Positions 1 through 64,000 of a stretch of DNA of 64,000 bases are shown here, piece by piece. Origin of the DNA: Porpolomopsis calyptriformis. Its lineage: Eukaryota > Basidiomycota > Agaricomycetes > Agaricales > Hygrophoraceae. The notes beneath the pieces are model-generated. The model was not told the DNA's origin, did not search any database, and saw only the letters and a list, made by a program, of their open reading frames with translations. Position 1 is the stretch's first letter. Each line of letters begins with the position of its first letter. Location of the stretch: contig OX621172.1 in assembly GCA_951640195.1 (NCBI GenBank), forward strand, positions 1,736,001 through 1,800,000. The letters are read 5' to 3'. A program made the position numbers and the translations under genes.

Positions 1-652
1 GGTCCTCCATGTCAAGCACAGAACCTCCAAAGTCCCCAAGTTTGGCAATTACTATCCGTTCTGGATGTGGGTACACAAGTACATTCTCGCTCTTCACATC
101 GCCATGAACAATGGAACAAGCATGGAGAAATTGAAGACCTCTTGCAACGTCGTGACAAAGTCGAAAGCGGGTCTTCTTCCGGAGATTCTGTGTTTCTAAT
201 TCAGCTAGAGGACCATATGATGCGTATTCTATAACCAGCGCAGGAGAAACCCTGTCCCATAAGATATCGATCAACTCCACTATGTTGGGATGGGTGCGAA
301 GCGTCAACGACCGAAATTCGAGAACCAGAGACTTCCAACCAGAATGGTTGTCATCCACTCTGGCAACGCGAGGCCTTTTGAAAGCAGCAAATCTCCATCC
401 GGAAAGCGCAGCTCCTCGTTTTATGCGTATCACACCCAGCGAGACAGAGAAAGATGAGCCGTAATTCACGAACCGGGTATTTAATGGCTGGATCTCGTCA
501 ACAGAACCAAGACGCGACGTTAGAGTTTCATGGTCTTGGTAAAACGCCATCCATAGGAATACTAAGGATAATCGATGGCTAAGGGTTTTGGGAGGGGTGC
601 TGACTGATGAAACCAAGGAGTCTTCAAGCGATGATTCAACGAATGAAAACAT
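1..652 (-). CDS. Protein kinase, partial (C-terminus beyond window)
   Basis: Translating the minus strand from the ATG at 650-652 gives an uninterrupted kinase N-lobe and the start of the C-lobe. In order it shows an N-terminal hydrophobic stretch, a glycine-rich-loop-like segment (GSSFSVSLG), the ATP-lysine motif (RFAAFKR), a THPNIVELID strand, a hinge (ALVIEYA), the catalytic loop HGDVKSENVL (Arg of HRD replaced by Gly), and DFG. The protein should phosphorylate Ser/Thr substrates, but the substrate is unknown. HGD in place of HRD is common in fungal-specific kinase families. The reading frame is clean, with no stop or frameshift over about 217 codons. The activation loop and the rest of the C-lobe lie beyond the left window edge. 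The start is the first Met with an open frame; an upstream exon cannot be excluded because the frame closes at a TGA about 90 nt further upstream. Confidence 0.8.
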   Translation of the reverse strand, partial: MFSFVESSLEDSLVSSVSTPPKTLSHRLSLVFLWMAFYQDHETLTSRLGSVDEIQPLNTRFVNYGSSFSVSLGVIRIKRGAALSGWRFAAFKRPRVARVDDNHSGWKSLVLEFRSLTLRTHPNIVELIDILWDRVSPALVIEYASYGPLAELETQNLRKKTRFRLCHDVARGLQFLHACSIVHGDVKSENVLVYPHPERIVIAKLGDFGGSVLDMED

Positions 653-2432
653 AGCGAGGGAGGAAATCACCCTGGACAACGAGCTGTTGGCTTGGTGGGA
701 ATTACGACTATAAAGATTGATAAGCGTCAAGTGCTCCAAATGGGCGCAATGAGTTGACGATCAAATGATCTTTGTAAGCTCATTTTTATACAAGGGCTTC
801 AACCTTCGACACGGTGTCAACATTCAATACTTGGCCGCGTCTTTGTGGAGTACTCCTGTGGTGCAAATTTGACATTCGATCTATATCATGGTGCGTCTGC
901 TGGACATCGGCCACCAGATTCGAGGATATAAGCACAGTTGATTGGCCTCTCGCCTTGGGTAATTCGCGATGCTGTCGTTCTTGTAGACCCATCGGAAAAG
1001 ATTGTCATACAACTCTCGACAATATGTTGAGATTGTAAAGGGACGAGGTAAGTTTATATTCTGATGCGCACCTAGTGCTAAATCCAACCTCCCATCTTGC
1101 TGGCAGGCAATCCGATGGTTGTTGGTTACTCTGGTTCCTTCAGCCCATTTCCGGATGGCTCGATGCCAACTCAAATACTTTGTCTGTGGTCGAATCAGAA
1201 ATCGGAACTCGTTCTGTGTTCGATAACACCACTCAATTTATGGTGCCGAGACAGGTGGCAAAGAATAAACTTACGAAGCTGGCTCCCGCCATCAGTCTTG
1301 TTTTTCTACGGCGCATCCGACCTCACAGAAGACATTCCATTGCCGGAATGATAAGCTGAACGTCAGCGGTTTATCCCCCATTTGCGTTCATTAAACCAAA
1401 GATGGAATGATGCGCACGGCGGGAGACCCTGTATTGACGCGGGGCAATATGAATGTTTCAGTATATTTGGCTGGTTGAAGATACGGGTAGGCTGACGCAA
1501 GCCACAAGCCGGGGGGCGGATCAAGGACCTGGTTATCTCGATACGCTCATTCTTGGAACAGCCTGGCTGTACCCTATTACTCACAGGCACAGGTCGACGG
1601 CGCTGAGGGAAGGCGTAAGCGACCTTGGTGGAGGGACGAGACTTCGTTCTGTTCGAATTGCTCAGATATGCTCTCTTCACCGAGCACTCTCGCCCATTTG
1701 TGGACATTGTCATGATCGTAAGTATCATCATCGGTTGAAAGAATCCTGCAGTCAATTGATCCACGGTCTGTCGTCGCTAAATCTCTCACATGTTCAGCTA
1801 CGACATGAATGGTGGCACTACTTCAGTTGAGGAAGCTTTCATGAATGCGGTAATTTCTCTTTTTCCTTCGCCAAAAAGTATCTTAACTTCTCTCAGGTTT
1901 TCTTGCACAGTAATGTAGTTGCAAGTTCTGCAAGTCCTGAATCCTTCACGAGGAATTCCGCCCTTTCCACGTTCTACTCCATTTTCCGGGTGCTTTCGTC
2001 ACTATCGTGATAATGATCTTAATGATAGATCACGGGGACCTCCTACTCAATCTCGTCTGGGTCTTAACCTGTGCGCCTTGCGCCTTGACCCGTTCTAAAT
2101 AAGGAGGATCGTACGCCTGATACACTTCACCCAAACCGAAACAGGCATCTGGTCGTAAAATTTGACACGCATAGCCTGGGGGCTGGCCTGTATTTGTCTC
2201 GGAGCTCACCGAACTCCCTAAAATCGCCATCCTGTCACTCTTCCACCAATCAGAGACGTCCAATAATTTCAAATTTCCATGCCGCAGTGCTTGCCTCGTT
2301 TGACAGGACGCCCTTCTCGAGGGCCAAAGCACCACTTTCAGAGTCACTCTATCCGCCCCCCTGGGCTATATAAAATCGCCCCGGAGGTGATGATCCTACA
2401 GCCCACCCCCCGCTGCCCGCCCCCCGGGTGGT
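653..2432. other. Intergenic / unresolved, no supported gene
   Basis: Several short overlapping open frames exist on both strands (for example 881-1174 minus, 1363-1764 minus, 1453-1830 plus), but none shows a recognisable domain. A plus-strand stretch around 1500-1830 reads like pieces of a spliced gene, with GT/AG-flanked blocks and plausible peptide such as FVLFELLRYALFTEHSRP, but stops interrupt it in every frame I tried. It may be a decayed or intron-rich gene that I cannot resolve. Confidence 0.3.
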
Positions 2433-2768
2433 ATGTCCTCTTTGCGAGACTACGCACCGGAAAATCAAAGCGTACGTCTCGACCCGTTGTTATTGCAAGG
2501 GTCTAAGGAGACCCTCACGGAATACCGGGACTCCGCCCTCCTCGAGAGGTTGTCAACGGAAGCCGCGACCGACCCTCCACTTTCGTCACTCATGTTGGTC
2601 TCTCGAAGGCTACATTCGACGATCACCGTCCTTCCTGAAGACCAGACAAAGGTCTCGATTCTGGACGTCTTGAAAACCTTCGAAGGATTATCGGCTGGCG
2701 ATGAGCTTGATGGGTTCGAGCTCGATTCAAATTCGCGGGTTCCGGCGTCGAGGCCTCACGAGACCTGA
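2433..2768 (+). CDS. Small hypothetical protein (111 aa)
   Basis: This is a single-exon frame starting with MSSLRDYAPENQ and ending DSNSRVPASRPHET. A good TATA box (tatataaa, 2367-2374) lies about 60 nt upstream of the ATG, and a pyrimidine/GC-rich leader follows, which supports a real transcription unit. The protein is acidic to neutral with no membrane segment, signal peptide or recognisable domain, and I do not recognise the family. The centre (MLVSRRLHSTITVLPEDQTK) could form a helix-strand unit. It lies head-to-tail with the V-ATPase proteolipid gene 626 bp downstream. Confidence 0.4.
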   Translation: MSSLRDYAPENQSVRLDPLLLQGSKETLTEYRDSALLERLSTEAATDPPLSSLMLVSRRLHSTITVLPEDQTKVSILDVLKTFEGLSAGDELDGFELDSNSRVPASRPHET

Positions 2769-3393
2769 GGATTGGTGGATCTCAAAACGTCTTCTCTGAG
2801 GTGGAGGGGCACTTTTATCATCGCATGGACTTACAACCTCCACCTTATATACTCTTTATTCTTTATTCTTTCGTAACGATGTCCATAGATACACGATAAG
2901 TGGGCTCTGTATTTTTAGAATTTCTTCTCGTTCGTTGCTACTCGTACATACAAGAGATACATTGTATCGCTTTGTTTTCTATAACGGTAGTGGTATACAC
3001 GTAATTAACCTAACGTTAACGTACCGTAGTACACCCAACGTATATACTACGATTTTTGTTGAGTTAAAGACAAGCTATTCTGCAGCCTGAGAGCCTGTCC
3101 TTAACCTGCAGACAAGATTTGACGTTCCATGGTTACGTGTGGCGAATTCATCAAGTCGACGAATTATATCAACAATTACAAGGCATGTTACCTAGTAGTC
3201 CTTTGAACGATACCAAGGCGAAATAACCACCTTAGCTACGCAGGAAGGTCGAATACCTCGCCACGAACTTACTTCCGGCCAGCCGCCCGCCACTTTTGGT
3301 CGTAACTCCGACGGCTTTTGCCACGCGTGGTTGAACAAATCTGGTATACTGCGTCTTCCCCAGCTCTCAACCTAACTCAAATACCCATTCGCA
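2769..3393. other. Intergenic, upstream region of V-ATPase c gene
   Basis: AT-rich sequence with several TATA-like runs (tatatactc near 2845, tatatacta near 3040) and no open frame of note. It probably holds the terminator of the small gene at 2433 and the promoter of the V-ATPase gene. A CTC-rich leader (cccagctctcaacctaactc) immediately precedes the ATG at 3394. Confidence 0.4.
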
Positions 3394-4397
3394 ATGTCTG
3401 ACCTCTGTCCTGTCTATGCACCCTTCTTCAGTGTTATGGTGAGCCTTGGTTTTTAGTGCATCATGCACGTTCACTGAAGGGTGAGAATCATTCGCAGGGC
3501 TGCACAAGCGCCATCGTTTTTACTTGTGAGTCGGCGCTCTGATGGTGTTGCCATTTGAGCGTGTCTGCCGGTATAAAACATGACATAGGCATGTACTGAT
3601 CAACTCTTTCTACCCTGCTCGGCATTAGGTATAGGAGCAAGGTGTGTAGGGTCATTGGGTTGGCCTGATCTTCCATTCTGACCTCTTACTGTTCAAACTA
3701 TAGTTATGGAACTGCAAAATCAGGAGTTGGCGTGTCTGCAATGTCCGTTTTACGTCCTGACCTGATGATAAAATGTACCATTCCGGTCGTCATGGCTGGT
3801 ATCATCGGCGTAAGCCCCCCTACCTTCCCCACAGAGATTCCCTCTTGATGTATATATTTCTTTCACGCTCTAGATCTATGGTCTGGTTGTCTCTGTCATG
3901 ATTGCCAGCGATCGTAAGTCATTCTTCCAACCCCAATACGATTACCCATACCCTTGCCACAGTTAGGATGGAAATGCCCCTTTCGACGGGATTCATTCAA
4001 CTCGGCGCAGGCCTTTCCGTGGGTCTCTCAGGCCTTTCCGCAGGTTTCGCCATTGGCATTGTCGGTGATGCAGGTGTGCGGGGAACGGCACAACAACCAA
4101 GACTTTTCGTCGGAATGGTATGCTTCCTCCCTTACTTCTCTGAAATCGCAGAGGCGGTCTTCTGACAATCTTTCCCCAGATTTTGATTCTCATTTTCGCA
4201 GAAGTGTTAGGGCTGTACGGTATGCCCCCTTCATCCCACTCTCCATTTGTCTGTTATTCCTGACAAACACCAATCTAGGGCTAATCGTCGCTCTCATCAT
4301 GAACAGCAAATCCGGTGGTACATTCAACGTGGTAAATTTCTTTTTTTGTCTAATTCTTACCTCACCAATGCTGATCCCTCCCAGTGTGCGCTATAAG
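3394..4397 (+). CDS. vma3: V-type proton ATPase proteolipid subunit c (nine exons)
   Basis: Subunit c forms the proton-carrying ring of the vacuolar ATPase V0 sector. I assembled nine exons by hand: 3394-3438, 3498-3525, 3629-3641, 3704-3809, 3874-3913, 3963-4117, 4180-4219, 4279-4331 and 4386-4397, all with GT-AG introns and consistent phase, giving 163 aa (family about 160-165). The protein begins [12 protein letters not shown] and contains [46 protein letters not shown] and [10 protein letters not shown], and ends NVCAL. The essential proton-binding glutamate is in helix 4 ([14 protein letters not shown]). Four hydrophobic helices are evident. The third exon is only 13 nt, supplying most of the peptide CIGAS. 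No mutation breaks the gene. The Vma3/Vma11 type is assigned from overall similarity; the start [12 protein letters not shown] is Vma3-like. Confidence 0.95.
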
Positions 4398-4736
4398 CGT
4401 CGTGACAAACCATGGAGGGCGAGGCTGATAGGTGTTTGGGTCACGCTTTCCAACATAATACCACCTCATTTGCTGCCTTCTGATAATTTAAATGTTGCAC
4501 TTGCCCATAGTCAGCTATGACTGATCAACCACGTGACGTCGCAGCCTTACACCGCCAACTATTTCGGGACATTGTTTTTCGCAATATGCCTTATAAGTGA
4601 TTCATGTTATCCATCAATGAAGAAATGCCACGGCAAATATGCAAGGCCTGAGAAAGGCTACTGAGAGCCTCGGCATGGATTTAAATCTAATTTAGCACAA
4701 TTAAATCTAATTTAGGAAAGTAGATTTTTCCTGATG
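4398..4736. other. Intergenic with a short direct repeat
   Basis: No gene is visible. A 15-nt direct repeat (ttaaatctaatttag) occurs at 4681-4695 and 4701-4715, just left of the copied thioredoxin reductase fragment at 4737. Confidence 0.5.
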
Positions 4737-4801
4737 AATACCATGACTGTTGTCAAAAGTATGAAGATGCACTCGAAAGTCATATGTATCCCAATTTCCT
4801 A
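4737..4801 (+). repeat. 65-bp copy of thioredoxin reductase exon 1 and intron 1 start
   Basis: These 65 bases match 31492-31556, the start of the thioredoxin reductase gene, with no gap and two mismatches. The copy covers 6 nt before the ATG, all 39 nt of exon 1, and the first 20 nt of intron 1. One of the two mismatches (G to A) destroys the intron donor GT. The flanking bases on both sides are unrelated to the parent locus. This is therefore a short duplicated gene fragment about 27 kb from its source, not a paralogue. Confidence 0.9.
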
Positions 4802-5404
4802 CCAGTTGAGGGCAAGGTAAGTCTTTTTCTTATTTTTCTTTTTCTTATTGACTCTTTTATTTCGCAGTGTGATTTTTGTGAATCAGTCAGTGCCAAATGT
4901 AAGATTGACCCTGCCAATCCATCATGTGTTAAGTGCGTGACGGATAAATGCAGGTGCTATTGGAAGGGGGAAACCCAGCTGGGCAAGAAGTTCAAGCCAC
5001 GGCCCAAGCCAGTACCAAAGGGCATGGACAAGTCAGTGACAGCAGGGGAATTGTAAAAGGGAGTTCGAAAGTCAGTGAGGGCTGTGTCTCATAAGTATTT
5101 CTTTTTCTATCATTTGTTTTTTCTTTTCTAATCTTCTTTTTCTATAGGTCTAGTAGTCTATATCGACAAGACCCCACCCTTTGAGGAGGAGACAGCAGGC
5201 GAGAGTTTGAAGGGAATGATGCAGCTGATTGCAGGTTGGAAAGGAAAGGCAAAGGTGACAGCTACCAATGAAGAGAAGTTGTGGGAGGTTTTGGCAGTGA
5301 TTGTGGAGGAGAAAGCATGCATCAGAGTGTGGATCATCATTCTTGAGGAGATATACAGGGGTTTGGAGGAAAAAGAGGAGGAAATGGTCTTAGAGCATTT
5401 GTAG
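4784..5404 (+). CDS. Cys-rich (Zn-cluster-like) hypothetical protein, probably element-derived
   Basis: An open frame (4784-5056, 90 codons) starts inside the copied trr1 fragment. It contains an optional in-frame intron (gtaagt at 4816 to ttcgcag at 4867) and then a cysteine-rich segment spaced like a fungal Zn-binding cluster (CDFC, KCKIDP, SCVKC, KCRCYW) followed by a basic Lys/Pro tail. A second open block at about 5150-5404 (IDKTPPFEEETAGES through MVLEHL) follows an intron-like T-rich stretch and may be the next exon. It is Lys/Glu-rich and helical. Cys-rich ORFs of this kind are common beside Agaricomycete transposons and may bind nucleic acid; no function can be assigned. The exon structure is uncertain. 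Confidence 0.35.
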
Positions 5405-5519
5405 ATTTTTACTCTTGTATGTTTTTTGTAGCCTTTAGTCTTTTTCCTCTTTAAAATTGTATTTTTATTTCTAAAAAAAATGAAAGAAGGACTTGAAATG
5501 AAAAATAGTGTGTAGAGAT

Positions 5520-6450
5520 GTGTTACAGTAGGTTACAAGTCCTCAATCGCAATGCTATCAAGTGGTTTACTAGTTAGCGAATGTTCTATGTCTCTAAGTT
5601 GAGAAGTCGATATGTTGAGGAATCATTTGGGAATTGCAATCAATCTTTGAGTAAAGTATGGGATAACTCTAAATGCAGTAATCAGATGGTGTAAGACGGA
5701 TCTATCGAGCTCTATGACAATATAAGCTTTTCCTAAGTTTCAAGATATCACGACCAGGGGTCCTAGGTATCGAGGACACATCTTTCAATTGAGAGACTTC
5801 TCAATTTTCATGTTCTGAATGAGTATGAGATTGCCAGTTTTGAAGTTGTAGTTGCGAATGGTTTTCTCATATCTCTTCTCGAATCATACTGCAGATCATA
5901 GGCAAGCAGTGAGAACCTTTGATCAAAGTTGCTCTAAGTCAGCATCTCATTTTTGTAGGGTGATTGTGTATTGCAATATTAGATCAGTCATCGAGAGAAC
6001 CAAATCTGGAGTGGGAAGGAGATATGTTGCTTCAGAAATATCTAAAGGAAGCAATGGCTGTGATCCAGTGACGGTGAAGTAGGGTGAGCATCCCAATCAC
6101 TTTTGGGTAGTGACGTGCTTAGCCCAGAATACAGAATAGGGTCTAATCAACCATTGTTTCTGATTGCTATTGATGGCTTTGAATAGCAATTGTTATACAT
6201 CAAAGTGAGATTGATTGACTATTCCATTTGCTCGAGAGTTGTATCCACTGATGCGAATATGGTTGATTCAATAGCATTTGGCAAGGTGATCTATAGCTCC
6301 TAAGAAGGCTGTTCTATTGTCTGTGATGATTTCTCGAAGAGAGCCCCAGCAACAGATTATATCCTCAAAGATCCATTCGCTAATCAATTTCGCTGTTTCT
6401 GAATGAAGCATTCAGAATTTGGGATAGTAGGAGAGGGAGCATCATCCTTG
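5520..6450 (-). pseudogene. Ty3/gypsy integrase relic
   Basis: Translating the minus strand with frameshifts and stops gives integrase core peptides: SETAKLISEWIFEDIICCWG, then IITDNRTAFLGAI (second catalytic Asp context), then ISGYNSRANGIVNQSHFD (third-acidic-residue region) and GCSPYFTVTGSQPLLPLDI downstream. This is the pol C-terminal region of a Ty3/gypsy element, heavily mutated. It carries no protease, RT or LTR that I can identify. The lineage differs from G1-G3 because it has the YNSRANG/ATYL type of C-terminus rather than the chromodomain type. Confidence 0.75.
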
Positions 6451-6716
6451 GACTATATATTGAAAAGGACCAGATCAGGGCATATGCATTGTGTCTACTT
6501 AGTGTTGCAAATTTAGTTGTGGACTGTCAAATTTAATAAGTTTGCGCTTGAACTGAGCGTGAATTGTGTGAACTGTAAGATCCAAACAGTTCAAATAAGT
6601 GATGCCGCATCAAAATGAGGTGGGCCAACATCGCTTGCAAATTGCGACTTGAAAAAAATATATATATAGTTTAAGGTACCCAGAATCCATCCATCTACCC
6701 ACTGCCTCAACCATAC

Positions 6717-6899
6717 TTGACAATGGCTAACTGTGACGCCCATGCCTGCATGGAAATTGACCATGAAATGTCTGATGACCAAACTCAGACCAGTGACCAA
6801 ATTTGGACTGATGACCAAACTCAGCAAGTGAGGGTGGCACTTGCAAAATATAGCAAGGCTAACAAGCCCACAAGGCAGAGGTGTAAGGGTTTGGGATAA
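6717..6899 (+). CDS. Short ORF (60 aa), doubtful
   Basis: This 60-codon frame (MTMANCDAHACMEIDHEMSD...) lies about 60 nt after a TATA-like stretch (tatatatag, 6659-6667) and a pyrimidine-rich leader. It contains a threefold DDQTQ/DQ pattern. There is no domain and no homologue that I recognise. It sits next to the left LTR of the unclassified minus-strand element and may be element debris. Confidence 0.2.
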   Translation: MTMANCDAHACMEIDHEMSDDQTQTSDQIWTDDQTQQVRVALAKYSKANKPTRQRCKGLG

Positions 6900-7078
6900 G
6901 TTATCACACTTTGCTCAATACCAGGATATGCACAGAACCAATGTATTGGGGCAATCTGGTATAAGTGGGAGTGGGATGTAAACTTATTGTTTACCTAAGC
7001 GTAACTGGTATTTAAGGTATCTGGTACAAATACATACAAACACAGCATGGTGGCTGTATGTAACATATCTGTTACATC
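6890..7078 (-). repeat. Probable 3' LTR (minus) with adjacent polypurine tract
   Basis: On the minus strand the sequence aaagggggagga (plus-strand tcctcccccttt, 7078-7089) is a good polypurine tract. It is directly followed by TGTAACAGATATG, a TG start typical of an LTR. The plausible LTR runs leftward to about 6890 and ends near ...CTTATCCCA. The ORF whose stop is at 7217 points at this tract, so this would be the 3' LTR of the unclassified minus-strand element. I did not find its partner on the right. Confidence 0.5.
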
Positions 7079-7216
7079 CTCCCCCTTTGGCTTAACTGCC
7101 AGGGTAAGTTAAGCCTGATAGCCAGGCAGAATACACATAAACCAATCTATATACTACATAGAAAGAACTAATAGAAACAGAAAATAAACACTGTAGTAAT
7201 ACAACTGTGGCGACGA

Positions 7217-7774
7217 CTACATTTGTCTGTAGTCCATTGGGACATCAGGTATCTCTGACGTACTCTCAATACATTCCTGAAGTGAAGCTGGCTCAGGTTC
7301 GGGGATCGGCGAGCCAAGTGAAACTTGCTCACTATTGCTGCCTAGTAGCATAGTGCTGTCTTGTGAATCACGCCATGAATAGCATTGCGAAGTGCAGGAC
7401 AAATCCCAGCTATGAGGTGGTCCACGCTCAGCGAGCATGTACATGGTTAGTCCACGCCGAGTGAACGAGTTAGATGCATCAAATGCATCTTGGGTGATCA
7501 GGCCCACGGATTGGGTGACAGACTTGTCATTGGACAAGATACGAGATGGGGGACATCGGTGGGGACGTCCGTCCAGGAACCAGGTGTCATTTCTATCACG
7601 AAGTGATAATGGAATGCCATTCCTTGCCAATGTATTATGCACAGACTCTCTGTATGTCTCGAGGGAGGATAAGTCTGAGACATTACCCTGGAGGGTGTCC
7701 TCGAGCCATTGAAAGGCATAGACAAAGGCATCATCTGCCTGTTCAAACGTCATGCCTTGTCCAGTGAAGAATGG
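7217..7774 (-). pseudogene. Unclassified element ORF, C-terminal piece
   Basis: This is the last part of a long minus-strand ORF. It reads PFFTGQGMTFEQADDAFVYA through an Asp/Arg-rich segment, a LYMLAERGPP-like TMYMLAERGPPHSWD motif and an acidic tail ending MDYRQM. The open frame physically continues rightward to 7819, but bases 7775-7819 belong to an inserted LTR, so the first 15 or so residues of that frame are not native. Removing the insertion (7775-15335 plus one 4-bp target copy) joins this piece in frame to the piece ending near 15340 (SNVTEQSLI then PFFTG). No reverse transcriptase, protease or integrase motif is present. It resembles a gag-like structural ORF, but I do not recognise the family. 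Confidence 0.6.
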
Positions 7775-8265
7775 TAATATGACCCCTTGGTCCCTTGAGC
7801 TCTGGAGGACATGTTCCATATATCTACATGTTCCCCCAGATGTCTACTACACTGCTACAATGTCCCCGACTACGCGATTCAGCTTCCTGTCCAGCGATTT
7901 ATCTCCGAATTCTTCGGATTTCTGCGAATTTCTTCGAATTCTCCAATCCTTCGATTCGCAATCGCAGCTCATATCAAAGGATGCATCTGATAGCCAGATG
8001 TCCATTGTGTAGTTCCTCATCGTTTCCATCAACCCTTTCACTGGTGGCTTCATTCAGAAGTCTCATCCCTTTACTATATAGCATATAAAGGGATCTTTGT
8101 TTTCACAGATATATTTACTTGTAGATATGTTTGTATCATAGAGAAGGAAGATAGATTCCATTGTCCCACATCTAGTCCTTCATGTTTGAGCCTCTTTGAC
8201 TGCTTCTAGCACTCTAGAGAGTGCTCCGAATTTCCGATTTCTTCTATTTCTTCGATTTGCATGAT

Positions 8266-8624
8266 TGTCAGAGATATATTTTTTCTTTTTCCTTTGCTCG
8301 TCTATTCCCATTTACATCAGACAGTTTACATCAATAGCCGCTTAGCCACCCAAGCTCCACTTAGTAATAGAAGGTGACCAAGCCATATCTATATTTAGTC
8401 TACCATCACTCTCCTTATCTATATGACTCATCCATAGTTGTTACGACTCACACGTAGTCAGTATGACTCATACTTAGCTAGTATATAAAGCTAGCAGTAG
8501 ATAGACTTAGGATAAGTCTGTTTCTTTTGTTAACACCCCAATCAGTAGTCTTCCAACCCTTTAAAACCCTACACCTAGAGCCTGAAGTAAAACCTTGCGA
8601 TCAACCCTAGACTGCCGTCTAACA
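8266..8624 (+). repeat. G1 5' LTR with promoter and self-priming site
   Basis: The LTR starts TGTCAG and ends CTAACA. The TATA box (tatataaag) is at 8482-8490. Thirty-two nt after it begins aagtctgtttct (8514-8525), the exact reverse complement of the first 12 nt inside the element (agaaacagactt, 8625-8636). If transcription starts at about 8514, the RNA 5' end can fold back and prime reverse transcription, as in Tf1/sushi elements, so no tRNA primer is needed. Direct imperfect repeats (gactcatcc, gactcac, gactcata) lie upstream of the TATA box and may be activator sites. Confidence 0.85.
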
Positions 8625-8804
8625 AGAAACAGACTTCCTTCTTGCTCACTCCACGCTATACAACCCTTACTCTGTCTGGCCAGTGCTGAAGGTCTTCACC
8701 CACCAGATCAATTTCACCACCCAGACATCAACATCGATTAGGCTTGCTCTCTCCCCTTGTATTCCCATCAAGCCCCCCAATATCCAACTGCCACCGTTCC
8801 ACCA

Positions 8805-10224
8805 ATGGTTTTGACTCGTTCATCATCCACTATCCCTCACCCTGCTATCCCTCTCTCCCAGGAAGGCTCTCTCCCTCCTGCCCCAGCTCCCATCCCCGAC
8901 GAGACGGTTGACCCTGCCCAAGAAGAACAAGAACAAGAACAAGAAGAACAAGCAGGTCCCTCTCACTCAAAAGGGAAAGGTCGAGCTGAGGACAATGATG
9001 AGGATGAAGAAGAAGATCCACGCGTAGCCTTCGAGATCATGAAGCAGGATTATCAACAATTGCTGCAGGTCCAACAAGACCAAGTGCAAGCGAGTCATAG
9101 AATCGAACAACAACTTCAAGTATTGATGGCCAACCTCATAGGCCCCCAACCTGTCCCTGCCCCTCTTAGGCCATTTCCCCAACCCTTCCAAGCACCCCCA
9201 GTATTCCCCCAACCTGTCCCTGCCCCTGCCCCTGTCCCTGCCCCTGCCCCTGCCCCCGCCAAGATCAAGATGAACCCTCCTGACGAATTCTCTGGTGATC
9301 CCACCAAGCTCCGCAACTTCCTGCGTCAAGTGAAGTTGAATCATTTGGGACAACCAGGAATCTCAGAGGCCAACAAGATTATCTATGCCTTGTCGTTTAT
9401 GATTAGAGGAAATGCAGAACCATGGGCTGAGCGTCAAGTAGACGCTTACACAACGTTGAACTGGGTTGGTGCCGATTGGGCTGTCTTTGAACAAACCCTC
9501 ACCCGAGACTTTGGAGACTTGGACCCCAAGTCAACTGCTCAACTGAAGATCAAGGATGTCAAGCAGTTCAACAAGAGCGCAGAGGAGTACAACATCAATT
9601 TCAATCGATGGGCCCATGATACTGGATACGGACAAGAAGCTTCAGTGACTTTATATAAAGACAGACTCAACCCCTCCCTTTTGTGACAGATCTACCTCTC
9701 AGATCGTCAACCCACCACCCTCTTTGAATGGCAGTCTCATGCTGCAGAACTTGACAGATGACATCAAGAATTCCTGGCTAGAACATCCTCTAAGCCCCAG
9801 ACTCGCAACACTCGCATCACCAACACCCCCTACCGACAAGGACCACCTGCTGGTCCCTCCACCTATTCCAACCCTGCTGCCCCCAGAATCAAACAAGAAG
9901 AAAAGCCTGTTTCACTAGGAGGAATTCCCAAAGGAGCATGTTTCAACTGTGGACGATTTGGCCACTTTGCCAGTTCTTGTCCCAATGCTCCTAGGACGAG
10001 TACTTCTGGTTCTGGAAGCCGCTCCTTCACCCCAGCAGCTAGAGGTCGTGGAGGAAAGAAACCCGGTCAAGGAAGAAATGTTCGAGTTCTGGAGACCTCA
10101 GCCTTGATTGAGGAGGTTAACTCTAATAAAGATTCTCATCAAGATTTCGAGAAGTGTGGTATCGTCAACTGGGAGCCTAAGAGGAAAGAAGAGCTGAAGA
10201 GAGCTTTGGAGAAACAGGGTTTTT
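8805..10224 (+). pseudogene. G1 gag (two nonsense mutations)
   Basis: Gag forms the capsid. The frame starts at the ATG at 8805 (MVLTRSSSTIPHPA). It has a Pro/Glu/Gln-rich N-terminus, a Pro-Ala tandem stretch (about 9170-9260), the retrotransposon gag fold (KIKMNPPDEFSGD... RNFLRQVK... ALSFMIRGNAEPWA) and a CCHC knuckle (CFNCGRFGHFASSC, about 9941-9984) followed by an Arg/Gly-rich basic tail ending EKQGF. Two TGA codons at 9684 and 9759 interrupt it. The first replaces an expected Arg (LL-stop-QIYLSDRQ), consistent with CGA to TGA. The natural stop is TGA at 10222 directly after a run of five T, and pol continues in the -1 frame from there. Confidence 0.85.
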
Positions 10225-13200
10225 GAACAGTCCAGACAATAGCTTGTGCATTGCGGACTCCTTTTCTATGTGTACCACTACCCCTATGCAATCTATTTCC
10301 CAAATTCTTGGTGCACTTGATTCAAGCGAAGAAGCTTTAACCATCCCCCTTTGGTTGGAAACCACAGACACTGGTAGACGAATTGCTGCCAGTGCATTGA
10401 TAGACTCTGGCGCCTCTGGATGCTTTATAAACTGGAATTTCGTGCAGGAGTGCGATATCCCTTTTTATTGATTGGAAGGACCAATCCCCGTGCGGAACGC
10501 AGATGGGACAGACAACCGAGGAGGTCCCATTGAATATGCTGTAGACCTGTAGATGGAGACGCCAGATTTTCCTAGGGAACGAACCCATTTGGAAGTGACA
10601 AATTTAGGAGATATGATACAGGTTATCCTCGGCTACCCGTGGCTCAAACGTAACGATCCCCTGGTTGACTGGAAGGCTGGAACACTGACTTCACGTCAGA
10701 CTGTGGCCCCAACCAAGACTTCTCAGGCTGGAGTGATAGTGTCGCGAGTAGGCTCTACGTTGAATGGCGACTCCTACGCCAAGATTATCACACTGGTCTC
10801 ACTGGGAGATCATGCAAGACCCACTACCGTGGAGGAAGATATGAAGAAATATGTGCCGAAGAAATACTGGAGGCACTGGAAGGTGTTTATGAAGACCACC
10901 TTCGATGAACTTCCCCCACGATGACCAGAATTTGACCATGCGATCGATCTCGAACCTACCTTTAGACCCAAGATCAGAAAGGTGTACAAACTCACTGAGT
11001 ACGAACAGGGAAAGCTGAATGAGTTCCTGGAGGAACAACTTGCAAGTGGATGAATACAACGATCAAACTCCAAACAAGCTGCCTCGTTCTTCTTTGCTAC
11101 CAAAGGTGAAGAAGTTAATGCCCAAGGACAAGATGCTGGACTACGTCCAATCCAAGACTATCGCTATCTGAATGCTCACACAATCCCAGACGCTTATCCC
11201 TTACCTCTCATCTCTGAGATTATTCAACAGACCAAGTTGTCAGAGGCAGAACTATTCACCGTCATAGATATCCGATGGGGCTTTAACAATATTCGTATCA
11301 AAGAAGGAGACAAATGGAAGGAGCCTTCAACACTCGGCGAGGGCTGTTCGAGCCCACCGTTATATTCTTTGGAATGCAAAACTCGCCTGCCTCCTTCCAA
11401 CGAATGATCGACATTCTCTTCAAAGAGGTTATCGATTCCAAGCAGGTCCATATCTATATTGACGATATCCTGATCATGGGAAAGGACCTCACTGAACTCA
11501 CCTATTGGACGGAACGAACTCTAGAGATCATGGAGAAGAATCAACTGTCCTGCAAACCCGTCAAGTGCCAGTTCGAGAAAAAGGAAGTGATTTATCTGGG
11601 GATGATGATCTCTAAAGGCCACATTGCCATTAACCCCAAGAAGGTTGAGGCGATCAGAACCTGGCCTATCCCCCAGAAGAAACGAGATCTCCAATCCTTC
11701 CTTGGCACTGCCAACTTTTGGTGAAGGTTTATCAAGGATTACTCCCTGATTGCTCGTCCTCTTAATGAGCTCCTACGAAAGGATCAAGAATGGATTTGGA
11801 CTCCTAGGCAACAACATGCTTTTGATACCCTCAAGAATGCGCTTACCTCTGCTCCTGTTTTGAGGACCCCAAAGCCAAATCTTCCTTACCTTCTGGAGAC
11901 GGATGCTTCTGGTGTTGCACTGGGTGCAGTCTTAACCCAGAAAGAGAATGACGAAGAAGATTGGCACCCCATTGGTTTCTACTCCAAGACCCTCCTCCCA
12001 GCTGAACGAAATTACCCCACCCATGACCAAGAGCTTTTAGCCATCATATCTGCCTTGAATGAATGGAGATACCTCCTGCAAGGGACATGGCAACCCATTA
12101 TGATCAAGACTGACAACCAGTCCCTCCAATACTTCATAACCAGTCATCAGCTCTCCAGATGCTAGGCTAGATGGTCTGAGTTTTTAGCTCACTTTTGGTT
12201 CAGAATCAGCTACCAGCCTAGAATCAAGAATAAGGCTGATGGACTCTCCAAACGTCCAGATCATTACCTGGAGTCTTATGAGGAGGTGGAGGACAAGGTC
12301 CTTCTGCCAAAAGAACTTTTTGTCAATGCGCTTTTCATCAATGCGATTATCAGTTTATTGTCCCCCAACTTTTTATCCAAGCTTTGTTTTCATTCCCCCC
12401 TACCTCTTGAGATCATGGCCAAAATTGAAGATCCCTCTTCCGGATACACCCACGTAGATGGCATTGTGCACAATACTGGAGATCGTATAGTTGTGCCAAA
12501 GGATGTATCTTTGCGCACAGAAATTATTCAATTGACCCACAACACACCCACTGGTGGCCATCCCGGCATTGAGAAGATGAAGGAACTGCTCCTCCATAAT
12601 TATACATGGGAAGGTGCCCCACAAGATATCACCAATTATGTGAAGTCCTGCCTTGCTTGTCAACAGACCAAGGTTTATCCACAGAAACCCACTGGACTTC
12701 TCCAACCGTTACCCCCTCCTACTAAACCGTGGCAACAGATCACTGCTGATCTAATCATGGAACTCCCTAATTCAAAAGGATTTGATGCTATTCTAGTTGT
12801 GGTGGACAGATTCACCAAACAGGCTCACTTCATCCCAACAACTGGAAACCTGTCTACTAAAGGAACTGCTGCGCTGTTTCAAGAACATGTCTGGAAGCAC
12901 CATGGATGGCCAGAGAAGATCATCACCAATCGAGGAACCCAATTCTCATCGAAATTCGCTACGTCATTGAATGAACTCCTAGGAACCACTTCTGGGCTTT
13001 CTACCGCCTATCACCCCCAAACAGATGGACAAACCGAACGAACCAATCAAGAGTTAGAGCAGTACGTATGGCTCTACACTAACTTCATGCAAGACGATTG
13101 GAAAGATTGGTTAGCTCCGGCGGAGTTCGCTTATAACAACCGAGAACATTCCTCCACTCACCAATCCCCCTTCTGGCTTGAATATGGCTGACACCCTCAC

Positions 13201-13803
13201 ACCCCCTTATCAGTTCCAACCCAAACCTCAAATCCCGATGCCAATGAGTTTTACATGCAGCTCACTAGGGCTAGAGAGAACGCTGAAGAGTCTCTCCAAA
13301 AGACCGCTAACTCAATGAAGCTCTATGCTGATCGAAAATGTCAAAAGGAACCCACGTTTTACGAAGGACAAAGGGTCTGGCTTGATGCCAAGAATTTGAA
13401 AACTGGCTGGCCTGTGAAGAAACTGGATGTCTGCTGGCTTGGACCTTTTATAATTCTAAAACAAGTATCGCCTGTGGCTTACCGACTAAAGCTACCGCTG
13501 TCATGGAGGATTCATCCCATGTTTCACATTTCACTACTCAAGGCTCTAGAAGAGAATCTCGATCTCCACCCCCCGATTGGAGAAGATGACAATCTCCGAC
13601 CACCTCCAGATGTGATCGAAGGAGAGCCCGAGTATGAAGTGGAACGTATTCTCAATCACACCCCAGGAAAACGGAACCGACAATACCTAATCAAGTGGAA
13701 AGGCTACCTGATAGAGGCAGCCACCTGGGAACCATGATGGAACCTCAAGCACGCAAAAGACATCTTAATAAATTATGAAAAGTCTATTCAAGCAGCGATT
13801 TAA
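10223..13803 (+). pseudogene. G1 pol (protease-RT-RNase H-integrase-chromodomain), broken
   Basis: The polyprotein order is clear: protease (ALIDSGASGCF, about 10397), RT with the catalytic motif YIDDILIMG (about 11455), RNase H (ETDASGVALGAVL), integrase zinc domain (GGHPGIEKMKELLLHNYTW then CLACQQTK), integrase core (ADLIMELP, VVVDRFTKQAHFIP, IITNRGTQF with Asp to Asn, HPQTDGQTERTNQELEQ), and a chromodomain (EYEVERIL ... YLIKWKGYL ... ATWEP). Disruptions are TGA at 10469, 10922, 11051, 11722, 13189 and 13735, TAG at 10550 and 12163, and a 1-nt deletion near 11318 (compare KAAF in G3). By comparison with intact G3 and with G2, most TGAs replace Arg CGA. The catalytic Asp of IITDRG is also mutated to Asn. 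Confidence 0.9.
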
Positions 13804-13917
13804 CTCTCTTTCACAAATACTACCGACATTATGATCATTGAGCCTCTTTTTCTCCTTTTCAATCTCCGACGATTATAAGAACTTCCCCTTCCCAACAATC
13901 ATCAAAAGAAGCACGAA

Positions 13918-14610
13918 ATGCCCCGCCAAGTTCTTTATGCTTGCAAGTCGACTGGGAGGCATCCACCCCCAGGGAACCCCACTGCTTCTACCTCCAACCT
14001 TCCCCCTGATTCCTCTTCCTCCTCTTCCTCGTCTGACAGCATCTTGGTGACCCAACGGTTCAAGAAGCCGAGATGACGTACTGATACCATTGACAAGCCA
14101 GGACGAAATCGTAACTACCGAGGGCTCCCCTTTGCCAAGGTCGAGCACCTATCTGGGTGCCCTGAGACCTACATCCCATTTATTTCTGGAGCACGTCGAT
14201 GCGAACTCAACTACAACCGTCACTGGTACACGTTCGACAAGGACAGCGACTTTGACGACAAGAAGAATCAACTCGAAGATTGGCTGGAGGTGTACCAAGT
14301 TGGGTGCCAACTTTTGATGGTTATACCAGACCAGGATGAATCCGACGTCACCACCCCCACTATCCCCAAAGACCCCATCTCGCACCCTATCCATCGCGTT
14401 GCCGACCGACTCTATACTGCCCGGAACAGGTACCGCTCGATGATGGATGCCAAGTACGAAAGGATCCTTGACCTGGAGGAGAATGCTGTAATGTGTAGGG
14501 AGCTGGCTGAAACTTGGTTGCGACGTGCCCAGGAGTTGGACGGCCATTACCACTGGTTTGACCCAGATGGACACCTGCTTCAACCCCCAGTTTATAATGG
14601 CGCGACCTAG
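13918..14610 (+). pseudogene. G1 ORF3: extra ORF after pol, decayed H3-tail-like start and coiled coil
   Basis: This frame starts with an ATG 115 nt after the pol stop and runs to 14610, broken by one TGA at 14074. It begins MPRQVLYACKSTGRHPPPG; residues 8-13 (ACKSTG) align with ARKSTG of the histone H3 tail and of G3 ORF3, with Arg to Cys and Gly to Arg explained by single C-to-T and G-to-A changes. A Ser-rich linker follows, then a basic segment and a helical/coiled-coil C-terminus (VADRLYTARNRYRSMMDAKY ... ELAETWLRRAQELDG). There is no signal peptide or membrane segment, so it is not an env gene. Its position and organisation match ORF3 in G3 and in relic G4. Confidence 0.65.
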
Positions 14611-14889
14611 GGAGTGGATGTTGTTCCCAAATGAACAGTATTCCTTACGCCTCCCTTCTGGATGTGTGGTTAGAGAAGGTGATATCTACTGGAGAGTTGA
14701 GGAAAAGTATACCTAGTGGATAGTCTTTGATCCGACAACTATCCACTCATCCCTCCTCTTCATCACTCACCCATCTCATCACCCCTCTACCCACCTCTAC
14801 CACCCCTTTACACCTCCCCTTGACATCCTTCCTTCGCTTCAAAGAGTCTTCTCAAAATTCGGGACGAATTTCCTTTTTGTGGAGGTGAA

Positions 14890-15248
14890 TGTCAGAGATA
14901 TATTTTTTCTTTTTCCTTTGCTCGTCTATTCCCATTTACATCAGACAGTTTACATCAATAGCTGCTTAGCCACCCAAGCTCCGCTTAGTAATAGAAGGTG
15001 ACCAAGCCATATCTATATTTAGTCTACCATCACTCTCCTTATCTACATGACTCATCCATAGTCGTTACGACTCACACGTAGTCAGTATGACTCATACTTA
15101 GCTAGTATATAAAGCTAGCAGTAGATAGACTTAGGATAAGTCTGTTTCTTTCGTTAACACCCCAATCAGTAGTCTTCCAACCCTTTAAAACCCTACACCC
15201 AGAGCCTGAAGTAAAACCTTGCGATCAACCCTAGACTGCCATCTAACA
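14890..15248 (+). repeat. G1 3' LTR
   Basis: This 359-bp LTR is preceded by a purine-rich tract (gtggaggtgaa, 14879-14889). It differs from the 5' LTR at seven sites, all transitions, and five of these are CpG versus TpG/CpA. The target duplication ATGAT follows at 15249. Confidence 0.9.
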
Positions 15249-15339
15249 ATGATTTCTTTGATAGCTCCTTTCTATTGTACCTCCTACTACCTCTCAGGGC
15301 AGATTCCAGAGCTCAGACAGCTCCACATCGCATCAATGG

Positions 15340-16841
15340 AATGAGGGATTGTTCTGTGACATTGGATGACCCAGAGTACTAGGCTGGTTCTCTGGGGGGT
15401 TCTGCAATGGACAGGTTCGATCCCATCACAAGTGAGCGATAGCAGCCAGGCATTCCAAACAGGAGGGCCGCCGCTCTGATGTATTGCGACTGTATCTGGT
15501 CGGCATCTGTCGATGATCCAGCGGGAGCATGGGTCTTAGGTGACTTTGGTTTGTGTTGACTAACCAGAAGCATCCCGTGGAGGCTTTGCAGCAAAATGCT
15601 GCCATCTCATTCTAAGCGCACTCCAGGGTGCGTGGCATGGCGGTTTATGTAGAACCAATGAGCCCACTCTTCCGGGGAGCTTGAGGCGGTTGGCTGAGAT
15701 GGGTTAATCCATCCAGGCACAGAAGAAGTTGGCACCTGTACAGGTGCATCGGTGGAATCACCTGAAGCCCAGGTGGGAACTCTCTAATTGATTAACGCAA
15801 TGTGTTGAGCGTCCATTCTGCTCTCTCAAGGAGTTGCCTGCACTGTCGTGATGAACGATTGCGCAAGTTCGAGAGCCTCATTGTTGCCCAATTCTTGGGC
15901 TTGAATAAACAGAGTGCACTATTGGCACGCATTGATGGGGTATCTGCGGTCATCCACAGATTGAGTTCCACGCAGAGGGGGCAATCCCATCACTTCATTT
16001 TGTCATGCTGCTTCAGCGCTTGCGCCAACCCGGATAGTCTGGTTAATGGGTGAGTAATGGGCCCCAGCAGGGATGCTGGGCCAAGCAGTAATAGTCAAGC
16101 GCTTCTTGCGCTTTTTGATCATCTTGCCACTAGGGCCAGATTGATTATTCACTCCCAGATCTGGGAGGTTTGGGAACTCGACATACGAGGTGGGTTGAAG
16201 GTGAGCCTTTAGTTCCTCATTCTCTTGAATGATTTGAGGGAAGCATCTCTTGATGTACGCGCTATCCTCCTTGTCAAGGTTTTTGAACATCGGGCCACAG
16301 CCCACTAACTCATCATCTGAATATGGATCGAAGTGTTCCATATCAGCTCTTCGTCGAGCCTCCTCGTCGGTTTCTTTTCCCTTGCCCTTGTCTTGGGCAG
16401 AGGGGGTCTTGGTCACAGGGCTGGCCACCCTTGTGTATTCTAATGATCGCAAATGCGATCCCTCAGTATGGGAGTGCTTGCGCTTTCCTAGCGATTTGGC
16501 TTCGCTAGTGTCGTTAGACTTGTTCAGCTTGGCTATGAGCTGATTGGCTTGATAGAGCTCATCTTGAGTTTGTTCATAATGAGCGCGATAGTAGTCACCA
16601 TCATCTTGAGCCTTCTCAAGTGAGACGGTTAGGTTTCAGATCTCTGTTACGAGTTCCTCTTGATGTGCCTTGCGGCAGTCCTCGAATGCCTCTTTCAATG
16701 AGGCATCTTCATACACGCTGTCTTTGATGACATGCATTATATAGTCTTTGCAGACTTTACACCTCCAGTGACTGGAGTGTATCGCGACGTTGATGGTGCT
16801 GTTACACACCCATTTTTTTGGGGGTAACTCTGACGAGTTAC
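15340..16841 (-). pseudogene. Unclassified element ORF, middle piece
   Basis: This is the central part of the long minus-strand ORF between the G2 insertion (right) and the S1 insertion (left). From right to left it reads ELPPKKWVCNSTINVAIHSS with a WRCKVCKDYI Cys pair, a helical Glu/Lys-rich stretch (EDCRKAHQEELVTEI), a basic KKRKKR cluster, a region with GVRLE-stop-DGSILLQSLHGML, AALLFGMPGCYRS, and SNVTEQSLI at the S1 junction. In-frame stops interrupt it: TGA near 16638 and 16001, TAG near 15907, TGA near 15832, TAG near 15790, TGA near 15610 and TAG at 15379. The joined ORF would be about 770 codons. Its Cys pair plus basic cluster suggests a nucleic-acid-binding structural protein, but this is inference. 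Confidence 0.6.
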
Positions 16842-17214
16842 TGTCAGGATTACCATTTCCATCCATTTCCACTCTTTTCCCTTATTAGGACTTATCCGTC
16901 TTACTACGTCTCAGACCTATCTGTCTCGTAATGACTTACTACGTCTTAGACTTATGATAGCTTACCATGTCTTATACATGTCTCAGGACTGATCACCCTA
17001 GACATTCTGACACAGTCACGTACATGTGACTACCCCTAATTATCCATTACTATATAAGACTAGTAGCTACCCCTGTATCCGTAGTTTTCGACTTACTTGT
17101 CTGCATACCTGAACTTGGTATTGCAACAGCTTTCATACTCATCCATTCGTTATCCCTGTCAATGAGTTCGTCCTTAGTCAGGCCTCGAGACCCGAACAAG
17201 CTCAGGTCCTGACA
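16842..17214 (+). repeat. G2 5' LTR with promoter and self-priming site
   Basis: The TATA box (tatataag) is at 17051. Twenty-nine nt later begins cgtagttttcgactt (17080-17094), the exact reverse complement of 17217-17231 (aagtcgaaaactacg), which lies two bases inside the LTR end. This 15-nt match supports self-priming. The LTR also carries the TACGTCT/GACTTA repeats (tactacgtctcagac, tactacgtcttagac) upstream of the TATA box. Confidence 0.85.
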
Positions 17215-17292
17215 GGAAGTCGAAAACTACGCTAACCTCGACCCCTGATACTTTGGATGAACAACCCCCCTCTTTTCCTACCCCTTATCAAC

Positions 17293-18535
17293 ATGTCCGA
17301 CATTGACAAGGTCAAGTCTGTTCTTGAACAGATCAACCAGCGCCTTATTACCCTCGAGCAAAATGCAAATCCTGCTACCGCTCTTGAGGGTCAGATAGGA
17401 GCTTTATCCATGCGTTTGGAGGAACATCGTGGGGAGCTCAATGATGAAATCACTGCCTTGGAAGAGTGCCTCACCCAAGTCACCTCCCTAACATCCTCCC
17501 CTCCAACTTCAACCTCCTCCGAATGAATCAAAGTTGCCAAACCAACTGACTATGATGGCAGCCGTGACAAATTCCCTACCTTCTACAGAGAACTCGCCCT
17601 CTACCTTTCCATGTTCTCTAAAGCTACTGAGAGGGAGCGTGTAATCATAGTGCTCTCCTTCATGAAGGCTGGGACGGCTGCCACTTGGGCTAACAACTTT
17701 GTTGACAAGATCTCCCGTACTGAAGCCGATAGGAAGACCATCTCCTTTGCCACCTTTGAACAGGAGTTGCGAACTGTGTTTGGAGACTCCGACCCAGGTG
17801 CCACTGCTCGTCACAAGATTAGGATTGTCAAGCAAGGAGGATCCACTGCCGATGATTTCATTACTCGCTTCAAACAGCAGGAATTCCTGACAGGCTATGA
17901 TGACACTGCTCTCATAGAAGCCTTTAAGGAAGGCCTTAATGCCCCTTGTGGAGAAGATATATGCACTTCCTACCATGCCAACGACTGTGCAAGATTGGAA
18001 GGACTAGGCACGAAAGCTAGACCAACAATGGCGAGAGCTTCAACAACGCCAACGATGGGACCTCCCAAGACCTCGACTACTCCGAGCCCCACATATTGGA
18101 ATGGAACGACACATGCCTCCCTTCCCGAAACCATCTCAACCATCTCGACCACAATCTCAGCCTCGCCCCCATCCTTCTGCCCAGCAAGAAGATGTGCCAA
18201 TGGACATTGACCAGTCCAGGCGACAGCCCAAGTTCTCACCCATGCCACCCAAGCGAGCTAACCCATACAACTGTTTCAAGTGTGGAGCCCTTGGACATCT
18301 AGCTAGGGATTGCCGCCAGCCTGATCAACAAGGCCAACAGGTGCAAGTAGCAACCAAGAGTGCCAATGCCAAAGGAAAAGAAAGGCAGGCCCATACCATT
18401 GCACTCACTGTGCCTGAAATGAACACCCCAACTACTTCCCAACTGTGTACCCCCAAGGGTGCCTCCGATGTATCCTCTCTCTCAAAGAATGAGAAATGTA
18501 GCTTGATTGCTGCCCTCTTACAGAAGGATTTTTAG
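17293..18535 (+). pseudogene. G2 gag (one frameshift, two stops)
   Basis: The frame starts MSDIDKVKSVLEQINQRL at 17293, with a coiled-coil N-terminus. The capsid-type region includes KVAKPTDYDGSRDKFPTFYRE and VLSFMKAGTAATWANNFVDK, and FGDSDPGATARHKI. A CCHC knuckle (CFKCGALGHLARDC, about 18271-18312) follows. Disruptions are TGA at 17524 just before the capsid domain, a frameshift near 17945 (NAP/LVEKIYALP), and TAG at 18005 where a Trp is expected (WKD-stop-ARKLDQQW). The natural stop is TAG at 18533 in gattttTAG, directly comparable to G3, with pol open in the -1 frame from that point. Confidence 0.85.
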
Positions 18536-21500
18536 GATGGTGCGATGAAAGCCCTGCCATTAGCACCAAATGTACTCTATCCGAGACAAATGAAACCGAT
18601 CCTCTTTACGACTCTACACTCCCCCTTCAGCCAACCCTCACTCTCGGACAGTTAATCCAAGGGCAACAGAGCTTCTTGATAGAAGCTGTAGTAACTATGA
18701 CAGATAGTGCACGGCGGTACCCCGTGGCCTGTCTCCTCGACTGTGGTGCTACCGGAAACTTCATGGACCGGAGCTGGGCCAAGCGAGCGAACTGGATGAC
18801 CCATAGACTGGAGTCTCCAATCTCTGTAAGAAATGCCGATGGAACCCTCAATAAAGGAGGACTGATTGAAGAAGAGGCCGATGCCCTCTTAATGATAGAA
18901 GACCACCAAGAATACCTGACCCTAGAGGTTGTCGACTTAGGTGAAAAGCAGAAGATTGTCCTGGGGCTGCCATGGCTTGAGGTGCATAACCTGCAGGTTG
19001 ACTGGCCTAGGCGGACTATCAACTTTGTACGGTGTGCTGATAAGCATTGCTGGGGCACTAACACCAAGTCTATAGCCCAACAACAACTGCTAAATGATAC
19101 CATCCTAGTGGACTCATCTCCACCTACTTCCTCCCTTGATGCTGAAGGCCATGTGCATGAGCGACCATGCATATATGCGCATCCCCCCACTGCCCCTGGC
19201 TTTGCAGCTATGCATGTGCATAAGCGACCATGTGTGTATGCGCATCCTCTCACTGCTTTTGCAGCTACCTCCTCTATGCATGCGCATGAGCAACCATGCG
19301 TGTATGCGCATCCCCCTACTGCTTTTGCGGCTGCCTCCCCCATGCATGCGCATGAGCAACTGTGCATGTATGCGCATCTCCCTACTGCTTTCTCAGCTAC
19401 CTCCCCCATGCATGCGCATGAACAACCGCATGTGCATGCGCATCCTCCTACCGCTCCTACCCCTGCTACGTGTGCTAATGCTTTCACTCCTGGGAGCCCC
19501 GCGGATGCGCATGAGCGACCGTACGTGTATGCGCACCCTCCTACCACTCCTGCCTTCCCCTCCAGTGTATCTCAGCCTGCGCACATCGAACCTGACCAAT
19601 CTTCCACTACTTCCTCTGCTGCGTGTGCTAATGCTTTTACTCCTGGGAGCCCCGTGGATGTGCATGAGTGACCATGCATGTATGCGCACCCTCCTACCAC
19701 TCCTGCCTTCCCCTCCAGTGTATCTCAACCTGCGCGCATCAAATCTGGTTGACTTGCAGCTACCTCCCCTGCTGCCTGTGCTAACACTTTCACTCCTGGA
19801 GGTCCTGTGCATGCGCATGACCAACCGAGTGTGTATGCGCATCCTCCTACTCCTCCTGGCTTCCCCCTTAATGCATCTCAGCCTGTGTTCATCAGATCCA
19901 AGCAACTCATGCTTCCATCCTCTGCCGCCCCTCCCTTTATGCATACCGGGATGGAATGTCGCACAGCAGTGGCTACAAGGGATGATGCCTGGAATGCTTC
20001 ATCCAGTGTGGAACAAGATATTGTCAAGTTCATCCCAGAGAAGTACCATGGCTTTGCAGATGTATTCCGCAAGTTATCTTTTGATCAGCTCCCTAAACGA
20101 TCTGAGTTTGACCATGCTATCCACCTTGACGATTCATTCACCCCCCAACGAGGGAAGCTGTATCCATTATCCCCCCTGGAACAAGAGAAACTGGATGAGT
20201 TCATTGAAGAGAACCTCTCCACTGGGCGAATCCATCCCTCAAAATCTCCACAGGCTGCTCCCTTCTTCTTTGTGAACAAGACTGATGGAGGCCTAAGGCC
20301 TACTCAAGACTACCGTTATCTAAACTCACACACCATTCGTGACCGTTACCCCTTCCTCTCATCTCAGAGATCTTCGACAGTGTAAAACAATCCAAATACT
20401 TCTCCAAGCTTGATATTCGCTGGGGCTTCAACAATGTTAGGATCAAGGAAGGCGACGAATGGAAGGCAGCTTTCACCACCAACAGGGGGCTCTTTGAGCC
20501 CACTGTAATGTTCTTTGGGCTAACCAACTCTCCTGCCTCATTCCAACAGATGATAGATGTCTGCTTTCATGCAGCACTAGCAACTGGCCATGTCAAGGTC
20601 TACATCGATGATGTGCTCATCTACACCGACACCCTTGAGGAGCATGAGAGGGTTGTACGAGAAGTCCTCCAAACATTCCGCGATTGTAACTTGTCATGCA
20701 AGCCTACCAAGTGTGCCTTTAAACAGACCCGGATTGAATACCTAGGCTCAATTATTGAGCAGGGCAGGGTTGAAATGCACCCTAACAAGATCTCTGCTAT
20801 TGTCAACTGGTCTCCCCCCATGAAGGTCAAGGCTGTCCAAGCCTTCCTAGGAACGCTTAATGAATACCGTCGCTTTATCAAAGACTTCTCCACAATTGCA
20901 CGACCCCTTCATAACCTTACTCGAAAGGATACTCCCTGGAGATGGACAGACCGAGAACAAGGATCCTTTGATGGACTCAAAGCTGCCATCACAAGTGCAC
21001 CTGTGCTACGAATTCCAGACCCCAAGCTACCCTATAAACTTGAAACCGATGCCTCTGACTTTGCGCTTGGTGCAATTCTCTCCCAACTCCATGACGATAA
21101 TCTCTGGCACCCTACTGCCTACTACTCACGAACCATGACCCCACCTGAACGAAACTATCCCATTCACAATAAAGAACTACTAGCGATTATAGCTGCCCTT
21201 GAAGAATGGCGACACTACTTAGAGGGTGCACAGCATACCATTGCCATCCGATCTGACAATATTGCACTCAAGTACTTCATGACGAATCATAATCTCTCAA
21301 GGCGACAAGCCCGATGGGCTACCTACCTATCCCGTTTCGACTTCATCATTGAACACAACCCTGGGAAAACTAACAAGGCTGATGGTCTATCACGGCAACC
21401 AGATCACCTTCCTCCCTCTCCTGACAACACTAACCAAGTGTTACTCCCAAGCACCCTTTTTCAGAGTGTGGCTATGATTGAAGGTGCGCATGAACAACCG

Positions 21501-22994
21501 CGCGTGTATGCGCAGCTCCCTACTACTCCTTCACCTGCTGGAGTTACACTTGCTAGTGAGAGTGAGAGACTTGATAGTAGGCTACGACTAGGGACCCTTC
21601 CTGGCCATATTAGAAGCAAACTTGAGGATGAATCCACAGGATGGACGCAAGACCAGGGAATCACCTTTGACGAATGGCGACGCCGCTATGTCCCAAATAT
21701 GGATAACCTTTGCACTGATGTTATCTATCAGTTCCATGACCCACCTCATGTTGGGCATCCAGGTATTCATAAAACCACCCAGCTTATCCTCCGTGACTAC
21801 TTCTGGGATGGTATCCATAAGGACGTTGCAGCCTATATCCATTCATACCCTACTTGCCAACAGACTAAATCCTTTCCAGCCAAACCTGCTGGACTCTTGC
21901 AACCCATTCCTCCTAGCTCTACCCCTTGGGACAAAATCACGGCTGACCTGATTACCCAACTCCCTGACTCCCATGGCTACTATGCAATCTTCGTTATTGT
22001 TGACCGATTTACAAAGAGGGCTCACTTTATCCCTACCACAAACAACCTTTCTGCTGAAGGTGCAGCCTGGCTCTACTGTGATCATATCTGGCGACACCAT
22101 GGTTGGCCAAGGAAAATTATCACTGACCAAGGTAGCCAGTTTGCGGCACACTTCATGAAGGCACTGAATAGGCTACTTGGGACTGAGACTGCCCTATCCA
22201 CAGCTTTCCACCCACAAACTGATGGCCAAACTGAACGAGTCAACCAAGAGCTAGAACAGTATCTACGCCTGTATACAAGCTTCATGCAAGATGACTGGTC
22301 TGAATGGCTTGCCCAAGCTGAGTTTGCATACAACAACTGTGAACAAGTTTCGACTGGTTTTTCACCCTTCTTCCTTGAATATGGTCGTCATCCTCGAACC
22401 CCTTTGACTCCCTCTACACCAACATCTAACCCCTCTGCTAATGACTTTGTGGCCCATATTGGGCAAGCTCGAAATGCAGCCTTGCAGGCCTTATCAAGTG
22501 CTGCCATATTGATGAAGAAATATGCAGATCAACACCGCCAAGAATCACACCGCTATAATGTTGGTGATAAAGTTTGGTTATCAACTTCCCACCTCAAGAC
22601 AGGAAGACCATCACACAAGCTAGATGTCCGAAGGACTGGACCCTTTGCGATTCAGGAAAAGGTTAGCGATTCCGCCTACTGCCTCACCTTACCTCCTGGC
22701 TGGCGCGTACACCCCGTATTCCATGTCTCTCTCTTACGACCTGCTATAATTAATGAAAAACTCCACCCAAACAACAAAAAAGCTTACCGACCACCACCGA
22801 ATGTAATCGATGGTCATGAAGAATATGAAGTTGAAGGATTATTAGACCAACGAGTCATCCAACGACAGGTTCAATACCTTGTCAAATGGGCAGGGTACCC
22901 AACATCAGAAGCAACATGGGAATCCCACTTGGAACTTATCAAACATGCTCATGACATTGTCCTAGAATATGAAAGCCAACACCACTCTCAATAA
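18536..22994 (+). pseudogene. G2 pol (protease-RT-RNase H-integrase-chromodomain)
   Basis: In -1 register to gag, the frame is open from the gag stop: linker, protease (ACLLDCGATGNFMD, about 18728; Ser of DSG replaced by Cys), a repeat-expanded linker (19134-19870), RT (YIDDVLIYTD, about 20605), RNase H (ETDASDFALGAIL), a second short copy of the repeat (GAHEQPRVYAQ, about 21484), integrase zinc domain (HVGHPGIHKTTQLIL ... CQQTK), core (ADLITQLP, IVDRFTKRAHFIP, IITDQGSQF, HPQTDGQTERVNQELEQ) and chromodomain (EYEVEGLL ... YLVKWAGYP ... ATWES). Disruptions are TGA at 19669 (Arg in sister repeats), TGA at 19750, and a 1-nt deletion near 20358 (RYP-LPLISE). From about 20360 to 22994 it is intact, including every catalytic residue that I can check. 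Confidence 0.9.
19134..19870 (+). repeat. In-frame palindromic repeat array inside G2 pol
   Basis: Eight copies of an approximately 37-bp unit, consensus tgcgcatgagcaaccatg then cgtgtatgcgcatcc, start near 19150, 19209, 19278, 19344, 19410, 19503, 19656 and 19809. A ninth lies at 21484 after RNase H. Each unit is bounded by TGCGCAT and its reverse complement ATGCGCA. All are in the same reading frame and encode variants of HAHEQPCVYAHPPT. Spacers encode Ala/Pro/Thr/Ser-rich peptide, and two spacers share CANAFTPGSP. The unit lies between protease and RT, where insertions are tolerated. Confidence 0.9.
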
Positions 22995-23040
22995 AGTTGT
23001 GCAAGCTTCGAGGACGAAGCTTTGTTTTGGCCAGGGATAA

Positions 23041-23413
23041 TGTCAGGATTACCATTTCCATCCATTTCCACTCTTTTCCCTTATTAGGACTTATCCATCT
23101 TACTACGTCTCAGACCTATCTGTCTCGTAATGACTTACTACGTCTTAGACTTATGATAGCTTACCATGTCTTATACATGTCTCAGGACTGATCACCCTAG
23201 ACATTCCGACACAGTCACGTACATGTGACTACCCCTAATTATCCATTACTATATAAGACTAGTAGCTACCCCTGTATCCGTAGTTTTCGACTTACTTGTC
23301 TGCATACCTGAACTTGGTATTGCAACAGCTTTCATACTCATCCATTCATTATCCCTGTCAATGAGTTCGTCCTTAGTCAGGCCTCGAGACCCAAACAAGC
23401 TCAGGTCCTGACA
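23041..23413 (+). repeat. G2 3' LTR
   Basis: This 373-bp LTR begins 46 nt after the pol stop. It differs from the 5' LTR at four sites, and each is CpG against TpG or CpA. The target duplication GTTAC follows at 23414. Confidence 0.9.
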
Positions 23414-23418
23414 GTTAC

Positions 23419-23674
23419 TTGTGTTTTGTTGAGAGCGGTGCTCTCTCTCCCCTTCAGAAGAGGGCCCACTCCGTGTCTGGCGTGGGGGTCTGATGACTTC
23501 ATCGGGACCAGCTATTAGCTGATCCCCGTCGTCTTCCACCATCTCCAGTGGTCTCGGGTCTATGGGGCGGGGGCTTGTTCTTACGCTTGTGGGCGTGTTG
23601 TTTTCATTCGACATCATCGTATGGGGTAGAAAATTTTCTACCATTGTTTTTTTGTTTATCATGCTTTTATACAA
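23419..23674 (-). pseudogene. Unclassified element ORF, N-terminal piece
   Basis: The minus-strand frame starts near 23674 (MYKSMINKK), or more likely at the internal Met of MSNENNTPTSVRTSPRP. It is hydrophilic, Pro/Arg/Glu-rich (PRPIDPRPLEMVEDDGDQ, RPPRQTRSGPSSEGEREH) and reaches the G2 target duplication at HRSQQNTSN. Removing G2 joins it in frame to the piece at 16841 (ELPPKKWVC). The open frame that runs on into 23249 is LTR sequence and not native. Confidence 0.6.
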
Positions 23675-24172
23675 GTTACGCTTAGACTTGTGGCATCATT
23701 CTGGTGCCTCTAATTACCCCAATTGGGGTGAGTCTGCCACCGGACCGGGTATGTCTGGTCCATTGATTGCCAATTAAGGCAATTATCAGTCGTGCTTGGT
23801 TTAGCACGCATACAAGGTGTGCTTGTCGGCACGCCTCAAGGCTCTGAGTGCAGTTGGCATTCAGTGCCTCTTAACTGGCTGTCTTAGCAGTTGATGAGGG
23901 GTATCTACACCCATTAGGGTTAGATATTTATCTAGAGCACTAAGCTCTTTACATGATGAGATGGGCTCCCATGTTGTGTCTCTGAGGTTCCAACAAACCT
24001 CCAGCTCAAGTTTTCGGTCATCCCACCTATGGCCAACTATTTCGTCGACTAACTATTTGGTTTGAAGTGGTTCACTGAAATCATAAGCATCTACTGATGC
24101 TTGGTTAGGGAATAACGCATCATCGTTTGGATGGTGCAGATGCAGCAAATTTATGTGAAATCACAGATGAAT
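23675..24172. other. No gene seen; probable 5' region of the unclassified element
   Basis: The sequence contains several short inverted and direct motifs (ccccaattgggg at 23717; gcacgcat/gcacgcc around 23805-23840) and no coding frame. It separates the start of the unclassified ORF from the minus-strand gypsy relic. I could not find an LTR matching 6890-7078 here. Confidence 0.4.
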
Positions 24173-25048
24173 CCGTCACTTCACGAGCTCGTCAGGGAGT
24201 TCCAACTCATAGTTGGATTCATTAGGAAAGGCCCATATGACTTTGTACAGCCCAACGAACCTTGGCAGTAATTTCCCTGCTCTACCTTGCAGTAGTTCAA
24301 GGTTCTTGGTCAATAGGTACACAAAGTTGTTTACTTTTATCGACGGCTCTTCCCTTCTATGTAGATTAGCGTAGTGTCTTTGAAATACGCGATGCGCAAT
24401 GATCACATTGTGAGCAGCTGCCAGATTCTGCAGTGCTTGTTGAGCAAAAGCTTGGACATCTGGCAGTGTCTCAGCAGTATTTTCTACCTGCTTAATCATA
24501 GCAGGCATATATGCTCCATTCAGCTTGAATGGGGTGAAGCCTGTAGCTTCACTGATACTCGCGTTAATCACGAATTTGGTCATTGGGATCTTTGCGATCC
24601 AGTCTCATTGATCTGAGCTTACAGTTGCTTGGAGGATTTGACCTATTGAACGATTAGCTCATTCAGTTGCGCCATCCATCTGAGGATGGAAAGATGTAGA
24701 CATCAATAGTTTAGCTCCTAAGAGCCTATGAAGTTTGCTCCACCATTTGGAGGTAAATTTCAAGTCTCTGTCCAAGACTATACTTTTGGGAAGGCCGTGA
24801 AGCCTTACTACTTCTTTTAAGTAGATCCATGAAGGCTCTGACACTTTCATTTTGGTATTCACTGGAATTAGGTGGATCATTGATGTCATTCAACAAATGA
24901 CTACCCAAAGGTAATTGTACCCGTCAATTTCAGGAAACAGACCAATAAAGTCCATTCCTATTGATTGCCATGGTTTTGTGGGTATGGGTAATGAATGCAA
25001 CAGGCCTGTCGGGCACTGCATATTGTCTTTCAATGTTTGACAAGTCTG
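24173..25048 (-). pseudogene. Ty3/gypsy integrase relic (minus)
   Basis: Read on the minus strand this gives a zinc-domain end (SCKSCQTCQTLKDNMQCPTG), integrase core (PTKPWQSIGMDFIGLFPE, VRLHGLPKSIVLDRDLKFTS, STSFHPQMDGATE) and a C-terminal region (ISEATGFTPFKLNGAYMP ... GPYKV-like GLYKVIWAFPNESNYELELP). It is split by stops and frameshifts into three open pieces. It belongs to a different gypsy family from G1-G4. The 5' part of its pol is missing, cut exactly at the zinc-domain CxxC where it meets relic G4 head to head. Confidence 0.85.
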
Positions 25049-26774
25049 ACATGACTTGCAACTATGTACGGTCCTGCCCTGCTTGTCAACAAAACAAGAA
25101 TTACCCTTCAAAGCTGACAGGACTCCTACAACCTATACCCCCTGCTACTGAACCATGGACAGAGATAACCATTGATCTCATCATTCAATTACCTGACTCA
25201 CTTGGATACAATGCCATTGATACGATGTGGAGCCATCTGAGCTCTGGAATCTACCCTGAGAGATGATGGGAGGCACAATAGAAAGGAGCTATCAAAGAAA
25301 TCATGAAAATCGAAGAAATAGAAGAAATTGGAAAATCGGAGCACTCTCTAGAGTGCTAGAGGCAGTCAATGAGGCTCAAACATGAAGGACTAGACGTGGG
25401 ACGATGGAATCTATCTTCCTTCTCTATAATACAAACATATCTACAAGTAAATATATCTGTGAAAACAAAGATCCCTTTATATACTATATAGTAAAGGGAT
25501 GAGACTTCTGAATGAAGCCACCAGTGAAAGGGATGATGAAAACGATGAGGATCTACACAATGGACATCTGGCTATCAGATGCATCCTTTGATATGAGCTG
25601 CAATCGTGAATCGAAGGATCGAAGAATTTGGAGGTAAATCGCTGGACAGGAAGCTGAATTGCATAGTCGGGGACATCATAGCAGTGTAGTGGACATCTGG
25701 GGGATCACATAGATATATGGAACATATACTCCAGAGCTCAGGGGACCAAGGGGTTGTATCACTGTAATGGTAGTTATCAATCGATTTATGAAATGTGCCC
25801 ATTTTATTCTGACAACTTCTAATCTCTCATCAGAAGGTGCTGCCCAACTCTTCCATGATCACATCTGGAAACACCATAGATGGCCAAAGAAGATTATTTC
25901 TGATCATGGAGTTCAATTTGTGTCAAAATTCACTGAAGCCCTGAACAAACTTCTACAAACCATTTCTAGACTCTCTACTGCTTATTATCCCAAAACTGAT
26001 AGTCAGACCAAATGAACGAATCAAGAACTTGAAGTCTACCTATGATTCTCTACCAACTTTATGCAGGATGACTGGTCTGAATGGCTGGCTTCTGCCAAAT
26101 TTGCTTACAATAATTGACAACATTCCACCACTTCACAATCACCCTTCTATTTGGAATATAGCCATCACCCTCATTTACCGATCACTATTAATTCCCCAAG
26201 TAACATCCCTGCAGCAAACACCTTCCACAAATGTCTCATGCATGCTCAGAAGAATACTAGCAAATCACTGTCACATGCTGCAGAATCAATGAAGAAGTAT
26301 GCCGATCGAAAATGGAAACTCTCTCCCTCCTTCAAAGTCAGAGACCTGGTATGGTTAGATACCAAGAATATCAAGACAACTCAACCCACCAAGAAGCTAG
26401 ATAACTGAAGGACTGGACCATTCAAGATCCTAAAACAAGTATCAGATCTTGTATATCTTATCGATATCCCCAGAACTTGGAAGCTCCACCCAGTCTTTCA
26501 TGTATCACTCCTGAGACCTAATGTCAAAGATAAGTTGCTCCACCCTGATGTTACTGATACATCTCAACCTCCCCCAGATTTGATCGAAAATGAAGAAGAA
26601 TACAAGGTTGAATCCATTTTGCAATACTCTGGAGCTAGACACTGATGAAAATATTTGATCAAATGGAAAGGTTATCTGATTGAAGAAGCCACTTGGGAAG
26701 AATGATCGAACATCTTACGACATGCCAAGGAAATTGTGAAGACTTATGAAGACTCAATTCAAACAGTGACTTAA
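25049..26774 (+). pseudogene. G4 relic: Ty3/gypsy integrase and chromodomain
   Basis: Starting at the zinc-domain Cys pair (SCPACQQNKNYPSKLTGL), the relic shows integrase (ITIDLIIQLPDSLGYNAI, then after an inserted LTR VVINRFMKCAHFILTTSN, KKIISDHGVQFVSKF, AYYPKTDSQTK) and a chromodomain (EYKVESILQ ... YLIKWKGYLIEEATWEE) ending QTVT. Many TGA/TAG codons and substituted catalytic positions show that it is long dead. RT and everything upstream are missing. It is closely related to G1 and G3 in sequence and in its downstream layout (ORF3, LTR). Confidence 0.85.
25218..25761 (+). mobile_element. Lone LTR (S2) inside the G4 integrase
   Basis: The 544-bp sequence starts TGATAC and ends GTATCA. It interrupts the G4 integrase between GYNAI and the VVINRF strand. 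It matches S1 (7775-8265 plus 15254-15335) in opposite orientation over its whole length. A TATA-like stretch (tatatactatatag near 25477) lies inside. I see no clear target duplication at this copy. Confidence 0.8.
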
Positions 26775-26957
26775 CTCATTTGTTATCATTCCAGCTGTCC
26801 ATTTTTGAATTCTATTCTTAGATCTGAGTGGCACTTATAAACCCAGAGACATTGATATGTCTCCATCCAATCTTTTCCTCACTTTCAATGACACTTCTTG
26901 TCAACAGTCTAAGACCACTTAACTGAAACATCATAATCACAAAACCACCACTTGAAA

Positions 26958-27671
26958 ATGCCCACTACTCATACCCAACCTAACCATCAAGTTGCCACCT
27001 GTCGTCAAAGATGAATCCCTTCTCCTTGTGCCCATTCCCCTACCCCCGGTCCCTCCTCTACTACTACCATCCCCATTTCTAGGCAACTATGCTGACAACA
27101 TTGCTTAACTGCTGCTAATCTTTTTGGTAACAAAGCAACTCCTCCCCTGGAAGACCCCAATGTTACCATCACCCATCTGAACATCAACAATGAAAGTCTT
27201 GGACAATGGAATTGCGAGTTGCAAGCAGAGCTGACAGTAACAAAGGCAGAGTTGAAATTGATGGAGAAATGTATTATGTTTTGGAAAGAGAGTCATGATG
27301 CACTCAAACAAAAACTCTGGATGCTCAAGCAAGAGAAAAAGCAAAACTGGATCGATTGTGGGAATACTACTACCTGTGCCCTTATTTCCCGAATGCTGGA
27401 AGATTGTCAAGCTGTTGAGGGCTTGACACAACAAGATCTTGTGACAAGGGAGACCCTCATCAAATACAGGAAATCAGTTGAATACCCCATCAACCTTGAC
27501 TTGGAATACCCAGATGACAATGAGAGCATCACCGCTATCCCCTCCCCCACCCAGCCAACTGTAGAAGTCAATCCCATCACTTCCCTCTCAGTGGCCATTG
27601 AGGCCCCCGCCACTGAGGAAATCCAGACTCAGGCCTCAGAGAATGAAATAACTGACATCACCCAAGTTTAA
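26958..27671 (+). pseudogene. G4 ORF3 relic (coiled coil)
   Basis: The frame starts MPTTHTQPNHQVATCRQR, has a TGA at 27009 and other early stops, then is open from before 27219 to 27671. The open part is Glu/Lys-rich and helical (QAELTVTKAELKLMEKCIMF, ESHDALKQKLWMLKQEKKQN), followed by an acidic Pro/Thr-rich tail ending ENEITDITQV. It begins 180 nt after the G4 pol stop and ends 34 nt before the LTR, the same place as ORF3 in G1 and G3. The H3-like motif is not recognisable in its decayed N-terminus. Confidence 0.55.
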
Positions 27672-27705
27672 AATTCAGGTCAAATTTCCTGAAAAGCAAG
27701 GTGTA

Positions 27706-28100
27706 TGTTATGGATGTAATTTTTCATTCTCTCTCTATGTTTGTTATTATAGTTTAGTCAGACTCATCTTATCTTGCTTAGGATTCCCCACAATTATGCT
27801 ATGGGATTCCCCATAGCCTTACCTTTTTCATTTACCTAAGATAGGATACATTTCATTTCTAACTACTTATGTTTCATCTTTTCACATGCTCTGCATTCTT
27901 ATTATGCTTATCGTTTACTTGCTGCATGTATTCCTCATTATAGTACTGACTCATCCACAGCAATGTAGTCAGTATATAAACTCCTAGTTAGTTGTACTCA
28001 GACCTTAAGTCTGATTCCTTGTTAGACACCCCAATAACTAGGACTTGAGACCATTATCATCATCTTGGACAGAGCACTTGGAAGTAAAACTGTCTCAACA
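27706..28100 (+). repeat. G4 3' LTR relic
   Basis: This LTR of about 395 bp starts TGTTATGGATG and ends CTCAACA. A TATA box (tatataaac, near 27972) is followed about 30 nt later by aagtctgattcc, the position of the self-priming sequence in G1 and G3 (their forms: aagtctgtttct and aagttcgattc). The shared motif gtaaaac close to the 3' end also matches G1 and G3. Confidence 0.7.
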
Positions 28101-28798
28101 GAAATGAGTTTATAACACAACCCCCATCCCCTCTCCAACTAGATGATAAAATCAAATATGTCATTGAAAAATTCCTGGATTCCTGGATCCACTAAGGAAA
28201 ACTGCAATACCTGGTACATTGGGAAGGCTACACTAACAAGGAGAACACCTGGTAGTCTGAATCTGATGTCGAACATGCTCAGGAATTGGTCAACAAGTTC
28301 CACACTTTGAACCTGAAATGGCCAGCTCTGAAACTCCAAATCTGTGTCATCCGAATAGATGACTTCTTTGGAATCGATGATCATCTCTATGACCCTGTCA
28401 CCAACTCAAACAGCGAAGGCTACAGACTGCCTACAATGTCTAATAATATTGATATTATTGCTCTACTTATGCCTATCAAAGTCAATTGCATGTTGGATTC
28501 TAATTTTGACACTTCTGCCTTTCTTCCCTACCTTCCCTCTCACATGCATCGAGTATGGATCTATGAAGAGACCCCAGTCAATGCCATCACTATTGTTTTA
28601 TAACTGGATAATCGAGGTCAGGTACTCCATACATACCAGCTTACACTTCCTCTCTCAGCCTTAGATATTCAATGTTAGTACAATCATTACCTCCCTGTCA
28701 TCCCTTGCTATATGCCACATTGGCTTTTATGAGACTGTTCAAGACATCTCCAATATCTATCTTAACCTTGTGCAGATGCAATTCTGAAGGGAGAGTGA
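28101..28798 (+). pseudogene. G5 relic: 3' end of another gypsy element (chromodomain)
   Basis: The translation includes a decayed chromodomain (DDKIKYVIEKFLDS ... YLVHWEGYTNKENTW ... VEHAQELVNKFH), then an open stretch of about 105 codons (28286-28603) of unknown nature (PIKVNCMLDSNFDTSAFLPY). A purine-rich tract (gaagggagag, 28787-28796) leads into an LTR at 28799. It directly abuts the G4 LTR, so one element probably inserted beside or inside the other. Confidence 0.6.
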
Positions 28799-29104
28799 TG
28801 TTACAATGCACCTCTTTTTCTTTATCTTATCATGATTTCTAATCTATCCTCCCCTCAATCATTTTCCTTTCCTATCCACATTCATTTCTACCTCATAGAT
28901 TAGAGGGAGTTTCACTATTGGTTGACAATGGTGTCATCTGCAGTTGCGCAGCAGCTGAGTCATCATCTGTCAGCCATTCCATGGAATGCTGTTGAGTCAT
29001 CACGTTCAAACTCAGATTAGATATAAGTCCTTATTCTTGAGCAAGATCTTGGGTCTTCATGTTGAGTGCTACAAGCAAGACTGGGAGCCTACTGTGTCCT
29101 AACA
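28799..29104 (+). repeat. G5 LTR relic
   Basis: This approximately 306-bp sequence starts TGTTACAATGCACC and ends CCTAACA. It follows a polypurine tract and carries a weak TATA-like box (gatataag, near 29020). Confidence 0.55.
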
Positions 29105-29301
29105 AACATGTTTACAAAGTAATGACTATGCTTTGTGAACACAAACTCTACCTCAAACCAGAGAAATGTGAAATTTGTCCAATTTGGTCTTTCATACATA
29201 ACAGATATATAGCAGAAGCAGTACATGTATATAGTCAGGATTTCATCATTATCTTTCCTAATACTGATTATAGTAATATTAAGAATTATGCTACATCTTA
29301 G
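29105..29301 (+). pseudogene. Reverse transcriptase fragment
   Basis: The frame reads VYKVMTMLCEHKLYLKPEKCE, the conserved RT thumb/connection motif of Ty3/gypsy (LYLKPEKCEF), then loses similarity. It is about 200 nt of RT with no context of its own. Confidence 0.6.
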
Positions 29302-29439
29302 TATCTCTCATTTGGTTTCTATCATGAGGTTGAGGGGGCTGCTATCTCCATAACAACCTTTGTAACATCTGTAGTTCTTGACACCTCTGGTTCTGATCTA
29401 GAGCAGCATGAGGATCATTGAGTTTGGAAACAATCTACC

Positions 29440-31274
29440 CTAATGTCAGCAATGCAAGGAGGGAAACTGCTCAACATACATTTTGCATTTTGTATTCTGC
29501 GCAAATGTGCTTCCTACTCTGCGAAAAATCAATCAGACAGATCTCACCCCTGTGAGTTTGTACAATATTCTGGGGCTCGAGGTCTTCATGCACTATTCCA
29601 ACACTGTGGAGGTTTCACACCAGCTTGAATAGTTGGTGTCTTCAGGAAATCACGTCATGTGAATAGGAGAGCAGTTATTTCAGTGATTTTTACCGCTTAC
29701 TGCTCTGTGGTACTTAACTCATCCCAGCCATTCAAGGTACCACCATGTAGTTCAAGGATAAGAACATCCATGCTATCGCCCTCAAATGCCCCATAGCACT
29801 GCGGAGATCCTGCAATTTCCCAGATTGGTACGCCTTCTCTAAAGTTAGGTAGATGCTGAATTCATTACGGAGCCATTTGCGGCTGTCTGCATCGGCAGGG
29901 CATAGCTCCTCGACAATCTTAATAGCGAACAAAAAACTGCTGCCATCAAAATGGCATTGCCAGACGTTGCCAGTCGATCTGGACCCCAGCAAGCACGTCA
30001 GCCATAGGCGTAATTTCCCAAGCTTGGCACACTGCGGCAGAGTGAGCGTGTTGCTCGGCATTGAGTGGAGGTATACCCAAACTTGGAAGGATTCGGGAGA
30101 GTTGGGAGAAGAAGAAGAAAGCTGAAAATACATCAGCGAGACAAGTGGAAAAGGATGGTTAGTGAACAAACCATTAGCTCAGGCTCAGCGCTGTCATGAA
30201 CAGCATGGGTACAGCTGTGAGTCATCGGAGAATCCATTGAATTTCCGTTACTTCTACCCCAGTATGTCCCTGAATTATCATCATCGTCATGTTCCAGTAT
30301 AGGACCTTCATCTTCTTCTTCATTGATAACATCCAGTTCCATGTTGGGATTAAATGCAGATGTCTGAACTTGAACGTTATTCGCAACAGATAAGATTGCT
30401 CCAAGGAATGCTCGAAAAGCCACTGAGGAGTTTTGAATACTGATTTTTGGTGAGTACACGAGAAAGGGGTGGTCGTCATCTGTCACCAGGCAGCACACAA
30501 TCCAGTAATTGTAGCACGTCAGAAATAGCCACTCCAACTTTCTCAGACCTAGATACAAAGCTGCCTACGCAGATCTCAGGCTTAACTTTTTAACTGGTAA
30601 GAGATTGGTAGTCACCTTTGTGAGAATTTTGGGCACCAGCGGTTGATTAGTTTGCTATGTTAAATCAAAGCCGCGCGGCAGTAGCAAATTGCCAACTCTC
30701 TTTATGACCGAAGGTGATTTTGCTTCAGACAGAATTGTTTCTTTATTGTCCAGCCTCATAACATAATTAACCCTGGAGGAGGTTCCTTCGACCGTCTCTT
30801 CAAATCCGATTGTAAAACTGTGTCGCTTGTACACCCACAAACACATTCTTGCGGCTTTGTGGAAGCCCTGGGTTAAAAACACCCGGCTCTGCGCATAAGA
30901 CCATTCCAAATTGATTAGCCCTGAATGAGGAGTTGAGTTTCTTTGAAGAAAAATCACCTGAATTTCATTGGAATTTGTTTGCCAATTATCATCCACTATG
31001 CCGATGTCATCAATCTGTAGCCCAGACCCCAAACCCCTCAACAGATGGTTTCTCTCTGCATCCCCTATCGGAGTATCTTCAAGGATATCCTCAAAGGCAT
31101 CGCAGAGTTTTCGAAAAAGGGTGTTGTCTCGCACTGCGTGTTTGGCTTTCCACCGAATCTCGAGCAATCCAACTTCGACGGGAGATATGTCGGTGGTACT
31201 GGCATTTCGACGTTCTTCGGGATCAGGAAATGGGAACTTGGCATCGGTTAACAAAAAATCGTGGAGTGTAACCA
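29440..31274 (-). pseudogene. Nuclease-like/kinase fusion gene (Crinkler-like architecture), decayed
   Basis: The minus-strand gene starts near MVTLHDFLLTDAKFPFP. Its N-terminal part resembles fungal PD-(D/E)XK-like domains, with the candidate active-site strand ILSEAKSP (E-x-K). A middle region (LEWLFLTCYNYWIVCCLV, FLVYSPKISIQNSSVAFRAF) and an acidic linker follow. A protein kinase domain comes last: GNVWQCHF, LFAIKIVEE (ATP lysine), a later CYGAFEGDSMDVLILEL, LHSVGIVHEDLEPQNIV (catalytic loop HED) and LIDFSQS (DFG as DFS). Introns fit near 30555-30620, 30125-30165 and 29640-29700. It is broken by TAG where the first exon should continue (about 30656), a frameshift in the kinase near 29815, and TGA just before the catalytic loop. 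Such nuclease-kinase fusions are related to CRN proteins; the nuclease call is inference. Confidence 0.6.
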
Positions 31275-31490
31275 TGTACTGCGCGGTAATGATATCGTGC
31301 AATCTTGTATGGCGTATGGCATACCGAGTACAGCAGTATCAGGTCATTTTTCAAACTCAGATGTCCCGACCTTTATAAATCGACTCGTTCCGTTCGTTCT
31401 AACACTGTCTCTCAGATTCATCTTGAATTGTTCCTCAAGATCCCCTCTCATACCCACATTCGCCTACCACCGGTGGTTTCGTACTTTTAA

Positions 31491-32833
<1,343 letters not shown>

Positions 32834-33016
32834 AATCAAGGTCGGGTAATTCAGTCACTTGCGAGTGCCCAGTGGATCTGGATCCATGATCCTGTTGTAT
32901 ATTGTAGAAGATTCCTGATAGAGACCGTCGCACATCACTTTGACGTTTTGTAGGAGTTTAGTCACTCCGGCTAATCTTTACTTTGTCTTTCACCATCACT
33001 CACCATCCTCCTCACC

Positions 33017-36000
33017 ATGAGCATCGCTTCATCAATATTCAAGGACATCGATAACGTTCAAGTAACTAGTAACATTGTCAACACTGTCGGGGGCAATCAG
33101 TATAATTACAGCTGGTATCCACCAGGTCAGTAATTAATCATCGTGTTAAGACAGCAGCTCACGAAAGCTGGCATTTGTATGCGTCCTATTCTATATTCCT
33201 GATCTACTTAGTCTTCCAAGAACGAACAATCTACCCTCAGGTGTCATGGACCATTAATGATGCTCCCATCGATATTCTTTCCATTCATTTCACTGGTCGA
33301 AAACAAGACTTGGATTTCTTAACAAATGCACTCGGTCGTTACCTTAGCGATGTACCAAGGCGCTGTGCCATCTACGGAATGCCGGGGTTGGGAAAGACCC
33401 AGCTGGTGCTGCAGTATGCAAAGGTATCATTCGATCGCTACTCGCACATCTTCTGGACGTCAGCTACAAGCCCTGAAAAATTAAATCAAGGGATGGCAAA
33501 GATTCTTGACCTTGTTGGACATCCTGATCGCTCTCTGCAGGACCAGAACGCGAAGCTCATTGCGGCACGATTGTGGTTGGAAGAACCACATGAAGATGGT
33601 CCCATCCGTTGGCTTCTCATCTTGGATAACGTTGACAGATGTACCCTTGACTTCCTTCGCGTACATCTCCCCCGTAAGAATTCGCGGGGGGATATTCTCT
33701 TCACTACACGGACAGCGGAAGTCGCTGAGGCTCTTGCCAACGTGGCAGGAGAGTTACATTCCACGCTCAAACTTAGCACCCTAGGACTTTCGGATACGGC
33801 AAACCTTCTGTTTAAAGATGCGGGTATGGACACGACAATTTTAACGCCTTCTCTCATCAGCAAGGCGGAGAATCTAGTGAAATGCGTTGGCTGTCTCCCT
33901 CTCGCCGTCAACCAAGCTGCGTCATTCATGAAGCAGTCTCACGCAACTCTTGATGATATGCTGGAATTATACAAGGAAGAGCGAAAAAGCGAAGTAAATG
34001 TATCGTTTGAAGTACCACACATGTCAAACTTAACGCTTTGCCTATATTGACAGATAATTGGATGGGAGAGTGACCAACCTTCCTACGAGGAGCGATCGGT
34101 AGCCAAAACGTTCGCTAAACAATTCAGCCAATTGGACAAAGAATCTCCTGATATCGGCAATCTTTTGAAGCTTCTCTCATTCTTTGACCCCGAAAGCATA
34201 CCAACGAACATGATCATTGAAGGGGCCAAAGAGCATTCTCGTCAAGTGCTATCTCAGTCTAATCGCGCCCAGAACCAACCGCAAGGGCGGAATGAAGGTC
34301 GTGCAGAAACTCCAATCACCGATACCAACGATCGCAGTCACATCCCTCCAGAGTTTGCTTCCTTGGTCGCCCTCTTCCTCTCTCCAGTCCAGTTTCACAC
34401 AGCCATTCAAAAACTCCAAGGCCTGTCTCTGCTCGAACGACGATCCAATATCAAGGATTCTTCCTTGTGGATGCACGACTTGATTCGATTCATGACACAA
34501 GAACGTACAAGGAAAGAAAACACTCACCGATTCTGGTTTCAGTGTTCAGTACTACTTTTCACTGCTGCCTTCAGGCACATAAAAGACCCTGGACACCCAC
34601 AGTGGTGGCACGAATGTGAGCAGTTCATGCCACATTTGCAAACACTGGATCGAACATGGAATGCCGACTGCGGCACAAATGTCTGGTTGACGGTTCCCAA
34701 CACCTTCATTGCCATATACTTGAGCAATCAGGGCAGGATTCGCGAGGCTGAGATGCTACATGAGCAGGTCGTCCAAGTCCGAAAGATTGAACTGGGTCCC
34801 CATCATCTGGACACCCTATCGTCAATGAACAACCTCGCCGTTGTGTATAGATCGCAAGGACGGTTGAGCGAAGCTGAGACACTCCATTCAAGTGTTTTGA
34901 AGAGCCGAGAGAAGCAACTACCTGCTGATCATCCAGACACATTGGCGTCGATGCACAATCTGGCAAATGTGTATCAATTCCAAGGACGGTCGAACGAGGC
35001 TGAAGCGTTTCACAAGCGCGTCTTGGCGACTCGAGAAGAGCGGCTAGGCCCTGATCATCCAGCCACGTTACTATCAATGGACAACCTCGCAATCGTGTAT
35101 GAATCCCAGGGAAAGTCGCACGAGGCTGAGCGACTGCATAAACACGTCTTGGCGATCCGAGAAAACCTGCTGGGTGCCGACCATCCTGATACGTTATCGT
35201 CAACGAACAACCTTGCAAATGTGTATCAATCGCAAGGACACTCGAGCGAGGCTGAGGAACTCCACAAGCGTGTTTTGGAAATTCGAGAAAGGCAGCTCGG
35301 TGCCGATCACACCGCCACATTACTGTCACTGAACAACCTTGCAATTGTGTATGAATCTCAAGGTCGATCAAGTGAGGCTGAGGAACTTCATAAACGTGTT
35401 TTGCAGCGTCGAGAAAAGCAGCTGGACGCTGAGCATCCTGATATACTGTCATCGCTTCATAACCTCGCTATCGTGTATCAATCATTGGGGAGGTTAAGCG
35501 AGGCTGAAGCACTCTACGAGCGCGTCTTATCCAGCCGGAAGAGGCAGCTAGATGCCGATCATCCCGACATACTATCATCGACAAACAACCTGGCAAACGT
35601 GTACCAAATGCAAGGACGGTCAGGCGAGGCCGAGCAACTCCATAAGCATGTCTTGGCAAGCCGAGAGAAGCGGCTAGATCCCGAGCATCCGGACACGCTG
35701 TCCTCGATGCATAACCTCGCATATGCTTATCAGTCGCAAGGACGGCCAAGCGACGCTGAGCAACTCCTCCTGCGCATCTTGGAAAGCCAAGAGAAACAGC
35801 TAGGCCCTGACCATCCAAACACGCTGTCGTCAAAGAGCAACCTTGCGGTTGTGTATCAATTGCAAGGACGATTGAGCGAGGCTGAGGGGCTTCAGAGACG
35901 CGTTGTGGGATGCCGAGAGAAGGTATTGGGTGTCGATCATCCAGACACGCTTTCCTCAATGAACAACCTCGCAATCGCATCTGCTCAAGGGAAGCCGAGC

Positions 36001-36348
36001 GAGGCTGAAACTCTTCATAAACACGTCTTAGCGAGCCGAGAGAAAGTGTTGGGTGCCAATCATCCAGATACGCTATCATCAATGCACAACCTCGCATATG
36101 TTTATCAATCGCAAGGGCGATGGGATGAAGCTGAGCGACTCTATATGCGTGTCTTGGAAAACTTGGAGACGCGGCTAGGTCCTGATCATCCAGACACGCT
36201 TTCATCTCTCAACAACCTTGCGATTATGTATGAATCACAAGGCCGGGCTAGCGAGGCTGAACCACTTCAGAAGCGCATCTTAGCGAACCGAGGGAAAGTG
36301 TCAGGTTCAAGTCCCCAGGACATGTTCGTCGATAATTTATGTGAGTGA
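33017..36348 (+). CDS. NLR: NB-ARC with twelve full TPR repeats
   Basis: This is a fungal NOD-like receptor, presumed to sense non-self or regulate cell death. Exons 33017-33125, 33212-33993 and 34054-36348 give 1061 aa. A 36-residue N-terminal exon (MSIASSIFKDIDNVQVTSN then IVNTVGGNQYNYSW) precedes the NB-ARC: P-loop GMPGLGKTQL, Walker B WLLILDNVD, GDILFTTRT, and the GLPL-like CLPLAVNQAA. A winged-helix region follows (SPDIGNLLKLLSFFDPESIP). The C-terminus is twelve full 42-residue TPRs (one is 41) plus a partial thirteenth, consensus GRxSEAExLHKRVLxxREK then LGxDHPDTLSSMNNLAxVYQSQ, starting near 34729. The reading frame is intact. No death-inducing domain is fused, only the short first exon. 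The acceptor at 33212 is the one that keeps frame; exon 1 depends on it. Confidence 0.9.
34729..36275 (+). repeat. 126-bp tandem repeats encoding TPRs of the NLR
   Basis: Twelve complete 126-bp units (one missing a codon) run head to tail and code for the NLR TPR array. Adjacent units share long stretches (for example variants of gcaatcgtgtatgaatc and gagcgaggctgagg), as expected if units are gained and lost by recombination. The minus strand is also open over much of this array only because the repeats force a regular composition. Confidence 0.9.
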
Positions 36349-36889
36349 GCTGTCAAGGTACCTGACCAAAGCTGACAGACTACCGTGTATGTAGAAGAAA
36401 TTGCCTAATCACTCGGATGCGCCAGTAATGACGACAGATCTTGCTGTCGCAGCGAGAACGGTGGGGTGATGTTTGCAATCACTACCCTCAGTGAGCTCCA
36501 GATTGTGCAATGAAATGTAGCCGTTCTGGTTCTCCAGCATTCCCTTGTCGATGGTAGTTCAATGCGCCACCGATCTCTATCAACGACCATATAACGAACT
36601 GACCATCAACTCTGGCCCGGGCACAACGTCACCTCTTCTGACACATGTATTCTTTATTCCTCACATGGTGGCCCTCCCATTGGCATAATCGCTACTCTCT
36701 TGCCTTCCTCCACCAGGAATTTTTCAGTGAACATGGATGGTCAGTCGAGCTCACCCACCGCGAACGCTCCTCTACCTTTTCATAAGGTATGCGTATCATC
36801 CTCGAAGCCAGTGTCTCGGAAACCGAAGCTAAATCACGCCCTCGGTTTATCTGTTGTCTTTTTCCCTATTTACTATCGCATGCTACTGT
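36349..36889. other. Intergenic, no gene seen
   Basis: This is the downstream region of the NLR gene. A few short frames occur (36405-36590 minus, 36700-36939 plus) with no domain or start context. Confidence 0.4.
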
Positions 36890-37800
36890 CTAGCTTAGAA
36901 GTACAGCGCTGTTTCTCACCCAGACCTGTTGAGAGTTGAAAAGTAGGAAATCTTGAAATATATCTAATTCCGCTAGCAAACTACAATACGCCTTGGTGGT
37001 AAAATTAATCTGACACCACGGATATGTAACACCATTGAGGAGTGCAAGAAAAGATCCTCGCGACCTCACATCCTTAGGCCATAAGTTGAAGGGTTGAACA
37101 CATGAATTTCGACATCCAGAACCAACAGCCCAAAGGCAAATCCACTTTAGGAGCGCATTCCTCTCGCTTTGCCATCTTGCAATGGAGAGGCTAGTGAGAG
37201 ATTTAGCCGTATCCAATGTATCACAATGATCAGCACCTAGCTGCGTGCTTCCCCTTGCCAAAGCTGCTTGGAGAGTGCCTTCACTGCATCGTATCATCTA
37301 AGTTGATGTACTGTCATCAAGGTAGCAAGGTGTTTACCAACCATTTCTTTTGCCTGAGTTGTCGTAGGAGATGATAGAATCCTGGTTCGATTCTAGCATC
37401 ATTAAGCACAAGATCGGACATTGTCATTTCTCGTAGTTTCAATGCATCCTAGTTGGTGTGTGATGTAGTTCTCCGGCCAAGCCTCGGCAGTATCTGTACT
37501 CCGTGTGATGCAAAAACATTTCCACCTGAATCTTTGCTCGCAAAGGAAGCCAAGAGTACCACTTGAGATGCCAGCTCACATTGCCGTTCCCATGTCAGTC
37601 TTCTAACCACTGCTGGTATAAGGAGCCGATGCCGGCGGCTAAGATCCAAGATACGCGCGAGCACTGGCGTTTGAATGACATTAGCGCATGGCGCAACGTT
37701 AATTGCGTCTTTGCCAGACAAGGCATCCCGTGGATGGTTCAACAGATAGGAATGTCATCCCGTACCACTCGAAGGCCTCCGATATAACCTGTGCTCCTAC
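36890..37800 (-). pseudogene. NLR relic convergent to the intact NLR
   Basis: Minus-strand translation near 37590-37790 gives TIHGMPCLAKTQLTLRHA followed by MSFKRQCSRVSWILAA, the same segment as GMPGLGKTQLVLQYA and FDRYSHIFWTSA in the intact NLR, with the P-loop Gly residues mutated (GLGK to CLAK). Further along, near 37100-37297, a TPR-like peptide LQAALARGSTQLGADHCDTLDTAK resembles the NLR TPR consensus. The rest is degraded beyond recognition with multiple stops. It is a short, dead NLR facing the intact gene tail to tail. Confidence 0.6.
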
Positions 37801-37849
37801 TTAAAACGAACCAAGAGAAAATCAATGACGGATGGTAGAGGTTGTGAAT

Positions 37850-39450
37850 CCGAGCCTAGGGTGAAAGCATTCGTACGAAAGACAACAAATCAGCGATAAT
37901 TGATAGATGACAAATCTGGGCGGCAGACCTCTCTCAAAAGGTCAGTTGATCCTCGGACGAGACAGTGGATTCCAGGGGAGGAATAACCGGAATGTTGTAT
38001 TGGTGGGTCGAGTGTTGGCTACTCCCAATGGAGGTGAAAGCGCCACGAGTCGCAATGATAGGGTTGCCGCCGTAATTCGTGATGAGTGTGGGGAAACCTA
38101 AAAAGCAAGCGCCCGAGGCGCCAAAGGTGGCGGCTACCCCCTTTGATCCTAACCGTTTTCATCATACTCAAAGCCGTCACTTGGGGCAGATCCTTCTGAA
38201 AAAACGGGGGTTTGACCAGATCGTTGACATTTATAAGTAAGTTTTGACATGTCTGGGATAAGAAAAAGGCTAACGGTATACATAGTCCCGGGTCGGATGC
38301 TTACTCCCGCGACCCTCAACCATATGAATTTCCCTGCCAACGCTCACAATGGGATTGACAGCCACCTTCTTCTCGATCGAAAGAGCGGGAGAACTTCCAG
38401 AATGCGTGGCTGATTTGCCCGCAGACTTCCCTAAATGGCTGCACTCCGCTTGGCTTGAACCACTCCAAGCCGATACACTGCACCCGAAAGGTGTAGAGGG
38501 TTGAGCAAACACTGAACATTGATGTTGCGCTGCCATCACATGTCCTCACTTTGTCCATGCGTTCCAAAAGCATAACTTGCCTTGTATTACGTCCGTGTTG
38601 TTTATTTCGTCGGAATAAACTGATCGCGCCTTAGAACCTCCCTTGTCTTCTTCTGATTGCACTGGTGGATGTCTCCAGAGCATGATTTCAATGTAAGCGA
38701 ACGTTGCGTCTGCTGCTCTCCGCGTTGATTACAATTCTCGTAACCCACTGAATCACGATTTCCATAGAAGCGCCCACTGAGCGTTTATCCCTCCGGTTAA
38801 ATAAAACAGACGGGGAAACTTCCCACCGACAGCTTGCATTGTTCTTCACATCTTCCGAGCTCTAGTTTCAAAATCTTCCACTCGGCCACAGGTAGACGCT
38901 CGGGGGGAGTGAAGTCGCTGCGTGCGATCTCCCGAGCTCCATTTATGAATTGATTTGATGGGCCAATTGATCACTTTTCGATGGGTGGTGTCGATTTTTT
39001 CCCATCAACAAATCATTAGACGCCCACCGTTAGATGTGAGCTGAGCTGGCCGCAAGAAATCCGACCATCCTGCAGTGGAAAGCCGTAGGTTGTTCCCTTC
39101 CAATCGAGCAGATCTGCAGGCATCAAACTTTCTTCCTAGACGAAGTCGACCTCGTTGCGAGGAAAATATCCCCCGGAAATCTGTTTCCTCCCTCCCCCTT
39201 TTGATGACGCCACAAGCGCCTATGTCCGCCCCCGACCTTCTTGATAGGATCTCGGTGCTTGTCTCTTTCATCTGCCGTAGTGCGTGAACGAAGAAGGTTT
39301 TCTAATCCTAATCGGGCATTATGGTATGTTTTACTTTGTTTTTTTTATTTGTTTTTTTTTTTCACTTTTCTTCTTCTTCAAGAGTACAAATGCGCTTGAG
39401 TAACTTCCGTGCGCCGATCTTCCCGACCTGCACACCGCAAGAATAGCGAC
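37850..39450. other. Intergenic, no supported gene
   Basis: Only short overlapping frames occur (for example 37907-38101 plus, 38149-38340 and 38270-38539 minus, 39005-39271 minus), with no motifs and no matching splice structure. A T-rich tract (39330-39365) precedes the small membrane-protein gene at 39451 and may belong to its promoter. Confidence 0.4.
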
Positions 39451-39850
39451 ATGATACCCTCTCTACTCTCCACTTCCACTTCCACCTTGACACTGCCATC
39501 TGTCAGCGTCCCAGACATGCCGAATTCGCAGGGAAAAATTTCCCCAGCCGTCATCGTTTTCATCGTGTCTTCCCTGCGTGAGACATCAGTTCTGTCCTCC
39601 CAGATGTCGAAGCTCTCACATTCTTCCGTATGGGGTGATAGTGGCCGCTATCCTCTTTGTCGTTTTCATCATGAGACGGCACTTCTCCGCCTCAAGAAGG
39701 GGAAACCAGGGCAATAACGTAGGTAAGTCATCTAACTCTTCTTGGTAATGCCCCCCATCGCCGACCTCGCGTGTTATAGGATTGGGTGCAATTCATCCCC
39801 CAGGTGTGGCGCCCCAGCCAGGCACGAACAATACCCTGGCTGCCACATAG
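39451..39850 (+). CDS. Small single-pass membrane protein (three exons)
   Basis: Exons 39451-39577, 39642-39722 and 39780-39850 are joined by GT-AG introns of 64 and 57 nt and give about 92 aa. The N-terminus is Ser/Thr/Pro-rich (MIPSLLSTSTSTLTLPS). A helix that becomes continuous only after splicing follows (AVIVFIVSSL joined to LAAILFVVFIM), then a basic RRHFSASRRGNQGN stop-transfer and a Pro/Gly-rich tail ending NNTLAAT. The clean hydrophobic helix across the splice junction is good evidence that the structure is real. The topology is N-terminus outside by the positive-inside rule. The function is unknown; there is no recognised family. Confidence 0.6.
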
Positions 39851-41475
39851 TGCTCTCGCTAAGCAAAATCAGTGGACAGAGTGGTTCCTCGCTATAAACG
39901 ATTGTCATTTATCCGTTTTGGCGGCAGTGGTTTGATTGTGGCGATGATCTTGGCCATATATGTTCAAAGCGTTTGCTCCCGCGAATCACGCGTAGAGGCC
40001 AGACTACTTTTTTGACAGATTCGTCTGACGGACTTGAATTAAAATACTGGTAATAATATTTATATAGTGACATTTTATGATTTTGTAATAATGGACCGTT
40101 CTGTTTGCGATTTTCGTGTGGTTGGCAAAGCGCAAGAACCGCAACGGATACCGTGGCGGTTCCGACTTCAGGATGCTATCCGGAGTAGGGCCTATTGATG
40201 GGCTAGAGCAGGGCCTCTGCTGAGCCACCAGGGTTGAAAGAGAGGAAACGTGGCTGTTGAGGAGCTTCCCGCAACCCAATTTTCCACGATAAGTGTGACC
40301 CCACAGCCAAGATAGTTACGGAACAAAATGAAACGAGCTCGCCTAGTTAGAAGACAGGTCTTGCACGCAGTACGTTGTCAGCCCGGATCATAGGATGCAA
40401 TATCTTACAAATGGGAAGACGACCTTTAAACGCTTGTGGGTGACTTCTGATCGGGTAGGTCAACATTGAGAACTGGAGGGGGCCCGTTATTAGTTTCCAG
40501 TCACGTAGGCCTGCTTAGAAATTATTTTAGACAGCAAATCGTTCATTAAAAATTCCCCGCAAAGCTCGTAAGCATGCTGAGTACTGGAGATTGAAGCAGG
40601 GCTGATGGTGATGTCTATGAGAAGGCTCATTTGGGACGCAATGTGGTACGTACTGGCGGATGAACCACTGGTCCGTAAGGTGGACATTCCCCTTGACTAC
40701 TCATTGCCTTGCTGGCAGTGTTAACATCCGCGATACATTCAAAGAAGATTTCGTTGTGTGATCGACTCGTGTTTTTTTTTTTGTCTTGCGGCGTTACTTG
40801 GAAATCGGAGGGAAAACGCCAGATACTGTAGGGGATTCCCAGGCGCCAGGAAATGGGCAGAGGGTTGATCATCCCACAAAGATTACGTATCAAGCTGGAG
40901 AGAAAATTGGACAATCATTTTCTATAACAAAGAATTAAGCATGTTGTTTCAGATTCGAGAACATACTCCATCAGGATGTTTTTAACTTACCGGGTGATGG
41001 GCTTCCTGTGCTTGCACCTAGTTCTGATCCAGACGAGGATACCTCGTCAAGACACCTGAAACGCCAAATCCCTACGATATAGTGACGATACGTGGGCAAA
41101 TTATCATAACAATTTGAGAGAGATGGTCATAAGACAAAGCTCGAAATTGTGTACTCACAGAATTCAACATTATTTGAGCGGCGAGATATCGCCTGTGCAT
41201 GTTCCGATCATGATTGACGGCTTCGCCACATGGTTGTACCGTACGGTCACGAGCGAGCTGTGCGTCACACCTTTTCCCAATGACTCGACAATCTCTGTAT
41301 ATTGCGATGCCCTCGTCATCTGGAAAATCGGATGCTGTGCAACCCCGAGGCGGTGAGCTCAGGCGAACTTAAGAGGAACCGCATTCTCTCAAAGAGCTTT
41401 TGTTTTTAGCCCAGTGCGATACCCATTACCGTTTTTTTATGATTGTTCTTGTGCGATTAAACCAGTATCCTCGCC
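39851..41475. other. Intergenic / unresolved
   Basis: A plus-strand block near 40098-40205 reads VLFAIFVWLAKRKNRNGYRG, a membrane segment plus basic stretch like the gene at 39451, and may be a relic or exon of a similar protein, but no complete structure can be built. Other frames (40004-40279 and 40627-40914 minus, 41114-41356 plus) show no motif. Confidence 0.35.
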
Positions 41476-41823
41476 ATGGGACCCTGGTTAATCGTCTTAT
41501 ATGCCATCCTCTTGTTCAGTACGTCTTCGTCTTGTCCCACCCACCACCATTGCTTACCCTCTCTTACAGTGGGTTTCCTTGTATTGCTAGGAAGCATTCT
41601 ATGGGCTTATGAACGATTCGTCCTCCGTGGCCATCTACGACGACGCCCCCTTGTCAGTCGATATACACACTCGCGCTGGGATGTTCCCCCATTAACGGTC
41701 GGCCCCGGCATCTCTCGATTCAACACTCTCGAACCGCCTCCTCCCGCCTATGTGCGAGCACCCGAGTATTGTGAAATACTCATGGAAGAGATATCTTCAT
41801 CGCACGGTCCTTTACCACCGTGA
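41476..41823 (+). CDS. Small single-pass membrane protein with PPxY motif
   Basis: Exons 41476-41518 and 41570-41823 (51-nt GT-AG intron) give 98 aa: MGPWLIVLYAILLF joined to MGFLVLLGSILWAYERF, one long membrane helix spanning the splice site, then a basic RGHLRRRPLVSRY and a cytosolic tail with PPPPAYV (PPxY) and PEYCEILMEEISSS. PPxY motifs bind WW domains of Rsp5/Nedd4-type ubiquitin ligases, so this may be a membrane adaptor or a substrate; that role is inference. The intact frame and the helix that depends on splicing support a real gene. It is followed 244 bp downstream by the WDR7-like gene on the same strand. Confidence 0.6.
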   Translation: MGPWLIVLYAILLFSTSSSCPTHHHCLPSLTVGFLVLLGSILWAYERFVLRGHLRRRPLVSRYTHSRWDVPPLTVGPGISRFNTLEPPPPAYVRAPEYCEILMEEISSSHGPLPP

Positions 41824-42067
41824 TTAGATTTTCTAGGACTAACTGTTTGACCTCCCATTATTTGCCTTCCATCGTTATCATTGCTCGACCTTTGGCATAC
41901 CCTATTCCCCCTCTCGTACATTTGTCACGTCCATCATGCTTTCGCGCTTCCATAGATCTCTTCTCATCATCCCACAGGATCACACTCACAATCGTTACTT
42001 GATGTACCGCTACTGTGCTGTATTCGATGTATACCATTTTTCCATCATGCTCAATGCCTAAGCAAAA

Positions 42068-44915
42068 CTGAGCGGGAACAAATATGGTATCAGTCCACCT
42101 GCCTTGAACCTGCCCCTCGAAATGCCTTCCGAGTTTGCTCTAGATGGCTCTGTCACCACGCTGCATCTGGTGCAGAACGGAAGAACAAAGGAACACCTGA
42201 TCATCGGCGGGGGAGACGACGGGTCTGTCGCCTTTTGGACTTTGGAGTGCGCCTTCTCAATATACCAGATCAATGTGTACTGATCCATTCACAGTTCCCT
42301 CCAACCATGCGCTCGCTGGATAATTGGCACTACTCCCCTCGCCAAAGTCGTTCAACTTCACGATGACAACGCCAGCCCTCTCCGTGGTTGCGTCTTATCC
42401 GTCTTTCTTGATGGAACGATTGCCGTCATCGTCGTAGATGGATTCCACTTGTAAGAACAACCACTTTTCACTTCCCGGAGTGTTTCTCCACTACTCGTGC
42501 TGAGTAGCCAGGCAGTCTGTACCTCGTCCCTGGATCCCCAGCTCCGTTGCAGAAAGCGTGTCTTAAAGGAGAAAGTCTGATGCTCATATACACTGACGGA
42601 CGGACCCGACTATGGGATGTTCACACGAAAGAATTTTGGAGATCGATGACTCTTGACAAGGCCGACGAACTGTTAGATCAGGGTGGTTGGTTTGTCTCGT
42701 GGGGTTGATTGCGCCGTGTCCCATTCGCGTTATTCACACCAAGCTCTATCTTTAGGACGTTGGAAACGACCGGGTGCAATCTCACCGGCCCCGCTCTTCT
42801 TCCTTCTACCACTGGCAGTTGTCAAGGGCTTGACTGGGGTTCATTATCCTTCCCTCCGATACTTTCGCACATCAACTCGCTGACGGTTATTTTTGAAACC
42901 AGTGTCAACGTTCTCCCAGGGTCTGGAGAGGTTTCTTGCAGATGCAACCAATATTGTCAAAGGAGTGGGTATCGGTTTGGAACGACGAAAGGAAGCTCTC
43001 CCGACCTTACACCGGCTTCGGTCGGTTCTTTCGATATTGCTTACGCCAACCTTAAACGAAGAAATCGACCAAATATGTCGAGAGAGACTAGGCATCAACC
43101 CTTTACCAGCTTTTCCTCGGTTTTCGGGGTTAGCCGACTTTTAACATCACCTTCAATTTCAGTCTGACATTCTAGATCCTTGTTCGATAGGCACGCCTCG
43201 ACCTCCCTGTATGATCGTCGACAGGCAGAACACGCGTGGTCTGTCTCCCCTGATGCATCAGCGGCCCGAAAATTATCCATAATCGCGGTCCTTCGCGTTG
43301 TTTCCCTCTTTGAAGGTGGTGCGGTTTGCATGGTTCACTTCGATCACTCATTTTGTAATCGCCAGAGATGTCGGAACCCTGTGATATTGTTATGGCATTC
43401 TATGTCACCTCCCTGGCCTCGGCGGTAGGCCCATCGTATCAAGCGCCTAGCCTAGTATTCTTAGCTAAGCGATGGTTCGAGGGTTCTAGTGAGTTTTGTT
43501 GTTACCCATGGCTCAATATCCCGCTAATTTTTTTACGCCTCTTTCGAAGATGAAATCCGCCTCGCCTCTCGGATTCTGTTTGACGCTGCCGTCACCTGTC
43601 TGTCTGATGAGGCATGCAATGAACTGGCAGAACTATGGCAACACCACCGTAGGTTGCTGTCCCCTACAAGATTCCTCATAATAATGCGTTTACCAGTGCC
43701 TTGCCTGCAACCTACGGCTGAACAAGAGTCTCTACCTGCTGCGTTATCATTGTTCATTTGTGGGCATATAGCCGCAGAAAAGTATTGTTTGTTATCAACT
43801 AAGTACAACCGGTCCCAGTCCATTCCAGGAACTTGCTAACAGCGCGACCGATGTTCAGTGCTCTGACCGACATCTCAAAGTCTATCACTATGTATCTGAA
43901 TAATGAAGAGTCGAAGCACCGAGTCCTCGCTATCGAACTCTGTTCTCGCGGATTTCAAGTATGGCAGCATCATGTCGACGCTATGGACATGCTGCGGGCT
44001 CTGTTTGCTCTCGCGACGAACTGGAGCAAACAAGCTATCAGCCCACAGAATGTCGGTTCTCAGGCGCGATCGGCGGTCCTCCAAATCGCCTCGAGCAACA
44101 CGCCACTGTTTATGACTACGCTCAGCCTCGACATTCTTCACCCACGAAATGTCGAACACCGGAAAATCGTCATGCAAATATTCGCATTCCTGATACGCAA
44201 AGTAAGAGCTGAGAGAACCATTTGATTTGTGATCTTAACCAACAACTGCTGCAGCGTCCATTGGTGCTTCATCCTAATCTGCCACGTCTGATGGAAGCAG
44301 TGGTCAAGTCGTTGGATCCAAATGTGACTGCAAGCCGCGACGCAGTACTAGACACTGCTACCGAAATTCTAGGCCAGGTTGTGAGGACGTACGTGTCGCC
44401 CATCCGAGCAAGAATGATTGTTATATCTCCTTACGTCGCGCGACAGGTTCCCAACGGTCGATTTCCACATGGCCAGCCAACGACTTGCGGTGGGTACCAG
44501 TGAAGGGGCGATCGTCATGTACGATCTCAAGACGGCTACACGGCTCTATGTGCTCGAGGGACACGAAAAACGACTTGCGGCGTGTAGCTTCTCTCCTGAC
44601 GGGAGACGGTTGGTCACCGTGTCGTTGGAGGAGAGCGTGGTGTTGGTGTGGAAGGTTGGATCGAGCTTCTCGAGCTTTTTTAACCCTGGTGCACCCCCCC
44701 GGCAGGGACATGGGGGCTCTTCGCCTTTCAAAACATTGTCATTCAATGTCGGCGATGAAGGTAGGTGGAGGAGTAGCATGTTATTATTCCAGTCTTATGT
44801 TCATTTAGGGAACATGACGGTTGAGGAAACGCTGGTGTTGGTACGGTTCGAGTGGACTGCAGAACGTAGTGTCAAACTGAACATTCGGCAGAGTGTCCTT
44901 ACATTTAGCACATAA
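42068..44915 (+). pseudogene. WDR7-like (rabconnectin-3 beta) WD40 gene, 5' end missing
   Basis: WDR7-family proteins partner DMXL/Rav1-type proteins in V-ATPase assembly. Recognisable exons run in order: a WD repeat (ALDGSVTTLHLVQNGRTKEH, GDDGSVAFW), CVLSVFLDGTIAVIVVDGFH, LIYTDGRTRLWDVHTKEFWR, a helical middle (LLTPTLNEEIDQICRERLGI, FYVTSLASAVGPSYQAPSL, AAEKYCLLST, VLAIELCSRGFQVWQHHVDA, FMTTLSLDILHPRNVEHRK, LVLHPNLPRLMEAVVKSLDP), and the C-terminal WD repeats (HMASQRLAVGTSEGAIVMYD, GHEKRLAACSFSPDGRRLVT) ending RQSVLTFST. Splice junctions tested near 42250, 42455, 43660, 43807, 44203 and 44770 keep frame. Homology begins abruptly at 42068; only 245 bp separate it from the previous gene, too little for the missing N-terminal propeller blades. 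It is therefore probably 5'-truncated, though otherwise undamaged. Confidence 0.6.
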
Positions 44916-44987
44916 TGAAAAGTCAAAATTGGAATTATTAATCGTGCCTTAAGCTTAATGACATCATTTTTTTATTGTTTTTTTACG

Positions 44988-46613
44988 ATGTCCCAGTCTC
45001 GCGGTGCTGGAATCCAACGAAAGCAGGTAATCCTCTGGATTTCGTTCTCCATACTCCTCCTTCTGGTCCTCGGTCATTACAGCTACACCACCCGATATCA
45101 TTTGGGTGATGAAAGCGTCCTGGTACCACAAACGTCACCATCACACGAGGTCGCCGTTATATCAACCAGTCAAGAGCCACCACTACCGACCGAGACCGCT
45201 CTTGTTCCAGAGGATAAGTCTCCAAAGATCTTACCATTGCCTAATCCAAACCCGAATCAACCATTAATTTTCCCGCCACCAAATTACGAACGTGTGTATG
45301 AATGGGAGAAATGCCTCCCGCAACATAATTTAGACCTGCCGTTCCCAGAAGGGAGAACCGGTCGTTATGTCAAGTTTTCGAACCAGATCAAAGCACTGGG
45401 TTGGAACAATGTTCTTAACGAATTGTGAGTAATGTCCCATTCAGTCTACACAAAACCAGCTCAATTTCCCAGGCTGATGAACGCCCTCCTCGCCTACGAA
45501 TCCGAACGCGCGTACGTGTTCCAAGACTATTTCTGGAAACCTCTTTACTACCCTTGGCAGCCCGTCGACGGGCCATTGCCACGTACCCCACTTAATGCTC
45601 TCATGTCCGGTCCAGCATCCGGCGGTTTCTGGGACCCAGGCGATCCCGCACCACGCTCGATCAACGAAGACTGGTTCGACGTCGTCTGTCCCGCGCCAGA
45701 CCGACGCATCCTAAACACCGCAGACATCAAGCCCCAGGTCCGGCACGAACCCGGCGACGTCATATTCGACCACTGGAAGCGCATCCTGCGTGATGCCCCG
45801 GAGCGCTGCATCGAAATCGTCCCAGCACCCGCCGAGGCTGACTCTTTCGCGCAGACGTTCGATCTTTGGCTTTGGGGCTCCGCACGCGTCCTCTCCTTGT
45901 GGGACAAGTTCCGAACGTCGCCCATCTCGCGGCTCCTCGAGCCGTCCCCACTCGTCACCTCCGCCGTCGCGCGGAACGAGTACCTGTTTTATCCCCGCGG
46001 ACCGCGAACTACGAAGGCGGGTTCACGCAATCCGTACGACCGCGTGATGGCGATACACATCCGCCGGGGCGACTACAAGGACGCGTGCGTAGAGCACGCC
46101 AAGTGGAATTCGACTTACTATAGCTGGAACCTCCTTCCATTCTTACCCGACCATTATGATCCCGCGACGCAGGGGAGCGAGGAGAAGTCTCTCGAGCACT
46201 GCTGGCCCACATTCGAGATCATCTTGGAAAAGATCCGCGTTGCTCGCGAAGAGTATGTAAAGGCATCACCTGCCGGGACAGAAGTCGATGTCATGTACAT
46301 CCTGACGGATGATATTGATTGGGTTGATCAGCTCAAGACAGAACTGCTCAAGGACGGGTATAGCACTATCCTGACCAACAAGGATCTGGTGCTGGACCAG
46401 GAGCAAATCGGAGTGGGAATGGCGATCGATATGGACATCTCTCGGCGGGTTGCCGTGTTCATTGGCAATGGCGTAAGCACTCTTTTCTTGTTCTTTTGGT
46501 CCTTGATGGTGCCTCTTCGCTGATGACTCACACAGTGGTCTTCGTTCACGAGTAACATCGTACACCGGCGCTTGATGGATGGGAAAGAACCGATCACCAT
46601 CCGGTTTTGGTAG
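44988..46613 (+). CDS. O-fucosyltransferase-like type II membrane protein
   Basis: Exons 44988-45424, 45473-46472 and 46536-46613 give 504 aa. The start MSQSRGAGIQRKQ is followed at once by a signal-anchor helix (VILWISFSILLLLVLGHYSY), a Pro-rich stem, and the catalytic region beginning YVKFSNQIKALGWNN. The motif MAIHIRRGDYKDAC contains the HIRRGD-type signature of GDP-fucose O-fucosyltransferases (the Arg contacts GDP-fucose). The C-terminus has YILTDDIDW and the acceptor-side FIGNGWSSFTSNIVHRR, completed by the last exon. It should sit in the Golgi/ER lumen and transfer a sugar to protein; donor and acceptor are inferred from the family. An upstream ATG at 44958 is in frame, but MSQ is preferred because it places the anchor at the N-terminus. 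The frame is intact. Confidence 0.85.
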
Positions 46614-47139
46614 TTGCAAAACTGGATGCCTTCCCGTAGGATTTAGAGCGTGTTGTAAACATAAAACATGACCCAAAATGGCCATGCCGTTGTGCCGCTG
46701 TCAAAATCGGAGTTGAGCTGTCAATAATACCCAGTTCCAAACCTTATATTTGGAGGGGGGGTCAGACCCCCCCTTCTAGTTGTAAACGCGAGTTGTAAAT
46801 AATTTTTGAGACTCAGCAAGATCCAAATCATCAGATACGTCCCAAAACATACGGGTCACGTGTGCTCCGCATGTATGACGCATCTCCCTCCCACCTCCCG
46901 CCCTTCGTCCCTCCCTGCAAGATCTCAGTGAAGTGCCTCATCGGAGGCTTACTAACTCAGGTGAGCAACTGCCATTCCTAAATTACTTATTTCTTTGTAG
47001 TTGCCATCAACTAACCGCTGCCCAATTTCAAGAAATGTAGCATGATAACACGGCGGCTTGGCGCGATTGCCCGTATAAAGACGCGAGGGGCATGCAGGGT
47101 GAGTCCCCATCCAATTCACGTCCAACCCACTGATTCAAC
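46614..47139. other. Intergenic with perfect G/C hairpin; possible left end of a DNA transposon
   Basis: No gene is visible. The sequence contains the perfect inverted repeat at 46755-46773 and lies between the fucosyltransferase-like gene and the SANT-domain gene. If the SANT gene and the transposase at 55540-56714 form one element, its left terminus should be here. Confidence 0.4.
46755..46773. repeat. Perfect hairpin: seven G, TC, A, GA, seven C
   Basis: The bases ggggggg-tc-a-ga-ccccccc form a 9-bp stem with one unpaired base. The run is preceded by tttgga and followed by ttctag. It could be a transposon terminus, but I found no matching copy at the right side of the Harbinger-like pair. 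Confidence 0.8.
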
Positions 47140-48486
47140 ATGTCTTCCACATCCCAGCAGTTCTATACAGACCCATCTGGGTTTAACTACTCACGTTTCG
47201 GTCCTGATGGACCATGGACTCTCGTCGGACCCACCCCTTCTGCCCCCACCTCCCTGCCTCCCCTGCCTTCCTTCCAGGATGGGTTCCCCCCCCTCCCCAA
47301 TTACCTTTCCACGGCCCCCACCTTGTCCCAACCAACTGGTCGCAACGCTGAGAATGACCCGCCGATCCCTCAACATCTGGTAGACCTCACAGTTCCAGCC
47401 CGCAAGGTTGGAGGATCGCGTCGCCGTACTGGAAAGATGAACTCAAAGAAACGACCAGCCCCCCTCAAGAGGGAGGGGGTGATACTTGATCTGTCCATCT
47501 CTGGAGGGAAACGTCCGCGCGGCCGAACAAATGGCGCAGCGAACTACTCCGAGGAGGACATCAACTCCCTCCTTGACTTGGTCGAGAAGCACCTTCCAGT
47601 TGGTGCGCGAGGTTGGGCAGCTGTGTCGGAGGGGTATGAGGCATGGGCGATCGCTAATGATCGTCCTCGCCATTCTACCAGGTCACTCAATATCAAATAT
47701 AAACAAGTAAGTAATTAATTTCATTCATTTATTCACTATCTAATGGAACTTTGCCAGCTTGTCCGGATGGAAAAGCCCACTGGTGAGGGTGAATGCCCGC
47801 CTGAAATCGAGCGTGCGCATGCTATTGAGGCTGCCATACTCGAGAAGGCGGGTCTGATGGAGCTCGATGATGAAGACATCGCGCAGATATCCGACGTGGT
47901 CAAGATCAGCAGCAACGAGGATTTAGTCCCTGTCCACCGTGCCAAGCGCATCAAATGCGAGCCCGTCGAGGGATCGATCCCTCCCAAGATCTCACAGCGC
48001 CAGGCCAAGAATGCTGGGCAGAATCTGCTCCAGACGATCACCAACGTCCTCGATCCCACTGCCCACGCCGCGAGGCAAGTTGCTCGAGATGAGGAGCGCC
48101 TCACTCACTCATTCCAAACCACCCAGCTGCTCATGCTTACCACCCAAGTCCGGGATGCGCAGGCGACGATCGAGGTTCTACGAGATCGTCTCAGTCAGTC
48201 CGAGAGTGCGCGACTCATGGCTGAACGTCAACTCGATAGAGCAGAACTGCTCTCGATGCTGAAGACCCCAGCCAAGCGCCGACGGTACAACCGTGACGTC
48301 AGCTGGTCCCCCCCCTCTCCCTCTACCGCCTTCGTGAGGCGTAACCGCACGACACATACCACCGCCTCAAAGGCATGCCCCATCCCCACCCCCGATCCAA
48401 TCCCGGACACCCCTACCCCCCTCCCGGAAAGCCCTGACAGGCTGTCACGGACATCTTTTTCTTTTCTCTTAGTCATACTTGATTAG
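47140..48486 (+). CDS. SANT/Myb-like protein (DUF6818-type), C-terminus interrupted by G3
   Basis: Exon 1 is 47140-47706 and exon 2 starts at 47758 (GT-AG intron of 51 nt). The N-terminus is Pro-rich (MSSTSQQFYTDPSGFNYSRF), then a basic GGSRRRTGKMNSKKRP. The domain NYSEEDINSLLDLVEKHLPV, RGWAAVSEGYEAWA, RSLNIKYKQLVRMEKPTGEG and CPPEIERAHAIEAAI matches the SANT-like (DUF6818) type that is associated with transposons. A coiled coil (RDAQATIEVLRDRLSQSESA) and an Arg/Pro-rich tail follow. G3 inserted after codon ESPDR; the reading frame now runs 15 codons into the LTR (to 48486). Without G3 it would end seven residues later (PAAGPSNT, stop at 55152-55154). The insertion therefore replaces only the last few residues. 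It probably forms a two-gene element with the DDE transposase at 55540-56714. Confidence 0.75.
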
Positions 48487-48810
48487 TCTCTATTCCGTCT
48501 ATCCTTCCGTTTTACCATTCTATACATAGAGACTGATCACATGTACCTTCCTTTCGACTCTTCACGAGTCACATTCCGTTTCCGATATTCTTTTCGTGAC
48601 TCTTCACTAGTCACATTCCGGATTCCGCTTTGTAATCGTACATATGACTGACTCATGGCGACTCAGGTAGTTAGTATATAAAGCCTGATTTCTAGTCAGT
48701 AGGATAAGTTCGATTCCTAGTTAGCTCCCCCACTCTTTAGTCGAATTCCATTTCCTCCATCAGCCCCTCCAACGCGAGAAGTAAAACCCTTCGACTACCG
48801 AATCATAACA
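48443..48810 (+). repeat. G3 5' LTR with promoter and self-priming site
   Basis: The TATA box (tatataaag) is at 48675-48683. Thirty-one nt later begins aagttcgattc (48706-48716), the exact reverse complement of gaatcgaactt (48812-48822), one base inside the LTR end. Two copies of a cttca/cgagtcacattccg module (gactcttcacgagtcacattccg and gactcttcactagtcacattccg) lie upstream and look like paired regulatory repeats. Confidence 0.85.
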
Positions 48811-48985
48811 AGAATCGAACTTCCTTCTTGCGCATCAAACCACTTCCACTCTGGATCCTGCCGAAGACTTAACAAGGTCAATCTTCTCATCTGCAGATTC
48901 AGATACTCTCTTTCAACCAATAGTATTCCAAACCCCCGCACAATCCATCATCCCCCTTTCCCCCTCATCATCATCACTGACACCA

Positions 48986-50404
48986 ATGTCTCAACAAGAG
49001 TACGAAGCCGATCAATCCGTTCCCGCACCAGGACCAAGTAACATCCCCTCTACCATTCAAGAAGAAGAAGAAGACGTCGTCCCATTTAACATGGAACAAG
49101 AGCTCAGAGATTTAAGAGCACAAATCGACCAGTTCCGCGGTTGGTACTATAACGAAGTCGACGTCAACGATGAGCTCCGAAAGGAACTGAAAGCTCTCAA
49201 AGAAAGTCGACGCGAAGAATCTGAACCAGCCACCCCTCCACGACGACGATCTGTACTTCGAGGACCTGGACTTTCCCCCTCGAATCCTTTCGTTTATCCC
49301 ACAAGAAGAACCCAATCCGTCCAACCTCTATCCCAACCAACCTTTCCCAGTCAACTACCCACCCAGACGACTGCTCCCCCCACACTTCCAGCCCCCACCA
49401 AAATCAAAATCGCCGATCCAACTGAGTATGATGGAACCTCCGAGAAGCTTGAAGATTTCATTCATCAATGTCGACTCAACTTTGTGGTCAAAGACTACAA
49501 CGACAAGCAGAAGATCATCTATATGCTCTCTTACCTCGGTGAAGGCAATCCACGGGCCTGGGGACGACTGTTCACAGAAGGAGTTGACAGGACGAGGAAT
49601 TTCGTATGGGACTACGCAACGTTTTTGGACGATTTCAGGGAAGCTTTCGGAAGGATCAACCCAGCGGCGAAAGCGCGGATCGAGCTAGAAAAAGTGAAGA
49701 TGACAGGAACGATAGAAGACTACAACCTTCGGTTCATGCAACACGCAGCAAGAACTGAGTACAACGAAACCGCTCTACTTCGGTTTTACAAAGCCGGACT
49801 CCCCCAGCCGATCCAAACGCGGATCTACTCGATGGACAATATGCCGTCGACTTTGCTGGACTGGACGACAAAAGCGGCCCAGTTCGAAGAACAGTACCAG
49901 GAACAACGAGCCGAACAAGCATTGTGGTCAAGTCGAGATCAAAAAGGAAAAAAGTCTGAAGCCAAACCGAGTCCACGAGGAAACCCTTCCCGCTCCACCA
50001 CCACCACCACTTCATCCCCGATCAAACAAGAATCGAGAGAAGCCTCTCTCAAGACAGCGAAACGAGACAACTCCTCCATCACTTGCTACAATTGTGGCAA
50101 AAAGGGACACTATGCCAACGAATGCCGAAGTCCACGTGCTGAAGACGTTCCGGCACGTCAAGAATCCTCAAACTCTACTCGAGGAAAAGGAGGAAATCGC
50201 GGTCGAGGCAAAGGACGGAATGTCCGAACGATCAATCGGGTCGATGTAGAAGAATCGGAGGCGCGGATAGAGGAAGTACCAGAGGACGACGAAAAGGAAA
50301 AAAGGATGGCAAAGGACGACTTGAAGGATATGGGAATCGCAAATTGGAACAAGGAGAGACGGGCTGCGCTAGCTCGAGCGTTAAAAGAGCAAAAGGATTT
50401 TTAG
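48986..50404 (+). CDS. G3 gag polyprotein
   Basis: The structural capsid protein is 472 aa and intact. An acidic N-terminus (MSQQEYEADQSVPAPGPSN) contains a coiled coil (about residues 35-75, ELRDLRAQIDQFRGWYYNEV). A basic Pro-rich linker follows, then the retrotransposon gag fold (about 135-300: KIADPTEYDGTSEKLEDFIH, IIYMLSYLGEGNPRAWGRLF, FREAFGRINPAAKARIEL). A CCHC zinc knuckle comes next (CYNCGKKGHYANEC, about residue 370), then an Arg/Gly-rich nucleic-acid-binding segment (GKGGNRGRGKGRN). It ends ALKEQKDF with TAG directly after a U5 run. Expression of pol needs -1 slippage at this point or reinitiation at the overlapping ATG at 50344. Confidence 0.95.
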   Translation: MSQQEYEADQSVPAPGPSNIPSTIQEEEEDVVPFNMEQELRDLRAQIDQFRGWYYNEVDVNDELRKELKALKESRREESEPATPPRRRSVLRGPGLSPSNPFVYPTRRTQSVQPLSQPTFPSQLPTQTTAPPTLPAPTKIKIADPTEYDGTSEKLEDFIHQCRLNFVVKDYNDKQKIIYMLSYLGEGNPRAWGRLFTEGVDRTRNFVWDYATFLDDFREAFGRINPAAKARIELEKVKMTGTIEDYNLRFMQHAARTEYNETALLRFYKAGLPQPIQTRIYSMDNMPSTLLDWTTKAAQFEEQYQEQRAEQALWSSRDQKGKKSEAKPSPRGNPSRSTTTTTSSPIKQESREASLKTAKRDNSSITCYNCGKKGHYANECRSPRAEDVPARQESSNSTRGKGGNRGRGKGRNVRTINRVDVEESEARIEEVPEDDEKEKRMAKDDLKDMGIANWNKERRAALARALKEQKDF

Positions 50405-53400
50405 TCCGGCCAAGTGCTAAAAGCCTGAGCACTTTGGCTGTGTCCCATGTATGTGTACCACCATCTATGAAAAGTTTTCGTTTTCTTGGCACACTTGAAC
50501 AGGGCAAAGGCGCTCTCGAATTCTATCTTTGGATCACGAGTGCCGACAATCTTCGACGAGTGGCTATCATAGCACTCATTGACTCTGGCGCCTCAGGGAA
50601 TTTTATTGACGAAGCATTCGTTCGTCAAATGGAGATATCGACCTATCCGTTGGATGAGGTTGTACCGGTACGAAACGCTGATGGTTCCGAGAACCGAGGA
50701 GGTCCCATCACGCACGACACAGACCTGTTTATCGAGGCACCAGATCTATCTTTCCGAGAACGAATCCGGTTGGAGGTCACCAACTTAGGAAAAAAGCAAC
50801 AGGTCATCCTCGGCTTCCCATGGCTCTTGCGACACAACCCCACCATCAATTGGACAAAAGGCACCTTAACCTTTGCGTCTGGTGACACGCTGTTCAGTAG
50901 TATGCGAGTCGGAGTGTTGCCCCCACAGGAAGAACTCTACGTCTTTGATTCGAGTCTGAAACATGACTCCTTTATCCGTTTGGTCGGAGTGGACCACTCC
51001 CGACCAGTTTCCATCGAGGAGGATATCAAATCCTTCATTCCCAGTCGTTATCACATTTTCTGGCGTGTTTTCCATACCGCAGAATTCGACAAACTTCCTC
51101 CTCGACGCTCCTTCGATCATGCGATCAACCTCTACCCGAACACCAAATTTCAAGTCGGAAAGCTCTATCCCCTTTCCCCCTATGAACAGGTGGAACTTAA
51201 TAAGTTTATTGACGAAAATCTCAGAACAGGTCGGATACGTCCATCGAAATCACCACAAGCTGCTCCTTTCTTCTTTGCAAAAAAAGCTGAAGAGATCAAT
51301 GCTAAAGGTCTCAATGCTGGTCTACGTCCCATCCAGGACTATCGCTACATCAACTCAAAGACCATTCCTGATCGTTACCCCCTTCCCCTTCTATCGGAAA
51401 TCCTCCAAGTACCGAAGCTTGCTACTGCTTCACTCTTTACAGTCATCGATATTCGATGGGGATTTAACAACATACGACTCAAGGAAGGTGACGAATGGAA
51501 AGCAGCTTTCATCACCAATCGAGGACTCTTCGAGCCGACCGTTATGTTCTTTGGACTACGGAACTCCCCAGCATCTTTCCAACGAATGATAGACGTTCTC
51601 TTTAAAACCGTTTTGGACTCTGGCTGTGTCCACATTTATATTGACGACATTCTCATTATGGGCGACACCCCCGAAGAAATCCGCCACTGGACTGATGAAA
51701 CCCTTAAACTCATGGAGAAGAATCAACTATCCGCCAAACCCGTCAAATGCCAAATGGAGAAGACCTCTGTTACATACCTTGGTACAATCATCAGCAAAGG
51801 TCAACTCGCCATCAATCCAAAGAAGGTAGACGCCATCATCAATTGGCCGACGCCCCAAAAGCTGCGAGACCTCCAATCCTTCCTTGGCACCACTAACTTC
51901 TGGCGTCGTTACATCAAAAGTTTCTCCTCAGTCGTTCGTCCCCTTTGTGGCCTTTTGCGGAAAGACCAACCTTGGGATTGGTCTCCCTTGTGTCAAAAAG
52001 CCTTTGAGCAACTCAAACATCTCGTCACTACAGCCCCTGTCCTTCTTACCCCACGGCCGGACCTTCCTTACCTCTTGGAGACTGATGCCTCAGATTTCGG
52101 TATTGGCGCGGTCTTGTCTCAGAAACACGACAACGGTTGGCACCCCGTTGGCTTTTTCTCAAAGTCTCTACTCCCTGCCGAATACAACTATCCTACCCAT
52201 GATCTGGAAATGCTTGCAATCGTCACTTCCCTCAAGTATTGGCGCTATCTTTTAGAGGGCGCAAGGGATACTGTGTTGATAAAAACGGACAATTTGGCGC
52301 TCAAGTATTTCATGCAGAACAGATCCCTTTCCAGACGACAAGCACGTTGGATGGAATTCTTAGGTAGATTCGACTTCAAAATCGAGTATTCCCCTGGAGT
52401 CAAAAACAAAGCCGATGGACTCTCCCGCCGACCCGACCACCGTCGTACAGAAAAAGAAGAACCAGAAGGCCAAGCCCTCCTCCCCCCCGAACGTTTCATC
52501 AATGCTATCATTTCTATGTCCGAACCTTCCTTTATGTCAAGACTTCGCTTTCCCGACTTCAACGAAATCCCAGAGGATATTCGCATCAAGTTATCCGATC
52601 CCTCTTCCGGCTACTCCTTCACTGACGGAATTGTGAGAGATGCAGGAGATCGTATTGTCGTGCCAGCAGACGTATTGCTACGCACAGAGATAATTCGATT
52701 GACCCACTCCCTGCCCCATGGAGGCCATCCCGGAATCGAGAAGACACGTGAGCTTGTGTTGCGGAACTACACCTGGAGTAGTGCTGCCCCTGACATCCGT
52801 GTATTCGTATCATCTTGTCCGACCTGCCAACAAGTCAAGCTTTATCCTTCGAAGCCTGCAGGTCTCCTAGAACCCATTCCCCCTTCGTCTCGACCTTGGG
52901 AAGAAATCACCGCCGATCTAATCGTGGAACTCCCCCAATCATCTGGCTACGATGCTGTCCTAGTCGTTGTCGACCGTTTTACCAAACGCGCTCACTTTAT
53001 TCCGACGACATCAAATATTTCTGCAGAAGGAGTCGCAAAACTCTTCAGGGACAATATATGGAAACACCACGGCTGGCCAAAGAAGATCATAACCGATCGA
53101 GGAACTCAGTTTGCTTCCAAATTTGCGAAGGCTCTCAATACTCATTTGAGAATCATCTCCGGTCTATCCACCGCTTATCATCCCCAAACTGATGGTCAAA
53201 CGGAACGCACCAATCAGGAACTTGAACAATACCTTCGTTTATATACAAACTTTATGCAAGACGATTGGTCCAACTGGCTATCCCCAGCTGAATTCGCTTA
53301 TAACAACCGACAGCACTCCTCGACGAAACACACTCCCTTTTATCTTGATACTGGTCAACATCCCTTCGTCCCATCTGTCCCTGCGACCCCTACTTCCAAC

Positions 53401-53964
53401 CCCGCAGCAAATGCCTTCCACGATCATCTCGCAGAAGCCCGTGAAGAAGCCACAAAAGCTCTAAACACAGCGGCCGAAACCATGAAACGCTTCGCAGATC
53501 GTAAACGGAAAGATACCCAACTCCAAATAGGTCAATTTGTTTATCTTGATACTCGTAACTTAAAAACAGGTCGTCCAACCCTCAAACTTGATGTCCGACG
53601 CACTGGACCGTTCAAAGTTCTAGAGAAAATCGGAAAAGTCTCTTATCGCCTGGCCCTCCCCTTATCATGGAAAATACACAACGTCTTTCATGTTTCACTC
53701 CTGAGACCCGCTAACATTAATTCCGATCTCCATCCAGAGGAAGTAGATGATAATCTCCGTCCACCTCCGGATATCATTCAAGAGAAAGAAGAATATGAGG
53801 TCGAACAAATTCTCCAACATCACGGGTCCACCCGACGTCGTACGTATTTGGTCAAATGGGTCGGCTATCCCATTGAAGAAGCAACCTGGGAACCGAAGAA
53901 GAACCTTCTCCATGCGAAAGAACGAATTCTAGAATACGAACAATCAATTCAAACGGCGACCTAA
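50344..53964 (+). CDS. G3 pol polyprotein (protease-RT-RNase H-integrase-chromodomain)
   Basis: The frame is 1206 codons and uninterrupted; it overlaps gag by 61 nt in the -1 frame. Domains by residue are aspartic protease (ALIDSGASGNFID, about 76), RT (GLRPIQDYRYINSKT; catalytic YIDDILIMG, about 431), RNase H (ETDASDFGIGAVLS, about 578), integrase zinc domain (GGHPGIEKTRELVLRNYTW ... CPTCQQ, about 790-830), integrase core with its catalytic acids (ADLIVELP, IITDRGTQF, HPQTDGQTERTNQELEQ, about 858-960), and chromodomain (EYEVEQIL ... YLVKWVGYPIEEATWEP, about 1150-1187). The chromodomain keeps the methyl-lysine cage aromatics (Tyr of EYEVE, Trp and Tyr of VKWVGY). No catalytic residue that I can check is missing. 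Confidence 0.97.
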   Translation: MEQGETGCASSSVKRAKGFLVRPSAKSLSTLAVSHVCVPPSMKSFRFLGTLEQGKGALEFYLWITSADNLRRVAIIALIDSGASGNFIDEAFVRQMEISTYPLDEVVPVRNADGSENRGGPITHDTDLFIEAPDLSFRERIRLEVTNLGKKQQVILGFPWLLRHNPTINWTKGTLTFASGDTLFSSMRVGVLPPQEELYVFDSSLKHDSFIRLVGVDHSRPVSIEEDIKSFIPSRYHIFWRVFHTAEFDKLPPRRSFDHAINLYPNTKFQVGKLYPLSPYEQVELNKFIDENLRTGRIRPSKSPQAAPFFFAKKAEEINAKGLNAGLRPIQDYRYINSKTIPDRYPLPLLSEILQVPKLATASLFTVIDIRWGFNNIRLKEGDEWKAAFITNRGLFEPTVMFFGLRNSPASFQRMIDVLFKTVLDSGCVHIYIDDILIMGDTPEEIRHWTDETLKLMEKNQLSAKPVKCQMEKTSVTYLGTIISKGQLAINPKKVDAIINWPTPQKLRDLQSFLGTTNFWRRYIKSFSSVVRPLCGLLRKDQPWDWSPLCQKAFEQLKHLVTTAPVLLTPRPDLPYLLETDASDFGIGAVLSQKHDNGWHPVGFFSKSLLPAEYNYPTHDLEMLAIVTSLKYWRYLLEGARDTVLIKTDNLALKYFMQNRSLSRRQARWMEFLGRFDFKIEYSPGVKNKADGLSRRPDHRRTEKEEPEGQALLPPERFINAIISMSEPSFMSRLRFPDFNEIPEDIRIKLSDPSSGYSFTDGIVRDAGDRIVVPADVLLRTEIIRLTHSLPHGGHPGIEKTRELVLRNYTWSSAAPDIRVFVSSCPTCQQVKLYPSKPAGLLEPIPPSSRPWEEITADLIVELPQSSGYDAVLVVVDRFTKRAHFIPTTSNISAEGVAKLFRDNIWKHHGWPKKIITDRGTQFASKFAKALNTHLRIISGLSTAYHPQTDGQTERTNQELEQYLRLYTNFMQDDWSNWLSPAEFAYNNRQHSSTKHTPFYLDTGQHPFVPSVPATPTSNPAANAFHDHLAEAREEATKALNTAAETMKRFADRKRKDTQLQIGQFVYLDTRNLKTGRPTLKLDVRRTGPFKVLEKIGKVSYRLALPLSWKIHNVFHVSLLRPANINSDLHPEEVDDNLRPPPDIIQEKEEYEVEQILQHHGSTRRRTYLVKWVGYPIEEATWEPKKNLLHAKERILEYEQSIQTAT

Positions 53965-54084
53965 TTACTCTTTCACGGTATCAACTCCCCTCGTTTATAT
54001 TTTCACTTTTGTCACCTTTTCCAAACTCCGACTCTTCCTTATAATCTCTTTCGTTTCCATCTTTCTCAAGAAATCGATCTCACT

Positions 54085-54675
54085 ATGCCCGCCGAACGCT
54101 CGCACCAAACTGCCCGCAAGTCTACTGGTGGTCGTCCACCCCGCGCTCCTCACATGTCCACTGGAGGGCAACCCCCTCGTCGCGCTCCCCCTCCGCTCGC
54201 TTCCACCTCCTCCGCTTACGGTGAAGCCGAGCTCGCCGGACAACTCGCCGGACAACTCTAGCAGCACAACCGTCGCGCACGAAATCGGGATCTTCCCATA
54301 TGGCCAGAGGAAATCGTCGCTCCACCCATCCCACCCGAGCAGATCATCGAGTCACTACAGAGGGATATCGATTACTACAAGAACGAGATCGCGAGACTGA
54401 ACGAAGAGTTGTACAACCAAGGAATGAGTTTGGACGGGAAGAGAAGAGCGAGCGAGTACTGGCGAGAGCAGGCCAAACACTGGGAGGCAAAGTACGAGGA
54501 AGTCACAAAGGTACTTCCCCATCTTGATTCTCCAGTTCCCCCTGTTTTCCCGGGTCCGCTCATCGTTCCCCCCGGTTCGTCGTCGAACCCCATCACCATC
54601 CCCGATGACGACGACATTTCCCCGGTCGACATTATTTCCCTGTCGACCATCGCCTCCAACAAGGACTCAACCTAG
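54085..54675 (+). CDS. G3 ORF3: histone H3 tail mimic, coiled coil, acidic tail (one TAG)
   Basis: The frame starts at the ATG at 54085, 120 nt after the pol stop, and ends TAG at 54675, with one in-frame TAG at 54259 (CTC TAG CAG CAC, likely an old CAG). Residues 8-16 (QTARKSTGG) are identical to histone H3 residues 5-13, and the next four (RPPR against KAPR) differ at two. Lys12 therefore corresponds to H3 Lys9. A second STGGQPPRRAPP follows at residue 28. After the TAG come a basic HNRRARNRD, PPIPPEQIIESL, a coiled coil (IDYYKNEIARLNEELYNQGM, REQAKHWEAKYEEVTKV) and an acidic tail (NPITIPDDDDISPVDIISLS) that looks like a SUMO-interaction motif. There is no membrane segment or signal, so it is not env. 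G1 has the same ORF in decayed form. Whether the TAG is read through, spliced around or inactivating cannot be decided here. Confidence 0.75.
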
Positions 54676-54755
54676 TCCTTCCCCTCCTCCACACCCATCA
54701 ACACTCTCGAAGCCGCCTCGAATTTCGGGACGAAATTCCTTTTAGTGTGGGTGTA

Positions 54756-55123
54756 TGTCACGGACATCTTTTTCTTTTCTCTTAGTCATACTTGATTAGT
54801 CTCTATTCCGTCTATCCTTCCGTTTTACCATTCTATACATAGAGACTGATCACATGTACCTTCCTTTCGACTCTTCACGAGTCACATTCCGTTTCCGATA
54901 TTCTTTTCGTGACTCTTCACTAGTCACATTCCGGATTCCGCTTTGTAATCGTACATATGACTGACTCATGGCGACTCAGGTAGTTAGTATATAAAGCCTG
55001 ATTTCTAGTCAGTAGGATAAGTTCGATTCCTAGTTAGCTCCCCCACTCTTTAGTCGAATTCCATTTCCTCCATCAGCCCCTCCAACGCGAGAAGTAAAAC
55101 CCTTCGACTACCGAATCATAACA
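54756..55123 (+). repeat. G3 3' LTR
   Basis: This 368-bp LTR appears identical to the 5' LTR. It is preceded by ttcctttTAGTGTGGGTGTA, a weak purine/GT-rich tract. The target duplication CAGGC follows, and then the last codons of the SANT gene (cccgccgctgggcc... to TAG at 55152-55154). Confidence 0.95.
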
Positions 55124-55154
55124 CAGGCCCGCCGCTGGGCCTTCCAACACATAG

Positions 55155-55539
55155 TCACCACTAATGTGGTCCGGTAAGTAAATTTTTTGTTTGAATGTTC
55201 TCTTTTGTTACGTTTTGTTACATTTTGTTCTCCCCCACCCCCCCCCCCACGTATTTGTTCAGCAGTAGTATATTTGCGCTGGTCACGTCTAATACCAGCA
55301 TCATCATATACCAAATGTGTGAATGGAACCAAAACATTGTTCCGATATATGAGTGATACAAAAAAAATTAAACTACTACTGAACCCATATGAAAACGGGT
55401 GACTCGGTCATTCCGACGTACGTCCGCAAAGACCATCTGCTCGAATCCTGACCATATCCTGTCCCCTGCATCCCCTTGCCAGATAGGTAAGTATACTGAC
55501 CTAATCTGATTCAACCCAACTCTCCAGCAGCGAAGATTG
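55155..55539. other. Non-coding gap between SANT gene and transposase
   Basis: No gene is visible. It contains a run of C (ccccacccccccccccac, 55233-55250) and repeated ttttgttac motifs (55203-55228). It is the convergent 3' region of the SANT gene and the transposase. Confidence 0.4.
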
Positions 55540-56714
55540 TAGAGCCTTGCGCAGGACTCTAGGACGTTGGAACAACGGTCCTTGTAGGTGATGCTGAGGG
55601 GAACCCTGAGTCGGCTGAAGCAACCCTGGAGGGCGCGATTGCCCCACTCAGCAGTCTGTCGGAACGAGAGGAGTTGTCAGTCCAACGCTAATAGTTGCGC
55701 GCGTTAGATGGGATTGGCGGGAAGTACCGCGTTATTCTTCAAAGGAGCTCGAATCTGGCTATGAGTCGCAGCAGTTCCGCGAGGGAACGCTGTATTGGTG
55801 ATGAGGTAATACCCTTCAGGGGTAAGATCACGTAGCTTGCGGTAAATCGGTCATGCGACCTGGGAGTCATGCCAGCTGCTGGGGGCATTCAGCTGGCATG
55901 CGATGATTTCACCTGTAAAAAGCATGAGCAATGAATTCACAAAATGAGAGTGCTTACCAGATGCTGCGTATGCAAAAACAGAGCTCACAAAGTGTTCATG
56001 AAGCCAGCCATTGTAGGTAGCGTTCTCAATATCCACGTCAGTTGAGGTCTGCACTGGCAGATTCAACCCATCCATGGTGCCAAATGCACCAGTGAGTAAG
56101 GGGTGGCAGGCTACCACCAGTTCATTGAGACACTGGTAGTCATCACCGGCGGGCCACCGAACCTGCGCGTCGGATATCTTGCGGAGGGTCGCCACGAGAA
56201 GTCAGAGGGAAAAATTTAAATACCTTGAGACCGTGGTGGGGATAAGTGCAAAGATTTGTATCAATCCAGTGTCGTGTATAGTGGAATTGAGGTAGTGTAG
56301 GATGAGGCCGAGCCCCCCTGCAGCATTGAGAGACCGGGAATAGATTCGTGGTGTGGCAGAAGTGCCGACGTCACATTGCGTAACTGGGGTTGTGTTCCAG
56401 GCAGTAGCAAAGCCGCTGCCCAGAATATAATCGAAGGTGATAGTGTCGAAACCCATCGTCGTGATATACGCCTTGTCACAACGACTTGCGTATAATTGCA
56501 CCCAAGGCGTAGCCCAGCGTGGGTTGGGCAGAAGGGCTCGACGCGTCAAATAATGTCGACTTCGTGCATGCTTTTGCGCACGAAGTCATTGGTCCTCCAT
56601 CACGCCATGAACTATAAGTAATCCACACATCGCGATCCGCTGGATTTCGATTTGCTCTTCAGCATCGTCTCCGTTGTCTTGAGCCGTAAGAAGGTTGATT
56701 AGATCGGCGTCCAT
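55540..56714 (-). pseudogene. PIF/Harbinger-like DDE transposase (DDE_Tnp_4 type), broken
   Basis: The minus-strand gene starts at the ATG at 56712-56714 (MDADLINLLTAQDNGDDAEE). After an intron near 56550-56610 it reads RRALLPNPRWATPWVQLYAS, ITFDYILGSG, ISDAQVRWPAG, and the catalytic region GAFGTMDGLNLPVQ (first Asp), NATYNGWLHEHFVSSVFAYA, IIACQLNAPSSWHDSQVA (second Asp), then YLITNTAFPRG and QTAEWGNRALQGCFSRLRVP (catalytic Glu region). Stops interrupt it: TGA after YLNFSL, TGA after SQVA, TAA after PANPI, and TGA after LALD. An intron (about 55910-55955) splits the catalytic domain. PIF/Harbinger elements carry a DDE transposase and a separate Myb/SANT protein, which matches the convergent SANT gene at 47140. 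Confidence 0.8.
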
Positions 56715-56910
56715 CGATTGAGATCTGGAGGGAGCGTATCGGAGGTAAATGTGGAAGTAAAATATTTTATATGTTTATTATTACGGTTTAGGATCTCTAA
56801 ACTAAATGTTGATTTCACACTCCGCCCTAATGAATTTAGCATATTTCAACGGTTTATTCGCCACGGGAAGGCATCCACTAAGTAATATATTTTTACGTCG
56901 TAAATACCGC

Positions 56911-58470
56911 TCCACACACACAGATGATAGTGTCTCTACTAGGGCGGGGGAGCAGGATGCAATGTTCAAATGCTTGTTGGGCTGGAATCGATCTGGTTAC
57001 AATGAAATACAAAAAAAAAAGAAAGTGACTCTCGTCACTTTTTCTCGTGGCTGACACTCCTTAGGCGCACAAACATCCCACCGCCAAAGTACTTGTGCTC
57101 CCCGACTTGGGCTTCGTTACCTGTGTATTCTATGTAATCTTGCATGCTGATCATTTGGATGGCAGATGCCGTGTTGACGTAGAAAACGCGAGGATCTCTT
57201 TTCCTCTTTCCATGGCCAATCTTTTCATCCTCTAGCATCTGGTCATAGCGGCAGGCATAATAAGTATCATTCCAGTTGTAGCGACCTTCGCCGTCCGTCT
57301 CATCGTAGAGTATAACAGGATAGAGGGACACATTGAATAATCCAGATTTCATCAGGGCCTCGTAGATGAGGGCGTCCGGTCCCTTGAGATATTCACGGAC
57401 GATACTTGATCTACGATGGAGATGTTGCAAAGCAAACGCGACTTCCTCCTTCCCGGACTCCAGGAGTTCCTTGATGATGGCGACGATCTTTTCGACGACG
57501 ACCTTATCCCCAGGCCACAGGGCAGTGGCCTGTCCTTCATACGAAAGGTGGCAGGCACTAATGTAATCCACACGTTCAAGGATGGATTGGTTCCCATCAT
57601 CCTCCTCTTCTTCATCTTCCCCATCGCTATCTTTCTTGGACTCTTCATTTACCTTGACATCATACTGAAACACAATTCGCACGCCGTCTGACACCAGTTC
57701 TACCTTATGCTCCGTATCTGTGTAAAACGCGACTGCCTGGAGAATGACTTCCTTGACGCCAGGCTGTATCTCGGATGTTTTCGGCCGCATATCCGTGCGA
57801 GTCTCAACGCCGTTCCGTCTTAGCACAAGGTCCCCGCCCTCCCAAGATGTATTAAGCGCAAGGAGAGCCGTAGCATGATGCTTATTGCTGTGAGTCGAGT
57901 CCATGTGCCAATCAAAATGGCCGCCGGGAGTGTAAATGGCCAGCTTGTAAAGTTTAAGTTCGACCGACCTCCCAACGAACATCATCTTGGACACGTCCCT
58001 GATGCCGAAAGAAGCAAAAGCGTTGTCTCCCCGCTCAAATTTGATAGCGGTGGCGGGGATCTCGAGACCGCTGCGGTACGCCGGATCCATCACAGTTCGC
58101 TCGCCTTTACCAAACGCAGAGGGGGTGGCATGCTGCAGGATCACATCGACGTTCGGATTCTCTAAAGTGCCGGCTGCTTCGCCTGCAATCTGAAACTTGC
58201 GGTTTGGGTCGAATTCGTCCATCACCAGTGACAGGAGAGGATAGGAGGAGAGTTTGTCCAACTGTTGGGTTAGCCGGCCCTTCCACGCGACCTTCATTCC
58301 GCCCCGTAGATTATTGAGCCTACGTTGGACCCGGAGGACTTCGTGCTCAGAATCAGTCATATTCTCGCTAGAGTATGTCAGTTTGACAAAGAGGAGGTGG
58401 TGTTTAAAGCTATTTGGTGCATTGGCTCTGCCCATTCACCTCCTAACCCCTTCAACCTAACACCCTCCAG
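56911..58470 (-). repeat. Segmental duplication, copy 1
   Basis: From about 56911 rightward (gtaaatacc, then the conserved block gatgatagtgtctctactagggcggggg and the 3' end of the oxygenase gene) the sequence matches 63427 to the window end. The match includes non-coding 3' flank, so a DNA segment was duplicated rather than a transcript. The left flanks are unrelated. Confidence 0.8.
57035..58360 (-). CDS. 2-oxoglutarate/Fe(II)-dependent oxygenase (prolyl-4-hydroxylase-like fold)
   Basis: The frame gives 441 aa from MTDSEHEVLRVQRRLNN (ATG at 58358-58360). An upstream in-frame ATG at 58435 would add 25 residues, but is less likely because the copia target site lies just beyond it. The catalytic jelly roll is at about residues 135-235: YTPGGHFDWHMDSTHSNK provides His152 and Asp154, EHKVELVSDGVRIVFQYD provides the distal His218 and the 2-oxoglutarate-binding Arg228. 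The C-terminal half is unique to this fungal family: an acidic stretch (DSDGEDEEEEDDG), helices (VAFALQHLHRRSSIVREYL) and a conserved end (EHKYFGGGMFVRLRSVSH). The substrate is unknown. There is no intron, and the frame and metal ligands are intact. A second copy starts at the right window edge. Confidence 0.85.
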   Translation of the reverse strand: MTDSEHEVLRVQRRLNNLRGGMKVAWKGRLTQQLDKLSSYPLLSLVMDEFDPNRKFQIAGEAAGTLENPNVDVILQHATPSAFGKGERTVMDPAYRSGLEIPATAIKFERGDNAFASFGIRDVSKMMFVGRSVELKLYKLAIYTPGGHFDWHMDSTHSNKHHATALLALNTSWEGGDLVLRRNGVETRTDMRPKTSEIQPGVKEVILQAVAFYTDTEHKVELVSDGVRIVFQYDVKVNEESKKDSDGEDEEEEDDGNQSILERVDYISACHLSYEGQATALWPGDKVVVEKIVAIIKELLESGKEEVAFALQHLHRRSSIVREYLKGPDALIYEALMKSGLFNVSLYPVILYDETDGEGRYNWNDTYYACRYDQMLEDEKIGHGKRKRDPRVFYVNTASAIQMISMQDYIEYTGNEAQVGEHKYFGGGMFVRLRSVSHEKK

Positions 58471-58478
58471 GCACCTCC

Positions 58479-58590
58479 TGTTGGGATATGTACAATCACG
58501 ACACCATTGATACAAATGTACATGCGTATCGATTATGTAATCTTTAGTATTTTCCTTAATCTGACATTTTTCATCTGACCAACTTCATCA
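58479..58590 (+). repeat. Copia 5' LTR
   Basis: The 112-bp LTR starts TGTTGGGATATG and ends CTTCATCA. The interior begins ggttatgagcc; this would be the primer-binding site region. Confidence 0.9.
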
Positions 58591-58594
58591 GGTT

Positions 58595-61500
58595 ATGAGC
58601 CCTGGTTCACCAATGTCTGATTCTATACTCACCTCCAATTCCCAATCCTTGGTTATTCCAAAACTTCGAGATGATGGCTCCAACTGGGCAGATTATGAGC
58701 CGAGGGCTATGCGAGCGATGGGCTCAAAAGGCCTCGTACCCCACTTGAATGGACGATCCAAATGGCCAGTGGATCTGGTCGAGCTTAATAGTGTCCCCCA
58801 GTACAATGGCAAAGATGCCACTGATGAACAAATCGAAACTAGAGAGAAGAAAATGCTTGACTTTGATCAGCGCGAGTATCTTGCGCAACATCTACTCCTC
58901 TCGACAGTCTCACCTTGTTTGTCACAAAAGATCATGAAGCTTACCACTGCCAAGGACATGTGGGATATGGTTAAAGCAGATGCGACCACAAAAAGTGTTC
59001 TTCACCAGGTCGATATGCTCAATGCGCTACAGAACATGAGATGCGCATCGTCTCCGGACCCGAAGATACATCTTGCTGAGCTGAAGGCTCATCTGGCTAA
59101 GATGACAGAGCGGGTGGAGTATTTGAGGGTGACTAGCTCACCTGTTTCCGACCCGATGCAGGTCAATATAATGATTGCGTCGATGCCAGAGGTTTACCGT
59201 GCCACTGTGCAGACGGTCGAAACCACTATGAAGGTTACTGGAAAGTCTATCCAGCCTGATGACCTAGTGTCAATTTTCATCCAGGAAGCGGAACACCGCT
59301 TGATTGCCAGTGGGCAAGAAAGGGCTGCTGAGGCGGCGATGTTTGCCTCGCAAGGTTCCCGAGGATCTGGATCGAAACGCACAGAAAAGAAGTCCGCAAC
59401 AACTAAAACTTGCTATAACTGCCAAAAGGTCGGTCACCTGAAGGCAACGTGTTATGCCCCAGGAGGCAGCATGGAGGGGCAAGGTCCCCATCAACTGAAG
59501 GCGAAAAAGAAACTTGAGGCGGCTAATGTAACGAAAGTATCAGAAAACGATGACTTGTTCGCATTCACATGCACCTCGGACTTTAAAGCCATCGTATCTA
59601 ACCTCGGGTTGGATGGATTGGGTCGCGATACGATCCTCGATAGTGGCGCCAGTCGTCACTTTTGCCCGGATAGGGCAAGGTTTGAAAACTACGTACCAAT
59701 TGACCGCGAAATCAAAACTGCCGATGGAAGGACGTTTAAGGCAATCGGAACTGGAGACGTAAGGATTGAGCTACCTAACGGCAGTTCATCATCGTCAGTG
59801 ATGTTGAAGGACTGTGTGTACGCACTGGATTTAGCCTTCACACTTGTTTCTGTCAGCCGACTAGCTCAAGCTGCCAAGTCTGTGGTCTTCGGAAAAGACC
59901 ACGCAATTGTTACTCACCCTCGTGGACATGTGATAGCAAAGATCCCACGATTCCAAGGGTTATATAGGATTACACCTGGAACTGAAACCCGGTGTGATCA
60001 TGTGAATGCCGTGACTACCAAGATGACACTGATGGAGGCCCACCGGAAGTTGGGCCATATTGCTGTGTCGACAGTAAAGCGTATGGTATCGAACGGAATG
60101 ATATTGGGTATCGAGATTGACCCATTGTCCAAGGAAGAATTTTGTGAGCCATGCGTAAAGGCAAAGGCAGCACGAAAACCATTTCCAAAAGAGTCACTTA
60201 CCCGAGCAACACAATATGGTGAACGAGTCCATTGGGATCTCTGGGGACCTGCTTCGACATCTAGCCTAGGTGGGAAGCACTGTGCTGCCTTCCGAAAAGA
60301 TGACTACTCCCGTGAGACACAAGTCTACTTCCTCACAAAGAAAAGTGAAACTCTCGATGCCTACAAGAAGGACGAGGCAGCTATTAATACTCAACAGAAT
60401 GGTGCCCAGATCAAATACCTCCGGTGTGATCGAGGGGGAGAATTCCTGAGTAATGACTTCGATCACCACCTCAGTATGAAAGGGACAAAACGTGAACTTA
60501 CTGTCTATGACTCTCCTCAACAGGATGGAGTCTCTGAACATGGTATGCGTACCCATGCTGAACACGCCCGTGCCCTCCTTTTTGCGTCGGGATTACCGCA
60601 ATCCCTTTGGGCCGAAGCTATGCACTACTGTGTGTGGCTAGAGAACCGGACTGAAACCTGAGCACTGAATGGAAAGACCCCATATGAGATGGTACGTGAC
60701 CGGAAACCATTTCTGGGTGGGATCCATGAGTTTGGAGCTGCCGCATATGTGAAAGACTTGCATGCTGGAAAGCTTGATGAACGTGCACGGAAAGCCCGCT
60801 TTGTCAGATACGATTCCGAGAGCAAAGGGTTCCGGATTTACTGGCCTGATAAGCGAACCATCAGTATTGAACGGGATGTTGTGTTCAACCCGGAAGACCT
60901 ACATCTGCTTCAGGGTGAAGGTATTATCATCCCTGAAGATACCCTGGATGAAGGGGAGAAGAATAAAGTCATCCAGCACTATCCCGATGAACCTAGACAC
61001 CTACCCCCCAATTCCGAAGTTGTTCCGGAAACTCCGAAAATTCCGGAAACCCGGAGACTTAACCCGGAAATCCCGGAAATCCCGGAATTGGCACCTACCT
61101 TTGGACGCGGAATGCGTACACGTTTACCCCCGGGATCTTACCGGGATATGACAAGGGGTGTTTATGAACCTGCTGCCCTAGCATATGCTGAGGCATTCAT
61201 CTGTGATCTCGGTCTGGAGAGTGGTGATGAACCAGGGGGAGTAATCCCGCTCAACTTCAATTCCGATGATGAAACCCTTGACCCGCTTTATGCGATAGCG
61301 GGATCCATGGGCTCGGAACCATGCTCAATGACTGAAGCACTCGAGGGGCCACATGGAAAGGCATGGGATGCTGCTCTGAAATATGAGATAGGTCAACTCC
61401 AGAAACTCCGGACTTGGGAGATTGTCGACCTACCCCCTGGAAAACCCGTAATCCCATGTTCCGAAGTATTGAAGGAGAAACGGAATGCGGATGACGTTGT

Positions 61501-62874
61501 GGATACACGTCGGGTTCGCATAGTTGCTGGTGGACACCGCCAAACGTATGGTGTGAATTACACGGAAACGTTCTCGTCAGCTGCGAAGATGCCATCTGTC
61601 CAAGTCATCCTCTCTTTAGCTGCTCAACTCGACTGGGAAATCCACCAGGTAGATATCAAGAGTGCTTACCTTAATGCCCCACTGAAGGAGGAGGTCTATA
61701 TGTGGCCTCCGAAAGGAGTTCTGAAACCCGGAGAGGAAGGGAAGGTCTGTCATCTGCTGAAAGCGATGTATGGACTAAAACAGGCCGGGCACGAATGGTA
61801 TGAAACACTTTCTGCAGTGTTCTACAAGCTCGGATACCAACGATCAAGCGTGGACCACTCTGTATTCTTCAAATGCAATGCCCACGAATCTGTCATTGTT
61901 GCTGTAGCCACAGATGACATGGCCATTGCCGGGTCATCTATTCGAGCCGTAAATGGATTCAAACGAGGACTTCGAACCCACTTCGAGATTGCAGATATGG
62001 GAGATATCCACTGGTTCCTAGGATTTGAGATAAGAAGGGACAGAGCAACCAGGACCATCTCCATCAACCAATGAGCCTATATAGAGGCAATGGCAACAAG
62101 GTTTGGACTATCAGATGCCAAACCTGTAAATCTCCCGGCTCTGCCTGGTCAGGTGCTATCTGGAGATCAATCACCTGTTACACCACATCAGATAAGTGAG
62201 ATGCAGGATGTACCTTATGCCGAGGCTATAGGTCATGTTCTCTGGCCGGTTATGATATCCCGGCCGGATGCGATATTTCAAGTTGGGCAGCTTGCCCAAT
62301 TCGTTAAAAACCCAGGAATGGCGCACTGGGAGGCCTTAAAACGCCTCATTATATACCTCAACTCAACGAAGGACCTATGGCTGGTCTTGGGTGGGGTGAA
62401 CGGTCAGACCCGGTGATATACACTGATGCCGACTGGGGATCCCAGTCGGATAGACACTCAATATCCGGATATGTGATGCGGATGGGAGAAGGGACTGTCA
62501 CATGGAGCTCGAAGAAGCAGCCTATCGTGGCCCTCTCAAGTACGGAATCCGAGTACATCGGGCAAACCCATGCCCTGAAGGAACTATTATGGGTACGACA
62601 ATTTTTGGGAGAACTCATCTCAAAATTCACGAACCCGACTACCCTCTATTCGGATAACCAAGGCGCGATCGCCCTCGCGAAGAGCAACAAGTTCCATGCT
62701 CGATCCAAGCACATCGACATCCGATATCATTTCATCAGGGAATCGGTAACAAACAAGGACGTCAAAATCATCTATGTCCCTACCTCCGAAAACATCGCCG
62801 ACATCTTCACGAAAGCCCTCCCAGCTCCAAAGTTTATGTACTTCCGCAACAAGCTAGGACTACGTTGTGATTGA
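58595..62874 (+). pseudogene. Copia gag-pol (two stops, one frameshift)
   Basis: The order is copia type, with integrase before RT. Gag includes VIPKLRDDGSNWADYEPRAM and the CCHC knuckle CYNCQKVGHLKATC (about 59410). Protease is ILDSGASRHFCPD. The pre-integrase zinc region (AHRKLGHIAVSTVKRMVSNG) and integrase core (HWDLWGPAS, LRCDRGGEFLSNDF) follow. RT shows QVDIKSAYLNAPLKEEVYM and the catalytic ATDDMAIAG, and RNase H shows YTDADWGSQSDRHSISGYVM, LSSTESEYIG and DIRYHFIRE, ending RNKLGLRCD. TGA at 60659 (after NRTET) and at 62072 (after SINQ) and a frameshift near 62400 break it. Both TGAs lie in the frame that otherwise continues, so this was one polyprotein. Confidence 0.95.
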
Positions 62875-62881
62875 GGGGGAG

Positions 62882-62993
62882 TGTTAGGATATGTACAATC
62901 ACGACACCATTGATACAAATGTACGCGCATATCGATTATGTAATCTTTAGTATTTTCCTTAATCCGACATTTTTCATCCGACCAACTTCATCA
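62882..62993 (+). repeat. Copia 3' LTR
   Basis: This 112-bp LTR, TGTTAGGATATG...CTTCATCA, follows the polypurine tract at 62872-62881. The target duplication CCTCC follows at 62994. Confidence 0.9.
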
Positions 62994-63187
62994 CCTCCTG
63001 TGTCATGAACCATCCTTTTTCCTTACTTTTCATCATGTGCTACTTGACTGTAGTCATATGATTGTAGGCTGTAACTACTAGTTCTACAATGACTTGAATA
63101 GACTTCTGATGGTTTGCAGAACTACCTCCCAATGTTCTGGATCCTCAGTACCTCAAAATCAAACCCCATATCCCATCCAATTCAAAA

Positions 63188-63360
63188 TGTCTGATATTGA
63201 ATGATTCCTCTCAGAGGTTGCCTCCAACATGACAGAGATGAATGACAAGTTCTCCTCATTTGAATCTGACATTGCCCATCTAAATGATGGGATGACCCAA
63301 CTTCAAAACCTCACTCTCACTCAAAACCTCCTAGACCTGACTCAGGCTGTCCAAGCCTTA
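63188..63360 (+). pseudogene. Gypsy gag N-terminus relic
   Basis: The frame reads MSDIE-stop-FLSEVASNMTEMNDKFSSF then SDIAHLNDGMTQLQN, resembling the coiled-coil N-terminus of G2 gag (MSDIDKVKSVLEQINQRL). It is a short remnant between the copia element and oxygenase copy 2. Confidence 0.45.
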
Positions 63361-63426
63361 TGACCCAGATGACCAACACTCCTTTTCCCCTACCTCCAAA
63401 CCTCCTAACTGCCCCCCCTCCACATT

Positions 63427-64000
63427 GTAAATACCACTCAATACACATAGATGATAGTGTCTCTACTAGGGCGGGGGTGCAAGATGCAATGTTCAAATGC
63501 TTGTTGGGTCTGGTTACAATGAAATACAAAAAAAAAATATAACACTCTCGTCACTTTTTCTTGTGGCTGACACTCCTTAGGCGGACAAACATCCCACCGC
63601 CAAAGTACTTGTGCTCCCCGACTTGGGCTTCGTTACCCGTGTGTTCTATATAATCTTGCGAGCTGACCATTTGGATGGCAGATGCTGTGTTGACGTAGAA
63701 AACGCGAGGATCCCTTTCCCTCTTTCCATGGCCAATCTCTTCATCCTCTAGCGTCTGGTCGTAGCGGCAGGCATAAGTCTCGGTCCCGTTGTAGCCACCC
63801 TCGCCGTCCGTCTGATTGTAGAGTAAAACAGGATAGAGGGACACATTGAATAATCCAGATTTCACAAGGGCCTCGTACACGAGGGCGTCCGGTCCCTTGA
63901 GATATTCACGGACGATACTTGATCTACGGTGCAGATGTTGCAAAGCAAACGCGACCTCCTCCCTCCCAGACTCCAGGAGTTCCTTGATGATGGCGATGAT
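63427..64000 (-). repeat. Segmental duplication, copy 2 (runs off the window)
   Basis: This matches 56911 onward, including the non-coding block at 63428-63535 and the oxygenase 3' half. Differences include a shorter spacer (gggtctgg against gggctggaatcgatctgg) and scattered transitions. Confidence 0.8.
63551..64000 (-). CDS. 2OG-Fe(II) oxygenase, second copy (C-terminal half; rest beyond window)
   Basis: The minus-strand frame is open from the window edge to the stop at 63551. It matches the last third of copy 1: HLHRRSSIVREYLKGPDAL, FNVSLYPVLLYNQTDGEGGY, RDPRVFYVNTASAIQM and EHKYFGGGMFVRLRSVSHKKK. Small changes occur (for example DGEGRYNWNDTYYA against DGEGGYNGTETYA, one residue shorter), all in frame, which suggests that copy 2 is still coding. 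Its catalytic jelly roll lies outside the window. Confidence 0.8.
   Translation of the reverse strand: MIAIIKELLESGREEVAFALQHLHRRSSIVREYLKGPDALVYEALVKSGLFNVSLYPVLLYNQTDGEGGYNGTETYACRYDQTLEDEEIGHGKRERDPRVFYVNTASAIQMVSSQDYIEHTGNEAQVGEHKYFGGGMFVRLRSVSHKKK

Follow-up and report, generated by a model that had tools for sequence, protein, structure and literature searches.

A histone H3 tail-like motif under purifying selection in the accessory protein of a chromodomain Ty3/gypsy retrotransposon of Porpolomopsis calyptriformis

Histone mimics and accessory genes of mobile elements

Short motifs resembling the tail of histone H3 have been described in several viral proteins, including influenza NS1 (ARSK), adenovirus protein VII (AKKRS) and SARS-CoV-2 ORF8 (ARKS) (PMC10208167), the last of which is disputed on the grounds that the protein resides in the endoplasmic reticulum and, it is argued, does not enter the nucleus (PMC10833455). 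Among the retrotransposons, MAGGY has a chromodomain for which binding to H3K9me2/3 has been reported (PMC3350952). Accessory ORFs or domains beyond gag-pol have been reported in elements of bdelloid rotifers (PMC5408684), and an m6A demethylase domain in Ty3/gypsy elements of orchids (PMC9289625).

The window analysed here, a stretch of 64,000 nucleotides, contains a Ty3/gypsy element with a third reading frame (ORF3), whose N-terminus incorporates nine residues of the H3 tail. The likeness to the viral mimics lies in a short H3-like motif in the protein of a parasite (PMC10208167). However, the viral motifs comprise four to six residues and one is disputed, while that of ORF3 is exact over nine, with an additional R at the place of H3 K14 and PR at those of residues 16-17. 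Furthermore, ORF3 is present in dozens of genomic copies, so that, unlike in the viral cases, selection on the mimic can be measured directly. The element shares with the chromoviruses MAGGY, Tcn1 and Tf1 the gag-pol layout and an integrase C-terminal chromodomain with a group I cage (PMC3350952), but differs in its extra post-pol ORF with an H3K9-like peptide. An accessory ORF or domain is likewise common to the bdelloid rotifer (PMC5408684) and orchid (PMC9289625) elements, with no histone-tail mimic apparent in the consulted parts of these reports. VANC of Arabidopsis VANDAL provides a parallel as a transposon protein opposing host silencing (PMC10398659), although VANC proteins are sequence-specific, while ORF3 would offer a histone-tail ligand or decoy. 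Among the open-licence PMC matches listed on histone mimicry and transposons, no transposable element carrying a mimic of the H3 tail could be distinguished by title and start of abstract. If the interpretation below is correct, the element may turn the heterochromatin mark of its host against that host or use the mark as a landing guide, and may pose as the tag with which the host silences it.

The retrotransposon and its third reading frame

The element of the window is a chromodomain Ty3/gypsy retrotransposon on the basis of its LTRs, gag and pol. Its features, given by position in the window, are as follows.

48438..48442, no strand: left target-site duplication, CAGGC (direct reading)
48443..48810, + strand: 5' LTR of 368 bp, starting TGTCACGG and ending ATAACA, 100% identical to the 3' LTR (self-BLAST)
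48986..50404, + strand: gag, comprising a Ty3 capsid-like domain and CCHC zinc knuckle (Pfam)
50344..53964, + strand: pol, with protease, RT, RNase H, integrase, SH3_Tf2-1 and chromodomain (Pfam)
53794..53943, + strand: integrase chromodomain, Pol residues 1151-1200, cage residues Y, W and Y (Pfam Chromo)
54040..54044, + strand: TATAA, 45 nt before the ORF3 ATG, a possible internal promoter
54085..54675, + strand: ORF3 frame, with one stop codon in the window copy (54259-54261) beside a 12-nt tandem duplication
54106..54132, + strand: QTARKSTGG, putative histone H3 tail mimic, ORF3 residues 8-16 corresponding to H3 residues 5-13 and Lys12 to H3 Lys9
54157..54180, + strand: second partial repeat, STGGQPPR, ORF3 residues 25-32
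54334..54513, + strand: predicted coiled-coil-like helix, spanning residues 80-139 in the 192-aa form (AlphaFold2)
54756..55123, + strand: 3' LTR of 368 bp (self-BLAST)
55124..55128, no strand: right target-site duplication, CAGGC (direct reading)

The identity of the two LTRs indicates that the element is young. It was inserted near the end of an ORF at 47743-48486 (overlap at window 48438-48486), the last residues of which are thus LTR-derived. In pol, RT and RNase H precede the integrase and the chromodomain is C-terminal (Pfam), with ORF3 following pol from an ATG at 54085. Pol relatives with up to 58% identity occur in public contigs (jgi, ena), Lyophyllum shimeji being the one named organism among those listed (43% identity). 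As the preliminary description had stated, the integrase ends in a chromodomain with an intact aromatic cage; the group I residues Y/W/Y are retained in 50/51 copies, and the best sequence matches in the PDB are Oxpecker, CBX1/HP1 and CDYL (CDY-type). Potential host partners were sought in the same genome (33.5 Mb; 17 contigs). A pre-SET gene is present, with SET-like and post-SET-like pieces downstream as read by eye, and appears to be of the SUV39/Clr4 type. The chromo-shadow family gave no match in the genome at the default threshold, at which the control was also silent; a single weak match (E 1.21) is HP1-like by eye, although Pfam did not confirm either of two pieces of it.

Translation of the window ORF3 from its ATG yields MPAERSHQTARKSTGGRPPRAPHMSTGGQPPRRAPPPLASTSSAYGEAELAGQLAGQL, followed by a TAG at 54259-54261, and the N-terminus of ORF3 reads MPAERSHQTARKSTGGRPPR... 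The frame was previously described as an ORF of 58 amino acids. It continues past the stop to 54675, however, and comprises about 192 amino acids in most copies: 192 or 196 are open in 35/40 of the first copies, and 54/73 of the copies compared are free of internal stops. What had been described was thus the head of a larger protein. The TATAA lies 45-49 nt upstream of the ORF3 ATG in 51/52 copies, within the best-conserved part of the 130 nt preceding the gene, and this position and conservation suggest an internal promoter for ORF3. AlphaFold2 modelling of one 192-aa copy (mean pLDDT 63.9) predicted a helix-free, low-confidence tail (residues 1-44), a weak helix (residues 45-62), a confident helix (residues 80-139; block pLDDT 78-97, with four of six blocks above 90) and a low-confidence C-terminal end. 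ORF3 probably consists of a disordered N-terminal tail followed by a long helix, with an acidic tail at its end. The motif is situated within the low-confidence, helix-free part of the model, where it would be accessible.

Distribution and conservation of the motif

Translation, together with the H3 genes of the host itself, confirmed that residues 8-16 of ORF3 are identical to H3 residues 5-13, and the second STGGQPPR that had been noted was likewise found at residues 25-32. A degenerate ARKSTGG pattern was matched at 70 sites in the 33.5-Mb genome, as opposed to two for a reversed control pattern. Three of these sites belong to H3 genes, and the remaining 67 all fall inside ORF3 matches, so that the motif occurs beyond chance. 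A protein search of the genome with ORF3 gave 132 matches; 99 stretches were assigned to the motif-family ORF3, of which 90 are at least 540 nt long. Seventy-eight copies were read, 75 of these being in register and 73 compared, with eleven more, mostly old, left out. The exact 9-mer is retained in 64/78 copies read and in 61/73 of the compared set. Five residues (Q8, T9, K12, S13 and T14) are invariant in the 75 in-register copies, among which the codons of T9, K12, S13 and T14 differ synonymously, while Ala10 (74/75), Gly15 (74/75) and Gly16 (73/75) are nearly so. Arg11 is retained in 63/75, the other twelve copies encoding His or Cys, as would be produced by CpG decay of a CGC codon. Arginines elsewhere in the tail are also replaced (R17 in 14/75, R20 in 24/75 and R32 in 25/75). 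Lysine is absent from the counterparts of H3 K14 and K18, and Lys12 is the only lysine of residues 1-70 in 69/73 copies, and of residues 1-88 in 44/73. Decayed forms of the motif occur in old copies, for example QTTCKSTGG (L107) and QTTHKSTGG (L108). Protein searches for ORF3 relatives beyond this genome, with one ORF3 and with thirteen aligned ORF3s, gave no match, nor did a scan of viral contigs with Pol and the degenerate motif, which may leave out records near the genome itself.

Selection was evaluated against a replacement expectation that was calculated over five mutation classes from the synonymous sites, using 36 disjoint near pairs and 27 distant stop-free pairs. In the motif, 9.0 replacement changes were observed against 52.3 expected among the near pairs (ratio 0.17), and 8.0 against 129.5 among the distant pairs (0.06). 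Outside the CpG-related changes these values were 1.5 against 30.2 and 1.5 against 94.0, respectively. Among 181 nine-codon windows, the motif ranked first (lowest) for near and fifth for distant pairs in non-CpG changes, and sixth and ninth, respectively, when all changes were considered. Over all pairs of the 73 copies, dN/dS amounted to 0.049 in codons 8-16, compared with 0.070 in the coil and 0.165 across codons 2-190. A simpler scheme gave 22 synonymous changes in the motif, near the expected 26.8, indicating that the constraint acts on the protein. QTARKSTGG is thus under strong purifying selection at the amino acid level across the 73 copies. According to the preliminary description, conservation no better than neutral would mark the motif as chance; codons 8-16 are instead under constraint in many copies. 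In the first selection test, Arg11 changed at about the neutral rate among the near pairs (7.0 changes versus 7.7 expected); in the five-class test, CpG-related changes across the whole motif were constrained among the distant pairs (6.5 versus 35.5).

Codons 17-24 initially appeared to be neutral (ratio 1.12), an artefact of reversed CpG changes being counted in non-CpG classes. With five classes, the ratios for these codons were 0.98 (near) and 0.42 (distant) for all changes, and 0.37 and 0.06, respectively, for non-CpG changes. As the latter are constrained, the motif does not represent an isolated island; it is among the most constrained stretches of ORF3, with other parts being equally so.

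Origin and possible function of the motif

An ORF3 between pol and LTR is also encoded by a sister family, the Pol of which is 62-66% identical among the matches listed. The one copy read (L113 223-960; 245 aa; MPATRSPSPQVAIRRAGR...) has a different basic N-terminal tail and no H3 motif, and there are at least 150 matches to this ORF3 in the genome. Its coil is weakly similar to that of the motif family (26% over 80 aa; E 0.005 in a single comparison), it carries a PDDDDI run, and its MPAxRS start and STSS run are both shared with the motif-family ORF3. A more distant coil-bearing ORF (L105) similarly lacks the motif. The retention of a sister ORF3 without the motif indicates that the core function of ORF3 is independent of it, and the two motif-less coil ORFs suggest that ORF3 is probably an accessory gene older than the motif, the H3 tail being seen in one family only. 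As MPAxRS and STSS are present in the motif-less sister, the sequence context of the motif is probably also older than the motif itself.

This bears on the proposal in the preliminary description that the motif and the upstream gctcgcaccaa were captured from the start of an H3 gene with the loss of four nucleotides. The H3-like upstream sequence is not general: codon 6 is TCG in only 13/75 copies, with TCA in 36/75 and TCT in 24/75, and thus differs from TCG in 62/75. The motif-less sister, furthermore, also begins MPAxRS, and the four-nucleotide scenario was therefore rejected. The shifted upstream H3 match extends to 9/11 nt in 55/73 copies; of 5705 11-mers in the window element, none reaches exactly nine identities, and the one with ten was taken as the site itself. 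When the 27 motif bases of the 61 exact copies were aligned with the three host H3 genes, mean identities under host codon usage were 23.2 for H3a (null 20.3; P 0.026), 21.6 for H3b (P 0.09, with the best single copy reaching 25 at P 0.001) and 21.0 for H3c (P 0.50). With the codon usage of the element itself, the averages gave P values of 0.028, 0.34 and 0.55, respectively. The codon-level likeness of the motif to the host H3 genes is thus at most mildly above expectation, and a shorter patch may have been captured from an H3 gene or the motif may have arisen by convergence. An extension of the second repeat to H3 residue 26 (LASTSSA versus LAAKSSA in the host) was also considered, with shuffle tests favourable for two of the three H3 genes (0, 0 and 5 of 2000 over the entire region; 47, 40 and 1130 of 2000 beyond STGGQPPRR), but was dropped because the sister ORF3 has STSS at the corresponding place. 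The host H3 genes (L082, and L083 and L084 in contigs C5 and C2, respectively) share an intron directly after STGG; two of the three have an unusual tail, KQLAAKSSA followed by GRK or ARK, while the third reads KQLATKAARK.

What stands of the earlier proposal is an H3K9-tail mimic in ORF3, conserved and carried by a chromodomain element, while its capture by a four-nucleotide loss does not. On sequence evidence, the motif is an H3K9-tail mimic maintained by selection within an accessory protein that probably predates it. ORF3 would be an accessory protein of the element, presumably expressed, with the coiled coil as its older core, the disordered N-terminus of which turned into an H3K9-tail mimic in the motif family. 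An oligomer of ORF3, as the coil suggests, would display several copies of QTARKSTGG and serve as a multivalent ligand or substrate of the H3K9 pathway: the SUV39-type enzyme of the host would bind it or methylate its Lys12, and HP1-type chromodomains, perhaps including that of the integrase of the element itself, would read it. Such an interaction could draw these factors off the chromatin of the element as a decoy, tether the integration complex, or both. We assign a probability of about 0.55 to the ORF3 tail being a multivalent H3K9-pathway ligand or substrate, with the partner and benefit conjectural. This reading is based on the exact nine-residue identity, the invariant Q8, T9, K12, S13 and T14, the selection on the motif, Lys12 as the sole lysine of the N-terminal region in most copies, the predicted tail and helix, the HP1-type chromodomain of the element, a type reported to bind H3K9me2/3 in MAGGY, and the pre-SET gene and weak HP1-like candidate of the host. 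H3 Arg8, the equivalent of ORF3 Arg11, is important for SUV39/G9a enzymes, and the near-neutral change of Arg11 and its loss in 12/75 copies count against this reading. So do the equal constraint on other stretches of ORF3, the decay of the motif in older copies, the sister ORF3 that lacks it, and the failure of the collections searched to yield a relative from outside this genome. More tentatively, a single element may combine a reader of H3K9 methylation with an H3K9-tail ligand, such that methylated ORF3 oligomers would gather integrase and HP1, steer or shield integration complexes and blunt silencing.

Four other explanations were weighed against the H3K9 pathway. The H3-like tail could be a nuclear-import or chaperone signal, engaging an H3 importin or H3-H4 chaperone on behalf of ORF3 or virus-like particles. 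The tail is basic, N-terminal and disordered-looking, as such a signal might be, and importins recognising the H3 tail are known; these bind basic stretches rather than the exact QTARKST sequence, however, and neither K14 nor K18 of H3 is retained as lysine in ORF3. Arginine is moreover the most variable residue while Q, T, K, S, T and G are kept, although CpG decay alone makes arginine codons vary. An import signal is therefore considered unlikely. A comparably low probability is given to a motif for another H3 reader or writer, either Ser10/Thr11 kinases with 14-3-3 or a GCN5-type acetyltransferase. It would account for S13 and T14 (H3 S10 and T11) being as invariant as K12 (75/75), and KAT2A has been reported to target the viral ARKS (PMC10208167), although this has been disputed (PMC10833455); on the other side, the element itself encodes a reader of the H3K9me type.

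Somewhat less probable again is that the conservation has no relation to H3, the tail functioning in nucleic-acid binding or particle assembly and matching H3 by accident. Purifying selection does cover the whole of ORF3, and the basic tail of the sister ORF3 differs, but accident is a very improbable source of an exact nine-residue match around Lys9, and outside the H3 genes the ARKSTGG pattern is confined to ORF3 matches. Chance, or decaying functionless sequence in one copy, could fit the window copy alone with its internal stop, but is refuted for the family by the exact motif in 61/73 copies, the absence of internal stops in 54/73 and the selection results.

Several further features were observed. 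At the C-terminus of ORF3 (window 54580-54615), the sequence SSNPITIPDDDD is largely conserved among twelve near ORF3s and, by its resemblance to the consensus, is a candidate SUMO-interacting motif. A fragment of the window element (pol end, ORF3 and LTR start; 77.8% identity) occurs in L052 (1030-2229; contig C1), where it adjoins an integrase-like ORF, identified by eye, of another gypsy-like sequence, and a distant coiled-coil ORF lacking the motif lies about 1.37 kb beyond it. The arrangement appears to represent a composite element which has multiplied in the genome, with further copies read in C4 (L073) and C11 (L110) and others placed in C5 and C9 by search coordinates only. In the divergent composite copies L052, L073 and L110 (77-78% identity) QTARKSTGGRPPR is exact, while the second repeat is altered to STERQPLH. 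Elsewhere in the window, an ORF at 58595-60661 encodes a zinc knuckle and an integrase-like region and, judged by eye from its translation, resembles a Ty1/copia polyprotein.
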